This document shows positions 1 through 64,000 of a stretch of DNA of 64,000 nucleotides, one piece after another. Position numbers and translations under genes: made by a program. Source of the DNA: Porticoccaceae bacterium. GTDB taxonomy: Bacteria > Pseudomonadota > Gammaproteobacteria > Pseudomonadales > Porticoccaceae. A model generated the notes under the pieces. That model was given only the letters and a program-made list of their open reading frames with translations, was not told the DNA's origin and made no database searches. The stretch spans positions 62,001 to 126,000 of the forward strand of contig JAGPUQ010000008.1 in assembly GCA_018069525.1 (NCBI GenBank). The letters run 5' to 3'. Each line of letters begins with the position of its first letter. Positions within the stretch are counted from its first letter, which is position 1.

Positions 1-566
1 ATTGCCCAATGGATATTATCCAGATTAACCTCTCCTACGGAGGCAATAAGCGGCTCAAAAGAAATAAAACGGATGGACGCAGGGGTGTTTCGTAGGTGCT
101 CAATTCGGTCGGCCACTTCCGCATTTTCTACGCTTGTACCAAGCCAAACATTAGGAAGTACTTCTACGATTTTTTCGGAAACAATGTGTTGCATCCTTTC
201 GGGCCGTTTGGTCAAAATTTGATAGTTATGCTGGGGTGTTTCCTTCATGACTTTCCACACGGATTTAATGAACCTATCACTGACATTATCGTGGAATAGG
301 TCACTCATCGAGTTGACGAAAATTTTACGAGCCTTCCTCCACTTATAAGGAATAAGAAGGGCGCTCTCATCCTCCTTAACGATGCCGTTCCAGGTGACAT
401 TCTTGCCGCGTTTAGTGGTCAACCCCTTGTATTTTTCAACGCCCATAGATTCAAGCCGTCTGGCCATCTGCATAGCATAGCAGTGCTTGCATCCTGCACT
501 TGCCAGAGAGCATCCGGCAACAGGATTCCAAGTGGCGTCTGTCCATTCGATCTGTGTGTCTGCCAT
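1..566 (-). CDS. Phage Gp37/Gp68-like (DUF5131) protein, partial
   Basis: The reading frame begins at an ATG preceded by a strong GGAGGGAGG-type ribosome site and stays open for 188 codons to the window edge, so the C-terminus is missing. The N-terminus reads MADTQIEWTDATWNPVAGCS and contains a C-x6-C-x2-C cysteine cluster (CSLASAGCKHC), followed by a VNSMSDLFHD segment, ILTKRPERM and WLGTSVEN. These are hallmarks of the DUF5131 or phage Gp37/Gp68 family, whose cysteines resemble a radical-SAM cluster. The biochemical role is not established. Family members often sit in prophages or defence-type islands, sometimes beside a three-Cys-motif partner gene, which here would lie left of the window. 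Small ORFs on the opposite strand are shadows. Confidence 0.85.
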   Translation of the reverse strand, partial: MADTQIEWTDATWNPVAGCSLASAGCKHCYAMQMARRLESMGVEKYKGLTTKRGKNVTWNGIVKEDESALLIPYKWRKARKIFVNSMSDLFHDNVSDRFIKSVWKVMKETPQHNYQILTKRPERMQHIVSEKIVEVLPNVWLGTSVENAEVADRIEHLRNTPASIRFISFEPLIASVGEVNLDNIHWA

Positions 567-757
567 GCCTCCCTCCTAACAGTAAAAATGGTCCCTTGTG
601 GATTTTATAAGCTTATCAGTCGAGTAGCGTTCTGTCTTTATGCTTTTTATAATATTTGTAGATCGATAGATATGGGGGTAAGACAAAGATAAGGGAAGCT
701 AAGTTGATTAAACCTCATTCCTCCTTTATCTGTATGAACATTATGGTTGTATTAATT

Positions 758-1068
758 AGGAAAAGGCCGGTGACATCGAATACAAGTGCAATCTCTATAA
801 GGAAGATATGGATGAACCGGAAGCGGCGTTGTCTCCGGCGAAGCAAATGGCAGCGATTTCGGCTATTCATCAGCTTGTAGAGCAGAACTCACAATTCATT
901 ATCGCGACCCACTCGCCTATCCTGTTGGCTTATCCCCGGTCGAGGATTTATCGATTCTCGGCGTCTGGGATCGATCAAGTTGCTTATGAAGATACTGAAC
1001 ACTATGAGGTAACGAAAGATTTTTTAAATCACCATGAGCAGATGATGAAAATCTTGATGGAGGAGTAG
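758..1068 (+). pseudogene. AAA ATPase C-terminal remnant
   Basis: An open frame entered after an in-frame stop encodes the C-terminal third of a small ABC-like AAA ATPase: DEPEAALSP (Walker B plus D-loop) at the start, then a switch-region histidine in FIIATHSPILL. Everything upstream (P-loop, Q-loop, signature) is absent and the residues before DEPEAALSP do not look like the family, so the gene is 5' truncated. An ATG immediately before DEPEAALSP could still give an 86-residue peptide, but it could not bind ATP. The last 12 codons recur 3.3 kb downstream as part of a longer duplication. The family resembles orphan ATPases of defence or toxin-like loci; function here is presumed lost. Confidence 0.75.
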
Positions 1069-1195
1069 TGACGGTATTGAAGCGGAGTTAATATGGACTT
1101 AACGTGAGAATAACTACCAGGGACAGCAGCTATAATTGCGCTAAGCGATTAATTTAATGGTCGTTGCGGGTTGACTTGAACCGCCGACCCAGTAT
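1030..1195 (+). repeat. Imperfect direct repeat, copy A (ATPase 3' end plus decayed tRNA-Met end)
   Basis: The segment starts in the last codons of the ATPase stump (HHEQMMKILMEE) and continues through about 110 bases of non-coding DNA. It ends in a decayed copy of the tRNA-Met 3' half on the minus strand (GACTTGAACCGCCGACCC is still recognisable near 1170-1187). It aligns with copy B near 4354-4516 with scattered substitutions and small indels. It probably marks the old outer junction of a tRNA-targeted element. Confidence 0.7.
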
Positions 1196-1408
1196 CAGGA
1201 GGCGGGTATCTAAATCGGCCGCTCCAGGTTTGCGAGGCTGCCGCAAAAGCCTGAATGTCTGCTTTTTGGCCGAAAGAAGACATAATTTAGTGTGATAACG
1301 GTTAAGTAAGGCAAATCAAAGTTTAAATTTAGGGTTTCCACACGCTTGGTAGTGGCGCATATGACTATGTTATTATCTGTCCTAAATTAGGCAGACTGGA
1401 CTACTATT
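1196..1408. other. Non-coding leader of the HD/ImmA operon
   Basis: No gene is seen. A short hairpin (TGTCTGCTTT paired with AAAGAAGACA, near 1256-1282) could act as a weak terminator or structured leader. A weak sigma70-like pair, TTGGTA near 1346 and TATTAT near 1371 with a 19-base spacer, lies 33 bases before the HD gene and is the only promoter candidate I see; it is not convincing. Confidence 0.3.
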
Positions 1409-3280
1409 ATGCCAAAATGGGGCCTCACACCTGATCAGATTGCTTCCAAGCCCTGGGGGCTTGGCGCGGATGATATTGCGCCGTGTAAGACTATCACTGA
1501 TCCTATCCATGGTGATATCTACCTGAATAATCTCGAAAAACAGCTTGCTGATAGCGTGCCTATGCAGCGACTTAGAAGAGTTCGCCAGCTAGGGACTACG
1601 CACCTAATCTATCCTGGAGCGACACATAGTCGGTTTTCACATTCTCTTGGTGCGTTAAGAGTAGTCCAAGATTTACTTGACGCAGTGTTAACGCAGCAGA
1701 ATTCCCCTCACGCTGTAAATGATCTTTTTATGGAGTTCAGTCCTGATAAGAAAGATTATAATTTGATAGTCGCTGAGGCAACTATTCTGGCCAGGCTTGG
1801 TGGGCTGCTGCATGATTTATGTCATGTGCCATTTGGACATTCCGTCGAGGACGATCTAGATATATTGGTAGAACATGACGAGAATGAGGATCGATTTAAT
1901 TTTTTATGGAATCAAATCGATGAGCCTATTAGAAACAAAATAAATCCAGGCTTGTTTAACGCCCTGAAGCCGCTAATAATTTCAAAAGGTGAGTCTTCAG
2001 GCGACCAACCTTTGTGCGATACCAAATACGCTTTTGTGGCGGATATTGTAGGCAATACAATTTGTGCCGATCTGCTTGATTATTTAAAGCGTGATCATTT
2101 CTATACGGGATTGCCCGCACAGTTAGGCCAGCGATTTATAGATGGTTTTTATGTCACTCCTTCTACAAACAAAAGCTATCCTGCAAAAATGGTCATGCGC
2201 GTTTCTAAGGATGGTCACGAGAGATCTGATATTATTTCGGAGCTTTTTAAATATCTGAGATATCGCTACGAGTTGAGCGAACGTGTTCTCGTTCACCATA
2301 CTAAGATTTCTGCTGATGCGATGATCGGAAAAATTTTGGAAATGTGGAAAGATGTAATATTTTTACAAAAAGCTTCTGAACTATATAAAAAAGAATGTAA
2401 ATCTCATGGAGACAATATTGAAAAACTTAGAGAAAAAATTGTTACTCAATTTGAAGCTGGGTCAGTTGAAATTCAACGTATCGATGAGGAAGTAAAGCAA
2501 GTATTGGAAAAGAATTTTCTCAGTCATGGCGATGATGGTCTAATTGAATATATTATTGGTGAGATGGACCGATCCGGCAGCGACAAAAGGGAGCAGGCAG
2601 TCCTGTCTTTAGCGGAGAAGTTTCAGAATCGCAAGTTATTTAAGGTTATAACGAAGTGCTCAAACGTGCGTTCGCAAGCAGAAACCCTTTATAAAAACTT
2701 TGGAAAGGCAAAAGAAAGAAGGAGGCTAGAGGAAGGAGCCTGCGAATTTGCTGGAATAGACCATTCCTGGCACATACTAATCTGGCTGCCAAACCCCAAA
2801 ATGAGACTTAAAGCAGCTGAAGTGTTAGTAGAAGATAGTTATGGGATTCAGCCTCTTATAGATAAGGAACGGGTAGGAAAGCACCGTGGCAATGAGATTT
2901 ATGAGGGGCATAGGTCATTGTGGGCCATAACTGTTTTTGCCCCTCCGCACGTAAAGGACGACAACATTAAGAGATGTGCGGCTCTTTCTTGGCTGGCACA
3001 AGAAATGGGAATCACGTGGGATGAGGATGTACAAAGTTTGTCGACGCTAGCAGCGCAGCAAGTGGGATATTTACAAGGGTTAACTCGTGATCAGGAAGAG
3101 ACGCTTTCTGTTGCTCTGGATAGAGGCGTTGCGGCAAGAGGTGATTTTTCAAGCAAATTTTCCGATATAGTAGACCGGGCCGGTTTAATTTCAAAGGGAT
3201 TATTTCCCAATGAGAGTTCTGGCGCCGCCAACATTCCTGGTTTTGAAAATGATAGGTCTGAAGACGATTTTTTCGAGTGA
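1409..3280 (+). CDS. SAMHD1/dGTPase-like HD phosphohydrolase
   Basis: A 623-residue protein whose N-terminal 240 residues form an HD phosphohydrolase of the SAMHD1/COG1078 type. It shows TDPIHGDIYL (about 30-39), a basic RLRRVRQLG segment (54-62), HSRFSHSLGA (73-82), the metal-binding LLHDLCHVPFGH with H135-D136, and a later acidic ADLLDYLKRDHF segment (about 220-231) placed like the fourth metal ligand. Relatives hydrolyse dNTPs or other nucleotides. The following 380 residues are charged, probably helical and not recognised. The stop overlaps the next start by four bases (GTGA), so the two genes are probably translationally coupled. In a tRNA-targeted island, an HD nucleotidase paired with a protease suggests phage defence by nucleotide depletion, but that is inference. 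A housekeeping dGTPase is unlikely given the large unique C-terminus. Confidence 0.82.
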   Translation: MPKWGLTPDQIASKPWGLGADDIAPCKTITDPIHGDIYLNNLEKQLADSVPMQRLRRVRQLGTTHLIYPGATHSRFSHSLGALRVVQDLLDAVLTQQNSPHAVNDLFMEFSPDKKDYNLIVAEATILARLGGLLHDLCHVPFGHSVEDDLDILVEHDENEDRFNFLWNQIDEPIRNKINPGLFNALKPLIISKGESSGDQPLCDTKYAFVADIVGNTICADLLDYLKRDHFYTGLPAQLGQRFIDGFYVTPSTNKSYPAKMVMRVSKDGHERSDIISELFKYLRYRYELSERVLVHHTKISADAMIGKILEMWKDVIFLQKASELYKKECKSHGDNIEKLREKIVTQFEAGSVEIQRIDEEVKQVLEKNFLSHGDDGLIEYIIGEMDRSGSDKREQAVLSLAEKFQNRKLFKVITKCSNVRSQAETLYKNFGKAKERRRLEEGACEFAGIDHSWHILIWLPNPKMRLKAAEVLVEDSYGIQPLIDKERVGKHRGNEIYEGHRSLWAITVFAPPHVKDDNIKRCAALSWLAQEMGITWDEDVQSLSTLAAQQVGYLQGLTRDQEETLSVALDRGVAARGDFSSKFSDIVDRAGLISKGLFPNESSGAANIPGFENDRSEDDFFE

Positions 3281-4140
3281 ACTGGCCAGATATTTTTCTT
3301 AGAGAAGTCCCTGCTGATTCAGATGCAAAGGAATTAGCATTGTCGGTACGTAGTAGTGTCTTTGATAATGAGAAGGGGCTTTTTTCAAAGTGTGATTTAA
3401 GGAAAATTTGTGAATCTGGTAAATTTGAAGTAACAACTGCTGACTTTAATTCTACTGAGATAAAAACGGAAGCTCTATTGGTTCCTATGGAAGGTGATAA
3501 ATTTAGAATTGTTCTTCCCGTAAGCCATAGTGCTAGTGCTAGTTTATTCGGCAAGGGTGTGACACGGCATCGGAATAGATTTCGAATTGCACATGAAATT
3601 GCCCATAGTTTTTTTTACAAGCGCAACAAGAACTGTCCCGTTAAATTAACTCAGGATAGTAAAGCTGAAGAAGATTTTTGTGATCTATTTGCGTCTTATT
3701 TATTGATGCCTTTCGATGTAGTCAGTAAACTTCCTCGCCGTCCAGAGAGCGTAGATAGAATCGGTGCTGACTACGATGTTTCTCTTGAGGCAGCTGGAAG
3801 ATCGCTAGCTAAGGCAAATAAAGATATTTTAGTGTTAGGCCTGAGCTGGAAAGAGAACCCTCGAGACAAAAATATCGGGTTGCGAGTTCAATGGAGTGCT
3901 GGTGACCTTGCTGATTTTATTCCAAATAATACTAGGCTTCACAGTCCGTCAGCTCTTGAAGCATTTGAGAGTAGTAAATCTATTGAGAATATAGAATATT
4001 TAGCCGTTGGAAATCTTAGGGGAATGTTTCATATATCTGTGGATAAAAAAATAAATAGAAATTTTACTATCGCAATTCTTTCTCTTCCTAGTATGAGCGA
4101 GATTACACATATGAAAGAAAATATGTCTATATTTCGATAG
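3277..4140 (+). CDS. ImmA/IrrE-type zinc metallopeptidase, operon partner of HD protein
   Basis: A 287-residue protein starting at a GTG inside the stop of the HD gene. The zinc-binding HEIAH motif is at residues 106-110 and is followed by EEDFCDLFASYLLMP (about 131-145), which supplies the downstream acidic ligand and the LLMP signature of ImmA/IrrE peptidases. Known members cleave repressors or regulators after a signal, as ImmA does for ICEBs1 ImmR and IrrE for DdrO. The usual N-terminal XRE helix-turn-helix is not seen; the first 95 residues and the last 110 are unrecognised. Tight coupling suggests that the protease acts on, or is regulated with, its HD partner. Confidence 0.82.
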   Translation: MNWPDIFLREVPADSDAKELALSVRSSVFDNEKGLFSKCDLRKICESGKFEVTTADFNSTEIKTEALLVPMEGDKFRIVLPVSHSASASLFGKGVTRHRNRFRIAHEIAHSFFYKRNKNCPVKLTQDSKAEEDFCDLFASYLLMPFDVVSKLPRRPESVDRIGADYDVSLEAAGRSLAKANKDILVLGLSWKENPRDKNIGLRVQWSAGDLADFIPNNTRLHSPSALEAFESSKSIENIEYLAVGNLRGMFHISVDKKINRNFTIAILSLPSMSEITHMKENMSIFR

Positions 4141-4353
4141 CCAGTGTCTTCTGTCCAGGGTGGATAATATAATATTTTCTCCCTAATAGACGTGGGTATC
4201 AACTAAAAATTTTATTTTAGAATGTGGCAAATAGTCAGTATGTTAAATTCAAAGCCGTATCGAAAAGTCGTAGAATTCACCCAGCTCCGATGATTTGATA
4301 TTCTAATCCCCTTAAAAAACTACTCCGTAAGTCTCACCTTTCCTCCAAATTAG
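4141..4353. other. Non-coding gap after ImmA-like gene
   Basis: AT-rich stretch of about 210 bases. I see no gene, no convincing terminator and no attC-like site, so the HD/ImmA operon is not an integron cassette. Confidence 0.5.
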
Positions 4354-4516
4354 CACCATGAGCAGATGATGAAAATCTTGATGGAGGAGTGGTGGCGGTA
4401 TTGAAGCGGACTTAAATTGGGAGTGACTACCAAGGACGTCAGTTAAAATTGCGCCACGCCGCTGATGTAATGGTGGCTACGGGTGGACTTGAACCACCGA
4501 CCCCAGCATTATGAAT
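4354..4516 (+). repeat. Imperfect direct repeat, copy B
   Basis: Second copy of the segment at 1030-1195. It begins with the same sequence that encodes the end of the ATPase (ATGAGCAGATGATGAAAATC), continues through a diverged spacer and ends in the tRNA-Met 3' end. The ATPase stop codon is mutated here (TAG to TGG), so this copy is non-coding. Its tRNA part is intact, whereas copy A has decayed. Confidence 0.75.
4470..4516 (-). repeat. att-like duplicate of tRNA-Met 3' end
   Basis: These 47 bases are identical, base for base, to 9641-9687, the 3' part (anticodon arm to CCA) of the intact tRNA-Met gene. The match stops just past the anticodon stem. This is the structure left when a tyrosine-recombinase element integrates into a tRNA 3' end, so I read 4470-4516 and 9641-9687 as the two ends of a 5.2 kb element that contains the integron. 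Confidence 0.8.
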
Positions 4517-4646
4517 CAAGGGGTATTTCGTTAACTATTTGTTTTTATTAGTTTATTTGGGCGAGCGTCCACAGCAAACATCACTACAATGCACAACCTA
4601 GCGGGACTAATCCCCGCAAAATCCCCGCAGTGGGGGAGGAAAAGGC
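4517..4646. other. Element end with short repeats
   Basis: Non-coding. Two consecutive copies of AATCCCCGCA near 4609-4629 and a small CCCCGCAGTGGGGG palindrome are visible. They may be remnants of recombinase binding sites at the element end; this is not provable by eye. Confidence 0.3.
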
Positions 4647-5267
4647 TTACGCCTGTGAAAGATAAGTTAGCGGATTAGTATTCGCATACAAATACTTGTG
4701 CAGTGTCGTAGGGTGGGCATTTAAAGAGCCTTTGCCATAGATAACAAAAATACTGTTACTGCTAAAATCGATGTCTTTAATACGCAAAGACAACAATTCA
4801 GCTTTACGCATTCCAGTCCCATACATTAACTCCACCTGTAAGCGGTGGACGCCTCGCAGATGGGATAAAATTTTAACGATCTCTTCGCGACTATAGACCA
4901 CGGGAAGGCGGCGATGGGTACGTGCAGGGGTGTATTGAAGATTATCGACATCGACACCCATGAAGCGTTTGTACAGGTACACTAATGCGTTCAATGCTGT
5001 GCGTTGGGTATTCGCTGAACAAGATCGGTTGATAGATAAATCACAAAGAAACGCTTCTATCTCGACATGGCCCATTTGTTTGGGGTGGCGTTTGTCATGG
5101 AAGAATATAAAACGTTTTATCCAGTGGATATAGGTTTTCTCCGTTTTATAGGCCAGGCCATTATTACGTATATGGATACGCAATTGATCAAGGAATCGAG
5201 GTGAGCTCATGCTAACTGGCTGGCGAATATCATCCATGATATTTGTCTCTATACTGTCATTATGCAC
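4647..5267 (-). pseudogene. intI: Truncated integron integrase (IntI family)
   Basis: The 206-residue product matches the N-terminal two thirds of integron integrases: SPRFLDQLRIHIRNNGLAYK, then the YIHWIKRFIFFH and RHPKQMGHVEIEAFL segments of the core-binding domain, RRLPVVYSREEIVKIL, and box I arginine in YGTGMRKAELLSLRIKDID. IntI proteins are usually 320-340 residues. Here the frame leaves the family at GKGS, exactly where GKGxKDR should follow, and runs 27 residues of unrelated sequence to a stop. Box II (HxxRH), the IntI-specific insertion and the catalytic tyrosine are all missing, so the enzyme should be inactive. It is divergent from the cassette genes, the classic integron layout. 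The break suggests a deletion or rearrangement at the element end. Confidence 0.85.
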
Positions 5268-5318
5268 AGTATTATTGAAAACTAGGGATACGTCAACCTG
5301 CCAACATCAGCCGACCCG

Positions 5319-5532
5319 TTCCGACTATCACTTTGAGGGGCGGTAAGTCTTTGAAGTTTATAGAATAAAACTATATGATCGATAGGAGGGTTTTCGCTGA
5401 TTAATACGGCTGTTCTCACTATCACGTTTCGACAGCAGGCAGAAAAATCAGTTAACCCATTGAAAAATAACTTGAACTCACCGTTTCTTTGGCATCAATC
5501 AGCTGTAATAGTGAGAAAGGTGATAGTCGGAA
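5319..5532. repeat. 13-base inverted repeats in the integron leader
   Basis: TTCCGACTATCAC at 5319-5331 is repeated in exact inverted form at 5520-5532. A third, partial copy (CTCACTATCACG) lies near 5415-5426. The pair encloses the promoter and stops 20 bases short of the first cassette junction. They could be recombinase or regulator sites, or the ends of a small insertion. Confidence 0.6.
5351..5379 (+). promoter_or_regulatory. Candidate cassette promoter Pc
   Basis: TTGAAG and TATGAT are separated by exactly 17 bases, a near-consensus sigma70 promoter, and it points into the cassette array from the leader. Integron Pc promoters lie in this position or inside intI, so it could drive cassette 1 and possibly cassette 2. 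Confidence 0.6.
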
Positions 5533-5582
5533 GCGTTCTTCTGAATAAACTGTTATGTGTTACCAACCAATGAAGATTGTTC

Positions 5583-6452
5583 ATGATTCTAAGTAAGAAA
5601 TCCCTGGGGAAATTTAGAGAGCTAATAAATGAAGAAACGGAATATCGTTCTGGCCCCCAATTGGTGAAGCTTTTTAATGGGCTAGGATTCAATGAGCAAT
5701 ATGGTCAAGGCTTTCCATCACGATGGATGTATACAGATCAAAAACTAGACGCAATAAATGGAACACCGCAACTCGATAAATGCATTAGAGAGGTTTTTTC
5801 ACCTGTAAACTTTATTGGTCGAATTAATGAACTAGACGTGTTCATTAAAGATTTAAATCAGTACTTGGCATTCGACAAATGGAAGGTAGTAAGAAATGAG
5901 GCAGAAATCACATTCAAGCGACAAGATAAAGTAGAGATAGATGAGCAACCGGAAAAAGCAACTGAAAATGAGTTTTTAAATCGTGAATTTAATGAAGTTA
6001 ATGTGCGTGGCCTTGGCTTAGAAGGCCCTGTTACAGATATCCTCCAATCGAGAATCAAAGAAATTGAAAAATGCTTTAAAGCTAATTCACCATTGGCGGT
6101 TATTTTACTAGCAGGAAGTACCTTAGAAGGAATTCTTCTAGGTTTAGCTATAAAATATCCTAAAATATTTAACGTTGCTATTTCTTCACCTAAAGATAGT
6201 AGTGGAAAAGTCAAACAGTTCCATGAATGGAGTCTTGCCGGTTTTATTGATGTGGCGAAAGAACTGAAGTTGATTCAGTATGACACACATAAATTTAGCC
6301 ATTCGTTGAGAGATTTTAGAAATTACATACACCCATTTGAGCAAATGAGTACTGGGTTTAGCCCTAGAGAACATACTGCAAAAATATGTTTGCAGGTTCT
6401 TAAAGCGGCGATTTATGAAATAAGTGAAAACATTGGCATATATCGCACATAA
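5583..6452 (+). CDS. Cassette 1: HEPN-like (abortive-infection-like) protein
   Basis: About 289 residues from the ATG; a TTG two codons earlier is possible. The N-terminal module (FRELINEETEYRSG, then FPSRWMYTDQKL, NGTPQLDKCI and NQYLAFDKWKVV, roughly residues 10-105) resembles, from memory, modules that precede HEPN domains in abortive-infection proteins. The C-terminal 130 residues look like a HEPN-type helical bundle: LAVILLAGSTLEGILLGLA, then LRDFRNYIHPFEQ, whose R-N-x-x-H is close to the HEPN ribonuclease motif but one residue short of the usual R-x4-6-H. A phage- or stress-triggered RNase is therefore plausible but unproven. The stop codon lies inside its own attC site, as is usual for cassettes. 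A DUF4145-like non-catalytic HEPN protein is the main alternative. Confidence 0.7.
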   Translation: MILSKKSLGKFRELINEETEYRSGPQLVKLFNGLGFNEQYGQGFPSRWMYTDQKLDAINGTPQLDKCIREVFSPVNFIGRINELDVFIKDLNQYLAFDKWKVVRNEAEITFKRQDKVEIDEQPEKATENEFLNREFNEVNVRGLGLEGPVTDILQSRIKEIEKCFKANSPLAVILLAGSTLEGILLGLAIKYPKIFNVAISSPKDSSGKVKQFHEWSLAGFIDVAKELKLIQYDTHKFSHSLRDFRNYIHPFEQMSTGFSPREHTAKICLQVLKAAIYEISENIGIYRT

Positions 6453-6492
6453 CAAGGCGCTCGTTCACGCCGCACAGCTTGGTCGTTATGTG
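6446..6492 (+). other. attC-like site 1 (end of cassette 1)
   Basis: CACATAAC and GTTATGTG, the outer boxes, are perfect complements, 31 bases apart. Inner CAAG/CTTG and GGCG/CGCC pairs give a short imperfect stem. The recombination point is after G6485. At 47 bases it is shorter than typical attC sites (about 57 and up), so it may be trimmed or poorly recombinogenic. The outer left box pairs with the start of its own cassette (GTTATGTG at 5552), as expected for a true cassette. Confidence 0.65.
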
Positions 6493-6498
6493 TAAACA

Positions 6499-7044
6499 AT
6501 GAAAACCCATTACAAAGAAATTGATTTTCGAGCTGATTGGATGCGTGATTTATTCAGCTCACTAAATCATGGTTTCAAAAACATTCAAGAAAAACTGAAT
6601 GATTTAGAATATTTTGACGGGGTATTTGCGCAAGAACAAGCAGAAACAATATATGGCATAGCATTTGTTACTGCCCAAACATATATCACTGGCACTGTAG
6701 CGGACATGTCTGAGATAGGTAGCAATCTCAATTTAAAGAAAGCAGAAATGCTGTCTATTGGTTCTCCGAAAGTCGATAATGAAACATCTAAAATATTGTT
6801 AATTAATACTATCGCAAATTATTATAAACATTACGATGAATGGGATGGTTGGAAAATAGAAAGACATAATAAAAGAACAATAGAAATTCTGAATAAGTGT
6901 GGAATCTCAGAAAAAACACAATACCCATGTCACGAAGCAGCACGAATTATTTGGCCAACAGAAGTGCTTTGCGAGCTAAATTATCTGCTAAAAGTATTAG
7001 TGGAATGGCGAAAGGACTTGTTGCATCATGTTAAAAACACATAA
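6499..7044 (+). CDS. Cassette 2: all-alpha protein of unknown function
   Basis: A 181-residue product starting 13 bases after the cassette junction, so it has almost no leader and may rely on the upstream promoter and ribosomes. It is predicted helical and lacks a signal peptide or membrane segment. Notable stretches are EQAETIYGIAFVTAQTYITG (about 48-67), NTIANYYKHYDEWDGW (about 103-118) and a C-terminal WPTEVLCELNYLL. I do not recognise a family or catalytic motif. The stop overlaps the left outer box of its attC site. Position between a HEPN-like gene and other cassettes is the only functional hint. Confidence 0.75.
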   Translation: MKTHYKEIDFRADWMRDLFSSLNHGFKNIQEKLNDLEYFDGVFAQEQAETIYGIAFVTAQTYITGTVADMSEIGSNLNLKKAEMLSIGSPKVDNETSKILLINTIANYYKHYDEWDGWKIERHNKRTIEILNKCGISEKTQYPCHEAARIIWPTEVLCELNYLLKVLVEWRKDLLHHVKNT

Positions 7045-7129
7045 CAAATCAATCAAGTTCGCCCACAAACAACGTGGGCTGGGACTAGGCGATACAGCCC
7101 GCCTAGCCCCTTATTTCAAACGTTAGGGT
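7038..7129 (+). other. attC site 2 (end of cassette 2)
   Basis: The left box CACATAAC complements the start of cassette 2 (GTTATGTG at 6485) exactly. The inner part has two nested stems, GCCCAC/GTGGGC and a longer GGGACTAGGCG/CGCCTAGCCCC arm. The right box is GTTAGGG with recombination after G7122. Length about 90 bases and the CAATCAAGTTC / TTATTTCAAAC inner boxes fit a normal attC. Confidence 0.8.
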
Positions 7130-7177
7130 TAATTACGCTTACCAAGAATTAGTTATTTATAAGTTCGGGAGAACAAT

Positions 7178-8119
7178 ATGCCAATTCCATGGGTTGCAAT
7201 AGGAGCTTTAAGTAGCTTTGGCTCATTTGCTTATACCGTATTAAAAAACGATGCGTCTAATGATGAAATAATTGAATATTTAAACAAACTAGAAATTAAG
7301 ATTGATGAAATCATTCATAATCAATCACAGTTAATCACATCAATTCATAAACTGCCTGACATGGTGGGAAGAGTCGTTGAAAGCGCACTCGTCGATCAAA
7401 ACTATAGCTACCTGAACTCTTATTTTTCAGCGTTTATGGAACTTAGCTCTGATAGAAAACGGCGTAGATACGTAAGAAAGAACTTCGAGCGTATTAGAGA
7501 GCTCTTTGAATATACTGTCGATTATGAAAAGAGGATAGATGGACAGTTAAATCTCATGAATGCTTCAGAGCAAATGTACGTAATGATGCTTCAAAGCGAG
7601 ACCGGGATTACCTTAATGAAAAGAAAATTTATTGAAAAAACAGATGAAATAGAGGGATTTGTAGATGATGTTGAAAGCAAACTAGTTGGTTACGATCAAG
7701 CTCTAGCTACTCGATATTTAAAACATAGATATATAGCATCACAAAACTACAACCCTCCGATGAAAATCAACGAGTTAAAAATCCAATGGAGGGATAATTG
7801 GGTGAGAGATTGTATTAAGCCCGGAGAATCGGATTTTAAGTATCAGTTGGATTTTGACGTAAAGTCCTCCTGGTCTTGCCCCTCACCCAATAGAACTATA
7901 GATGGAGCCGAGTTTAAACGGCGATTTAGAAGAATAAAGTCTAAAGTAAATCATGAGATCACCTCATCTGCCGAAACAACAAAAAACTTTGAGAGTCATA
8001 AAGCTTTATTGGAAAAAGTATATCAACCTTATATTGATAAATTGATAAAACATCAGGAAGAATATAGTAATAAAAATCTATTCCTTTCCGAATTAGATGG
8101 TGAGCATGAATCAGATTAA
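7178..8119 (+). CDS. Cassette 3: helical protein of unknown function
   Basis: A 313-residue product with its own ribosome site (GGGAG, 7 bases before ATG) and a 55-base leader inside the cassette. Residues 4-21 are mildly hydrophobic (PWVAIGALSSFGSFAYTV) and could dip into a membrane. Residues 25-65 form a probable coiled coil (EIIEYLNKLEIKIDEIIHNQ). Residues 90-185 are charged helix, and the last 70 residues are again helical. No enzyme motif was recognised. A short membrane-seeking N-terminus plus long helices would suit a pore-forming or sensing effector, but that is speculation. The stop sits at the left edge of its attC. Confidence 0.75.
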   Translation: MPIPWVAIGALSSFGSFAYTVLKNDASNDEIIEYLNKLEIKIDEIIHNQSQLITSIHKLPDMVGRVVESALVDQNYSYLNSYFSAFMELSSDRKRRRYVRKNFERIRELFEYTVDYEKRIDGQLNLMNASEQMYVMMLQSETGITLMKRKFIEKTDEIEGFVDDVESKLVGYDQALATRYLKHRYIASQNYNPPMKINELKIQWRDNWVRDCIKPGESDFKYQLDFDVKSSWSCPSPNRTIDGAEFKRRFRRIKSKVNHEITSSAETTKNFESHKALLEKVYQPYIDKLIKHQEEYSNKNLFLSELDGEHESD

Positions 8120-8192
8120 CCCTAACAAAACGCTACACACGGATAAATTACTCGCTTCACGCCTAATTCACCGGTGAGCGTGGCGTTAGGGG
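8116..8192 (+). other. attC site 3 (end of cassette 3)
   Basis: TTAACCCTAAC at the left complements the start of cassette 3 (GTTAGGGTTAA at 7122) over 11 of 11 bases. The right box is GTTAGGG with recombination after G8185. Between them is a hairpin made of CACGC/GCGTG with an inner TCACCGGTGA palindrome. Total length about 75 bases is normal for attC. Confidence 0.8.
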
Positions 8193-8256
8193 GAGAGCGC
8201 TTGAATTGAAACTCAAAGTGAAGGTATAGGGTAATTACAGTGGCGGAGAAAAATAT

Positions 8257-9147
8257 ATGGATGAAGTGATAGAAGAATTAGTCGAGCATGATGCCGATTT
8301 AGAGAAAATAGACTCGTCAACATACGCGCCCATGCCTTTAGGAGAAATCTCCGATGAGGAAGTGGCAGAAGTATTAGAACATCTTGATGAATTGGATGAT
8401 GGCCCGCCGGAAATAGAAGTGCTTGAGCACCCTTTACCAGGCAAAGGCCCTTTAGATCTTGAAGAGATGCTAAAAGGCGAGCCAAAGGGCTTATCTTCCA
8501 TTGCACAACCGGTCCCAAGAGAATTACGGTTCAAGTTCCCTTACGTTACCTGCGGGAAGTTATTTTCGCAGTCGCAGAATGGCCAAGGTTGGGTCAGTAG
8601 TGCGGTACTCGTTAGGCCAGATGTCATTCTGACATGCGCGCATTGTGTGCACGACGGGCCTGGCGGCGGGCTTCACAAAAACATCGTGTTTTCCATTTAC
8701 CATCCTTATCCTGATCCGTTTAAGAAGAAAGCGAAGTCGGTATACCTCCATGAGGGATGGGCTAGGACTGGAAAACTCGCTTGGTATGATTTCGCGTTTG
8801 TTAAGTTACACTCTCCGTTTTTGGACTCAGGCTTGGGTACGGCAGGCCTAGTGACGACTAATAAGCCTAAGTTTAATGCTCTTTCGGTTGGTTTCCCCGC
8901 TGAGCCTCCTTTTGATGGCAATACTAAGACACAAGCACGAGGAGGAACTAGCTATCGGATGCCATTGGTTTGGATGCCAAATAATGATATGACGGGAGGT
9001 TGTAGCGGTGGTCCATGGTTCGACGAGACTTATCAAGGATATTGTAAAGGGCTGAACTCATACAGCCGAACTAATTCACCTAACTTTATGTTCGCACCAT
9101 GGTGGTCTGGAAAAGTTAGGCCTGTTTACGATCGAGTACCTAAGTAA
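8257..9147 (+). CDS. Cassette 4: cytosolic trypsin-like serine protease
   Basis: A 296-residue product with a GGAGAA ribosome site. Residues 1-80 are strongly acidic and low in hydrophobics, with no signal peptide or anchor. Residues 90-296 form a trypsin-fold protease with a complete triad: H129 in TCAHCV, D178 in YDFAFVKL and S250 in GGCSGGPW. The absence of an export signal is unusual for this fold, which is normally periplasmic or secreted, and matches cytosolic trypsin-like proteases used as effectors in bacterial conflict systems. The acidic N-terminus could be an inhibitory or targeting segment. It is the last gene of the array; substrate and trigger are unknown. Confidence 0.85.
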   Translation: MDEVIEELVEHDADLEKIDSSTYAPMPLGEISDEEVAEVLEHLDELDDGPPEIEVLEHPLPGKGPLDLEEMLKGEPKGLSSIAQPVPRELRFKFPYVTCGKLFSQSQNGQGWVSSAVLVRPDVILTCAHCVHDGPGGGLHKNIVFSIYHPYPDPFKKKAKSVYLHEGWARTGKLAWYDFAFVKLHSPFLDSGLGTAGLVTTNKPKFNALSVGFPAEPPFDGNTKTQARGGTSYRMPLVWMPNNDMTGGCSGGPWFDETYQGYCKGLNSYSRTNSPNFMFAPWWSGKVRPVYDRVPK

Positions 9148-9241
9148 TGTCTTGTGCTAGTTATTACATAATGAGTATGTCCTTATGCTGTATTTCTCCT
9201 AAAGAAAAATATACTTGAAGCTTAATAATATGCGTGAACTA

Positions 9242-9325
9242 TCCCTAACAAGGCAAATTAACTCGGACGCCGAAAAGCGCCGCTTCGCTATGCTTTTTGG
9301 CTCCGGTTATTTGCGACGTTGATGC
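9242..9325 (+). other. attC site 4 (end of cassette 4)
   Basis: The left box TCCCTAAC matches the start of its own cassette (GTTAGGGG at 8185). It is followed by AAGGCAAATTAACTCGGACG, an inner hairpin (GCCGAAAAGC ... GCTTTTTGGC) and CTCCGGTTATTTGCGAC before the right box GTTGATG. The two inner arms pair with the usual unpaired bases. This is the most canonical attC in the array. Recombination point is after G9318. Confidence 0.85.
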
Positions 9326-9641
9326 GATCTAGATACCCTGGACTCGCCGTCCGCTATTAGACGAAGCGATTAAATTTGTATAATTTTTTTGTATTCGTTT
9401 GGGCGGATTTGTATATATAGGGCCGCTTGAACGCGGTTAGCATTAGGGGGGGAGGGTCTAGCTGTACTCGGCTATCGTTTTCATAAAAATCCCCTTCAAC
9501 TGCATTATGTCTGAGAACGACACACTCAGTAAAAGAACGGAATTCGGGTAACTACTAACCCATAGCTAACCCAAAACAGTAACCTGTCTATTCCAGCGGT
9601 CTTTTTTCCAGTTTAATCTATTGAAAATAATGATATTAGTA
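9326..9641. other. Non-coding tail of the integron element
   Basis: No gene is seen between the last attC and the tRNA. A small GGCCGC/GCGG(TT) palindrome near 9421-9440 and a run of G near 9445-9455 are visible. I found no box complementary to GTTGATGC that would close a fifth cassette. Confidence 0.5.
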
Positions 9642-9718
9642 TGGTGGCTACGGGTGGACTTGAACCACCGACCCCAGCATTATGAATGCTGTGCTCTAAC
9701 CAGCTGAGCTACGTAGCC
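9642..9718 (-). tRNA. tRNA-Met (anticodon CAT)
   Basis: A complete 77-base cloverleaf on the minus strand: acceptor GGCTACG paired with CGTAGCC, D-arm GCTCAGCTGGTTAGAGC, anticodon loop TTCATAA giving CAT, T-arm GGTGGTTCAAGTCCACC and encoded CCA. It reads as an elongator methionine tRNA. Its 3' 47 bases are duplicated at 4470-4516, so it is the target of the island to its left and has been restored by the insertion. Confidence 0.95.
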
Positions 9719-9793
9719 ATTGTAGGATTGCCATCGGAGTGATGGGCTTGAAAAGGTCGCGAATTCTGGCGATTTTGATGCTTTTTGTCAAGG

Positions 9794-11164
9794 TTACGGG
9801 GCTTCAATGGCGGTGTTTTTTGCTGATCCCTTGCTAAACCCGCCACCAACGCTGTTGTTAACATCACCACGATAAGCAACTCGATAGATGCGCCCTCGGT
9901 AGTCATCGGTAATGTATAAATCCCCATTCGGCGCTTGGGTCAGTTCAGCGGGGCGTCCGTAAACCCCACCTTTCGGGCTTGATGGGTCAGGGCTTAACTG
10001 GTCAGAACTCAGGAAGCCAGTCACGAAGTCTTCTTCAACGATGCCCTGCTCTGTCCAGATCAGAGCAACTACTTTATAGCCATCGGGCTCGCTGCGGTTC
10101 CAGGAACCGTGGAGGGCAACAAAAGCGCTGCGCTGGTATTTTGCTGGCAGCCTGTCGCTGCGATTAAAGCGGATGCCCAGGGGTGCGTTGTGGGCGCGAA
10201 AGTGGTGGACGGGCGGAATACTGGTTTGATGTTGCGCGTTAGGGTGGTTGCCGAAATCGGGGTCGCTTACCGGGGCTTGTTGGGCGCTACCGCCATTGAC
10301 ATAGGGCCAGCCGTAAAATCCACCGTGCTCGACGCGGTTGAGTTCGTCTGGCGGGAAGTCATCGCCGAGCCAGTCGCGGCCATTCTCGGTAGCGTAGAGC
10401 TGTTGGTCGTTGGGGTTCCAGTCGAACCCGGCGCTGTTACGGATACCGGTGGCGACGATTTCAGCTTCTGTTTCGGCAGCGCTGCCCTCGGGATTAAAAC
10501 GCAGGATTACGGCGCGGTGTGGATCGGTTTCGATGCACACGTTACAGGTCGAACCCACGGCGACATACAGTTGCTTATCGGGACCGATACCGATGGCCCG
10601 CCGCCAGTGGTTGCCGCCACCGGGAAAGTGGGCAATGCGTTCTGAGGCGGTGTCTCTGTCTTTTTCTTTGCTTCCGTCTGGGGTTTTGTCTTTTACCGTG
10701 GCGTTAGCGAGCTGTGCGAGTTCAAGCCGCACAATGGCATCGGTTTCTGCGATGTATAACCACTTATCGCTAGCGGTAATGCCCGAAGGGCGGTTTAAAC
10801 CGCTGAGTAGCGTCATCGTCTGATCGGCGCGGCCATCATTATTACTATCTTGTAACAAATACACTTCCCCGCGCTTGGGGCTGGAGATTACCAGGCCAAA
10901 GGGGCTGTGATGGATACCGCGGGCGCCGTCGATACCTTCGGCAAACAGGGTGATGTCAAAGCCGGGTGCGGTGGTTAGCGGCAGGTTTGATGGGGCGATG
11001 GTTTGTCTGGGGGCAGAGTCAATATCGCTTGCGGCGAAGACCAGATGTTTATTGCGTATGAATGCGCTGGCATAGGGTTGAACCCAAATGCAGGTCCATA
11101 CTAATGCCGAGGTCAGCAGGATGCCGAGAGTTGCGAACAGGGTGGTGCGGCGGTCGTGGGGCAT
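9794..11164 (-). CDS. PQQ-type sugar (sorbosone/glucose) dehydrogenase, membrane anchored
   Basis: A 456-residue product. Residues 9-30 form one hydrophobic helix, an uncleaved anchor or signal, placing the rest in the periplasm. From about residue 65 it is a beta-propeller of the soluble glucose/L-sorbosone dehydrogenase family: GIHHSPFGLVISSP, LSGLNRPSGI, HFPGGGNHWRRAIGIG (179-194), VAVGSTCNVC, and the hallmark ENGRDWLGDDFPPDELN (260-276). Relatives oxidise aldose sugars using pyrroloquinoline quinone and pass electrons to the respiratory chain. The substrate cannot be told. It stands alone next to the tRNA-Met island. Confidence 0.85.
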   Translation of the reverse strand: MPHDRRTTLFATLGILLTSALVWTCIWVQPYASAFIRNKHLVFAASDIDSAPRQTIAPSNLPLTTAPGFDITLFAEGIDGARGIHHSPFGLVISSPKRGEVYLLQDSNNDGRADQTMTLLSGLNRPSGITASDKWLYIAETDAIVRLELAQLANATVKDKTPDGSKEKDRDTASERIAHFPGGGNHWRRAIGIGPDKQLYVAVGSTCNVCIETDPHRAVILRFNPEGSAAETEAEIVATGIRNSAGFDWNPNDQQLYATENGRDWLGDDFPPDELNRVEHGGFYGWPYVNGGSAQQAPVSDPDFGNHPNAQHQTSIPPVHHFRAHNAPLGIRFNRSDRLPAKYQRSAFVALHGSWNRSEPDGYKVVALIWTEQGIVEEDFVTGFLSSDQLSPDPSSPKGGVYGRPAELTQAPNGDLYITDDYRGRIYRVAYRGDVNNSVGGGFSKGSAKNTAIEAP

Positions 11165-11230
11165 GGTGCTTATCCCTCCCTAAACAGCGCGGTTGTTGAT
11201 CTCTCAGGACACTTGCCTTTAAGTGTCCGT

Positions 11231-11345
11231 TTAACGCTTGCCGATCGTTTGCCTATGGCAACTACCGTAGCACCGCAAACCACCAGCAGCGCACCGGTGA
11301 TGGTGAGCATGGTAATGGGTTCGGCGGTGATGGTGAAGCCAGGGC
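11231..11345 (-). pseudogene. Duplicated 3' stump of the DMT transporter gene
   Basis: On the minus strand this encodes [20 protein letters not shown], the last membrane helix of the EamA transporter whose intact gene ends at 18046. The nucleotide match extends for about 110 bases and includes the end of the gene. No other part of the transporter is present. An 8-base perfect stem (GGACACTT/AAGTGTCC, 11207-11228) follows. The copies bracket the czc operon. Confidence 0.75.
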
Positions 11346-11475
11346 CTCGCCCGGGCAACCTGGGTTTATAACTTAGGCGCTCAGGGTTGTGGTTGCCTGC
11401 TAGCGAAGGGCTTACCGAATCTGCTGCTCCCATTATTATCAGCGGCAACCCTTCAGTGCAATTACAGTTTATCCA

Positions 11476-15938
<4,463 letters not shown>

Positions 15939-15940
15939 CC

Positions 15941-17236
15941 TTAATTCGCTGTTGTTTTAGACGGGGTCTGAGTTTGGGGTTCAACCTGAACCTGAACTAA
16001 AGACTCGCCGCTCAATTGTTCAATTTTTGCCTGACTTAAATGGGCGCTCAGGGCCGCGTCAATCAGCAAGTGTTTGCCCGCCTGCAGCTCGCGCTGGGCG
16101 GCCGACCAGTCGACGTAGGTATAGAGGCCATGCTCATAGGCTTTTCGGGTTTCGGTGCGCGCCTTTTCAAGGGCGGGTAGTAAATCCGAACGAATTTTAT
16201 GTACCGCCCGAATGCTTATTTCCCGCTGTCGGTAGGCATTACGCAGTCGCGTATGTAGAGAAAGCAGGGCGCTTTGCTTTTGGTATTGCACTTCGTCGAG
16301 GGCCGCAAGGGATAAACCGATAGCTCCCCGGTTACGTGAACCCGCAAAAAGCGGCAACGAAAAACTAGCAACCAACGCGTTATCATCGACCTCCTGTAAA
16401 TGGCGCAAGCCCAACTGCCACTGAATATCATTTTTCCCCGCTGCTTCCGCGGCTTTGAGGTCAAGCTCGCGAATTCGCCGCTCACTGGCATAAGCCTGAA
16501 TGAGAGGTTTCGTTCTCGCTCGCTGATAGAGGGACTCGAAACTATCGGCCTCGGCGAATTCATATAATGCGCCCGAGATACTCTCGAAATCGAAAGACCT
16601 GGCACCCCAAAATGCTGCCAGCGAGAGTTTTTGGTTTTCCAGCTGCCCAGCCAGGTCGACGTACGCCAGCGTGGCCTGATGCAGCCCGGCTTTAGCACGC
16701 CAAACTTCTGCTTCTGGCGAGGCGCCGGCATCTGCCCGGCGTTTAACAATTTTAAGAGTACTTTTCGCCAGGACGATGGCGTCGTTCGCGAGCAGTAATC
16801 GTTCTTCCAGGCCTCTGGTATTAATAAAAGTCTGAGTCAGATCTCCAAGGAGATTCAGTGCTTCCAGCTCTTGTAGGACAGAGGCTTTTTCCGCTTCAGC
16901 GCTAATTGAGGCGCTGCGCAAGTGTCGTTTGTCTCCCAGTTCGATCACCGACGAAAGCGACAGAGTCATCTCAGCAGCATCGAATTTTTTCAACTCCCCT
17001 GAGCCAGCGAAGTTCTCTACACTCAAACCGAGCGACAGCGGTGGTGCTTGCCTGGCGGTTATGGCGCGAGCTTCAAGACCTTTAAGGCGAGGCCCATAAC
17101 TAAGAAGCTGGGGGTTGTGTGTCAGGGTGTACTGAATGGCGAGCGGTAGCTCAAGGTTTTGCGGCGCGTTTTCAGCGATAAGTTGAGCGGGTATAACGCT
17201 GGCGCAGGTCAGCGCTACACAAGCAGCGCGAATCAT
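15941..17236 (-). CDS. czcC: CzcC-type outer-membrane efflux protein
   Basis: TolC-family protein of about 431 residues when started at the ATG whose product begins MIRAACVALTCASVIPAQLIA, a standard signal peptide. An ATG at 17329 would add 31 residues ahead of it, which is less likely. The rest is the typical long-helix repeat: LPLAIQYTLTHNPQLLSYG, RADAGASPEAEVWRAKA (first repeat) and YEHGLYTYVDWSAAQREL (second repeat). It forms the outer-membrane channel for the pump. It is the first of the three structural genes. Confidence 0.88.
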   Translation of the reverse strand: MIRAACVALTCASVIPAQLIAENAPQNLELPLAIQYTLTHNPQLLSYGPRLKGLEARAITARQAPPLSLGLSVENFAGSGELKKFDAAEMTLSLSSVIELGDKRHLRSASISAEAEKASVLQELEALNLLGDLTQTFINTRGLEERLLLANDAIVLAKSTLKIVKRRADAGASPEAEVWRAKAGLHQATLAYVDLAGQLENQKLSLAAFWGARSFDFESISGALYEFAEADSFESLYQRARTKPLIQAYASERRIRELDLKAAEAAGKNDIQWQLGLRHLQEVDDNALVASFSLPLFAGSRNRGAIGLSLAALDEVQYQKQSALLSLHTRLRNAYRQREISIRAVHKIRSDLLPALEKARTETRKAYEHGLYTYVDWSAAQRELQAGKHLLIDAALSAHLSQAKIEQLSGESLVQVQVEPQTQTPSKTTAN

Positions 17237-17447
17237 TGATTTTAATCTGGGGTGGTATAGAGCACGGAGGCGATCGTCTGGGGACTGACTTAAACTGCTC
17301 CCGCCTAAAATATGAGCGATGGAAAACATATCCTGATCCTGATTTATAACAACAGCAAGGCGGCTCCTCTGAAATATAGCTGGGCTAGAAAGAGGAGCCA
17401 GGGAATTGTGAGGGAATCAGGGTCTGGGAGGGCGGTAGAGAGAAGCG

Positions 17448-17912
17448 CTATGCTCGAAGGACTGGGGAGAAAGATAGAAATGCAGGTTCTGTTGCTTTGA
17501 GGCCAGCGAAGTAACGGGTGCAGCAGATGCCAGGAGTGCGCTGCAAGTTGTGTGTATGACCGCAGGACTCACCCTCAGGTGTTGCGGATGTATCTACGGT
17601 TTCTACTGTATCTACAGTATTTACAGCAAGGGCAACGGCAGCTTCATCCAAAACCACTTCGCTCTTAATGGTAATAAGCTCAACAGCAATTTTGACGCCA
17701 GCGAGTTGGTGCCTTGTATGTGGATGCTTAGATGGGCTTGAATTGTTGGGCAGGAAATCGAATGACGAATGCTCCGAACCCGACTGATAAAACAAATGAA
17801 GCTCAGCTATAGCCGCTAGCGGCTGAGAAGCGAGCACCACCACCACCAACATGGCAATCACCTGCTTAAACGTTTGTTTCCCGATAATTTTCAAGGCTAG
17901 GATCGTTCGCAT
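17448..17912 (-). CDS. CzcI-like small exported protein
   Basis: A 154-residue product with a signal peptide (IAMLVVVVLASQPLAAIA), a His/Ser-rich segment, a VNTVDTVETVDT low-complexity stretch and a Cys/His cluster (CGHTHN, GICCTRYF) near the C-terminus. It lies just upstream of czcC in the same direction. Small His-containing periplasmic proteins (CzcI) sit in this place in other czc operons and are thought to modulate expression. Assignment rests on position and composition more than on sequence. Confidence 0.6.
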   Translation of the reverse strand: MRTILALKIIGKQTFKQVIAMLVVVVLASQPLAAIAELHLFYQSGSEHSSFDFLPNNSSPSKHPHTRHQLAGVKIAVELITIKSEVVLDEAAVALAVNTVDTVETVDTSATPEGESCGHTHNLQRTPGICCTRYFAGLKATEPAFLSFSPVLRA

Positions 17913-18045
17913 TCTGCGGCTATGTGCAGCTCAAGGGTATTCGCCTGCGATGGTAACCTATTATGGCCTGTTACTGCCAGTTACAGGCTATTTCGGGATA
18001 GTCGGTGTGGATTGGACCGATTTAATTTTAGTATTGGGCACTTCC

Positions 18046-18972
18046 TTAACGCTTGCCCATGGCAACTACCGTAGCGCCACAAACCACCAGCAGCGTACCG
18101 GTGATAGTGAGCATGGTAATGGGTTCGGCAACGATGTTGAAGCCGGGGTAATGTTTGAGTAGCTGCATAAATAGCATGGTGAACAGCGGGATGGTGGTGA
18201 GGGTGGCGGATATTTTGGAGGCTTCCCAGTGCGCGAGGGCTTCGGCAAAACAGCCGGTGCCGAGTAGGGTACTGATTGTGCAAAAGCCCAAACCCAGTAG
18301 GGCAGGCGTCGATAAAGACAGGATCGCAAGGGGGTCGGACAGGGGAAAAAAGACCAGGACGCCTAAAATAAAAATCACCAGCAGGATTTGCGCTGAGCTG
18401 ATGCGGTTGAGTAAGGGTTTTTGTAAAATCGCGTGCGTTGCCCAGGTGAGGGCGGCTAATACCATCAGGCCCATGCCGATGGCATAGCTACCAAAGCCGT
18501 CGAACATGGCCAGTATTCGGTAAAAAAAGAAAGTAATCAGCCCGACCAAAAACGTCAGGCAACCCAGCCATTGCCATTTTGAGAAGCGCTCGCCGAATAA
18601 AAATACGCCGGACAGCAGCAAGGTCATGGTGCCAACCTGAATTAATATTTGCGCGCTGCTGGGGGTGATGCGACCCAGGGCAAAGGCGAAAAATAAATAG
18701 TTGGCGATTAACAGGGCGGCGATGATGAGCACGCGCTTAAGCAGCGGGCGTTGTGCGCCGCGCCACAGGGTGGGCAATTGTCGGCGGCGGGCGAGAAATA
18801 TCCAAAGGATGATGGCGGGTAGTAAAAAGCGGCAAAAATTAAAGGTGTAGGGATCTGTTTCGAGTAACACAGCTTTGGCGGCGATGGGAAAGATACCCCA
18901 TAGCACGCAGACAATCATGGTGAGTACAAAACCGTAGGTAGTGCGTCCGCTAAGTGTATTGGCGTTACTCAC
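18046..18972 (-). CDS. EamA/DMT-family membrane transporter
   Basis: A 308-residue protein with ten predicted membrane helices in two EamA halves ([20 protein letters not shown] at the start, [19 protein letters not shown] opening the second half). The start GTG overlaps the ychF stop by four bases (GTGA), so the two are probably co-transcribed. Substrate unknown; family members export metabolites or amino acids. Its 3' end is duplicated at 11231-11345. Confidence 0.88.
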
Positions 18973-20060
18973 ACATTGAACCGAAAATGAACCACGTCGC
19001 CATCTTTAACGATGTAGTCCTTGCCTTCAAGTCGCCATTTACCCGCTTCTTTGGCACCGGCTTCGCCTTTGCCGGCAATAAAGTCGTCGTAGGCGGTGAC
19101 TTCGGCGCGAATAAAACCTTTTTCGAAATCGGTGTGAATTTTACCGGCGGCCTGGGGTGCCGTGGAGTTGAGCGGAATCGTCCAGGCGCGCACTTCTTTA
19201 ACGCCAGCGGTGAAATAGGTGTGCAGGTTAAGCAGCTCGTAGCCGGCGCGAATCACGCGGTTAAGGCCGGGTTCGTCGAGGCCGAGGTCAGCGAGAAATT
19301 CGTTTTTATCTTCATCGTCTAATTCTGCAATTTCGGATTCGAGTTTGTTGCAGATGGCAACCACTTGCGCGCCTTCCTGTTTGGCGAGCTCTTCTACTTG
19401 CGCCAGTAAGGGGTTGTCGGTGAAGCCCTCTTCGCTGACGTTGGCGATATACAGTGTCGGTTTTAAAGTGAGCAGGGCGAGTTCGCTCAACAGTTTTTGC
19501 TCGTCGTCGCTGAGACCTAAACTTCTGGCGGGTTTGGCTTCGTTGAGGTGGGGCTGTAATTTTTCCAAAATAGTTTTGCGGGCCAGCGCATCTTTATCGC
19601 CGCCTTTGGCGCTTTTTGCCGAGCGCAGTAAGGCCTTCTCGACGCTGTCGAGATCGGCGAGAGCGAGTTCGGTGTTGATGATTTCGATATCAGAAAGCGG
19701 TTCTATTTTGTTGGCGACGTGAATGACGTTGTCGTCTTCAAAGCAGCGCACTACGTGGGCGATGGCATCGGTCTCGCGAATGTTGGCGAGAAATTTGTTA
19801 CCCAGGCCTTCACCTTTTGACGCTCCGGCGACCAGCCCGGCAATGTCGACAAACTCCATAGTGGTAGGAAGTATGCGCTCGGGATTCACAATGGCGGCGA
19901 GGGCGTCGAGGCGCGCATCGGGCACGGGAACGATGCCGGTATTGGGTTCGATGGTGCAAAACGGAAAATTTTCCGCATCGATACCGGCTTTGGTCAACGC
20001 ATTAAAGAGTGTTGATTTGCCGACGTTGGGTAAACCAACAATGCCGCATTTAAATCCCAT
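18969..20060 (-). CDS. ychF: Redox-regulated ATPase YchF
   Basis: A 363-residue Obg-family P-loop protein: [14 protein letters not shown] (G1), [35 protein letters not shown] (G3), and a C-terminal TGS domain ending [16 protein letters not shown]. YchF proteins prefer ATP to GTP and bind ribosomes, acting in oxidative-stress and translation control. It follows pth, its conserved neighbour in gammaproteobacteria. Confidence 0.97.
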
Positions 20061-20102
20061 GGTGTTAAGTTTTCCAGTTGTAGAGCCGTGTGGTGAGTCG
20101 GT

Positions 20103-20687
20103 TCAGGTTTGGGTGTGCAGGGTTTTCATCGCCCGGTTCCACTCGCCAATGAGTACATCCGGGATGATCTTAATGGCTGCATCAATAGTGTCTTCGATGT
20201 GTTCGCGCTCGTCTGGCGGCCCTTTGCGCAGTACGTAGTCGACCACGTCGTCGGCGTTGCCGGGATGGCCAATGCCTATACGTAGACGGGCGAAATCGCG
20301 TTGGTTACCGAGGTGTTGAATGGTGTCGCGCAAACCGTTGTGGCCACCGTGGCCACCGCCCAGTTTGAGGCGAATGTCGCCGGGTGCGAGATCGAGTTCG
20401 TCGTGGGCCACGAGAATTTCCGGCGCGGCAATATTGTAGAACTTGGCCAACGGCGCGATGGCGCGACCGCTGTGGTTCATAAATGTGGTGGGGATCAGCA
20501 GGTAGACCTTGTGGCCGTCAATAACGGCCGTGGCGACTTCAGCGTTGAATTTTTTTTCAAGCTTAAAGGTGGCGCCGTGGCGTTCGGCCAGAGCGTGCAC
20601 AAAATCGGTGCCCGCATTGTGACGGGTGTGCGCGTAGCCGGGCCCCGGATTACCGAGGCCGACAATAAGGCGTACTCGGCTATCCAT
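20103..20687 (-). CDS. pth: Peptidyl-tRNA hydrolase
   Basis: A 194-residue protein with the Pth signature [17 protein letters not shown], including catalytic H23, plus FMNHSGRAI and [13 protein letters not shown]. It releases tRNA from prematurely dropped peptidyl-tRNA and is essential. It lies between rplY and ychF, as in most relatives. Confidence 0.97.
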
Positions 20688-20751
20688 ATTAAGGTATCCC
20701 TGAGTAGAGAGTCTGCAGCAAAGGACTAACGCTTAAAGAGCTAATGTTAAA

Positions 20752-20777
20752 GGGCCGGGCAGCGAGCTGCCGCGACC
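20752..20777 (-). terminator. Hairpin between rplY and pth
   Basis: A GC-rich inverted repeat (GGCAG-CGAG-CTGCC extended by GGGC/GACCC flanks) followed on the minus strand by TTTAA. The U-tract is short, so it may be a weak terminator or attenuator rather than a full stop. Confidence 0.45.
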
Positions 20778-20787
20778 CAAATCGACA

Positions 20788-21474
20788 TTAGTCTTCGGCG
20801 CTATCGTCTTTGCTTGCGTCCGCATCACCTTCACCTTCGCTTTCACCGTCCTCACCTTCTTCGGTGGCTACTTCGTCTTCTTCAACGACAATAGCGCGAG
20901 GTTTAGTAACCATCGCAACAGCGAGATCGTGATCGTCGCCTAAGGCAAGTGCCACACTGGTCACGTCCTTGGGCAGTTTGATATCGGTGAGGTGAACAAT
21001 GTCGCCCATGTCTACTTCCGCCATATCGACTTCAATATATTCTGGCAGGTTGGCAGGCAAACATTCGATTTCTATATCAGAAATATTGTGCTGGACGATA
21101 CCGCCGCTGACTTTAACACCGACACAGGTATCTTCGTTAATAAAGTGCAGGGGCACTCGAGTGGTGAGCTTCTGAGTTTTACTGACACGAAGGAAATCGG
21201 CGTGCAATAAAATAGGTTTCGCCGGGTGGCGCTGGAGGTCTTTGATAATGACATCCTGCTTTTTGCCTTCTATATCAATAGTGATGATATGAGAATAAAA
21301 CGATTCATTTTCCAGGGCGTGGGCAAATTCATTGTGAGTCAGAGAAATCATCTCTGGCTCTTTGCCGGTGCCGTAAATGATGGCGGGTACTAAATTTTCC
21401 AAACGTCGTAAGCGGCGGCTCGCACCTTTCCCTACGTTAGTTCGGACCGTGGCGTTGAGAACGAAATCAACCAT
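20788..21474 (-). CDS. rplY: 50S ribosomal protein L25 (CTC/TL5 type)
   Basis: A 228-residue long-form L25: N-terminal 5S rRNA-binding domain (VRTNVGKGASRRLRR, AIIYGTGKEPE), then the CTC/TL5 beta domain, then a highly acidic Glu/Asp/Ser tail of about 30 residues. It binds 5S rRNA in the large subunit. It sits between prs and pth, the usual arrangement. Confidence 0.96.
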   Translation of the reverse strand: MVDFVLNATVRTNVGKGASRRLRRLENLVPAIIYGTGKEPEMISLTHNEFAHALENESFYSHIITIDIEGKKQDVIIKDLQRHPAKPILLHADFLRVSKTQKLTTRVPLHFINEDTCVGVKVSGGIVQHNISDIEIECLPANLPEYIEVDMAEVDMGDIVHLTDIKLPKDVTSVALALGDDHDLAVAMVTKPRAIVVEEDEVATEEGEDGESEGEGDADASKDDSAED

Positions 21475-21602
21475 TGCCTTGCTCCTGTTATTCAGTGGTT
21501 TGCTATCTATAGTTAGATATTGTCACCGGATTCTTGCGACCAGATTCCGGCATGGAGTGACCCAGTGTGGGTCGTTTATCCCGCGTGTTTAAATAAACCT
21601 TC

Positions 21603-22544
21603 TTATACAAACATCGCGCTGATGGATTCTTCATTGCTGACTCGGCGAATCGCCTCGGCTAGCATTGGGCCAATGGACAACTGGCGAATGCGCTCGCATT
21701 TGCGGGCTGCGACGCTCAGGGGAATGCTGTTGGTGACGACCAGCGAGTCCATTTGCGAATTATTCAAGTTATCGATAGCGGTTCCCGACAGCACCGGGTG
21801 GGTGCAGTAGGCCACGACTTTCTTGGCTCCGGCATCTTTAAGCGCTTCAGCGGCTTTGCACAAAGTGCCCGCTGTATCGACGATGTCATCGACCAACAAA
21901 CAGGTGCGGCCCTCGACATCACCGATGATGTTCATTACCTGGGCCTGGTTGGCCTCGGGGCGGCGCTTATCGATAATGGCCAGGTCGGTATTTAATTCCT
22001 TTGCCACTGCTCTGGCTCGCACTACGCCGCCGATGTCTGGCGATACCACTAATAAATCTTCGTAGTTTTGTCGGCGAATATCTTCCAGCAATACGGGCGT
22101 GCCGTAGACGTTATCTACCGCGCAGTCAAAGAAGCCCTGAATTTGTTCGGCGTGGAGATCGACGGTAAGCACTCGGTTTACGCCGACGTTATTCACCATG
22201 TCGGCAACCACTTTGGCGCTAATCGGCACTCGTGCCGAACGCACTCGGCGATCCTGACGCGCGTAACCAAAATACGGTATCACCGCGGTGATTCGCGTCG
22301 CGGAAGCCCGCCGCATCGCGTCGACCATAAACACCAGTTCCATCAGGTTGGTATGGGTCGGTGCGCAGGTGGGCTGGACGATAAACACATCGCGGCCACG
22401 TACGTTTTCACAAATTTCGATATTCACTTCGCCGTCGGAAAATTGCGAAACTACCGCATTTCCGAGGGGAATGCCCAGGTGCCGGGCAATTTGTGCGGTC
22501 AGTTCCGGGTTAGCGTTGCCCGAAAAGAGCATTAAATTTGCCAT
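21603..22544 (-). CDS. prs: Ribose-phosphate pyrophosphokinase
   Basis: A 313-residue PRPP synthetase: [40 protein letters not shown] (flexible catalytic loop), [11 protein letters not shown] and the PRPP-binding [13 protein letters not shown]. It makes PRPP from ribose-5-phosphate and ATP for nucleotide, His, Trp and NAD synthesis. The tRNA-Gln gene lies 55 bases upstream in the same direction. Confidence 0.98.
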
Positions 22545-22599
22545 AGCTAAATCATCCTGCTAACACGATTGTTGATGATGCCTGGTATGGCATTGAAAG

Positions 22600-22675
22600 T
22601 GGCTGGGGCGGGAGGACTCGAACCTCCGAATGACGGGATCAAAACCCGTTGCCTTAACCGCTTGGCCACGCCCCA
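22600..22675 (-). tRNA. tRNA-Gln (anticodon TTG)
   Basis: A 76-base cloverleaf on the minus strand: acceptor TGGGGCG paired with CGCCCCA, anticodon stem CGGGT/ATCCCG region with loop TTTTGAT giving TTG, T-arm GGAGGTTCGAGTCCTCC and encoded CCA. tRNA-Gln between ispE and prs is the ordinary gammaproteobacterial order. Confidence 0.95.
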
Positions 22676-22685
22676 ATAAACTTGT

Positions 22686-22790
22686 TCGCGGTACTACTAT
22701 CCGCGGTACTACTAAAGTGTTCGGTATAAATTAGCGCTACAACCTAGCCGTACAACCTAGCCGTACAACATTAAACGTACAACGGAGAAA
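22686..22790. repeat. Short tandem repeats between ispE and tRNA-Gln
   Basis: Two adjacent degenerate arrays: CGCGGTACTACTA twice (period 15), then TACAACCTAGCCG repeated and decaying to TACAACATTAAACG and TACAACGG (period about 13). The ispE stop codon lies inside the second array. Function unknown; slippage-derived expansion is likely. Confidence 0.7.
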
Positions 22791-23748
22791 TATTAACTCC
22801 TTTAGCGGCAAATCCGTGCCATTGACCTGGTAACTTTGCCAGCACCTGCTCGCACTGCTCGCGGGAGGTGAAACGGGCAAAAACGCAGGCACCTGTGCCG
22901 GTCATGCTAGCGGGTGCGTACTGGTCGAGCCACCCGCGTGCTTCAGCGACTTCCGAGTGCAGTAATTCGGTGATTGCCAGGCAGTCGTTGCCCAGTGCAA
23001 GTTCTCCCAAATCAGGCCCGCTAAAAAAGGCGCGTATTGTGATGGGAGAGGTGTCCCTTGTCAATCTTGGGTGTTGGAAAATTGCAGCGGTCGATACGGC
23101 GCAATTGGGCTTAATAACCAGGTACCAGCAGGGTTCGAGTTCTACCGGAGTCAGTTGGTCGCCGATGCCTTCCGCCCAGGCGCTGTGGCCGCGAATAAAT
23201 ACCGGGATATCCGCACCCAGCGTGGCGCCCAGTTGGCACAGTGCCTCCGTGGATAAGCCCAGTTGCCAAAAGCGATTTAAGCCCACCAGGGTAGTGGCCG
23301 CGTCGCTACTGCCGCCGCCCAGGCCACCTCCAATGGGCAGACGTTTGATCAATTCAATTTCGACCCCGGGCAGCAGGTCGTCGTCAGTTCGGACGTTTGT
23401 GCTGTCCAGGTCGCGGCTGGCGGTGCGCAGCGCGACAGCCGCGCGGTAGACCAGGTTGTCTTCGGTGGCAATATTGTTCTGAGCACCGCTTGCGGACGAG
23501 TCGTTAGATAACACAAGGCTAAGTTCACCGGCTGCAGCTGTTCTGAAGTGCAGCAGGTCGCCGAAATCCAGTAGCTGAAACAGCGTTTGCAGGGTGTGGT
23601 AGCCGTCGTCCCGCTGCCCGGTGATATGTAAAAAAAGATTGAGCTTAGCCGGTGCCGGCAGGCTCAGTACTGGGTTTGGGTTTGGGTTTGGGCTCGTTGT
23701 TGCTCCAGTAGTAATGGTACCGGCAGCTGAAGTCGAAGATGCCGCCAC
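22771..23748 (-). CDS. ispE: 4-diphosphocytidyl-2-C-methyl-D-erythritol kinase
   Basis: GHMP kinase of the MEP isoprenoid pathway: LPAPAKLNLFLHITGQRDDG, the ATP-binding PIGGGLGGGSSDAATTLVGL and a C-terminal SMTGTGACVFARF. The start is uncertain. A GTG two bases after the lolB stop gives 325 residues; an ATG at 23814 inside lolB gives 347. Either is longer than the usual 280-290 because of an Ala/Ser/Thr and PNPNPNP leader. That leader is encoded partly by a four-fold hexamer repeat, so the extra N-terminus is probably unstructured. Confidence 0.93.
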   Translation of the reverse strand: MAASSTSAAGTITTGATTSPNPNPNPVLSLPAPAKLNLFLHITGQRDDGYHTLQTLFQLLDFGDLLHFRTAAAGELSLVLSNDSSASGAQNNIATEDNLVYRAAVALRTASRDLDSTNVRTDDDLLPGVEIELIKRLPIGGGLGGGSSDAATTLVGLNRFWQLGLSTEALCQLGATLGADIPVFIRGHSAWAEGIGDQLTPVELEPCWYLVIKPNCAVSTAAIFQHPRLTRDTSPITIRAFFSGPDLGELALGNDCLAITELLHSEVAEARGWLDQYAPASMTGTGACVFARFTSREQCEQVLAKLPGQWHGFAAKGVNISPLYV

Positions 23749-23750
23749 GC

Positions 23751-24389
23751 TTAGTGCTCGTCTCGTAGAGCGTGCGGTGTCGATATACCCGGCGCATCCG
23801 GTGCCACAAACCATTCCTTGATCAGCAGTTTGATGCGCAAGTCTCCGGTGGAGGCTTCTATTTTGCCGGGCAAGGGACCGACTGCGGTATTTTGGTAGCG
23901 GGTAAACGCTAGCACCCAGCCGTCTTGCTCCAGGTGTGAGAGTAAACCGCTGGGCTCCGTGGTCAGGGAGTTGATCCGCACGTCGGGGGCGGGCAAGCCA
24001 CGCACCCAGTAGCGCAACTGTTCGATGGGGAAGGGCCAGCCGAACAGGTGATGGGTGAGTTCATCCGCTGAAGTGGCGTGGAGATCCGGCTCCCCGGCCT
24101 GTTTCAGCGTGGCGCCCTGAGTTGAACTGATCACCTGGGCTGCACCGACCCCAAACGGCCCGCTGATGTTGGCGTTGGCGTCGTCGCCGCTTTGCTCCCA
24201 GTCGAGCCAGGCGGAGCCGCTGTCGTGGTTGGTGACGTAACCAAACTTACTGCGAATACGCCAGTTTTGGAGGGCAGAAACGGTCAGTTGGTGTTGTTGC
24301 CAGGCTATGTTCCAGGCTGGGGCTTGCGAAGAAGTGGCTTGCTGTGGTGCCGAGCTGATGCAGCCGCCCAGTAATGCAGCCGCCAGCAC
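23751..24389 (-). CDS. lolB: Outer-membrane lipoprotein LolB
   Basis: A 212-residue lipoprotein with lipobox LLGGC near residue 9 and conserved LolB features: WLDWEQSG, then PFGVGAAQVISSTQGATL and HHLFGWPFPIEQLRYWVRGL. It receives lipoproteins from LolA and inserts them into the outer membrane. It is upstream of ispE, the conserved pair. Confidence 0.92.
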   Translation of the reverse strand: MLAAALLGGCISSAPQQATSSQAPAWNIAWQQHQLTVSALQNWRIRSKFGYVTNHDSGSAWLDWEQSGDDANANISGPFGVGAAQVISSTQGATLKQAGEPDLHATSADELTHHLFGWPFPIEQLRYWVRGLPAPDVRINSLTTEPSGLLSHLEQDGWVLAFTRYQNTAVGPLPGKIEASTGDLRIKLLIKEWFVAPDAPGISTPHALRDEH

Positions 24390-24426
24390 TATTGTTAATG
24401 ACCGTATTGTCAGTGAGGGTTTGGCG

Positions 24427-26190
24427 TTAATCGAGATCTACCTTCAGGCGTTCAATGGTTTCCAGTAATACCGGATGCCTGGGAGAATCTTGCAACGCTT
24501 TGGCAAGGATGGCGCGCGCTTCTTCGTGTTCGCCGTTGACCCACAGCACTTCGCCGAGGTGGGCGGAAATTTCAGCGTCGGGAAGAATGTTGGCCGCCTG
24601 CCGCAGGTGGGCCAGGGCCTCGGTGTGCAAACCGCGCCGATACAGTACCCAGCCCAGGCTATCAATGGTGGCGGGGTCGTCGGGGCTGAACGACAGGGCT
24701 TTTTCGATCAGCGTCTGCGCCTCTTCGTAGCGGGTGGTGTGGTTGGCGAGGGAGTAGCCGAGTGCGTTCAGTGCCGCAGAGTTGTCGGCGTCCTGCGCTA
24801 ACACCCGGCGTAAGTCGGCTTCCACGGCGCTAATGTTGAGTAGTTTTTCGCTGGCCAGTGAACGGGTATACAGCAGGTCCATATCGTTTGGGTAACGTCC
24901 CAGGCCTTCAGATAACAGCGTGTGGGCGGGTTGATAGGAGTGCTCCCGCATCAGTAGTTCGGCTTCGATCTGGTAGAGACTAACGGCCATGTCGGCGTGT
25001 TCGTTGCGCAGGTCTTGCAGGTGCTGGCGGGCACCGTCGAGATCATCGCGTTTGGCCATAAGCTGGGTGAGTCGGGATGTGGCGGCGAGTACATGGCGGT
25101 CTTTTACCCCGCGGTAGTAGCCCTCGGCTTGTTCATATTGCTCGCTGCTTTCGGCAATCAGGCCGAGCTGGTAGCGCGCCTCGTCGGGTCGCGATGAGGT
25201 AGCGGCGAGGGTTTGCAGCAGAGTGTTGGCTGCTGCGTTGTTACCCTGCTCGCGATAAATCAAGGCGAGACCAAACTTGAAGTCCTCGTTGTCGGGGTGA
25301 CGTTTACTAAAGGAGCGCAGTCGAGCTTCACTCATACTCAGGTCGGGGCTGGAGAATAACTGCCGGAGATATTGCTGGCTGACCTTCTCGCTGTCCGGGT
25401 GCTGCTTAAAAGCGGCTTCTAATTTATTCAGCGCCTGGGTATCGCGCTTATTGAGCTTGAGCAGTTGAGCTTCGAGCAGTAGCACGGTTTCGTTGTCCGG
25501 CTCGAGTGCGGCGAGTTTCTCTGCCGCGCTTAAGGCCTGTGGTAATTCTTCTAATTGCCAGAGCAGTAGGGTATAGCCAAACAGGGCATCGGGGCTGTCG
25601 GGGTGGTTCGTCGCTAGTTCTAGATAAGCATCCAATAAGCCCCGACGGTTTTCCTCGGGTAATCGGGATGCGGAGGCGGGCAGTCTTCTGACGGCGTCGC
25701 CGTGGCCCTGCTCCAGTAAAAAGCGGGCGTGAACAAAGGCCTCGTCAATCTGGTTTTGCACCAGATGAGCAAATACCGCAAGCTCCCGGGCTTCTATGTT
25801 GTCGGGCTCGACTTCCACCCAGAGGTTGCTCATTTCAGCCAGCGCGATGGGGTCTTCAAGATAATGGGCAATGCGGGTGGCGCGGGCAATCACGCCGACA
25901 TCGCGGGTTTTGTGTGCCTCGTGTCGGTAATTACGCAGGGAATAGTCGAATTGCCCCCGGGTTCCGGCCAGTTCTGCCGCGAGAAGTGAGTAAAGGGTTT
26001 GTGTCGGAAAGGGCCGCACGGGATAATGGGGGTCGCCGCAGCCTTCGGGCCTGGCGCAAGCATTGGCTTCACTACCGTGATCGGCACTATTGTCGCCACG
26101 ACCATCAGCCTGCCCGGACCCTGGTGTAGTGGCGCAGGCAGAAACAAGCAACAAGGTAGCAATAATGAGTGGATATAACAGCCGGTGCAC
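24427..26190 (-). CDS. TPR-repeat lipoprotein
   Basis: A 587-residue protein with a lipoprotein signal (LIIATLLLVSAC) and at least ten degenerate tetratricopeptide repeats across residues 60-580; the clearest are NALGYSLANHTTRYEEAQTL and IDSLGWVLYRRGLHTEALAH. Homologues upstream of lolB are common in Pseudomonas-like bacteria; their role is unknown but probably envelope assembly or scaffolding. It is divergent from hemA, with about 200 bases between the two starts. Confidence 0.88.
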   Translation of the reverse strand: MHRLLYPLIIATLLLVSACATTPGSGQADGRGDNSADHGSEANACARPEGCGDPHYPVRPFPTQTLYSLLAAELAGTRGQFDYSLRNYRHEAHKTRDVGVIARATRIAHYLEDPIALAEMSNLWVEVEPDNIEARELAVFAHLVQNQIDEAFVHARFLLEQGHGDAVRRLPASASRLPEENRRGLLDAYLELATNHPDSPDALFGYTLLLWQLEELPQALSAAEKLAALEPDNETVLLLEAQLLKLNKRDTQALNKLEAAFKQHPDSEKVSQQYLRQLFSSPDLSMSEARLRSFSKRHPDNEDFKFGLALIYREQGNNAAANTLLQTLAATSSRPDEARYQLGLIAESSEQYEQAEGYYRGVKDRHVLAATSRLTQLMAKRDDLDGARQHLQDLRNEHADMAVSLYQIEAELLMREHSYQPAHTLLSEGLGRYPNDMDLLYTRSLASEKLLNISAVEADLRRVLAQDADNSAALNALGYSLANHTTRYEEAQTLIEKALSFSPDDPATIDSLGWVLYRRGLHTEALAHLRQAANILPDAEISAHLGEVLWVNGEHEEARAILAKALQDSPRHPVLLETIERLKVDLD

Positions 26191-26396
26191 GGGAATGTCC
26201 TCGCAAAGTCGGGATATTGTAGCAAAGATAACTTGTCGCCAAGGTAGCTTCTATTAGCAATGGATAACTTCGACAATTTTGAAGCCGAGATGGTTTCAAT
26301 TATGGCTTCAGTCAGCGCTTCTAAACTAAGCCTGATTGAGTCCAGTCAAGTAAATTTCAAGTTAGTGACAAGCAACCGACAAACAACTGATCGCTT

Positions 26397-27782
26397 ATGA
26401 CCCTGCTGATTCTTGGTATAAATCACAAAACCGCGCCAGTGGATGTGCGCGAGCGGGTGGCGTTTGCCCCGGAAGCGGTGGCGGGCGTGCTGGGTCGTCT
26501 ACAGCAGGAACTGCCTATTGCGGAGGCCGCGGTGTTGTCCACCTGCAATCGCACCGAGGTGTATGTGTCTGGCGAGGTAACCGACGCGGCGCTCACCACC
26601 TGGATGGCGGATTTCCACGGTGTGGACGGCACTGAGCTGGCGAGTTGTTGTTATCAGCTGCGAGATGCCGATGCCGTGCGCCATATGATGAAAGTGGCCA
26701 GTGGGCTGGACTCGATGGTGCTGGGCGAGCCACAAATTCTCGGTCAGATTAAATCAGCCTATGTGGTGGCTCAAGAGCTGGGTGCGATGTCGTCTGCGCT
26801 CGATCAGGCGTTTCAGCAGGTGTTCACTGCGGCGAAACGGGTGCGTACTGAAACTGCTATTGGTCGCAACCCGGTGTCGGTTGCGTTTGCGGCGGTGAGT
26901 TTGTCGCGGCAGATTTTTACCAGCCTGAGCGAAGTGCATGCACTGTTGATTGGTGCCGGTGAAACCATTGAGTTGGTGGCTCGCCATTTGTTAGACAACC
27001 AGGTGGGCAGTATTACGTTTGCCAACAGGACGTTAAGTCGTGCCCAGGAGCTGGCGGAGGTCTACGGCGCTGAGGCAATTTTATTATCGGATATTCCCGA
27101 GCACTTACATCGTGCTGATATGGTGATTTCTTCGACCGCGAGTCAGTTGCCTATTTTGGGTAAGGGCGCGGTGGAGTCGGCTTTAAAGTTACGCAAACGC
27201 CGACCCATGTTAATGGTGGATATTGCGGTGCCTCGGGATATTGAACCGGAGGTGGCCCGACTGGATGACGTGTATCTGTACACCGTTGATGATCTACAGG
27301 AAGTGATCGACGAGAATCTTCGTTCCCGAGAAGATGCCGCCAGTAAAGCGGAAACGATTATTAACGAAGAAGTAGAGCGCTGGCAGCGGCAGCGCCGTGT
27401 GCGCGGGGCAAGCGGAACGATTCGGGCCTTTCGCAATAGCGCCAGTGTGCTGCGCGATGCGGAATTGCGTAAAGCTATCAATGCCCTGTCTCAAGGGCAG
27501 GCGGCGGAAACTGTGTTGCGACAACTGGCTCACGGCCTCACCAATAAATTGTTGCATACGCCGACGGCGCGAATGAAACAGGCTAGCGCAGAAGGTCGCG
27601 ATGAACATTTGCGCTGGGCTCACGAATTATTTGATCTCGATACCGAGCCCGACATCAAGTCCGATACCAATACTAAGCCAGGAAGTGTTGACGCAAAAAC
27701 CGACAGTTCTCTCGGTGATGGTTTTATTAAATCTGACGTCCTTAAATCTGCTGCCCTTAAAAATAACTCGGAGAACGAATGA
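26397..27782 (+). CDS. hemA: Glutamyl-tRNA reductase
   Basis: A 461-residue enzyme for the first step of the C5 haem pathway: reduction of Glu-tRNA(Glu) to glutamate-1-semialdehyde. Catalytic C50 lies in STCNRTEVY; the tRNA/substrate segment [16 protein letters not shown], an NADPH Rossmann ([16 protein letters not shown]) and a C-terminal dimerisation domain follow. The last 45 residues are a low-complexity Asp/Lys/Ser tail beyond the usual 415-425 residue length. The stop overlaps the prfA start (ATGA). Confidence 0.97.
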
Positions 27783-28861
27783 AAGCATCCTTGCTGACTA
27801 AGCTGGATCATCTCAGTGAACGCTACGAAGAAATCGGCCACTTACTCAGTGATGCCGATGTCATATCCGATCAAAATCGGTTTCGTGGACTGTCCCGAGA
27901 GTACGCCGAGCTAGAAGCCGTGACCCAGGTCTACGGGCAATATCGTCAGGTCGAAGAGGGCATGGAGCAGGCTCGTGATTTATTAAAAGATAGCGACGCA
28001 GAGATGCGCGAAATGGCGCAGGAAGAATTGAAAAGCGGGGAGGAGCGTCGCGAAGCTTTGACAAGCGAATTACAGGTGTTGTTATTACCGAAAGATCCCC
28101 ACGATAACGCTAACGTGTTTCTTGAGATTCGCGCCGGTACCGGTGGTGACGAAGCGGCAATTTTTTCCGGCGATTTATTTCGAATGTATTTGCGCTATGC
28201 CGAATCTCGCGGCTGGAAAGTAGAAGTCATTAACGAGCGCCTGGGCGATCACGGTGGCTACAAAGAAATTATCGCGCGCATTGTCGGTAAGGGCGCTTAC
28301 TCGCAACTCAAATTTGAATCCGGCGCCCACCGGGTGCAGCGGGTGCCGGAAACCGAATCTCAGGGCCGGGTGCACACCTCTGCCTGTACGGTGGCCATCA
28401 TGCCGGAAGTTGACGAAGTTGAAGGCATCGAAATTAAAAAAGCTGATTTGCGCGTCGATACCTTTCGGGCCTCCGGTGCCGGCGGTCAGCACGTCAACAA
28501 AACCGATTCCGCGATTCGACTCACCCACTTGCCCACCGGCATCGTGGTGGAGTGTCAGGACGAGCGCTCGCAACATAAAAATCGCGCCAGAGCGATGTCG
28601 TTACTACAGTCAAGAATACTCACGGGTATGCAGGATCAACAATCTCAGGAGCAGTCTGAATTGCGCCGCAGCTTGGTGGGCAGTGGCGATCGCTCCGAGC
28701 GCATTCGCACCTACAATTTCCCCCAGGGGCGGATCAGCGATCACCGCATCAACCTGACGCTGTATAAACTCGATGACGTTATGCAGGGAGATTTGGACGG
28801 AATTATTCAGCCCCTGGTTCAGGAGCATCAAACCGAGCAACTGGCTGCGCTGGCCGAATAG
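27779..28861 (+). CDS. prfA: Peptide chain release factor 1
   Basis: A 360-residue RF1. The stop-codon recognition tripeptide is P190-E-T in [10 protein letters not shown], and the peptidyl-hydrolysis GGQ is at 235-237 in [13 protein letters not shown]. It terminates at UAA and UAG. It is translationally coupled to hemA and followed by its methylase gene prmC, whose product modifies the GGQ glutamine. Confidence 0.98.
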
Positions 28862-28870
28862 GAAAGCGAT

Positions 28871-29743
28871 ATGCCCACTATTGCGGACTTGCTTAAACGA
28901 GCGCAGGTGCTTGATCCGGTGAGTGATACCCCGCGTCTCGATGTGGAAGTGTTGCTGTGTCATGTGCTGGACAAGCCACGTAACTATTTATACGCCTGGC
29001 CCGAATACGTATTAGAACAACAAGCGTTGACCCAATTTAAATATTTGTTTGCACGCCGTATCGCGGGCGAACCCATTGCCCACTTAAGCGGCCAAAAAGA
29101 ATTTTGGTCTTTGTCATTGGATGTTAACGCCAGTACCTTAATTCCCCGCCCGGAAACTGAGCTCTTAGTAGAAACAGCGCTTAATTTATTCAATGAATCG
29201 AAAATCGATAACTCCAAATTCGATTCCGCTATTCAAGTGCTTGATCTAGGCACCGGCACTGGCGCGATTGCCCTTGCCCTGGCGAGTGAGCGACCTAACT
29301 GGAATGTTCTCGCGGTAGACAGCTCTGCTGATGCGGTAAAGCTTGCCGAAAGCAATCGTACTCGCCTGGATTTTGATAATGTTCAGATAGATCAAAGCGA
29401 CTGGTTTGAGAATGTTAATGCCGATCGTAGATTTGATTTAATTGTCAGCAACCCGCCTTATATTGCGCCTGATGATCGACACCTAAGCGAAGGTGATGTG
29501 CGTTTTGAGCCCCGCTCGGCACTGGTTGCAAACGATGCAGGTTTTGCCGATATCGAAACTATTATCCTTAACGCCAGTGAGTTTTTGGTGCGCGGCGGGT
29601 GGTTGCTCCTAGAGCATGGTAGTGAGCAGGGAGAAGGCGTGCGGGAGCTGTTAAAGGCACACCTTGACGATGTTACTACCTGGCGCGATGTTGCTGGACT
29701 AGAACGGGTGAGTGGTGGCCGGGTTCCGATAGGAGAAGTATAG
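28871..29743 (+). CDS. prmC: Release factor glutamine methyltransferase
   Basis: A 290-residue SAM-dependent methylase with SAM loop VLDLGTGTGAIALALA and the substrate-glutamine NPPY motif at 194-197. RPETELLVE precedes the catalytic domain, and the N-terminal helical domain (about 1-75) recognises release factors. It starts 9 bases after prfA, completing the hemA-prfA-prmC operon. Confidence 0.97.
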   Translation: MPTIADLLKRAQVLDPVSDTPRLDVEVLLCHVLDKPRNYLYAWPEYVLEQQALTQFKYLFARRIAGEPIAHLSGQKEFWSLSLDVNASTLIPRPETELLVETALNLFNESKIDNSKFDSAIQVLDLGTGTGAIALALASERPNWNVLAVDSSADAVKLAESNRTRLDFDNVQIDQSDWFENVNADRRFDLIVSNPPYIAPDDRHLSEGDVRFEPRSALVANDAGFADIETIILNASEFLVRGGWLLLEHGSEQGEGVRELLKAHLDDVTTWRDVAGLERVSGGRVPIGEV

Positions 29744-29961
29744 GCTGTTTAATTTTCCGATAAAGTATCAATGTTGTAGATGGGCACGAATCAACTATAA
29801 AAATTCTAACTATCATTGTTTAAAATAGCTAATTTCCCTGGAAATGTAGTACCGTTAAGCTTGATGCTAGGGGAATCTTCATGAAGAGTTCGAAGCCTAT
29901 TTGTCAATGGCGTCGATTAAATGGAGTATTTTTGCTGGCGTGACTGACTGAGGAGAGCTTT

Positions 29962-30165
29962 ATGCCCTACGTAAATATAAAAATCACCGACGAAGGTGTT
30001 ACCAAAACCGAAAAAGCTGAATTGGTGGCAGGTGTCACTGAGCTGCTTTCCAGAGTCTTAGGCAAGAATCCCGCAACAACGATGGTTGTTATTGATGAAG
30101 TCGATACTGACAATTGGGGTATTAGTGGTGAGCTGGTAACCGAACGTCGTAAGCGAGAAGTGTGA
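29962..30165 (+). CDS. 4-oxalocrotonate tautomerase family protein
   Basis: A 67-residue product beginning MPYVNIKITDEG, so Pro1 becomes N-terminal after Met removal and is the catalytic base of the family. TMVVIDEVDTDNWGISG matches the second conserved strand. An AGGAG ribosome site precedes the ATG. It acts as a small keto-enol tautomerase, substrate unknown. It begins a run with the YdcZ-like and LLM genes. Confidence 0.88.
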   Translation: MPYVNIKITDEGVTKTEKAELVAGVTELLSRVLGKNPATTMVVIDEVDTDNWGISGELVTERRKREV

Positions 30166-30216
30166 CTCAAGATCAGGAGTAAGCAATTTCTTTTTTAAAT
30201 TTATAGGGATATCACA

Positions 30217-30675
30217 ATGAGCAATATCAATCACCCCATCTTCTATGCCCTTGTTATGCTAGTCGCGGGTCTCGGGATACCCGTTATGGCAACGCTCAAT
30301 GCCGGGCTGGGAGCAAGGTTGGAAAACCCAATGCTCGCATCCACGGTGCTGTTTGTCGTCGCGATTGTTGCAGCGGTAGCGTCGTTACTGGTTTTTCAGG
30401 GTGTGCCAAAAGCACCGTTCTCCAATAGCGTGCCGATTCATTTTTATCTAGGCGGTTTTTTTGTGGTGTTTTATGTCTTGACCATCACCTGGATCGCGCC
30501 GAGATTTGGGGTGGGTAATGCCGTGGCATTTGTATTGCTAGGCCAGATAATTTCGATGGCGATTATTGATCACTACCGTCTTATGGGTGCGATGCACCAC
30601 CCGATCTCTATGCAGCGTTTCTCGGGCCTGGTGCTAATGGCAGTAGGTGTGTTCTTAGCAGTGCGCCGGGTTTGA
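30217..30675 (+). CDS. YdcZ-type (DUF606) DMT-superfamily membrane protein
   Basis: A 152-residue protein with five hydrophobic helices: LVMLVAGLGIPVMATLNAGL, STVLFVVAIVAAVASLLVF, FYLGGFFVVFYVLTITWIAP, AVAFVLLGQIISMAIIDHY and FSGLVLMAVGVFLAVRR. This is the DUF606 half-transporter pattern. Half-size members probably dimerise. Substrate unknown. Confidence 0.85.
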   Translation: MSNINHPIFYALVMLVAGLGIPVMATLNAGLGARLENPMLASTVLFVVAIVAAVASLLVFQGVPKAPFSNSVPIHFYLGGFFVVFYVLTITWIAPRFGVGNAVAFVLLGQIISMAIIDHYRLMGAMHHPISMQRFSGLVLMAVGVFLAVRRV

Positions 30676-30720
30676 CGTTTGCCAGATACGTGCGATAGTT
30701 TTTAGCAGGGGTAAATAACA

Positions 30721-31740
30721 ATGAAAATCGACAGCTGTTTTAGTTTTGCGGATCGCTTAGATGAAATCGATGACATTAAAAGCCGCTTTAAATGCTTTGA
30801 AAGCCAGGACTTTGATGGCGTAGTCACCGCCGAAATACAAAACGATCCATTTTTAATTATGGGTATGGGCGCCGACGCCACCGATAATGTTGAGCTGCGC
30901 ACCGGTATTGCAGTGGCCTTTGCTCGCAACCCGATGACCACCGCCTACAGCGCCCACGATATTAATGCCTTTTCGAAAGGACGTTTTACCCTGGGTTTGG
31001 GTTCGCAAATTCAGGCTCATATTAAAAAACGCTTCGGTATGCCCTGGCACGGCCCGGCGAAACAGATGAGCGAGTTTATTCGTGCGCTGCACGCCATTTG
31101 GGATTGCTGGTATGACGACGCCCCGTTGAATTTCCGTGGTGAATATTATCGCCACACCTTGATGACGCCGGATTTTACGCCGAAAAATATCGAATACGGT
31201 CGCCCCAAAGTGGTGATGGCGGCGGTTGGCCCGTTGATGATTAAAACCGCAGCCCGAGAGGCCGACGGCCTAATTGTTCACAGCTTCGCGACGCAAAAAT
31301 ATATTGAGGAGCACATAGTTCCCAGTATTAACACGACTCTTGATGAAGCGGGTAAATCGGCGAGTGACTTCGAAATTTCCTTTCCGCCTTTCGTCGTTAC
31401 TGGCGAAACTGAAGCAGCATTTGAAGCCGCTAAAGCTCAGGCCCGGTATCGTATCGCGTTTTACGGTTCGACTCCGGCTTACAAGCCGGTGCTGGCATGC
31501 CACGATTGGCAGGATTTACAGCCAAAGTTAAATCATCTGTCAAAAAATAACGCCTGGGACAAAATGCCGGAGTTGATCAGCGACGAAGTGCTGGAGACTT
31601 TTGCGGTGGTGGGTGAGCCTTTAGACGTAGCGGAAAAAATAAAAACCCGGTATGGAAATCTGGTGAGCCGCATTACCCTTGAAAATTCTCTTCCCACAGA
31701 GGTGGTAAGTAAACAAATGGCAATCATTAAGTCGGCTTAA
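30721..31740 (+). CDS. LLM-class F420/flavin-dependent oxidoreductase
   Basis: A 339-residue TIM-barrel luciferase-like monooxygenase. Landmarks are FDGVVTAEIQNDPFL, GTGIAVAF-like RTGIAVAFARNPMTTAYSAH, GRFTLGLGSQIQAHI and FRGEYYRH. It resembles the TIGR03617 subgroup of predicted F420-dependent oxidoreductases. Whether this host makes F420 or the enzyme uses FMN cannot be told here. Substrate unknown. Confidence 0.83.
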   Translation: MKIDSCFSFADRLDEIDDIKSRFKCFESQDFDGVVTAEIQNDPFLIMGMGADATDNVELRTGIAVAFARNPMTTAYSAHDINAFSKGRFTLGLGSQIQAHIKKRFGMPWHGPAKQMSEFIRALHAIWDCWYDDAPLNFRGEYYRHTLMTPDFTPKNIEYGRPKVVMAAVGPLMIKTAAREADGLIVHSFATQKYIEEHIVPSINTTLDEAGKSASDFEISFPPFVVTGETEAAFEAAKAQARYRIAFYGSTPAYKPVLACHDWQDLQPKLNHLSKNNAWDKMPELISDEVLETFAVVGEPLDVAEKIKTRYGNLVSRITLENSLPTEVVSKQMAIIKSA

Positions 31741-31767
31741 TAGCGACAATATCGTTTCAGGCCAGTT

Positions 31768-32460
31768 TTATAGCGCATTTCGAATAGTGGAGCCATCGAT
31801 GCCTTGCAGAGGGCCGAGGGGGTTTTTGCGAATTTTTTCTCCGCTGACGATGGGTTGCCCGCTCCAGACTTTGTAAACCACGATACCGTCATTAATCACA
31901 ATTAAGGCGTCGAAAGACCAGCCGGTCTCTATTGTTCTGCGTTTAAACGTCAGTACATCGAGAAACGCGTTGCCGACTCGTTTGCTTTTGATTCTTTTCG
32001 GGTGGGCCTCGTAAGCCATGCACTTGTTTTTAGCGCGCACGCAGTCGCTGATGCCGGGATCGAGATCGTCCAGGGTAATGGACTGATTGGGCATAAAGCG
32101 TTGGGTAACTTCCAGGTAGGAAAGAATTCTAATATTGGGTTGGGTGTAGGGATCGTAACCTAAGGCTTTAAGTTCTTCAGTTGTGGTTTGCTGGGGAATG
32201 ATCTTGTTGTAGTCGGCCAGGGCGTCCTCGAAATGGTTCCAGCGTGAACGCGTGGTGTCTTCGGTTCTGGGTAGTGCGCTGCTGCACGCGCCGAGCAGTG
32301 TCGATAACAGCAACATTAACATTAAGATAAAGCTCAGGCGTGCAGCCCGGGATCTCGATGACTGGTTTATTGTGGTGGCTTTGTTAACAGCGGCCCCGTC
32401 AGCAGCGGCTTCGTCAGCCGCAATCATAGGGAGCATAAAAATTATCGAGGGTCTAAGCAT
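31768..32460 (-). CDS. Predicted lipoprotein, unknown function (OmpE/SmpA-like fold possible)
   Basis: The product has a clear lipoprotein signal, LSFILMLMLLLSTLLGAC, with the Cys at residue 59. The first 40 residues (MLRPSIIFMLPMIAADEAAA and a Ser/Arg stretch) are an unusual extension, so translation may start closer to the signal. The mature part has IIPQQTTTEELKALGYDP, reminiscent of the start of small BamE/SmpA-like domains, and two cysteines in DCVRAKNKCMAYE. I do not recognise a named family. Confidence 0.65.
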   Translation of the reverse strand: MLRPSIIFMLPMIAADEAAADGAAVNKATTINQSSRSRAARLSFILMLMLLLSTLLGACSSALPRTEDTTRSRWNHFEDALADYNKIIPQQTTTEELKALGYDPYTQPNIRILSYLEVTQRFMPNQSITLDDLDPGISDCVRAKNKCMAYEAHPKRIKSKRVGNAFLDVLTFKRRTIETGWSFDALIVINDGIVVYKVWSGQPIVSGEKIRKNPLGPLQGIDGSTIRNAL

Positions 32461-32656
32461 TATGAGTCACGGCCCTTAGTTTGAAGCACGTTAGCTATTA
32501 AGCAATAGGTAACAATTTACTAAACAAACAGAAGTAGTGTGATGAACCTGGATCAACTAAATGGCAATAACTGTATGGCATAACCGTATGAGGATAACAG
32601 TGCGGCGGTTACGGTCGGGGGAGGTAAAGCAGGGTGAAAATTGCTTTAAGTGGTAC

Positions 32657-33037
32657 TTAGCTTGTAGAAATCCCAAATTCTTTAGCCGCTTTAAGTAGCT
32701 CCAGGCGGTCTTTCGGTGACAGGGCGATGATTTTGCAGCCAGCGCAATATTGTCTGGGATCGTCTTCTTCCTGTTGTTGCCAGCTAATTCGAATACCGGC
32801 ATGCACCACAATGTCATCTTTGCCGGGGCGGGGCAGGCGAATCACCACCAGGCGACGACCGCCATCGGGAAGTTCTCGGTTGGTAAACAGCATAAAACCA
32901 CGGGTGGAGATATCACCGAGATAGCCAATTTCAGATTTCGATGTGTAGTCGTACACTTTAGCTAAGGCACCAAAGTGAGCACGTCGAGACTGGCGTTTAT
33001 AAGTTTCCACGTTTTCTGCTAATGCTGCTCCGTTCAT
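32657..33037 (-). CDS. PilZ-domain protein
   Basis: A 126-residue protein with the c-di-GMP-binding signature: an arginine pair in KRQSRRAHF followed by the GDISTRGFML strand (the D/N-x-S-x-x-G motif). It probably senses c-di-GMP in the cytosol. Only the PilZ domain is present, so the output would be through a partner. It lies just downstream of the MATE gene on the same strand. Confidence 0.85.
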   Translation of the reverse strand: MNGAALAENVETYKRQSRRAHFGALAKVYDYTSKSEIGYLGDISTRGFMLFTNRELPDGGRRLVVIRLPRPGKDDIVVHAGIRISWQQQEEDDPRQYCAGCKIIALSPKDRLELLKAAKEFGISTS

Positions 33038-33046
33038 AGGTACAGA

Positions 33047-34474
33047 TCATAGCGAACCATGCCCGGCGTGCCAAGCGGGCGGTTTAAGCTCTTCGACTTG
33101 CGGCACCGCCGAGGCAATGGTGCGTCGGGCGGTGAATCGTACCCGCAAAGTGGTGAGTATCGAAATAATAACGAGCGTGATGATCATACCGATCCAGAAG
33201 CCCTCGACCCCCCGCATCGGCCCCCAAAGATTAGTCAGTGCAAGGGAATAGGAGAGCGGAAAACCCAGTATCCAATAGGCGATGACGGCGAGAATGACGG
33301 TAATACGGGTGTCTTTATAACCACGCAACGCGCCGTTACCACAAACATTAATGGCATCAAACACCCGGAAAGCGGCTGCGTAGACCAATAATAATGCGGC
33401 GAGATCGCGCACCGCTTGATCTGGACTAAACCACGCGCTGATCTGTTCGCGGAAAATAATCACCACGAGGGCTTGTAGCAGCGCAATGGCAGCGGCGAAT
33501 GCGATGCCGGTGGAGGCGATGTCGCGCGCACCTGTTGCGGCTCGTTGCCCCATCTGGTGAGCGACTAATACCGCAATCGCCTGGGAGATGCTCATAGGAA
33601 CCATAAACATCATCCAGTCCACTGAGATGGCGATGGAATGACCGCTAACCACAGTGGCACCCAGGTGAGCGATAAACAGCGGGATGACCAGAAAAAACCC
33701 GCCTTCGGCCAAAATCGCGCCACCAATAGGCAAGCCAACTTTTAAGGTTTCGCGGCAGTCTCTCCAGAATATTTTCTGGTCTCGTAATAGCAGATGAAAA
33801 ACCGCTAAGGTAGTGGATAGGCGGGTGTACAGGTACGAGCTGACGACAATAAAAATCGATACCAGCAAAGTTGCCCAGCCACAACCCATCGCACCGAGGG
33901 CGGGAATTTTCCACCAGCCGAACACGAAGGCTAGATCGAGGGGAATGTTGATCAAAAAGCCGAGGGTGTTAAACACCATGGCGACCCGAGCGTGGCCCGT
34001 ACTTTCGAAGCTGGTGCGAAAGGCCATCATATAAGGCAGCAAAAAAGCAGTACCTAACATGGGTAATAGATAAGCCAGGGTAAGATCGCGGACGGCGTGG
34101 CTGGTGTCGAGAGAAGGCAAGATTAGCATGCCCAGCGCAATACAGAGCGCGGCGAGAACGCCCAGCGGCGCAGCCAGTTTTAATGCGCTCTGAAACTGTC
34201 GGCGCAGCCCAGAGACATCGCCCGCGCCATACAACTGACCAATAAGCGGGCCGTTGCCGAGCATGATGCCAATCACCAGCATAATGGAGAGGTTAAAGAT
34301 GGCGCTGCCGAGGGAGACGGCCGCGAGGTCGTCGGTGCTGACCCGCCCGGCGACGATAATATCGGTGACACTCATACCGATAATAGCCAGTTGGCCCACC
34401 GTAATGGGCAGGGCAAGGCTGGCGATACGGCGAATGCGGTAGGCAGGGGTGTCTCTTGTTACGTTGTCGGTCAT
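33047..34474 (-). CDS. MATE-family multidrug efflux protein
   Basis: A 475-residue protein with 12 predicted membrane helices in two halves: LPITVGQLAIIGMSVTDIIV at the start and GLPIGGAILAEGGFFLVIPL opening the second half. Starting at the inner ATG (MTDNVTRDTPAYR) fits the family better than the longer frame from 34555. It should export cationic drugs or metabolites using Na+ or H+. The 5' region is made of short repeats. Confidence 0.9.
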   Translation of the reverse strand: MTDNVTRDTPAYRIRRIASLALPITVGQLAIIGMSVTDIIVAGRVSTDDLAAVSLGSAIFNLSIMLVIGIMLGNGPLIGQLYGAGDVSGLRRQFQSALKLAAPLGVLAALCIALGMLILPSLDTSHAVRDLTLAYLLPMLGTAFLLPYMMAFRTSFESTGHARVAMVFNTLGFLINIPLDLAFVFGWWKIPALGAMGCGWATLLVSIFIVVSSYLYTRLSTTLAVFHLLLRDQKIFWRDCRETLKVGLPIGGAILAEGGFFLVIPLFIAHLGATVVSGHSIAISVDWMMFMVPMSISQAIAVLVAHQMGQRAATGARDIASTGIAFAAAIALLQALVVIIFREQISAWFSPDQAVRDLAALLLVYAAAFRVFDAINVCGNGALRGYKDTRITVILAVIAYWILGFPLSYSLALTNLWGPMRGVEGFWIGMIITLVIISILTTLRVRFTARRTIASAVPQVEELKPPAWHAGHGSL

Positions 34475-34479
34475 TAAGT

Positions 34480-34545
34480 CGTCGGTGTCTCTGTTAGGTC
34501 GATGTCTCTGGCAAGTTGATGTCTCTGTTAAGCTGCCCCTGTCAA
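34480..34545. repeat. Three short repeats upstream of the MATE gene
   Basis: GTGTCTCTGTTAGGTCG, GATGTCTCTGGCAAGTT and GATGTCTCTGTTAAGCT lie in tandem, period about 17 bases, between the MATE start and the divergent neighbour. Confidence 0.7.
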
Positions 34546-34616
34546 AGTGGGCCATTTTGAATTATTTTACGCGTCGATAGCGTTTTTATTTGCAAGTTAA
34601 GTAAGCGAGGGTTGCG

Positions 34617-36134
34617 ATGGGACAAGCTGATTTTTCTTTCTGGGTATTTCTGTTGCAGATTTTTGCTGTCGCTATTTTAGCGCTACTGGCGATTGGCGCG
34701 GTGGCGGTGGCCTGGATGTACGTGGTGGATGTGCGTCAAAAGGGGCATACCATTCGCCGTAATTACCCGGTGATTGGTCGCTTTCGTTATTTTTTTGAAC
34801 ATCTGGGCGAGTTTTTCCGCCAGTATTTTTTCGCCATGGATCGCGAAGAAATGCCCTTCAATCGGGCTCAGCGCTCGTGGGTGTACCGGGCGGCGAAAAA
34901 CACCAATAACACCGTAGCCTTTGGCTCTACGGCAAATGCAGCCGCGCCAGGAACGATTTTATTTGTACCCCACCCCTTCCCGTCGCTAGACACACATAGG
35001 CGTCCTGCGGAATCTATTATTATCGGCCCACACTGCCCTTCGCCTTACGCGGCACGGTCTTTTTTCAACGTATCGGCGATGAGTTTTGGGGCTATTTCCG
35101 AAGCTGCGGTGCGCGCGCTGTCCGAGGGTTGCGCGACGGCAGGGAGCTGGCTTAATACGGGCGAAGGTGGCTTGTCTCCCTACCACCTGTCCGGCGGTTG
35201 CGATCTGGTGTTTCAGATTGGCACCGCCAACTACGGCGTGCGCGACGACGCGGGTAACTGGAGCGACGCCAAAATGCTTGACATCGCTGCCCACGAGCAA
35301 GTGAAAATGATCGAAATCAAACTTAGCCAGGGCGCCAAGCCCGGTAAAGGCGGCATCCTGCCGGCAGTAAAAGTGACTGAGGAAATTGCACTCATTCGCG
35401 GCATTCCCGCCGGTCAGGCGTCGATTAGTCCCAATGGCCATCCTGATATTCGCAACGTCGAGGATCTGCTGGATCGCATTACTCATATTCGCCAACTGAC
35501 CGGCAAGCCGGTCGGCTTTAAACTGGTGGTGGGTGGTCTGCGCTTTTTCGAACAATTATTTGAGGCCATTCTACGGCGCGGTATAGAGCATGCCCCCGAC
35601 TTTATGACCATCGACAGTGGCGATGGCGGTACCGGTGCTGCGCCACAAAGTTTGATGGATCACGCTGGGCTGACCATTCGCGAAAGCCTACCCGGCGTAA
35701 TCGATAAGTTGGCGGAATACGGTTTGCGAGAACGTATTCGCGTCATCGTAGCGGGCAAATTAATTACCCCGGTGGACGTGGCGTGGGGCCTGTGTGTGGG
35801 CGCTGATTTTGTGGTGTCCGCCCGCGGCTTTATGTTTGCGCTGGGTTGTATTCAGGCGATGCAATGCAATAAAAATACCTGTCCCACCGGTGTTGCCACA
35901 CAGGATCCGGAGTTGCAAAAAGGGCTTGATGTCGGCAATAAGGCGGCGCGCGTTGCCCACTACGTGGCTAATATGGTGGAGGAAGTCACCGTCATTGCCC
36001 ACAGTTGTGGGGTCGATGAACCCAGCCAGTTAAATCGCTCCCACGCTCACATGGTGATTGGGCCGGGGCGGTCGGAGGCCCTCGATTCCTATTACGCCCG
36101 GGTAGGGAGCCAGGGTGCCCCTATTGCAGTGTGA
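34617..36134 (+). CDS. FMN-binding glutamate-synthase-family protein
   Basis: A 505-residue protein with an N-terminal membrane helix (FAVAILALLAIGAVAVAWMY) and then a GltB-like FMN barrel: SAMSFGAISEAAVRALSEG, NTGEGGLSPYH, GAKPGKGGILPAVKV and DGGTGAAPQSLMDHAG. It ends with the cysteine-containing QCNKNTCPTGVATQDP loop that binds a 3Fe-4S cluster in glutamate synthase. It lacks the glutaminase domain. Membrane-anchored members are common but of unknown reaction. Confidence 0.88.
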   Translation: MGQADFSFWVFLLQIFAVAILALLAIGAVAVAWMYVVDVRQKGHTIRRNYPVIGRFRYFFEHLGEFFRQYFFAMDREEMPFNRAQRSWVYRAAKNTNNTVAFGSTANAAAPGTILFVPHPFPSLDTHRRPAESIIIGPHCPSPYAARSFFNVSAMSFGAISEAAVRALSEGCATAGSWLNTGEGGLSPYHLSGGCDLVFQIGTANYGVRDDAGNWSDAKMLDIAAHEQVKMIEIKLSQGAKPGKGGILPAVKVTEEIALIRGIPAGQASISPNGHPDIRNVEDLLDRITHIRQLTGKPVGFKLVVGGLRFFEQLFEAILRRGIEHAPDFMTIDSGDGGTGAAPQSLMDHAGLTIRESLPGVIDKLAEYGLRERIRVIVAGKLITPVDVAWGLCVGADFVVSARGFMFALGCIQAMQCNKNTCPTGVATQDPELQKGLDVGNKAARVAHYVANMVEEVTVIAHSCGVDEPSQLNRSHAHMVIGPGRSEALDSYYARVGSQGAPIAV

Positions 36135-36290
36135 GTAAGGATTTTGTAACTAAGGGTGTAGAAAGTATGGGCTGGGTAAGTTAGATAGGCCTGAAGCAGG
36201 GAATTATTTCCGATAGATGTTCTCCAAATTTGAAGTTCTTAATAAATAAGACCTGCAGTAAGCGAACTTTATTACTATAAGGGATTGATC

Positions 36291-36959
36291 ATGGCCTCAG
36301 TCATTACTCTGTACCAAGCGCTACACCAAGGTATTTTTGACCGACTTAAATATCTCGATGGTATTCCCCCACTGCTGTTTCGTTTGATTCTTGCGCCGGT
36401 CATGGTGGCTGCGGGTCTGCATAAATTTCTCAATTTTGAAGATATGGTGTCCTGGTTTGGCAATCCGGACTGGGGCCTGGGTTTACCCGCGCCGGCGGTG
36501 ATGGTGTTTCTGGCGGCAGCGTCGGAATTAGTTGGCGGTTTGGCCTTGTTGATTGGCTTTGCGGTGCGCTGGATGGCCGTGCCCCTGATGGTGTCTATGG
36601 CCGTGGCGGCGGGCGCGGTGCACTGGCAGCATGGCTGGTTCGCCATTGCCCCGGGTGATCCCGACACCAGTGCTGCCAAAGTGGTGGCGATGGCCGGTAT
36701 TCCTGCGGCTCAGGCCAGTCTTGAGAACAGTGTCGAAGTCGGCAAGCGAGTAAGTGCCGTGAAGAGCCTGTTAAAGCAGCACGGCAACTACTCCTGGTTG
36801 ACGGAAAAGGGTAGTTTTGTGGTGTTGAATAATGGCATCGAGTTTGCCGCCACTTACTTTGTCATGTTGCTGAGTCTATTTTTTACCGGCGGCGGACGTT
36901 TCTTTAGCCTCGATTATTGGTTGTCGCGCTGGGCTGGCGGCAATGTTGTTGGCGGTTGA
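36291..36959 (+). CDS. DoxX-family membrane protein
   Basis: About 222 residues from the ATG preceded by AAGGGA; a TTG six bases upstream is less likely. Four hydrophobic segments with the DoxX look: PPLLFRLILAPVMVAAGLHK, FLAAASELVGGLALLIGFAV, AVPLMVSMAVAAGAVHWQHG and FAATYFVMLLSLFFTGGGRF. A roughly 80-residue soluble insertion lies before the last helix. Function unknown; relatives are linked to redox or metal-peptide (HvfX) pathways. Confidence 0.83.
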   Translation: MASVITLYQALHQGIFDRLKYLDGIPPLLFRLILAPVMVAAGLHKFLNFEDMVSWFGNPDWGLGLPAPAVMVFLAAASELVGGLALLIGFAVRWMAVPLMVSMAVAAGAVHWQHGWFAIAPGDPDTSAAKVVAMAGIPAAQASLENSVEVGKRVSAVKSLLKQHGNYSWLTEKGSFVVLNNGIEFAATYFVMLLSLFFTGGGRFFSLDYWLSRWAGGNVVGG

Positions 36960-37064
36960 TGGTTTCTCAATTTAGAGCTTGTTGAGGCACTGTGGGTGGA
37001 GCCGGGTCGTGCTACAATGGCGGTTTTTTGACCAATCCCATTGAGAGCGGCACAGTACTCATCT

Positions 37065-38426
37065 ATGAATCAAACACAGCGAGAGAATCAAGCCCAGTCA
37101 GAACCGGCTCAGTCAGATCAAGCGCAGCCAGACCAATCCACAGCCACCGAGAAAAAGCCTCGCCGCCGTAATCGCGGCAGGCGTAGCAATGCCTCAGGCA
37201 ATACCTCAGGCACTGCCTGGAGTCTCGATCAATTCAAGGTAGAGCCAGAGGCGGACAAAGTGCGCTTTCACGACCTGGGTCTGCCCTTACCGGTGATGCA
37301 TGCCATCGCCGATCTTGGCTTTCAATATTGCTCGCCGATTCAGGCGCGTTCGCTACCCATCGCGCTCCGTGGCCACGACGTGGTCGGCAAGGCTCAAACC
37401 GGCACCGGCAAAACCGCCGCATTTTTGATCACCATTATTGAAGATCTGCTTAAAAACCCGGTAGCGGGCGAACGCTATGCCGGTGAAGCGCGGTCATTGA
37501 TTATCGCCCCCACCCGCGAGCTGGTTATGCAAATTGCCGAAGACGCCAAGGCCCTGTGTAAACACACCGAACTGAACGTACACACTCTGGTCGGCGGCAT
37601 GGACTACGACAAGCAGCGCCAACATTTACACGATCGCCACTGCGATATTTTGGTGGCTACTCCGGGACGCTTGCTGGATTTTTGCACCAGTCGCTATGTC
37701 TACCTCGATCAGGCCGAAATACTGGTGATCGATGAAGCGGATCGTATGCTCGACATGGGTTTTATCCCCCAGGTGCGCAACGTAATTCGTTTGACCCCCC
37801 AGAAGGGTAAACATAGACAGACGTTGTTGTTTTCCGCGACCTTTACTGAAGCCGTGATGCGACTGTCGGAACAGTGGACGGAAAAACCCTCCTTTGTGGA
37901 AATCGAGCCAGACAGTGTGGCCTCGGATTCCGTTGATCAAAAAGTATTTATTACTGAAAAGCGCAATAAATTAAATTTATTGCGCAATATTTTACGCAGC
38001 GATGATGTGGAAAGCGTTATCGTGTTTGCTAACCGCCGCGACCAGTGTCGCAAACTGCAGGAAAATCTGGCGCGTGCGGGATTTAAAGTGGGCTTGTTAT
38101 CCGGGGAAATCCCTCAGAACAAACGCATTCGTACCCTCGACGATTTTAAAAATGGCAACATTAAAGTTCTGGTTGCCACGGACGTTGCCGGGCGCGGCAT
38201 TCATATCGACGGCATTAGTCACGTAATTAACTACACCTTGCCGGAAGAGCCGGAAGATTACGTGCATCGCATCGGGCGCACGGGTCGCGCGGGAAAAACC
38301 GGAACCTCCATTAGCTTTGCCTGTGAAGACGATGCCTTTCTGCTCGAACCTATCGAGACCTTACTGGGTGCAAAATTGCCCTGCGAACAGCCCGCGGAAG
38401 ACTTGATGACCGTTAACCTGAAATAA
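37065..38426 (+). CDS. DEAD-box RNA helicase (RhlB-like)
   Basis: About 453 residues. An N-terminal 60-residue Gln/Ser and basic segment ([12 protein letters not shown]) precedes the helicase core: Q motif [24 protein letters not shown] (I), PTRELV (Ia), [19 protein letters not shown] (II), SATF (III), [14 protein letters not shown] (IV), [12 protein letters not shown] (V) and [10 protein letters not shown] (VI). It unwinds short RNA duplexes, with RhlB/RhlE-type roles in RNA decay or ribosome assembly. The ATG (MNQTQREN) is preferred over a TTG 24 bases upstream. Confidence 0.9.
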
Positions 38427-38427
38427 A

Positions 38428-39177
38428 TTAGTGTGGCTGGGCACCTGGCGGGTTTGCTTGCTGGTTCGCGACCCAGAGAGACGTAGCGCCAGCTACCGCT
38501 GCGGGCATTACCAGCAGGTTAAGCAGCGGAATGGACGACCCCATTAACACCAGTCCTCCAAAACTTAATGCGGATTTTCGCTGGCTTCGGCTGTCGACTA
38601 ACAGCGCGTCGAAACTAATCTTATTGTTATCCGCCGGATAATCCAGATACTGTAAATACAAATTCCACGCGCCCCAATAAAAACCAATAACTGGCGTAAT
38701 CAGGTTAAGTAGCGGTATAAAAGAAAGTATCGCGCAGACAATGAATACGCCCAGCAAACGCGGTAAAAAATACCCTAGCTTGCGTAATTCCCGCCCCAGC
38801 GCGTGGCCAATAATTGGGCCATAGTCGCGCCATGCCAGGGTTTTCGGTTCAGGTGTGCTCAGCAAATACTGTTGTACCCGTTCAGACAAAATACCAAAAA
38901 AAGGTGCGGCGACCAGATTGCCCAAAATAGTGAAAGTGTAGCCGTACACCAGCAGTAACAGCAGGCCAAACACAGCCCAGATCAGCCAGGCTAAAAACGC
39001 CAGCCACTCGGGTAAAAACCCCATAATCCAGTCCATGCCTTGACCGAACTGCTGGATAGCAAAGGTGGTTAGGACAATAAATAACAGCACATTGATCAGT
39101 AGCGGGGCAATCACATAGGCCCGTACACCGGGTTTACTGAGTAGGCGAAACCCCGCAAAAAAATGTTTAGAAGGCAT
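38428..39177 (-). CDS. cysZ: CysZ-like EI24-family membrane protein
   Basis: A 249-residue protein with four long hydrophobic segments and the CysZ features FFAGFRLLSKPGVRAYVIAP at the start and YFLPRLLGVFIVCAILSFIP. CysZ transports sulfate for cysteine synthesis. Adjacent to a DEAD-box gene in convergent orientation, with one base between stops. Confidence 0.85.
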   Translation of the reverse strand: MPSKHFFAGFRLLSKPGVRAYVIAPLLINVLLFIVLTTFAIQQFGQGMDWIMGFLPEWLAFLAWLIWAVFGLLLLLVYGYTFTILGNLVAAPFFGILSERVQQYLLSTPEPKTLAWRDYGPIIGHALGRELRKLGYFLPRLLGVFIVCAILSFIPLLNLITPVIGFYWGAWNLYLQYLDYPADNNKISFDALLVDSRSQRKSALSFGGLVLMGSSIPLLNLLVMPAAVAGATSLWVANQQANPPGAQPH

Positions 39178-39205
39178 AATAGTTTGCCGGGTTCAGCACA
39201 GGATT

Positions 39206-41326
39206 TTATCGACTGTAAAAACCTTTACCCTCTTTAGCTAATTTTTCCAGAAGCGGCGAAGGCGTCCAGTAATGTTCGCCAAACTGATCGGCATATTTTT
39301 TGTAAGCATCGCAAATAGTTTTTAAACCGATTTGATCGGCCCAGAACATCGGCCCGCCTTTATAGCCGGGGAAGCCGTAACCGTTAATCCAGATAATGTC
39401 GATGTCCAGAGGTCGGGCGGCAATGCCTTCTTCGAGAATTTTTGCACCTTCGTTAATCATCGGGTAGAGGCAGCGTTCGAGGATTTCCTGGTCGGAAATT
39501 TTTCTTTGTTCAATGCCAGCATGTTGAGCGCATTGAGCAATTAAGGCAGCAATTTCTGGATCGGGTATAGGAGTTCGGCCATCTTCGTACTTATAAATCC
39601 CGGCATGGGTTTTTTGTCCGTAACGACCGAGTTCGACAACCTTGTCGATCCAGACCGAGTCGCGCTTTTCAACCTTACCGGCCTTGCGTCGCTCTTCCCG
39701 AACTTTGTAACCTACGTCCAGCCCGGCCATATCCGCCATGGTGAATGGACCCATGGGGAAACCAAAATCGAAGAGCACTTTATCGATTTGCTCCGGGGTG
39801 GCGCCTTCTTCTACCAGAAACGCGGATTCCCGTGTGCGTTGGTGCAACATACGGTTGCCGACAAAGCCGTCGCATACCCCGACCAGCGCACCGATTTTTC
39901 CGATGCGCCTGGACAGGCTCATTACCGTAGCAATGACATCGTCGGCGGTATGTTCGCCGCGTACATTTTCCAGTAAGCGCATCACATTAGCGGGACTAAA
40001 AAAATGCATGCCGATGACGTCTTGCGGACGCTGAGTGACACTGGCGATTTCATCCACATCCAGCGTTGAAGTGTTGGTGGCGAGAATCGCGCCTTGCTTA
40101 CAGGTCGCGTCCAGAGTTTTAAAGACGTCTTTTTTAACGTCCATATTTTCGAATACCGCTTCGATCACAATATCCACATCGGCGATATCGGCGTAGGAAA
40201 TCGTGGGCTCAATGAGTGCCATGCGCTGTTCCACAGCGTCCAGCGAGATACGACCCTTCCTCGCGGTATTTTCGTAATTACTGCGAATCAGGGCGATACC
40301 TTTATCGAGATACTCCTGTTTCATTTCCAGTAATTTGACGGGAATACCGGCATTGGCAAAGTTCATCGCAATGCCGCCACCCATGGTGCCCGCGCCGATT
40401 ACTGCTGCAGTTTTAATGTCGCGTTTGGGGGTGTCCTTTGCCAGGCCTGGCACTTTGGCGACTTCGCGCTCGGCGAAAAAGATATGGCGCTGGGCAGCGG
40501 ATTCCGAGGAGGTCATTAGCTCCATAAACAATTCGCTCTCCCGAGCCATGCCTTCATCGAAGGGCAGCTCAAAGGCGGCGCGAATGGATTTGATAATATG
40601 AAAGGGCGCGAGAAAGCCGCGTTGCTTGCGGGCGATGCTCTGCTCGTAGTTATCGAATACTTCGGGGCCAGCGGCTTCTGGAGTAATGTCGCGAATGGCG
40701 CGGGGGCCAGTGCCGTCCGCCAGTAATTTTTCTGCGTAGGCAATGGCTGCTGTTTCCAGATCGCTTTCAACACTACCGTCAATACTGACGTCAACAATGG
40801 CATCGATAATGCCGAGCTTTAAGGCATCTTTAGCGGCGATATGATTACCCTTGACGATTAAATCCAGGGCGGCTTGAGCGCCAACTAAGCGAGGCAAGCG
40901 CTGAGTGCCACCCGCACCCGGCAATAAACCCAGGTGTACTTCGGGCAAGCCGATTCTGGCCGTGGGTACGGCAATGCGATAGTGGCAACCCAGTGCGACT
41001 TCAAGACCACCGCCCAGTGCGGTGCCGTGAATTGCCGCGACAATGGGTTTGCTGGCAGTTTCCATATTGCTGATTACCGGTACCAGACCCGGTTCGCCCA
41101 TACCTTTGGCGAATTCTTTAATGTCCGCACCGGCAATAAAGGTGCGACCTTCACAGATCAACACCATGGCTTTAACGGAGTCGTCTGCGAGTCCCAACTC
41201 GACGGCGGCCTTAAGCCCGGCGCGTACGGATTGCCCCAGCGCATTAACCGGGGGGTTATTGATTTTAATTAAGCCAATAGCGCCTTGCTTGGTAAAGCTA
41301 ACAGTGTCGGAAAGGGTAGCGGTCAT
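39206..41326 (-). CDS. Bifunctional enoyl-CoA hydratase / 3-hydroxyacyl-CoA dehydrogenase
   Basis: About 706 residues from the ATG of MTATLSDTVSF (a longer frame to 41377 has a poor start). The N-terminal crotonase domain shows FIAGADIKEFAKGMGEPG and ALGGGLEVALGCHYRIA. It is followed by a Rossmann 3-hydroxyacyl-CoA dehydrogenase (AVIGAGTMGGGIAMNFANAG) and C-terminal dimerisation domains (VGNRMLHQRTRESAFLVEEG). It catalyses two steps of beta-oxidation. The domain order and length match the FadJ/peroxisomal EHHADH type. No thiolase gene is adjacent, so its partner lies elsewhere. Confidence 0.92.
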   Translation of the reverse strand: MTATLSDTVSFTKQGAIGLIKINNPPVNALGQSVRAGLKAAVELGLADDSVKAMVLICEGRTFIAGADIKEFAKGMGEPGLVPVISNMETASKPIVAAIHGTALGGGLEVALGCHYRIAVPTARIGLPEVHLGLLPGAGGTQRLPRLVGAQAALDLIVKGNHIAAKDALKLGIIDAIVDVSIDGSVESDLETAAIAYAEKLLADGTGPRAIRDITPEAAGPEVFDNYEQSIARKQRGFLAPFHIIKSIRAAFELPFDEGMARESELFMELMTSSESAAQRHIFFAEREVAKVPGLAKDTPKRDIKTAAVIGAGTMGGGIAMNFANAGIPVKLLEMKQEYLDKGIALIRSNYENTARKGRISLDAVEQRMALIEPTISYADIADVDIVIEAVFENMDVKKDVFKTLDATCKQGAILATNTSTLDVDEIASVTQRPQDVIGMHFFSPANVMRLLENVRGEHTADDVIATVMSLSRRIGKIGALVGVCDGFVGNRMLHQRTRESAFLVEEGATPEQIDKVLFDFGFPMGPFTMADMAGLDVGYKVREERRKAGKVEKRDSVWIDKVVELGRYGQKTHAGIYKYEDGRTPIPDPEIAALIAQCAQHAGIEQRKISDQEILERCLYPMINEGAKILEEGIAARPLDIDIIWINGYGFPGYKGGPMFWADQIGLKTICDAYKKYADQFGEHYWTPSPLLEKLAKEGKGFYSR

Positions 41327-41400
41327 GATGATTTTCTCTTTTAATGAAACGGATTTGGCTATAGAAGGTTTAACCATAGGACTGAGGTCACAAATAAATT

Positions 41401-43041
41401 TTAGGTTTTAAGTTCGCAATCTTGAGGCTCGTGTTCGGACAGTAGTGTGACCGCTTTGGTGAGAGCCTCGAACCTGTTGTCGAGCACGCGATGAAAGTCC
41501 AGGCGATCCAGGGTGCCGGTTGAGTGTAAGGTTTCAACCACATTGGGCCGCGCGCCAAACACAATGACCAGGTCATCTTGTTCGTGAAGGCTGCGGATGG
41601 TTTCATCCAGGGCGAAGGAGGCGCTGCCGTCAATAAACGGCACATTTGATAAGTCGATCACCAGGACTTCTTTTTCGCCAGTGGTCAGTAACAATTTCGT
41701 TATGTCGTGGGCGGAACCGAAACTGAGCGGCCCCTCCATATGAAATAGTACGATTTTGCCCTCGGCTCTATCGAGTATTTCCGCTTCCTCTGGCGACAGG
41801 TTGGGAACGCCGTTGGAATTGGAAGTGAGTTGGGCACTTTTTAACTGGGCGTCGGCCATGCGCGAGACAAAAAGCAGAGACGCCATAATGATGCCGACCG
41901 CAACCGCGACAATAAGATCGACAAAAATGGTGATCAGCAGAGTGGTTAGCATAATGACCACGCCTGCAAGTGGAGCGCGGTGCATACGTTTAATATAGTT
42001 CCAGTCAATAATGTCGACGCCAACTTTAATTAAAATACCGCCGAGTACTGCCAGTGGTATTTGGCTCGCTGCGCCACTAAAGCCGAGTACCAGTAACAGC
42101 AGTATTACCGCGTGTAGTATTCCCGCCAAACGAGTGGTGCCACCGGCGCGAATGTTGGTCAGTGTGCGCATGGTCGCTCCCGCTCCCGCGATGCCACCAA
42201 ACAGACCAGCGACCACATTGCCAATGCCCTGACCGATCAATTCGCGATTGGAGTCGTGGTGCGTGCGAGTCATGCTATCGGCAACTAGCGAAGTCAGTAG
42301 TGAATCAATGGCACCGAGAAAAGCCAGAATAATGGCGAACTTGATGATAAAAGGAATATCGGCCAGTGCGACGTCGGGTATGGTAAGCGTAGGAAAGCCG
42401 GCCGGAATTTCGCCGATGGTCGGTGCGGTGGAAAAATAAAATACCCCCGCCAGTGTGCCAACAAAAGCTGCAATAAGTGGGGGTGGCAGCAGCACGGCGA
42501 GACGCTTTGGAGTGGCGAACATAATCAGTAAGGTGATGGCGCTAAGGCCCAGTGCGTGGGTGTTTGCTTCACCCAGTATTTCTGGCAGCGCGGTGAGCTT
42601 TGTCAATATATCGCCATTAGGCGCGCTATGGCCTAGCAGCGGCGCGATTTGAAGAATGATAATAATACCGCCGATACCGCTCATAAACCCGGATACCACC
42701 GGGTGGGGCACCAGTTTGATAAAGCGGCCAATGCCGGCCAGGCCAAATAGTATCTGGAAACCACCGGCGAGGATCACCGTAGAAAATGCCAGCGCCAAAT
42801 TGCCGGAGAAGTGTGTGACCACGAGAGCCATGACCACGGTCATCGGCCCGGTGGGGCCGGTAATTTGTGTTGAAGTGCCGCCAAATATGGCGGCAAAAAA
42901 CCCGGTAAAGATGGCACCGTAGAGCCCGGCGACTGCCCCGGCTCCGGAGGAGATGCCAAATGCCAGGGCCAGGGGCAGTGCGACGATAGCCGCCGTTAAG
43001 CCACCAAAAATATCGCCTTTAATGTTCTGAGTGGTGAACAT
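41401..43041 (-). CDS. SulP-family anion transporter with STAS domain
   Basis: A 546-residue protein with a SulP membrane domain (GLTAAIVALPLALAFGISSG, GPTGPMTVVMALVV, NELIGQGIGNVVAGLFGGIA-like region) and a C-terminal STAS domain (about 430-535: VLVIDLSNVPFIDGSASFAL). Members carry sulfate, bicarbonate or dicarboxylates. Substrate not assignable from sequence. Confidence 0.92.
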   Translation of the reverse strand: MFTTQNIKGDIFGGLTAAIVALPLALAFGISSGAGAVAGLYGAIFTGFFAAIFGGTSTQITGPTGPMTVVMALVVTHFSGNLALAFSTVILAGGFQILFGLAGIGRFIKLVPHPVVSGFMSGIGGIIIILQIAPLLGHSAPNGDILTKLTALPEILGEANTHALGLSAITLLIMFATPKRLAVLLPPPLIAAFVGTLAGVFYFSTAPTIGEIPAGFPTLTIPDVALADIPFIIKFAIILAFLGAIDSLLTSLVADSMTRTHHDSNRELIGQGIGNVVAGLFGGIAGAGATMRTLTNIRAGGTTRLAGILHAVILLLLVLGFSGAASQIPLAVLGGILIKVGVDIIDWNYIKRMHRAPLAGVVIMLTTLLITIFVDLIVAVAVGIIMASLLFVSRMADAQLKSAQLTSNSNGVPNLSPEEAEILDRAEGKIVLFHMEGPLSFGSAHDITKLLLTTGEKEVLVIDLSNVPFIDGSASFALDETIRSLHEQDDLVIVFGARPNVVETLHSTGTLDRLDFHRVLDNRFEALTKAVTLLSEHEPQDCELKT

Positions 43042-43093
43042 AGGTAAATTCGCTGTGCCTTTTTTTACGAGTTCAGTTTTTACGGGTTTAGTT

Positions 43094-43453
43094 TTACGAG
43101 TTTAGTTGATTTAGATGCTGTTGTAGCGCGGTGAGGTAGGCTTCCGCTGGTGCGTGTGTCGAGAGGATATCGAGCATGGTTTGTCCCTGCGGGTTGACCG
43201 CATTTAAATTGCGTCCAGCGGCGATAAAAAACCCTAACAAGGTTGAGAAGTTTTCTGGCCCCATTCCGCGATAGGCTTTTTCGAGCACGTGGAAATCAGC
43301 ATCCAGGCCTTCCTGCGCGTCTAAATCGAGAAAGGTTTTTATGCGTGCATCGTCAAAAATTTCGCCGAGAATTTTTTTCTTGTCTTTTTTTAAAGTCGCT
43401 GGTTTTAAAGTCGCTGGTTTTAATACAGTTGGTTTCAATACCGCTGATGTCAT
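43094..43453 (-). CDS. PA4642-family small protein
   Basis: A 119-residue protein resembling Pseudomonas PA4642: KKDKKKILGEIFDDARIKTF, then DFHVLEKAYRGMGPENFSTL and LGFFIAAGRNLNAVNPQGQT. The family is conserved in the Pseudomonas/Cellvibrio group and of unknown function. Its first 22 residues are a repetitive Leu-Lys-Pro-Thr stretch encoded by imperfect 15-base repeats; the true start may be the inner part of this stretch, but no other Met exists. Confidence 0.8.
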   Translation of the reverse strand: MTSAVLKPTVLKPATLKPATLKKDKKKILGEIFDDARIKTFLDLDAQEGLDADFHVLEKAYRGMGPENFSTLLGFFIAAGRNLNAVNPQGQTMLDILSTHAPAEAYLTALQQHLNQLNS

Positions 43454-43512
43454 AACAAAACCTATATCTATGTTTCTAGATCTATGTATCTAGATCTATG
43501 TATCTAGATCAA
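43385..43512. repeat. Two short-repeat clusters at the PA4642-type gene / gatB junction
   Basis: The first cluster is AAAGTCGCTGGTTTT repeated about four times with drift inside the 5' end of the small gene. The second is ATCTATGTATCTAG (period 14) repeated about three times across 43462-43508. The gatB stop codon lies inside the second cluster. Confidence 0.75.
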
Positions 43513-44961
43513 TGCGTCTAGCTTTTTCAGTAGCACTTCATTCACTTGTTGTGGGTTGGCCTGGCCTTTCGAGGCCTTCATGATTTGGCCAACAAAGTAG
43601 CCGAGCATCTTGGGTCGCTTGCTGGCGTCGGCTTTGGCGTAATTAGCCACCTGCTGCGCGCTGTTGGCGATCACTTCATCGACCAGAGTCTCGATTGCAC
43701 CACTGTCGGAAACTTGTTTTAGACCGAGTTGTTCAATGATGTCGTCGGCGCTGGATTTATCCGCAGGGTTATTCCAGAGCGCCTCAAAAACCGTCCTGGC
43801 CATTTTATTAGAAATGCTGCCGTCTTTAATCCGCACTATCAAGCCGCCCAGTTGTTCGGCGCTGACCGGACTGTCGTTGATGTCTGTTTCACTACTATTT
43901 AACTGTGCGGAAAGCTCACCCATGATCCAGTTGGCGGCGAGTTTGGCGTCGTCGGCGACCTCTGCTGAGGCTTCAAAGTAGTGGGCCATGGACGCGTCGT
44001 CGCTGAGTATGCCGGCGTCGTAATCCGACAGTGAATAGTCGGCCATGTAGCGCTTTTTGCGGGCCTCGGGCAATTCCGGCAGGCTGGCGCGCAGTGCTTC
44101 GATATGGTTTTGCTCAATCACCACCGGCAATAAGTCGGGGCAGGGGAAGTAGCGGTAGTCGTTGGCTTCCTCTTTGCTGCGCATAGAACGAGCGCTGTCG
44201 GTATCGCCGTCGTAAAGGCGGGTTTCCTGTCTGATGGTGCCGCCGTCTTCGAGCACATCAATTTGACGGGCGACTTCCTTGGCGATGGCTTTTTCCATAA
44301 AGCGGAAAGAGTTGAGGTTTTTGGTTTCGGTGCGAGTACCGAGAGGTTCATCGGGTCGGCGCACCGACACGTTGACATCAAAACGCAGGGAACCCTGAGA
44401 CATTTTGCCATCGCAAATACCGATAGACGTCACCAGACCGTGTAATTTTTTGGCAAAAGCCAGCGCTTCTTCGGCGTTGCTGATATCCGGTTCGGTGACA
44501 ATTTCAATCAATGGTGTTCCCGCCCGGTTTAGATCAATACCGGACATACCATCAAAGTCTTCGTGCAAAGACTTGCCCGCATCTTCTTCGAGGTGGGCGT
44601 GGTGGATGCGAATATTTTTATGGCTGCCGTCGGCCAGAGTGATTTCGACGGTGCCGGGGCCAACAATGGGTTTATCTAGTTGGGTGGTTTGATAGCCTTT
44701 GGGCAAATCTGGGTAAAAGTAATTTTTGCGATCAAAGGCTGACACCAGGTTGATCTCGGCGTCGATGGCGAGGCCGAATAAAATAGCCATATCCACGGCT
44801 TTTTTATTGAGTACCGGTAGTGTGCCGGGCATGGCCAGGTCGATAGCGCAGGCCTGAGTATTCGGAGCGGCACCAAAGGCAGTGCTCGCGCCGGAGAAAA
44901 TTTTAGTTTTGGTCGCCAGTTGCACGTGGATTTCGAGGCCGATTACGGTTTCCCAGCTCAT
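43504..44961 (-). CDS. gatB: Asp/Glu-tRNA amidotransferase subunit B
   Basis: A 485-residue Gat[60 protein letters not shown] and the C-terminal YqeY tail. With GatA and GatC it amidates mischarged Glu-tRNA(Gln) or Asp-tRNA(Asn). It starts at an ATGA overlap with the gatA stop. Confidence 0.97.
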
Positions 44962-46463
44962 GCTGATTCTCCGTTTGCGTGTGCAATACTTTCATCTTGG
45001 AGACTTACGTTGGTAATAGAGGGCGGCGCCAATTGATGCCAGTCGGTTTGCTGCTGGAAGCGGTGGGCAATATTCAACATGCGCGCCTCGTCGAAATAGT
45101 TGCCGATCAATTGCAGCCCCACGGGTTTGTCGTCCACTAAACCGCAGGGGATAGACATGCCTGGCAGCCCGGCCAGGTTGGTGGCAATGGTGTAAATGTC
45201 TTCCAGGTACATGGCTACCGGATCGCTACCTTTGGAGCCGAATTCAAACGCTGGGTTTGGACAGGTGGGGCCCATAATGATATCAACCTGCTTAAAAGCG
45301 GCGACAAAATCTTGCTGGATCAGACGGCGCACCTGTAATGCTTTTTTGTAATAGGCGTCATAGTAACCGGCGGACAGGCAATAGGCGCCGACTAAAATGC
45401 GGCGTTTTACTTCGTCGCCAAAACCTTCTGCCCGCGAGCGCTTGTAGAGGTCTTCCAGGTCCTGGGGATTGTCACAGCGGTGGCCGTAGCGCACGCCATC
45501 AAAGCGGGACAGGTTGGCGGAGGCCTCGGCGGGGGCGATAACATAATAGGCCGGGACCGATAAATTGGAGTGGGGCAGGCTGATGTCTTTAATCGTCGCA
45601 CCCAGGTTTTCGTATTCCCGTAGCGCGTCCTGCACCGCTTGTTCGACGGCGGGATTGAGTCCGTCGCCGAAGTATTGTTCTGGCACGCCGATGGTGAGGC
45701 CGTCGAGCTTAGCGTTCAAAGTCGCGGTGTAATCGGGTACGGGGCGCTCCAGACAGGTGGAGTCTTTGTCGTCAAAACTGGCCATGGTGTTGAGTAGCAC
45801 CGCGACATCCTCGGCGTTGCGTGCCATCGGGCCGCCCTGGTCGAGACTGGAGGCGAAGGCGATCATGCCCCAGCGCGACACCCGGCCATAGGTGGGTTTT
45901 AGTCCGGTGATGCCACACAGTGCAGCCGGTTGTCGAATCGAGCCGCCGGTATCGGTGGCCGTGGCGGCAGGAGTAAGACGCGCGGCAATTGCGGCGGCGG
46001 AACCGCCGGAAGAGCCCCCGGGTACGCACTGGGTTTGCCAGGGGTTCTTCACCGGGCCGTAGTAACTGGTTTCGTTGGAGGAGCCCATCGCGAACTCGTC
46101 CATATTGGTTTTACCCAATACTACGGCACCAGCCGCGGCAAAATTCTCGACGACGGTGGCATTGTAGGGCGGTACGAAGGTGTCGAGCATGCGCGAACCA
46201 CAACTGGTGCGCACTCCCTCGGTGCAAAAAATATCTTTGTGAGCCATGGGCACGCCACAGAGGACTGGGGTATTACCTTTGGCCAGTTGCTGATCTGCCG
46301 CAGCAGCCTGCGCCAGTGCTTGTTCAGCAGTGACGGTAATAAAGCTGTTATAGACCCCATCGAGTTGGTCGATGCGGTTGAGGAAATGGTGGGTCAGTTC
46401 TACGCTGGAGAATTCGCCGCTGCGTAGGCCCTTGCTGAGTTCTGTAAGAGTTTTGTTGTGCAT
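44958..46463 (-). CDS. gatA: Asp/Glu-tRNA amidotransferase subunit A
   Basis: A 501-residue amidase: K in [20 protein letters not shown], the cis-Ser/Ser loop in [19 protein letters not shown] and [20 protein letters not shown]. It releases ammonia from glutamine or asparagine for transfer by GatB. About 106 bases of repeat-rich sequence separate it from gatC. Confidence 0.97.
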
Positions 46464-46545
46464 GTCTATCTATATCGTAAGTTGGCTATCGTTAATGAGC
46501 TATCGTAAATTGGCTGTCGTAGTGTTGAGAGCCGATGGTTGGGTG
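46464..46545. repeat. Degenerate repeat block between gatC and gatA
   Basis: GTTGGCTATCGTTAATGAGC, TATCGTAAATTGGC and TGTCGTAGTG repeat a (G)GCTATCGTAA-like unit of 10-13 bases, three to four times, across the gap and upstream of the gatA start. Confidence 0.6.
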
Positions 46546-46569
46546 CAGGGCCTGGCTGTTTTGGCGCCC

Positions 46570-46857
46570 TTATTCAATCACGCGGGGCACCAAATACAGT
46601 CCGTCGGCTACCGCCGGGGCAATGTTTTGGAAGTTTTCCCGGCAATTGGCTTCGCTTACGGTGTCGGCGCGTAAGCGTTGCGTGGCATCCAAAGGGTTGG
46701 CCATGGGCTCCACCGCAGTGGTGTCGGCCGCCTGTAGTTGGTCCACCAGAGTCAGTACGCTATTAATACTGTTGGTGGTTGCGACTATGTTCTCTTCGGT
46801 AATGCCGATTTGGGCCAATTTTGCGAGTTTTTCAATATCGGCACGTTCAATGGTCAT
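46570..46857 (-). CDS. gatC: Asp/Glu-tRNA amidotransferase subunit C
   Basis: About 95 residues from the ATG of [20 protein letters not shown], which has an AAGGGA ribosome site; a longer frame to 46911 is not needed. [20 protein letters not shown]-like C-terminus is typical. GatC stabilises the GatA-GatB complex. First gene of the gatCAB operon, divergent from mreB. Confidence 0.94.
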
Positions 46858-47083
46858 GCTATAGTTTCCCTTCGTTGTGAGCGCCCCTTGCGAGGCGATG
46901 CAGATTACCATATTTGGCGGTTGCCCTGAATCCTTAGCGTTGTTAGAGTTCCTGTGTTTAGGCTCGTAGCGCCGTATTATGCTGCTGGGCTATCCTACGT
47001 CCAGTTACGTGCGGCTACGTGCGCTTTGTACTCTACGTAGATGTGCTACTTATAAATAAACCCGGCTCTTAAGCCCAATCTGA

Positions 47084-48148
<1,065 letters not shown>

Positions 48149-48209
48149 ACATCGTTCGCACACGCTAGTGGAGTAGCTCGAAATAGAGAGGAAGCTGTTT
48201 AGTAAACGG

Positions 48210-49097
48210 ATGACGGCACCAGGCATGCTGGTGCTGCTGGCGCTGGCCCTGGCGCTGTTATTTGTGGATCGCAATACCCGCTGGCTCGAGCCCACTCGAA
48301 CCTGGATAGACAGCGCGGCGCAACCGCTACGCTGGTTGAGTAATACCCCTTCTAATGTTGCCAAGTGGAGCGATCAAAATCTATTGAGTCGCAGCGAACT
48401 CGTGGCCGACAATCAGCGTCTTAAAACGGAAGTGTTGGTGCTGAAAGGAGAGGTTCAGCGCGTCGTCGATCTCTCTGTGGAAAATGCTCGACTGCGAAAT
48501 CTGCTCAGCGCGCGGGAATTACTCAAGACCCGTGTGCTGGTCGCCGAGCTAATTGGCGTGTCCACCATGCCTCTGCGTCACCAGGTGACCGTTAATCGCG
48601 GTGCGCGGGACGGTGTGTTTGTAGGCCAGGCGGTGCTTGATGGCGATGGTTTAATGGGCCAGGTGATAGCCGTCGATAACGATCGCTCCCAGGTGATGTT
48701 AATCAGCGATGCGCGTCACGCCATACCGGTACAGATAGCAGAATTTGGCACGCGTCTTATCGCCGAAGGTACCGGAGATTATCAGCGCCTGCAGCTACGC
48801 CATGTACCGCCAACACTAAATATTAAGGAGCACGACCTGTTGCTGAGCTCGGGTCTTGGTGGGCGTTTTCCGGCCGGTTATCCGGTGGGTAGAGTTGCAA
48901 CCATCGAACGCAAATCCGGACAGGACTTTGTGGAAGTCACGGTGCTGCCGACCGCACAACTGAATCGCAGTCGTCACCTGTTGCTATTATTTACTGAAGT
49001 TAATCCGATTCCTCATAGTGGCGTCAGTAGTAGCATCGATAGTGATATTGATGGTGATATAAATAATAACGAGAGAGATAAAGCCGATGTCGACTAG
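48210..49097 (+). CDS. mreC: Rod shape-determining protein MreC
   Basis: A 295-residue bitopic protein: TM (MLVLLALALALLFV), coiled coil (about 65-100) and periplasmic beta domains (VNRGARDGVFVGQAVLDGDG, LLLSSGLGGRFPAGYPVGRV). The C-terminal 25 residues are Ser/Asp/Asn low complexity encoded by short repeats. The next gene overlaps its stop by about 11 bases. Confidence 0.96.
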   Translation: MTAPGMLVLLALALALLFVDRNTRWLEPTRTWIDSAAQPLRWLSNTPSNVAKWSDQNLLSRSELVADNQRLKTEVLVLKGEVQRVVDLSVENARLRNLLSARELLKTRVLVAELIGVSTMPLRHQVTVNRGARDGVFVGQAVLDGDGLMGQVIAVDNDRSQVMLISDARHAIPVQIAEFGTRLIAEGTGDYQRLQLRHVPPTLNIKEHDLLLSSGLGGRFPAGYPVGRVATIERKSGQDFVEVTVLPTAQLNRSRHLLLLFTEVNPIPHSGVSSSIDSDIDGDINNNERDKADVD

Positions 49098-49566
49098 GCG
49101 ACTATCACTAGTTCTGGTATTGACTAGCCTGCTAGTGGCTCTGGTCTTCAGTTTTGGCGCCGGGCGCAGTGAGTGGTTGTACTGGAAGCCGCCCATCGTT
49201 CTGCTGGTTGCTTTGTATTGGTTGCTGTTTGAGCCGCAAACCTTCGGCCTGGTATTTGCGTTTACGCTCGGCTTATTGGTGGATTTTGTCAGCGGTGCTC
49301 CGGCAGGAGAATCCGCCATGGCATTTTGCGTGACGGCATATTGGGCGCAGACCCTGGAACACCGCTTGCTACACTTCACCATCTTTCATCAGTGCCTATT
49401 AATAGCTGGATTAGTCGTGGTCTACCAACTGATATCGGTGGCTATCGACCTCGCGATACACGGTGGTGCTTTGCAGTTGGCCCTGCTTTATCCCGCCTTG
49501 AGCGCCATCCTGGTTTGGCCATTTATCGCCGGTGTATTAGGTCGCCTACATCGGCGCTCGCTGTAA
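49087..49566 (+). CDS. mreD: Rod shape-determining protein MreD
   Basis: A 159-residue membrane protein with five hydrophobic helices and the WKPPIVLLVALYWLLFEP and GLLVDFVSGAPAGESAM segments typical of MreD. It links MreC to the elongation machinery. It overlaps mreC and is followed 8 bases later by maf. Confidence 0.94.
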   Translation: MSTRRLSLVLVLTSLLVALVFSFGAGRSEWLYWKPPIVLLVALYWLLFEPQTFGLVFAFTLGLLVDFVSGAPAGESAMAFCVTAYWAQTLEHRLLHFTIFHQCLLIAGLVVVYQLISVAIDLAIHGGALQLALLYPALSAILVWPFIAGVLGRLHRRSL

Positions 49567-49574
49567 CTTCACCG

Positions 49575-50243
49575 ATGAGCTCTGACTTCGGCCCGGTTGA
49601 TCAACCTGAGGATGCCGACTTTATTCTGGCCTCGGCATCGCCCCGGCGACAACAATTACTTTCCAGTATGCGCACCCGCTTCAGGGTTGTGCCTGCAGAT
49701 ATTGATGAAACGCCGACGCCCGATGAATGTCCTAGTGAGTACGTTTTGCGCATGGCTCGCGGCAAAGCCGAAGCGGTTTATCGACGCTCTGCTGATAGGG
49801 ATAGCTCTGGCCGGAGGCTTCCGGTACTGGGCGCCGACACGGCCGTTATTGCCCCGGCGAAAAAGTCTGCGGGGGAACACATTTTCGGCAAACCCGAATC
49901 CGAAGATCACGCTGTTGAAATGTTAATGGCTCTGTCTGGCAAACCCCATCGCGTACTATCGGCGCTTGCTGTGGTTGCCGGCGACACCACAGCGCCGATG
50001 AGCGAATCCAGACTGGTGGAGACTGAAGTTACTTTCCGAGTATTAAGCGAATCCGAATGCCACGCCTACTGGCGTAGCGGTGAACCGAAGGGCAAGGCGG
50101 GTGCTTACGCGATACAGGGACTTGGCAGCATCTTTGTCACGCATCTCGTGGGTAGTTATTCGAGCGTGGTGGGGCTTCCCGTGGCAGAAACCTATACACT
50201 ATTGCAAACATATAATATTCCTTGTGGGTTGAGCGGGCTATGA
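49575..50243 (+). CDS. Maf/YhdE-type nucleotide pyrophosphatase
   Basis: A 222-residue product starting at the ATG 8 bases after mreD. FILASASPRRQQLLSS and VLGADTAVI with KPESEDHAVEMLMALSGKPH are the Maf signatures. YhdE-type members hydrolyse dTTP and UTP; the mreBCD-maf-rng context supports that type. The stop overlaps the rng start (ATGA). Confidence 0.94.
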   Translation: MSSDFGPVDQPEDADFILASASPRRQQLLSSMRTRFRVVPADIDETPTPDECPSEYVLRMARGKAEAVYRRSADRDSSGRRLPVLGADTAVIAPAKKSAGEHIFGKPESEDHAVEMLMALSGKPHRVLSALAVVAGDTTAPMSESRLVETEVTFRVLSESECHAYWRSGEPKGKAGAYAIQGLGSIFVTHLVGSYSSVVGLPVAETYTLLQTYNIPCGLSGL

Positions 50244-51721
50244 GTTCAGAAGTGCTAATAAATGTTACGCCCTCGGAAACCCGGGTGGCCCGGGTTGATA
50301 ACGGCGTGCTGCTGGAAATTAATATCGAGCGGGCGCAAAAACGCGGTTTGGTGGGCAGTATTTATCTGGGTAAAGTGCTGCGAGTGATGCCGGGCATGCA
50401 GGCCGCTTTTATCGATATAGGTATGGATAAAGCCGGCTTTATTCACGTTGGCGATTTGCGCGCCAAAAATGGCGAAGCCGTCGATCGCGCAAATAGCGCA
50501 GACCGAGATATCCGCGACGTGTTGCGCGAAGGCCAAATGCTACCGGTGCAGGTGCTCAAAGATCCTATCGGCACCAAAGGGCCACGACTTACCACTTATC
50601 TTTCGGTGTCATCGCGTTATTTGGTTTATATGCCGAAGACGGATCACATTGGTATTTCTCAGCGCCTGGAAGATGAACAGGAACGCGAGCGCCTGCGTAC
50701 TGAATTAGAAAGTGCAGTCGCCGAGCATGCGTTCGACGATGGGCCCCATGGTTATATTATCCGCACCGTAGCCGAGGGTATGACTCGGGTAGAGTTGGGA
50801 GCGGAAATTTTATTTCTGAAACGGCTGTGGGAGTATGTCGAAAAACAAATTTCCAGGGCTGAAAAAGTCGGGATGCTTTACCAGGATTTACCCATTGCAA
50901 AACGTACCCTGCGAGATTTAAACCCCGAGGGTATCGATAAAATCAGAGTGGATTCTAAAGAGGTGTTTGACCTGCTGATTCAGTTTACCGAATACTTTGA
51001 TTCGGATATCCAAAAATTAATTGAGCTCTACACCGATGAGCGGCCATTGTTTTATCTGTATGGGGTGGAAGATGAAATTTCCCGCGCGCTGGAGCGGCGA
51101 GTCGATTTGAAATCCGGTGGTTATCTGGTGATCGATCAAACCGAAGCTATGACTACCATCGACGTTAATACCGGTTCTTACACCGGGCATCGCAACCTCG
51201 AGCAAACTATTTTTAAAACCAATATGGAGGCGGCCAGTACCATTGCCCGGCAACTGCGGTTGCGTAATCTCGGTGGAATTATCATCCTCGATTTTATCGA
51301 TATGTTGAATGAAGAGCATCGGCGACAGGTGCTGCGAACTTTTGAGCATGCGCTGTCTGACGATAAAGCAAAAATGAATATTACCGGTGTGTCTGAACTC
51401 GGTTTGGTGGAAATGACTCGCAAGCGCACCAGCGAGAACTTACGGCAACAGTTGTGTGAGGCGTGTTCGGTATGCGATGGCAAGGGCTATATAAAATCTG
51501 CAGAAACCGTCACCTTTGAGATTTTTCGAGAGATTTTACGCGAGGCGCGTACTTTTGAGTGTAAGAAGATTTTGGTGCTGGCCTCGCATTCGGTGGTTGA
51601 TCGATTGTTGTCAGAAAATGCCACTGACGTTGCGGATTTAGAAGCGTTTACTGGGAGGCCTATCGAGTTTAGGGTCGAGGATCAATACAGCCAGGAGCAA
51701 TACGATATTGTTCCCATGTAA
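50240..51721 (+). CDS. rng: Ribonuclease G
   Basis: A 493-residue endoribonuclease of the RNase E/G family, starting at the ATG overlapping the maf stop. S1 domain at about 35-125 (SIYLGKVLRVMPGMQAAFID), 5' sensor/RNase H region, catalytic aspartates in VIDQTEAMTTIDVNTGSYTG and LGGIIILDFIDMLNEEHRRQ, and the zinc-link CEACSVCDGKGY. The C-terminal degradosome scaffold of RNase E is absent, so this is RNase G. It matures 16S rRNA 5' ends. Confidence 0.97.
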   Translation: MSSEVLINVTPSETRVARVDNGVLLEINIERAQKRGLVGSIYLGKVLRVMPGMQAAFIDIGMDKAGFIHVGDLRAKNGEAVDRANSADRDIRDVLREGQMLPVQVLKDPIGTKGPRLTTYLSVSSRYLVYMPKTDHIGISQRLEDEQERERLRTELESAVAEHAFDDGPHGYIIRTVAEGMTRVELGAEILFLKRLWEYVEKQISRAEKVGMLYQDLPIAKRTLRDLNPEGIDKIRVDSKEVFDLLIQFTEYFDSDIQKLIELYTDERPLFYLYGVEDEISRALERRVDLKSGGYLVIDQTEAMTTIDVNTGSYTGHRNLEQTIFKTNMEAASTIARQLRLRNLGGIIILDFIDMLNEEHRRQVLRTFEHALSDDKAKMNITGVSELGLVEMTRKRTSENLRQQLCEACSVCDGKGYIKSAETVTFEIFREILREARTFECKKILVLASHSVVDRLLSENATDVADLEAFTGRPIEFRVEDQYSQEQYDIVPM

Positions 51722-51812
51722 ATTTCAGCGCGGCTATTTATGTGACTCTTTATGCAGCCCTTTATACGACTATTTTATAGCGTCGAGACTACTGGCGGTG
51801 AGGGCTTAGATC

Positions 51813-54800
51813 TTGGCCAGGCTGTGGCGTCATAGCGTACGAGCCCTTTGGGTGGTGTTGGCTTTTATTGTCATCGTCTACGCGGTGCTCGTGGTTTTGG
51901 GTCGACAGTTGTTGCCCCGTCTCGACGGCTATCAGGTCACCATTAACGATTTTCTGTCCGAGCGTTTGGGTGTTGAAGTTACTACGCAATCCTTGAACGG
52001 AGAATGGCAGCGGTTTTCACCGCGTCTGAGTGTGGAGGGTTTGGAGTTACGTTCGATGGAGCTGCCAGCTGAGGACGCATTAAATTCCACAGCAGTAGCT
52101 TCTTCCTCCACCGACGCTGCTCTTCAGATTGATAGAGTTAGCGCGGAGCTCGATTTATTCCGCAGTATGCTTGCCGTTAATCTTATTTGGGAAGAACTCT
52201 CTATCGGTCAGGCAAGTTTTACCTTGGTAGAAGATGCGGAGGGCAGATGGTCGCTCAGTGGCCTTTCTACTCCGAGTGCTGAAGCGGATGACGAGGGCTT
52301 GCGGCGCGTGGTGCAGATGTTGACCGACAGCAAGCGCATTCGCATTGCCAAAGCTCAGGTGGTACTGCACTTTTATTCCGGCGACGAAGTGACGTTTGAT
52401 GCCGATGATTTATTAGCGGAGAACAGCGGAGATTTTCATCGCGTCGCCGCCAGGCTGAGTGTCGCCGGTGAAGAATTTGCCAGCGCACTGTTGGAGGGCG
52501 TGGGCGATCCGCTCGACGCCCAAAGTTTCGATGGTCGCGGCTACCTGCGTTTCAATCGAATCGATTTTAGTGGTCCTCCCGGCATTGTATTTCGCGATCT
52601 GGCTCCGGAATGGGCGGAGCGCATCGGTGCGGTTAAAACCGATGTGGCGGCGGAACTTTGGTTTGATTCACTCAAAGAGGGTGAAGTGACTATGGTCGGC
52701 CACGTCAGCGCCAGCGAAATCCCACTGAGCTGGGTGGAAAACGCCCAACCTTTAAAAAATTTAAAAGCTGATATTACCGGCTGGTTGCACCCCGGCGTGG
52801 ATTGGGGCTTGCGTCTTCAGGGCCTCGATGTCGATTGGATGGGTGCCGATATTCAACCGATAAACTTGGAATTCAGCCAGCAATTGGGCGCTGACTGGGG
52901 CCAGTCCAGAGTCGCCATCGATCATCTTAATTTGTCGGTGGCCAATGACTTGCTCGCCAAGGCAGAGTTATTGCCGCAGCAGCCAGCGGCCGTATTGGCG
53001 GCGCTCAATCCACGGGGTGTTCTGCGGGATTTCCATATAGAAATAAATACCGCTGAGGCCTTTCCGATTACTGCTATCCAGGTTCAGTTCGACCTTCTTG
53101 GTCTTGATTCCTGGCGTAGTGCTCCCGCAGTCAAAGAATTAAGCGGATATTTTACTATGAAGGGTGAGAGTGGTGAGTTGGTGCTTGATACTAGCGCCGA
53201 TTTTGCCATGCGTTTTCCAGGCGTGTACGACAATTTTATGACAGTGGGTCCCGCTCGAGGACGCATTTACGTTGACGTAATTGACCAGGGCCAGGCCCTG
53301 GCAATAGGCGGTGGGCCGGTGTTTATGGACGGTGAGGCGGGGTCGATTCGCGCAGCTTTCGAGCTATACCAACCCTTGAACAAGGAGGCAGGCGTTCCCG
53401 ATATGACCTTGATCGCGGGGCTCCGCGATAGCCACTCTCGGCACACCGGACAATTTATTCCCGACTCTCTCGAACCCACATTGAAAACCTGGCTCGATGA
53501 TGCCATTGGGGATATGGATATCGAGGAGGGAGGTTTTATCTGGCGAGGGCCCTTAGTAGGTAAAGACTTTTCTCGGCGCAGTATTCAGGTTTATGCTCGC
53601 GTCGCCAACGGGCAGCTGAAATTTGATCCTCATTGGCCGGAGGTGACTGAGCTGTCGGCCTATATGTCTGTGGACGGTAGCAATGTCGAAGGACGTGTGC
53701 TTTCCGCCAGTATGGGCAAGGCACGTATTCAAAACGCCGGTTTCCACACGAGCCCTGGGTCTTCACTGCTGGGTATTAAGGCCCGCGTGCGAGCACCGCT
53801 AGTGGAAGCCATTGATATTCTTCGACACTCGCCACTACAGCCCCAGGTAGAGCAACTTGCCCAGTGGCAACTGGGTGGTAAGGTTAGGGCTGATCTGGAT
53901 TTGGCCATTCCTCTTTCCCGTGCCAAGCGCGGCGAGCACTATCGCGTAGCAGCGCTTATTAGTGACGGACATATGCGTCTGGCGTCAGCAGATATTGCCT
54001 TCGAAGCTCTAAATGGCGATATTGCTTACAACGAGCAACGTGGCTTGTTTGCCGAACAAATAAAATTTAATTTTTGGGATCAGCCCGTAGCGGCGAAGTT
54101 AAACACTCGCGACAACGGTGATCTTGAGATTGAATCCAGCGGTGAAATGAACATGGTCGCGCTACCGATATGGCCGGCATTTGTCGCGCAGCAACTAGCA
54201 GGTAATACGGCCTATCAAGCGCGTTATCGGATTCCGGTCGATGGCTCGCCGACGACGCTTAAAGTGACGTCGGATTTATTGGGCCTCACTTCCACGCTGC
54301 CGGCACCGCTCAATAAACTGGGCAGCGAAACTCAAAAAATGGATTTGACTCTGAGTTTTAAACCGAGCCACACCCTGCTTGAAACTCGCTTGGGCGACAA
54401 CATCGCGGGGGTGTTTCGGCTTGAAGATAAAGATTTAATTCGGGGCGATATCGCTCTGGGTGGTATCGATGTCGATAGTTTAAATAGTTCGTCAGAACAG
54501 GCGCGCAAGTTAACGATCAGAGGCAGGCTCGATAAGTTTAATTTCGATCAGTGGCAGCAAGCGCTTAATGTTGACGGTACTTCGGGTAGTGAGATCAAAA
54601 ACTGGAATCCAAAGCGCTTAAATCCGACCTTTGATCTGCAGGTAGGTGAATTCTTAATTGCCGACTACCTGATTCCGAATTTGACGGCCACCGGTGGTAT
54701 TGACACCGACAGTTGGCGTTTTTATGGCAGCAGCGACACCGTCGCGGGTGAGGTTGGTGTGCCTCTGGAAGCAGGACCCCTGGAATTAGCCTTAGATTAT

Positions 54801-55721
54801 TTGGTGTTACCAAAGCCGGATTTTAGTGATGACGAGAACAACACGCTCCGACAATTACTGCCCGGCGATCTACCCGAGGTAGATTTTTCCACCCTGGGTT
54901 TACGTATCGGCGACGATGAAATTGGCGAGCTTGGATTTTCCATTCGCCACATTGCGGGCGGTGTGCGCTTTGAAAATATTATTGGTGAAGTGACCGGCCT
55001 GGTTTCCGGCTCAGCTCCAGACGGCAGTCCGGCAGCGTTGACCTGGGTAGAGGAGGGCGGACAGCATCGCACCGACTTTTCCGGTGCACTGCAAACCTAC
55101 GACCTGGCGGGTGTACTCAAGTCATGGGGTATGCCGGTAATATTGAACAGTCAGGAAGCGGTATTTTTTACCGAGCTATCCTGGGCCGAGCGGCCCTGGG
55201 AGATCAACCCGGTGTTATTGGACGGTGTCATTGCGCTGAACTTTAAAGAAGGTAATTTTTATCGCGCTTCCGGCGTCGCGGGCAACGCCTTGATTAAGTT
55301 AATCGGGGTAATTAACTTCGATACCTGGTTGCGGCGTTTGCGCCTGGATTTTTCAGACGTTTTTGACTCCGGTGTGAGCTACGACGAACTCGAAGGCAGC
55401 CTGGCCTTTAATAGCGGCACCCTGGTCTTCCAGCCTATTAAGGTAAATATGCCCTCGGGAAAAATGCGCTTGCATGGCGAAGCCGACCTGGTGTCCGAAA
55501 CCATTGATGCTCGTTTGGTTGCGACCTTGCCCGTGGGTACCAATTTGCCCTGGGTGGTCGCATTAGTGGGTGGTTTACCGGCGGCGGTGGGAGTTTATTT
55601 GACCAGCAGATTGTTTGATAAACAGGTCGATAAAATGTCCAGCTTAAGTTATCGGGTCGAGGGTTCCTGGGATGATCCCGAGCTTAAAGTCGAGAAAATA
55701 TTCAGCGATAAGCTTGAATAG
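51813..55721 (+). CDS. yhdP: YhdP-family AsmA-like envelope protein
   Basis: A 1302-residue protein starting at TTG (no ATG fits). One TM helix near residues 12-33 (LWVVLAFIVIVYAVLVVLG) is followed by a very long periplasmic region with repeated beta elements, as in the DUF3971/AsmA (TamB-like) bridge proteins. YhdP is thought to carry phospholipids between membranes. Position after rng is the conserved order. Confidence 0.93.
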   Translation: MARLWRHSVRALWVVLAFIVIVYAVLVVLGRQLLPRLDGYQVTINDFLSERLGVEVTTQSLNGEWQRFSPRLSVEGLELRSMELPAEDALNSTAVASSSTDAALQIDRVSAELDLFRSMLAVNLIWEELSIGQASFTLVEDAEGRWSLSGLSTPSAEADDEGLRRVVQMLTDSKRIRIAKAQVVLHFYSGDEVTFDADDLLAENSGDFHRVAARLSVAGEEFASALLEGVGDPLDAQSFDGRGYLRFNRIDFSGPPGIVFRDLAPEWAERIGAVKTDVAAELWFDSLKEGEVTMVGHVSASEIPLSWVENAQPLKNLKADITGWLHPGVDWGLRLQGLDVDWMGADIQPINLEFSQQLGADWGQSRVAIDHLNLSVANDLLAKAELLPQQPAAVLAALNPRGVLRDFHIEINTAEAFPITAIQVQFDLLGLDSWRSAPAVKELSGYFTMKGESGELVLDTSADFAMRFPGVYDNFMTVGPARGRIYVDVIDQGQALAIGGGPVFMDGEAGSIRAAFELYQPLNKEAGVPDMTLIAGLRDSHSRHTGQFIPDSLEPTLKTWLDDAIGDMDIEEGGFIWRGPLVGKDFSRRSIQVYARVANGQLKFDPHWPEVTELSAYMSVDGSNVEGRVLSASMGKARIQNAGFHTSPGSSLLGIKARVRAPLVEAIDILRHSPLQPQVEQLAQWQLGGKVRADLDLAIPLSRAKRGEHYRVAALISDGHMRLASADIAFEALNGDIAYNEQRGLFAEQIKFNFWDQPVAAKLNTRDNGDLEIESSGEMNMVALPIWPAFVAQQLAGNTAYQARYRIPVDGSPTTLKVTSDLLGLTSTLPAPLNKLGSETQKMDLTLSFKPSHTLLETRLGDNIAGVFRLEDKDLIRGDIALGGIDVDSLNSSSEQARKLTIRGRLDKFNFDQWQQALNVDGTSGSEIKNWNPKRLNPTFDLQVGEFLIADYLIPNLTATGGIDTDSWRFYGSSDTVAGEVGVPLEAGPLELALDYLVLPKPDFSDDENNTLRQLLPGDLPEVDFSTLGLRIGDDEIGELGFSIRHIAGGVRFENIIGEVTGLVSGSAPDGSPAALTWVEEGGQHRTDFSGALQTYDLAGVLKSWGMPVILNSQEAVFFTELSWAERPWEINPVLLDGVIALNFKEGNFYRASGVAGNALIKLIGVINFDTWLRRLRLDFSDVFDSGVSYDELEGSLAFNSGTLVFQPIKVNMPSGKMRLHGEADLVSETIDARLVATLPVGTNLPWVVALVGGLPAAVGVYLTSRLFDKQVDKMSSLSYRVEGSWDDPELKVEKIFSDKLE

Positions 55722-55817
55722 ACTGGTTTAAGTAAGTCAGTTAATAGTCAGTAGGTTTTAGTTAATAGATTTTAATTAACTGGTTTGAAAAATTGACTTG
55801 GATAAATAGAGAGAAAT

Positions 55818-56642
55818 ATGTCGAAGCTAGCGGCACTGCAATTACGCGCGGGTGGTGATGTAAGCGATAACCTGAAGAGCGCGGGTGCGCTAATTCAACA
55901 GGCCGCCGATGCCGGTGCAGAGTTATTGGTGTTGCCTGAAAATTTCGCTTACTACAACGAAGCAGACTTGTTGTCGGCTGCTCGCGCGGAGAGTAGTGAG
56001 CATGGCCCGGTGCGAAGGTTTCTGTCCGAGCAGGCGCGCAAACATAAGGTTTGGCTATTGGGCGGCACCCTGCCATTGTTGTTAAATTCGGGGCAGGGTG
56101 AATTGTCCGGTCGTCCTTACGCCGCCAGTTTATTATTTAACGCCGAGGGCGAAGAAGTTGCCCGTTACCACAAGATGCATTTATTTGATGTCACGGTAGC
56201 GGCTACTGGCAAACACTACTGCGAGTCAGACAGTTATCGCCACGGCGATACTCCGGTGCTGGTGAATACTCCGCTGGGCAAGCTAGGGCTCAGCGTCTGT
56301 TACGACCTGCGCTTCCCGGAGTTGTATCGGGCTTACGCCGAGGGTGGTGCTGAGTTAATGGCGGTGCCCTCTGCATTTACCTCCGCGACCGGACAAGCCC
56401 ATTGGCGACTGTTACTGCAGGCCAGAGCGGTGGAAAACCAGTGCTATGTGATCGGCGCGAATATCGGCAATCGAACTCACCCCAAAAAACCCACCTGGGG
56501 CGGTAGTGCCATTATCGATCCCTGGGGCGAGGTGCTTGCCGAGCTCGAAGATGGAGACGGTTTTATTTGCGCCGAAACTGATACCATGCACATCGCCGAA
56601 ATTCGCGCTAATATGCCCGTGTTGAAACATCGACGGATATAA
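55818..56642 (+). CDS. Carbon-nitrogen hydrolase (nitrilase family, Nit1-like)
   Basis: A 274-residue nitrilase with a full triad: Glu in LLVLPENFAYY, Lys in YHKMHLFDV, Cys in LSVCYDLRFPELYR. The Nit1/Nit2-like subgroup removes deaminated glutathione or omega-amides. It follows yhdP, its usual place. Confidence 0.93.
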   Translation: MSKLAALQLRAGGDVSDNLKSAGALIQQAADAGAELLVLPENFAYYNEADLLSAARAESSEHGPVRRFLSEQARKHKVWLLGGTLPLLLNSGQGELSGRPYAASLLFNAEGEEVARYHKMHLFDVTVAATGKHYCESDSYRHGDTPVLVNTPLGKLGLSVCYDLRFPELYRAYAEGGAELMAVPSAFTSATGQAHWRLLLQARAVENQCYVIGANIGNRTHPKKPTWGGSAIIDPWGEVLAELEDGDGFICAETDTMHIAEIRANMPVLKHRRI

Positions 56643-56714
56643 ATGTCTAACTTGAGCCATAAGCGAGCAATCTAGCGCTTTGGCTACCGTCTCGACCCTG
56701 ATAGGAGAACTCGT

Positions 56715-57383
56715 ATGAATGATCGTATAACCTCTAGCCCCGCGATTCAGAAGCAGGAATCCGTACTGTCCACTAATAAGGTATTACGCAATACCTACAT
56801 GCTGCTATCCGCGACCTTGCTATTCAGTGCGGCGGCAGCGGGCACCTCGATGGCGCTGGAGCTGCCTTATTTGGGCCCGTGGATCACCCTGGGTGGTTAT
56901 TTCTTATTGTTATTTTTGACCACTAAATTCCGTAATAGCGGCATGGGCATCGTCTGTGTATTTGCCCTCACCGGGTTTATGGGGGCGACCCTGGGACCGA
57001 TCATTGGCTACTACCTGAAAACCCCCAACGGGGCTCAGTTAGTGATGAACGCCATGGCGATTACCGGTATTACCTTTGTCGGTTTGTCGGCTTATGTCAT
57101 CACTACCCGCAAAGACTTTAGTTTTATCGGTGGCTTCTTAATGGCGGGAATACTGGTTGCCTTTCTTTGCGGCGTGATGACTTTATTTTTCAATATTCCG
57201 GCGCTGTCGATGGCGGTATCCGCTGCTTTTGTAATGCTGATGGTCGGTTTGATTCTTTATCAAACCAGTCAAATTATTAACGGTGGCGAGACCAACTACA
57301 TTATGGCCACGGTGACTCTCTACATCGCCATCTACAATATGTTCACCAGTTTGTTGCATTTGCTGGGAATTATGGACGATTAA
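56715..57383 (+). CDS. Bax inhibitor-1/YccA-family membrane protein
   Basis: A 222-residue protein with seven membrane helices: YMLLSATLLFSAAAAGTSMA, GPWITLGGYFLLLFLTT and AVSAAFVMLMVGLILYQTSQ, ending in a HLLGIMDD tail typical of the BI-1/YccA family. Roles include FtsH-associated membrane quality control. A good terminator follows. Confidence 0.9.
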   Translation: MNDRITSSPAIQKQESVLSTNKVLRNTYMLLSATLLFSAAAAGTSMALELPYLGPWITLGGYFLLLFLTTKFRNSGMGIVCVFALTGFMGATLGPIIGYYLKTPNGAQLVMNAMAITGITFVGLSAYVITTRKDFSFIGGFLMAGILVAFLCGVMTLFFNIPALSMAVSAAFVMLMVGLILYQTSQIINGGETNYIMATVTLYIAIYNMFTSLLHLLGIMDD

Positions 57384-57403
57384 GCACATTAATGTGCTGG
57401 TGC

Positions 57404-57432
57404 AAAAAGGAGGCTTCGGCCTCCTTTTTTTA
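57404..57432 (+). terminator. Rho-independent terminator after the BI-1 gene
   Basis: AAAAGGAGGC-TTCG-GCCTCCTTTT with a stable UUCG-type loop, followed by a run of T. Confidence 0.93.
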
Positions 57433-57544
57433 TCTTTTTTATATCTTTGCCTGGGTGACATTAGAACTGTAAGCGGGGATAGATGAACTTAGCGGCTTAC
57501 CCGGCATCTGATAGACATCTTTGGAATTTGTCTGGACTAGAGTT

Positions 57545-57612
57545 TGTATGGGCAGGCAGGTAATGAATAAGCAGGTAATGAGCAAGCACGTAATAAATAG
57601 ACAGGTAATGAA
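57545..57612. repeat. Tandem repeats upstream of msrB
   Basis: GGCAGGTAATGAATAA, GCAGGTAATGAGCAA, GCACGTAATAAATAGA and CAGGTAATGAA: four 15-base units with drift. Each carries an ATG- or ATA-like triplet with a GGTA box, so the true msrB start was chosen at the last ATG in frame with the long protein. Confidence 0.8.
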
Positions 57613-58254
57613 ATGAAGCACTTATTAGAAATTGGACGACATCATCTTGGCCGGTACTTGCTGGTAGCTGTTATCGGACTTGCTGTTATAGGGATAGCCC
57701 CCAGCGCATTTGCCGCTGATACACCGTCGGTCTTGCCTGTCGATAAGGACATGACGGTGGCGCAGGCGCGGGACCTGATCGCCGAACAGAAGCAACTCGA
57801 GACCATCCCAAAATCGGTGTGGAAACAGTTACTGACCCCGGAGCAATATAAAATTCTCTGGCGCTCTGGCACCGAGCGTGCGTTTACTGGCGCGTTACTA
57901 GACAATAAACAGGAAGGTGTTTACGTCACCGCCGGTTGTAAATTGCCGGTGTTTCACTCCACTGAAAAATTTAAATCCGGCACCGGTTGGCCCAGCTTTT
58001 GGGAAATGTTCAACAAAGATAATGTCGTGCTGAAGAAAGATTGGGCCTGGGGTATGCGGCGTACGGAAGTGTTATCAAAGTGCGGTGAGCATCTCGGCCA
58101 CGTTTTCGAAGATGGCCCAGCACCGACCGGGCTGCGCTATTGCATTAATTCTTTGGCGCTGGAATTTGTACCCAAATCAAGTTCAAATTCCTTAGATGTG
58201 TTGTTGCAAGAACAAAACAACAAAAACAAAACAACAAATAAGCCACTGGAATAA
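57613..58254 (+). CDS. msrB: Peptide-methionine (R)-S-oxide reductase, exported type
   Basis: A 213-residue product. Residues 12-38 are hydrophobic ([18 protein letters not shown]), a signal peptide. The MsrB domain holds [19 protein letters not shown], the histidine motif [18 protein letters not shown] and catalytic Cys in [11 protein letters not shown]. The zinc-binding first CxxC is reduced to one cysteine (VTAGCKL), so this is the zinc-free subtype. It repairs oxidised methionine in periplasmic proteins. The last 25 residues are Asn/Lys/Thr-rich and encoded by repeats. Confidence 0.92.
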
Positions 58255-58257
58255 AAT

Positions 58258-58288
58258 ATCGGCCGAGACATTAATCGTCTCGGCCGAT
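58258..58288. terminator. Bidirectional terminator between msrB and cupin gene
   Basis: ATCGGCCGAGAC is followed by a 7-base loop and the exact complement GTCTCGGCCGAT, a perfect 12-base stem. T-rich on the right and A-rich on the left, so it can serve both convergent genes. Confidence 0.9.
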
Positions 58289-58293
58289 TTGAT

Positions 58294-58797
58294 TTACTCC
58301 GGCAGGTTCCCGGCGACAAAGTCTTCGTAGGATGTCGCGTTTAACACGCGATCGTTCTTACCAAGTACTTCAAATACTTTGCCGTCTACCGCTGTCACGC
58401 GGAAAAATACCAATACTCCCTCCGGCCCCGAATATTCCATATGCACGTCGCCGCCGGGTTTATCCACATAGCTACCGGCCTGTCGGACCGTGTGCACAGG
58501 TTTCCCGTCAACCATTTCGACGGTGTGGTGCTCGCCTTCAAGTATCAGTGACATGGAATCGCCGAGGTGACGATGATAGTGGCAATAGGAATTGGGCGCC
58601 CACTTGCCGAGAAAATCGACGGTGCCTGACCCTGGGGATAAGCCGGGGGATGAGCCAAGAATTCCAACGGAATAATTGATGGGGTAGTCGAAACGAGGGT
58701 CCTCATCAAAATGCTGCCATTCAATGGCACTGGTATCAGTAGTATTGGTATCAAAACTCGATAAGGATGGAAGTTGTGGAGCGACGGAGCTGGCCAT
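58294..58797 (-). CDS. Cupin-domain protein
   Basis: A 167-residue cupin with metal-site residues in SYCHYHRHLGDSMSLILEGEH (H-x-H, then E) and a second motif in GGDVHMEYSG. It resembles ChrR-like or acireductone-dioxygenase-like single cupins; substrate unknown. Convergent with msrB. Confidence 0.8.
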   Translation of the reverse strand: MASSVAPQLPSLSSFDTNTTDTSAIEWQHFDEDPRFDYPINYSVGILGSSPGLSPGSGTVDFLGKWAPNSYCHYHRHLGDSMSLILEGEHHTVEMVDGKPVHTVRQAGSYVDKPGGDVHMEYSGPEGVLVFFRVTAVDGKVFEVLGKNDRVLNATSYEDFVAGNLPE

Positions 58798-59120
58798 GTC
58801 CTAATCCCTCTTGTAGTTAACTTAAGGTAGAGCTGAGCTTAGCATAAAATTTCTGTGCCGAAATCCAGGCCAGGAGCTTATAACGCTGGTTAATAGTTTG
58901 GCCGGTAACATGCCTCCAGGTTTTGAAAAGACCAGGAATTGCGGTATTCATGTGTATTTTGTTTTATGATGAAAAGCTTCGTCCCTGATATAAGTAGACC
59001 TGATCTCGTGCAATACCTAACAAAGATGACGCAAGTAAATACAAGGCAGTACTCGATGCCCTTCAGTGCGGCTTCCAGTGCGGCTTCTTCTCGATTGACA
59101 CTTGGTGGGAGGGGCCAATA
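58798..59120. other. Intergenic region before the fds operon
   Basis: About 320 bases with no convincing gene. A GGGAGGGG ribosome site lies just before the fdsG GTG. No clear regulator site was recognised; the usual fds LysR-type regulator gene is not present here. Confidence 0.5.
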
Positions 59121-59588
59121 GTGGCCACCGCTTTTGATGCCGCGGTTAATCAGGCTTTAGATCAGCTTGGGGATCTGCCCGGCGCGCTGCTCCCTGTTCT
59201 GCACGAAGTGCAGCATCACCTGGGTTATGTGCCGAAAGACGCGGTGCCGGCGATTGCCGAAGGTCTTAATCTCTCCCGCGCCGAAGTTCACGGCGTGGTT
59301 AGTTTTTATCATCATTTCCGTAGTGAGCCAGCAGGTGCACACGTCGTTCAGGTGTGTCGGGCAGAAGCCTGTCAGGCCGTGGGTGGTAGAGCCCTGGAAG
59401 CGCATATTAAAGCTAAGCTTGATGTCGATTATGGGGAAACCACCGCCGACGGCAAAGTGACGCTGGAGCCAGTTTACTGTTTGGGAAATTGCGCCTGTGG
59501 ACCTTCGGTGCAAGTGGGTGAGCGCTTACACGCCCGGGTTTCGGCGGCCGGGTTTGACACCCTGGTCAGCGATCTGGAGGCGAACTGA
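59121..59588 (+). CDS. fdsG: Formate dehydrogenase gamma subunit (NuoE-like)
   Basis: A 155-residue thioredoxin-fold 2Fe-2S protein: LLPVLHEVQHHLGYVPKDAV, VCRAEACQAVGG and CLGNCACGPSVQVG, the four cysteine ligands. It starts at GTG with a strong ribosome site. It carries electrons between the diaphorase and catalytic subunits. It overlaps the next start by one base. Confidence 0.95.
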   Translation: MATAFDAAVNQALDQLGDLPGALLPVLHEVQHHLGYVPKDAVPAIAEGLNLSRAEVHGVVSFYHHFRSEPAGAHVVQVCRAEACQAVGGRALEAHIKAKLDVDYGETTADGKVTLEPVYCLGNCACGPSVQVGERLHARVSAAGFDTLVSDLEAN

Positions 59589-61186
59589 TGACACTTCGAG
59601 TCTTTGTTCCCACCGATGCTACCGCCTGCGCCCTGGGTGCCGATGAGGTCGCCGCTGGGATTATTGCGGAAGCTAAATCCCGTGCCATCGATATTGAACT
59701 GGTGCGCAATGGCTCGCGGGGTATGTTCTGGCTCGAGCCTTTGCTTGAAGTAGCGGGTAAGGGAGGCCGGGTAGCCTATGGCCCGGTAACGGTCGCCGAT
59801 ATTCCCGGCTTGTTTGACGCAGGTTGTTTTGATGGACTATCGGCAAGCAAGCACGAGTTAGCGCTGGGCCTTACCGAAGAAATCCCCTATTTGAAAAACC
59901 AGCAGCGGGTGAATTTTGCCCGCGCCGGAATTATTGATCCGCTGTCACTGGATGATTACAAAGCCCACGGTGGTTATGAAGGTTTAACCAAAGCCTTAGC
60001 ACTGAATCCACAAGGTATCGTCGATACCCTTAAGGAATCAGGTTTGCGTGGCCGAGGTGGTGCCGCTTTTCCTGCGGGTATCAAATGGCAGACCGTGCTC
60101 GATACTCCCAATGAGCAGAAATACATTGTGTGTAACGCCGATGAAGGCGACTCCGGCACCTTCGCCGACCGCCTGTTAATGGAAGCCGATCCCTACCAGC
60201 TCATTGAAGGCATGACCATTGCCGGTTTAGGTGTGGGTGCCACCCAGGGCTATATCTATTTGCGCTCGGAATACCCAAAGGCCCATGAAGTATTAAAAAC
60301 TGCTTTGGCGAATGCTTATGAAGCTGGTTATCTCGGCAGTGATATTGCCGGCAGCGGCAAGCGCTTTGATCTGGAAGTACGTCTCGGTGCGGGTGCGTAT
60401 ATTTGTGGCGAAGAAACTTCCTTATTAGATAGCCTTGAAGGCAAGCGCGGATTAGTGCGAGCTAAGCCGCCATTACCTGCTATCGTCGGTTTGTTTGGCA
60501 AACCCACGGTGATCAACAATGTGCTGACTTTGGCTTCGGTGTCGGCAATCTTTGAAAAAGGTGCTGGCTTTTATAAAGCTCTTGGCACCGGTCGGTCGTT
60601 GGGCACGCTGCCCATGCAACTGGCGGGCAATATCAAACGCGGCGGCATCGTCGAGCTGGCCTTTGGTTCGACCTTGCGGGAATTAATGGAAGATTTTGGC
60701 GGTGGTACTGCCAGTGGTCGACCGATGAAAGCGGTACAGGTTGGTGGTCCCCTGGGCGCTTACCTGCCGGAATCGCAATGGGATATCGCCCTCGACTACG
60801 AAGCCTTTACGGCAGCGAAAGCCATGCTCGGTCACGGCGGTGTGGTGGTGTTTGACGACAGTGTCGATATGCTGGAGCAAGCGCGCTTTGCGATGGAATT
60901 TTGTGTGGTGGAGTCTTGCGGCAAATGTACGCCTTGCCGGATAGGTTCAACCCGTGGCGTGGAAATTATCGACAAAATCCGCGCGGACAACCTTAGCGAT
61001 AAGCAGGGCAACATCGACACCGATGCCCATAGCGATGCTGAGCGCGGTAAGCAGCGCGATGATAATTTGATTTTGTTAGAAGACTTGTGCGAGACCATGG
61101 AATTTGGCTCGCTCTGCGCCATGGGCGGCTTAACGCCGTTTCCTGTGCGCAGCGCGGTTAAGCACTTTCCTGAAGACTTTTATTGA
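59588..61186 (+). CDS. fdsB: Formate dehydrogenase beta subunit (NuoF-like diaphorase)
   Basis: A 532-residue protein with an N-terminal thioredoxin-like domain, then NuoF-type NADH and FMN sites (GLRGRGGAAFPAGIKW, VCNADEGDSGTFADR, YICGEETSLLDSLEG) and a 4Fe-4S motif ESCGKCTPCRIGSTRG. It passes electrons from formate oxidation to NAD+. The fdsA start follows 30 bases after the stop. Confidence 0.96.
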   Translation: MTLRVFVPTDATACALGADEVAAGIIAEAKSRAIDIELVRNGSRGMFWLEPLLEVAGKGGRVAYGPVTVADIPGLFDAGCFDGLSASKHELALGLTEEIPYLKNQQRVNFARAGIIDPLSLDDYKAHGGYEGLTKALALNPQGIVDTLKESGLRGRGGAAFPAGIKWQTVLDTPNEQKYIVCNADEGDSGTFADRLLMEADPYQLIEGMTIAGLGVGATQGYIYLRSEYPKAHEVLKTALANAYEAGYLGSDIAGSGKRFDLEVRLGAGAYICGEETSLLDSLEGKRGLVRAKPPLPAIVGLFGKPTVINNVLTLASVSAIFEKGAGFYKALGTGRSLGTLPMQLAGNIKRGGIVELAFGSTLRELMEDFGGGTASGRPMKAVQVGGPLGAYLPESQWDIALDYEAFTAAKAMLGHGGVVVFDDSVDMLEQARFAMEFCVVESCGKCTPCRIGSTRGVEIIDKIRADNLSDKQGNIDTDAHSDAERGKQRDDNLILLEDLCETMEFGSLCAMGGLTPFPVRSAVKHFPEDFY

Positions 61187-61216
61187 TTAGAGCATCCCGT
61201 AAGGGAGGAATAGAAC

Positions 61217-64000
61217 ATGTTGCAATATTACCAGCCTGAAAAAGATTTTGGCACGCCGCCGAGCCTGGCCACCGAAACCGTGGACTTGCTGATCGATGGC
61301 GTCTCGGTATCTGTGCCAGTGGGAACCTCGGTAATGCGCGCGGCATCGGAAGTCGGCATAAAAATCCCCAAGCTGTGTGCCACCGATTCCCTCGAAGCCT
61401 TTGGTTCTTGCCGCATGTGCATGGTCGAAATCCAGGGTCGCAAGGGTTATCCCGCGTCCTGCACCACGCCTGCCGAAGAGGGCATGGTGGTGATTACCCA
61501 AACCGATAAAGTTGCTGTCCTGCGTCGCAATATGATGGAGCTGTATATCTCCGATCATCCCCTCGACTGTCTGACCTGTCCCACCAACGGCAACTGCGAA
61601 TTGCAGGATACCGCTGGCCAGGTGGGTTTGCGGGAAGTGCGTTACGGCTACGAAGGCAATAACCATCTCGATGCCGAAAAAGACCAGTCCAATCCCTATT
61701 TCACCTTTGATCCGTCCAAGTGCATTGTTTGCTCGCGCTGCGTGCGGGCCTGCGAAGAAACCCAGGGCACGTTCGCACTGACCATTGATGGCCGGGGTTT
61801 TGAATCCAAAGTCAGTCCCAGTCAGAACGAAAATTTTATGGCGTCGGAGTGTGTTTCCTGCGGCGCTTGTGTCTCGGCGTGTCCTACCGCGACCCTTACG
61901 GAAAACACCATTATTAATTTGGGTCAGCCGGAGCACAGCGTCATTACTACCTGCGCCTATTGCGGTGTCGGTTGTGCCTTTAAAGCGGAAATGCGCGGTA
62001 ACACCGTGGTCAACATGACCCCCTGGAAAGACGGCAAAGCCAACGAAGGCCACGCCTGTGTGAAAGGTCGTTTTGCCTTTGGTTACGCCACCCATCAGGA
62101 CCGCATTACCTCGCCGATGATTCGCGACAGCATCGAAGACGAGTGGCAGGAAGTCAGTTGGGATGAAGCCTTCGCTTTTGCCGCAAAACGGCTGCGCGAG
62201 ACCCAGGAAAAATACGGCCCCAACAGCATCGGCGCTATTAGCTCTTCCCGCTGCACTAACGAAGAAGTGTGGTTGGTGCAAAAAATGGTTCGTGCTGGTT
62301 TCGGCAATAACAATATCGATACCTGTGCGCGGGTGTGTCATTCCCCCACCGGCTACGGTTTAAAAACCACTTTAGGTGAATCGGCGGGTACCCAGTCTTT
62401 TGCCTCGGTCGCTAAATCCGATGTGATTATGGTGATGGGTGCCAACCCCACCGACGCTCATCCGGTATTTGCCTCACGGCTGAAAAAACGTTTGCGTGAA
62501 GGCGCAAAGTTGATTGTCGTCGATCCCCGAAAAATTCAGCTGGTCGATGCGCCCCACGTGAAGGCGGATTACCACTTACAGGTTAGGCCCGGCACTAACG
62601 TCGCATTTATCAACGCCATGGCTCATGTCATTGTTAGCGAAGGTTTCGAAGCCAAAGCCTTTATCGCCGAGCGCTGTGAAACCGCCGCTTACGAACAGTG
62701 GCTTGCTTTTGTGAGTGACGAAAAACATTCTCCTGAAGCCAGCGAAAGCATTACCGGTATTCCCGCAGCCGATGTGCGAGCGGCGGCGCGGCTTTTTGCT
62801 ACAGAAGGAAACGGCGCGATTTATTACGGTCTCGGTGTAACCGAACACAGTCAGGGTTCCACCACGGTTATGGGTATTGCCAATTTGGCGATGCTTACCG
62901 GTAATATCGGTCGCGAAGGCGTTGGCGTGAATCCGCTGCGTGGTCAGAACAACGTGCAGGGCTCCTGCGATATGGGTTCCTTCCCTCACGAGCTTCCCGG
63001 TTATCGACATATATCCGACGGCGACACCCGCGCTACCTTCGAGCAAGACTGGAAAGTTAACCTCGATGCCGAACCGGGTCTGCGTATTCCCAATATGTTT
63101 GATGCCGCCATCGATGGCGACTTTAGAGGTTTGTATTGTCAGGGCGAGGATATCGCTCAATCCGATCCCAATACTCATCACGTTGAAGCTGCTTTGTCGT
63201 CGCTCGATTGCCTGATTGTGCAGGATTTGTTCTTAAACGAAACCGCCAAATTTGCCCACGTGTTTTTACCAGGCTCTTCGTTCCTGGAAAAAGACGGTAC
63301 CTTTACCAATGCCGAGCGCCGTATCTCACCCGTGCGCCAGGCCATGCCACCCAAAGCCGGGCTGGCTGACTGGGAAGCAACTATGGGCTTGGCTAAAGCC
63401 CTCGGTGTCGATATGCACTACGATCATCCCAGCGAAATTATGGATGAGATCGCCCGTTTAACCCCGACCTTTACCGGCGTGAGCTACGACCGACTCGACG
63501 AGCTGGGCAGTATTCAGTGGCCCTGTAACGAGGCCACGCCCGATGGCACGCCGACCATGCACATTAATGAATTTGTCCGTGGTAAAGGTTTTTTTGCGGT
63601 CACCGAATTTACCCCCACCGATGAGCGCGCCACTCGCAAGTTTCCACTGTTGTTAACTACCGGACGAATTCTTAGCCAATACAATGTGGGTGCACAGACT
63701 CGCCGCACCGAGAACAACAACTGGCACGACGAAGATATTTTAGAAATCCATCCCCATGATGCGGAAGAGCGTGGTATTAAAGATGGCGACTGGGGCGGTA
63801 TTCAAAGCCGTGTTGGCGATACGGTACTGCGCGTAAAAGTGAGCGAAAATGTTCAGCCCGGCGTGGTTTACACGACCTTTCATCACCCTTTCTCGGGTGC
63901 CAATGTGGTGACCACGGATAACTCCGATTGGGCCACCAACTGCCCCGAATACAAAGTCACTGCCGTGGAGGTGAGCAAAGTTGTCGCACCTTCCCGCTGG
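61217..64000 (+). CDS. fdsA: Formate dehydrogenase alpha (molybdenum) subunit, partial
   Basis: A good AAGGGAGGAA ribosome site precedes ATG, and the frame is open for 928 codons to the window end, so only a short C-terminus is missing. Layout: N-terminal 2Fe-2S domain (AFGSCRMCMVEI), HPLDCLTCPTNGNC (His-liganded 4Fe-4S), two 4Fe-4S motifs (CIVCSRCVRACEE, CVSCGACVSACPT), then CAYCGVGCAF and the molybdopterin domain. The Mo ligand is Cys374 (ARVCHSPTGYG), not selenocysteine. It oxidises formate to CO2; with fdsG and fdsB this is the soluble NAD-dependent enzyme. Confidence 0.96.
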   Translation, partial: MLQYYQPEKDFGTPPSLATETVDLLIDGVSVSVPVGTSVMRAASEVGIKIPKLCATDSLEAFGSCRMCMVEIQGRKGYPASCTTPAEEGMVVITQTDKVAVLRRNMMELYISDHPLDCLTCPTNGNCELQDTAGQVGLREVRYGYEGNNHLDAEKDQSNPYFTFDPSKCIVCSRCVRACEETQGTFALTIDGRGFESKVSPSQNENFMASECVSCGACVSACPTATLTENTIINLGQPEHSVITTCAYCGVGCAFKAEMRGNTVVNMTPWKDGKANEGHACVKGRFAFGYATHQDRITSPMIRDSIEDEWQEVSWDEAFAFAAKRLRETQEKYGPNSIGAISSSRCTNEEVWLVQKMVRAGFGNNNIDTCARVCHSPTGYGLKTTLGESAGTQSFASVAKSDVIMVMGANPTDAHPVFASRLKKRLREGAKLIVVDPRKIQLVDAPHVKADYHLQVRPGTNVAFINAMAHVIVSEGFEAKAFIAERCETAAYEQWLAFVSDEKHSPEASESITGIPAADVRAAARLFATEGNGAIYYGLGVTEHSQGSTTVMGIANLAMLTGNIGREGVGVNPLRGQNNVQGSCDMGSFPHELPGYRHISDGDTRATFEQDWKVNLDAEPGLRIPNMFDAAIDGDFRGLYCQGEDIAQSDPNTHHVEAALSSLDCLIVQDLFLNETAKFAHVFLPGSSFLEKDGTFTNAERRISPVRQAMPPKAGLADWEATMGLAKALGVDMHYDHPSEIMDEIARLTPTFTGVSYDRLDELGSIQWPCNEATPDGTPTMHINEFVRGKGFFAVTEFTPTDERATRKFPLLLTTGRILSQYNVGAQTRRTENNNWHDEDILEIHPHDAEERGIKDGDWGGIQSRVGDTVLRVKVSENVQPGVVYTTFHHPFSGANVVTTDNSDWATNCPEYKVTAVEVSKVVAPSRW

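Follow-up and report, generated by a model that had tools for sequence, protein, structure and literature searches.

In the window, the whole 64,000-nucleotide stretch of DNA that was analysed, a gene for a SAMHD1-like HD protein overlaps a gene for an M78 (ImmA/IrrE-type) zinc peptidase, and comparison with their relatives showed that the HD and M78 genes are one co-inherited module. The pair is rare, old and mobile, and occurs in very different microbes. These results suggest a switch for defence or stress that is controlled by a protease and has not been described before; a search limited to CC-licensed PMC literature found no published description of it. SAMHD1 is a human antiviral enzyme, and bacterial immunity is known to employ nucleotide depletion as well as ssDNA-sensing proteases. 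If the proposal is true, a module that unites these two directly would amount to a compact analogue of SAMHD1 under protease control. The features on which the analysis rests are as follows.

1030..1190, no strand assigned: upstream decayed island end (comprising the end of an AAA ATPase stub and a tRNA-end-like sequence; repeat families D1 and D2)
1409..3280, + strand: HD gene, SAMHD1-like, 623 aa (ORF, phmmer, predicted fold)
3161..3277, + strand: codons of the low-confidence acidic tail of the HD protein, residues 585-623 (pLDDT <50)
3277..3280, + strand: GTGA overlap of the HD stop codon and the peptidase start codon (ORFs)
3277..4140, + strand: M78 (ImmA/IrrE-type) zinc peptidase gene, 287 aa (PF06114, predicted fold)
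4354..4516, no strand assigned: downstream island end, closing in an exact copy of the tRNA-Met 3' end (4471-4516, 46/46)
9642..9718, - strand: tRNA-Met (CAT), at the end of the low-GC island containing the HD-M78 pair

The two genes and their predicted products

The SAMHD1-like identity of the HD protein, proposed in a sequence-only reading of the window, was borne out by phmmer (2hek best, 4.8e-18; SAMHD1 from 2.1e-13) and by the predicted fold (Z ~27 against 2hek and SAMHD1), although the Pfam HD score of 19.8 bits was below the cut-off of 22. The model had a pLDDT of 85.3, and the 50 matches listed gave Z 24.3-27.4 over 351-435 residues. The HD motifs SRFSHSLG (H78), LLHDLCHVPFGH (H135, D136, H139, H144) and CADLLDYLKRD (D221) align with those of SAMHD1. 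D136, H139, H144 and D221 are invariant in 13/13 aligned HD rows, and H78 and H135 are kept in at least 90% of these rows. The Lys that follows the metal Asp of SAMHD1 (DVDK) is replaced by Leu222, a Leu that is nearly invariant in the family, so that the substrate may be other than a dNTP. The protein is thus a predicted SAMHD1-like enzyme that would hydrolyse deoxynucleotides or some related nucleotide.

A C-terminus of 380 residues had at first been called unknown. The model aligned with SAMHD1-like proteins over about residues 25-550, the catalytic core and a C-terminal lobe, and we therefore rejected an unknown C-terminal domain; most of that stretch is the predicted lobe, and residues 585-623 form the low-confidence tail. 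This tail is a candidate regulatory or cleavage segment. By eye, short motifs in the tails of the HD proteins (DDFF, SLF, DLF) recall clamp-binding peptides, a likeness that we considered and do not claim. After the conserved Trp505, the median number of residues was 106.5 in 14 paired HD rows vs 34 in 88 solo rows. An equally long tail is present in one HD protein (L104/L214) that has no M78 gene, so the protease is not necessarily what the tail is for.

An ordinary dGTPase was also rejected for the HD protein. It missed the cut-offs of the curated anti-phage dGTPases by far (NF041026, 12.7 vs 400 bits; PRK05318, 13 vs 383), and solo HD rows were separate on the tree described below. The PADLOC dGTPase score was 19.8 bits.

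For the second gene, PF06114 (Peptidase_M78) scored 31.2 bits vs a cut-off of 22, which agrees with the ImmA/IrrE-type peptidase first proposed. The motif HEIAH (H106, E107, H110) and E132 are invariant in 10/10 aligned M78 rows, window included. The model was closest to PprI/IrrE (Z 19.7, with 219/240 residues of 8sln aligned) and next closest to CapP (Z 15.3; 7t5t), resembling both also in their HTH-like part, and the best PADLOC match was capP (4e-14, 50.7 bits, no cut-off being given). By predicted fold, the protein has a peptidase, an HTH-like middle and a GAF-like C-terminal part; peptidase, HTH and GAF-like domains are described for PprI in the cited text (PMC10904395). Further, a profile alignment matched the region that follows the peptidase motif to PprI and IrrE. 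A peptidase without a DNA-binding part was rejected, since the predicted fold and the profile alignment cover the HTH-like part of PprI/IrrE; the earlier statement that this domain is lacking does not clearly hold.

Both ORFs lie where they were first read, at 1409-3280 and 3277-4140, and share GTGA, through which the two genes may be translationally coupled. Counted from the first possible start, HD and M78 overlap by 4-118 nt in 11/12 same-order loci, window included, and a 58-nt gap separates them in the twelfth. The pair had been placed between two tRNA-end repeats. Downstream, this holds, with an exact 46-nt copy; upstream, the island end is present solely in decayed form (1030-1096 vs 4354-4420, 93%; 1082-1190 vs 4395-4503, 74%). 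With copies on both sides, the pair thus lies between two island ends, one decayed. Its flanking genes are the AAA stub gene and an integrase fragment. The mobility claimed for the pair was supported by its island and phage locations. No ORF of at least 60 aa lies wholly inside the gaps at 1069-1408 and 4141-4646, and the window pair therefore has no CapH-like neighbour of this size. A promoter scan returned 10 sites vs 7.8 expected (sd 2.8), and a terminator scan returned none.

Occurrence and co-inheritance of the pair

When the same gene pair was searched for in other genomes, it was found as a conserved two-gene unit far outside the source strain. A signature scan of species genomes detected it in records whose titles name eight phyla, one of them archaeal, and no further pair was detected in 963 genomes of the source phylum. 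Besides the window, 13 loci have M78 immediately 3' of HD (L213, L218-L226, L228-L230), among which L224 and L229 are decayed and L225 and L230 are cut by contig ends. M78 also follows an HD gene that is split in L227 and L258, in the latter by a stop, and the IMG/VR phage contig L233 carries the pair. Gene order is reversed in L212, with M78 upstream of HD. Rarity had been named at the outset as telling against a defence pair; the pair is indeed very rare in the groups sampled, but it is scattered widely across phyla.

Searches with profile A4 matched, besides the anchor genome, 53/149, 0/178, 1/151, 4/179 and 0/128 genomes in five sets. The weaker matches scored 300-400 bits, and solo status was judged by inspection of the locus, not by score. 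Among 39 loci from these searches, a check that leaves out 24 matches of the 149-genome set, M78 was present in five anchors and L258 and in none of the other 33. One pair-holding anchor fell under the A4 threshold, and divergent pairs can therefore escape these searches.

In plasmids, the window HD query returned 45 records, all with less than 80% of the query covered, and the window M78 query returned no record; in phages, the HD query returned 11 records, again all below 80% coverage. When the HD proteins of three further pairs were searched against plasmids, coverage likewise stayed under 80% of the query everywhere. The pair was absent from single-sequence scans of genome and viral contigs and from two signature-pattern scans of viral contigs. 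A broad HD alignment (A1) yielded 34 viral loci. A phmmer search of L001-L094 with the window M78 protein matched only the window's own gene. In the HD regions of plasmids and phages, no annotated M78 gene adjoined HD; within these regions, annotated features were lacking altogether from three plasmid records and one phage record. Three phage regions were unpaired by annotation (HD of a Klebsiella phage; M78 of P2-like and Gordonia phages).

The HD and M78 trees agreed (r 0.69 for 11 loci, 0/5,000 permutations; r 0.50 for 14 loci, 3/5000 permutations). On the HD tree, pairing took 3 changes vs a shuffled mean of 14.4, and 0/500 shuffles were as low. Solo rows grouped together and apart from the paired rows in 74/88 cases, and 12 more were a basal archaeal set; the paired rows formed more than one clade. 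No M78 match was found in solo HD loci (0/92). With 74 of the solo rows apart and M78 in none of the solo loci, the HD protein differs from a housekeeping dGTPase found alone in relatives, the alternative raised by the sequence-only reading. We relied on these tree counts, since a Fisher test (15/16 vs 0/74) is partly circular, the paired set having been chosen knowing its M78 genes. Both families are known as mobile-element cargo, and a transposon-cargo survey gives ImmA and dGTPase as separate classes; two unrelated accessory genes might thus have come to adjoin in mobile islands. However, the matched trees, the order and overlap kept in very distant records and the lack of M78 in solo loci strongly disfavour such hitchhiking, which we consider extremely improbable.

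Proposed control of the HD enzyme by the peptidase

We tentatively favour a mechanism in which a protease that responds to ssDNA has direct control of a SAMHD1-like nucleotide hydrolase, and which serves phage defence or a DNA-damage response. The sensor would be the M78 protein, a PprI/CapP-type protease, most likely activated by ssDNA from phage replication or DNA damage; in the texts cited, ssDNA is reported to activate PprI (PMC10904395) and CapP (PMC13373217). The effector would be the HD protein, acting on deoxynucleotides or a related nucleotide. Because no repressor gene was seen travelling with the pair, M78 most likely acts on HD itself, and would cut or remodel its longer C-terminal segment. 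This would switch the hydrolase on, and nucleotide depletion would then stop replication. That M78 senses ssDNA and cleaves HD directly is putative, and so are the direction of control, the substrate and the anti-phage outcome. It is possible, if rather doubtful, that the pair represents an undescribed class of immune module, present in bacteria, one archaeon and one phage, whose PprI/CapP-type protease is triggered by ssDNA and activates a SAMHD1-like hydrolase proteolytically; the sensing of DNA damage would then be coupled to nucleotide depletion at the post-translational level, without a transcriptional repressor.

Against direct control, the substrates cut by PprI and CapP are, in the sources at hand, repressors with HTH and not enzymes. 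As in CapH-CapP and PprI-DdrO, M78 might cut an HTH repressor encoded elsewhere and so derepress the HD operon. PprI and CapP are the closest predicted folds of M78, L220 has a LexA/S24-type gene close to the pair, and in L212, where M78 is upstream of HD, a divergent gene beside M78 reads by eye like an XRE HTH protein, for which Pfam gave no match. However, the L220 gene was the only member of an HTH family among the neighbours given to Pfam, which are part of all neighbours, so no repressor is kept with the pair among them; the gaps around the window pair also lack an ORF of the size stated above. We thus regard this transcriptional control as quite unlikely. A search with an L213 ORF (1835-2644) gave no meaningful PDB match.

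A brake is another arrangement: HD would be toxic alone, and M78 would bind or degrade it until infection or stress disables the protease. The overlapping genes stand in effector-then-regulator order, and in the planctomycete FR_29, which has HD copies without M78, 3/4 copies are broken, as if unguarded HD were harmful. However, L214 is an HD gene that seems intact and yet lacks M78, disrupted HD genes are found next to M78 as well (L224, L229, L258), and gene breaks in MAGs may be assembly errors. Further, damage signals activate PprI and CapP in the accounts cited, rather than switching them off. A brake is therefore unlikely.

Co-occurrence with defence genes, suggested as a check on the first reading, was found: recognisable defence genes adjoin 5/14 paired loci (Hma/DUF3644, ThsB, a methylase, a kinase and a weak SIR2), and defence matches were stronger near paired loci than in the solo-HD control. 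These defence-rich surroundings are suggestive. Nine of the 14 scanned neighbourhoods, however, had no individually assigned defence gene, which counts against the mechanism that we favour. So does L225, where nrdB, nrdA (nrd, ribonucleotide reductase), HD and M78 form an array on one strand with 40 nt between nrdA and HD, a context that fits control of host nucleotides equally. The pair might then lower dNTPs when ssDNA accumulates during DNA damage, and not serve in phage defence. The scattered and rare occurrence, the island and phage sites and the defence genes near several loci argue against this, and we judge it distinctly improbable. Leu222, the long tail of L104/L214 without M78, the separate clades of paired rows and the reversed L212 also weigh against the favoured mechanism.

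If M78 does control HD directly, M78 peptidases would gain an enzyme as substrate. The question of what switches on microbial SAMHD1-like enzymes would then also become testable, and the pair, its motifs and its relatives are described here in enough detail for direct cloning and testing.

Comparison with known systems

The anti-phage system Clover consists of the dGTPase CloA and the nucleotidyltransferase CloB (PMC12265719). As described in the text cited, it resembles the present pair in being a two-gene module of an HD dNTP hydrolase effector and a controlling partner. In contrast to CloB, the partner here is a PF06114 zinc peptidase whose gene overlaps HD, and the window HD protein is far below dGTPase family cut-offs. 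The same distance separates it from the anti-phage dGTPases NF041026 and PRK05318, with which it has the HD phosphohydrolase superfamily in common.

In VapKSC, a toxin is released post-translationally by a regulator for which ssDNA sensing was proposed, the ssDNA trigger being a prediction of that paper (PMC13373217). The components named in the cited text are a kinase, a STAS protein and VapC, without a protease or an HD enzyme.

The M78 protease resembles that of CapH-CapP by its PADLOC match to capP and its predicted CapP fold. However, no CapH repressor gene adjoins it, and it is paired directly with an enzyme gene. PprI/IrrE is its best predicted-fold match (8sln, 3dte), with the same three-part layout by alignment. 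PprI of Deinococcus is, in the cited account, a stress regulator that cuts the repressor DdrO (PMC10904395), whereas here the protease belongs to a mobile pair with an HD enzyme. Finally, SAMHD1 and the solo SAMHD1-like HD proteins (2hek, 2o6i) share HD motifs and predicted fold with the present HD protein; unlike these, the paired proteins have a longer C-terminal segment, an M78 partner and Leu in place of Lys.

The pair and its island

Both genes of the pair, a SAMHD1-like HD-domain gene (HD) and an ImmA/IrrE-type zinc peptidase gene (M78), lie on the forward strand and share GTGA at the HD end and M78 start. They are located in a low-GC stretch that ends at tRNA-Met (GC 0.36-0.45 per kb within window 1-10000 versus 0.54-0.58 over the following 2 kb).

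Features of the pair and its island (window positions)
1030-1190: decayed copy of the island end, upstream of the pair
1409-3280, + strand: HD-domain gene, 623 aa
3277-4140, + strand: Peptidase_M78 gene, 287 aa
4471-4516: exact 46-nt copy of the tRNA-Met 3' end
9642-9718: tRNA-Met, end of the low-GC stretch

The sequence-only reading had placed the pair between two tRNA-end repeats, and it is indeed flanked by two island-end copies, of which the upstream one (1030-1190) is decayed. An AAA ATPase C-terminal stub (808-1068, +; PtuA/mad3-like in PADLOC) has its end repeated 3' of the pair at 4354-4420, as if the pair had joined the island at its end in a second event. The tRNA-Met island also holds a truncated integron-type integrase (4647-5267, -; positions 1-169 of 315 of the TIGR02249 profile) and an ORF (5577-6452, +) similar in its N-terminal part to Stk2 (6.4e-10) and weakly to AbiJ models (PADLOC); judged by these matches, the ORF is a possible second defence gene. 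A protein at window 3-566 (-) and at L232:8451-9686 (-) (L-numbers denote loci fetched from other genomes, plasmids or viral contigs) lies next to one with a GMT-like wHTH domain; we take the former to be Gp37/DUF5131-like and its neighbour TcmP-like.

Distribution of the pair

In direct protein searches, the pair was absent from plasmid and phage matches, and among 963 distinct genomes drawn from the class, order and phylum of the window a full-length match was found only in the window's genome. M78 was not found in the loci fetched from those own-phylum genomes (L002-L008, L015-L052). A scan of species genomes with a DNA pattern for (A/C/G/S)DL.DY..RD....G yielded at least 117 loci, 108 of them with an HD ORF. 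M78 lay directly 3' of HD in at least 13 (L213, L218-L226, L228-L230), in some cases visible only after longer flanks were fetched; two of these loci were apparently decayed (L224, L229) and two were cut by contig ends (L225, L230). Further, M78 followed an HD gene split into two ORFs in L227 and lay upstream of HD in L212. Within the stretches fetched, M78 matches were absent from all of the other 92 HD loci listed (74 have at least 600 nt downstream), and a planctomycete locus (FR_29; L104, also L214) carried an HD of the paired type with M78 absent. FR_29 holds four such HD copies (L214, L215, L216, L217), none with M78 and three broken; L214 and L215 have flanking genes in common.

By record title, the paired loci belong to Pseudomonadota, Actinomycetota, Planctomycetota, Ignavibacteriota, Chloroflexota, Verrucomicrobiota, Acidobacteriota and Thermoplasmatota; their titles mark these records as MAGs, and binning errors may inflate this spread. 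The search for the same gene pair elsewhere, as proposed from the sequence, recovered it in distant records of eight phyla by title. A phage also carries the pair: in IMG/VR contig L233 (IMGVR_UViG_3300037184_000560) it is encoded on the opposite strand and flanked by terminase and primase genes, a common site of phage cargo genes. Two other long plasmid HD proteins (L009:3409-6280, 806 aa; L012:3457-6346, 825 aa) each have a small hypothetical gene (141 and 134 aa, respectively) a short distance upstream and possibly form another HD two-gene unit.

We examined rarity within the anchor genomes' own groups using a profile of 13 HD rows of the paired type (A4), a search that divergent pairs can escape, as the paired anchor of one further group did. 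A group of 149 genomes gave 54 matches, and the pairs among the 30 examined were the anchor and a planctomycete-group locus (L258:547-3053, +) in which HD has one stop and M78 overlaps its end by 14 nt. In groups of 178, 151, 179 and 128 genomes the pair occurred in the anchor alone, and the five other matches were all HD without M78 (solo). Rarity had been named beforehand as counting against a defence pair, and with this profile there were few pairs per anchor group.

Neighbours and descent

Several paired loci adjoin defence-type genes: DUF3644 (PDC-S19, 1.7e-90) and Hma genes at L218, a ThsB TIR gene at L223, a SIR2-like gene (weak match) near L212, a PD-T4-6-like kinase near L221 and an Eco57I/BseCI-like methylase near L213, the locus closest to that of the window. 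L220 has a LexA/S24 gene, DUF932 and a phage-type exonuclease nearby, and a Prosthecobacter MAG has a single array nrdB-nrdA-HD-M78 (L225:536-6920, -). Other neighbours were ordinary (methylmalonyl-CoA mutase, L224; carboxypeptidase-like repeats, L219; amidase, L229).

In a control, 59 ORFs neighbouring 14 paired loci (25,090 aa) and 59 neighbouring 14 solo loci (19,766 aa; random draw, 16 of 26 candidates, truncated at 59 ORFs) were compared with PADLOC at 1e-8. Scored per family with the matching member not named, in sets of unmatched taxa and with part of the defence matches near paired loci known beforehand, paired neighbours matched 65 families, the 25 listed including HmaC (E 0), MTase_II (9.6e-197), PDC-S19 (1.7e-90), SspH (7.8e-59) and REase_II (1.1e-42), versus 24 for solo neighbours, with one or two proteins each (best 5.6e-22). 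The latter are presumably mostly helicase-type models.

On a tree built from the HD-domain columns alone (111 rows, quick search, SH-aLRT; one short paired row omitted, L104 scored solo, L212 and L227 paired), pairing required 3 changes versus a shuffled mean of 14.4, and 0 of 500 shuffles was as low. Paired rows were not monophyletic, several deep forks were open and some rows were long; 74 of the 88 solo rows grouped together and 12 formed a basal archaeal set. The window fell in a set with support 99 with L198 (=L213), L180 (=L212), L096 (=L218), L122 (=L219) and L104. The rows closest to it are a Hyphomicrobiales MAG (64% over 258 columns) and then an Acidimicrobiales MAG, which horizontal transfer would explain most simply. 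HD and M78 tree distances were correlated for 11 loci, a set omitting two cut loci and the reversed locus (r 0.69; 0 of 5,000 permutations), and for 14 loci (r 0.50; 3 of 5,000); L224, L227, L229 and L258 were in neither set. Counted from the first possible start, overlaps of 4-118 nt between the genes were present in 11 of the 12 loci of the same order that we measured, among them the window. HD-M78 is a real, rare, mobile and conserved two-gene unit.

The two proteins and known systems

The Pfam HD score of the window HD protein was slightly under the cut-off. Its sequence alone matched SAMHD1-like structures, and the family profile matched them far better. From about residue 25 to about residue 550, the predicted structure (30-row alignment, pLDDT 85.3) matched that of 2hek (Z 27.4) and those of SAMHD1 entries (Z 24-27); the C-terminus, previously read as unknown, is thus predicted to be mainly a SAMHD1-like lobe, and residues 585-623 form a low-confidence tail. 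Across A4 (n=13 rows), D136, H139, H144 and D221 are invariant and H78 and H135 nearly so; the truncated relative L230 has Pro in place of the HD-motif histidine. SAMHD1 DVDK corresponds to CADL. The SAMHD1 Lys acts near phosphates, and because it is replaced by Leu the substrate may differ from that of SAMHD1. After the conserved Trp505, the median length was 106.5 residues in 14 paired proteins versus 34 in 88 solo; L104 keeps the long form though it lacks M78, and the decayed paired row L207 has none.

Across the M78 alignment (10 rows including the window), HEIAH and the Glu ligand do not vary, and HExxH occurs in 15 of 16 ORFs listed, the exception being the L224 fragment. The model (10-row alignment, pLDDT 82.1) resembled PprI with ssDNA (Z 19.7), IrrE (19.2) and CapP (15.3). 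The excerpt of PMC10904395 describes PprI as composed of a peptidase, an HTH and a GAF-like domain and as activated by ssDNA, for which it requires the GAF-like part; that of PMC13373217 describes CapP as activated by ssDNA binding and cleaving CapH. Judging from the modelled fold, the window M78 protein may sense ssDNA.

Most likely, the pair is a single module in which M78 would be the sensor protease and HD the effector hydrolase. Since no repressor gene was seen kept with the pair, the simplest reading is that M78 would act directly on the HD protein, and PprI and CapP suggest, by analogy, ssDNA as the trigger. A literature search by title and abstract start, covering CC-licensed PMC papers, found no description of the pair, which may be reported elsewhere; the one paper found to name both ImmA and dGTPase treats them, in one passage, as separate cargo classes. 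HD-M78 is apparently an undescribed combination of known parts. Its logic is like that of VapKSC, in which, according to the excerpt of PMC13373217, a toxin is freed post-translationally by a regulator for which ssDNA sensing has been proposed, and that of Clover, in which, according to the excerpt of PMC12265719, the signal of a partner enzyme restrains an HD dNTPase.
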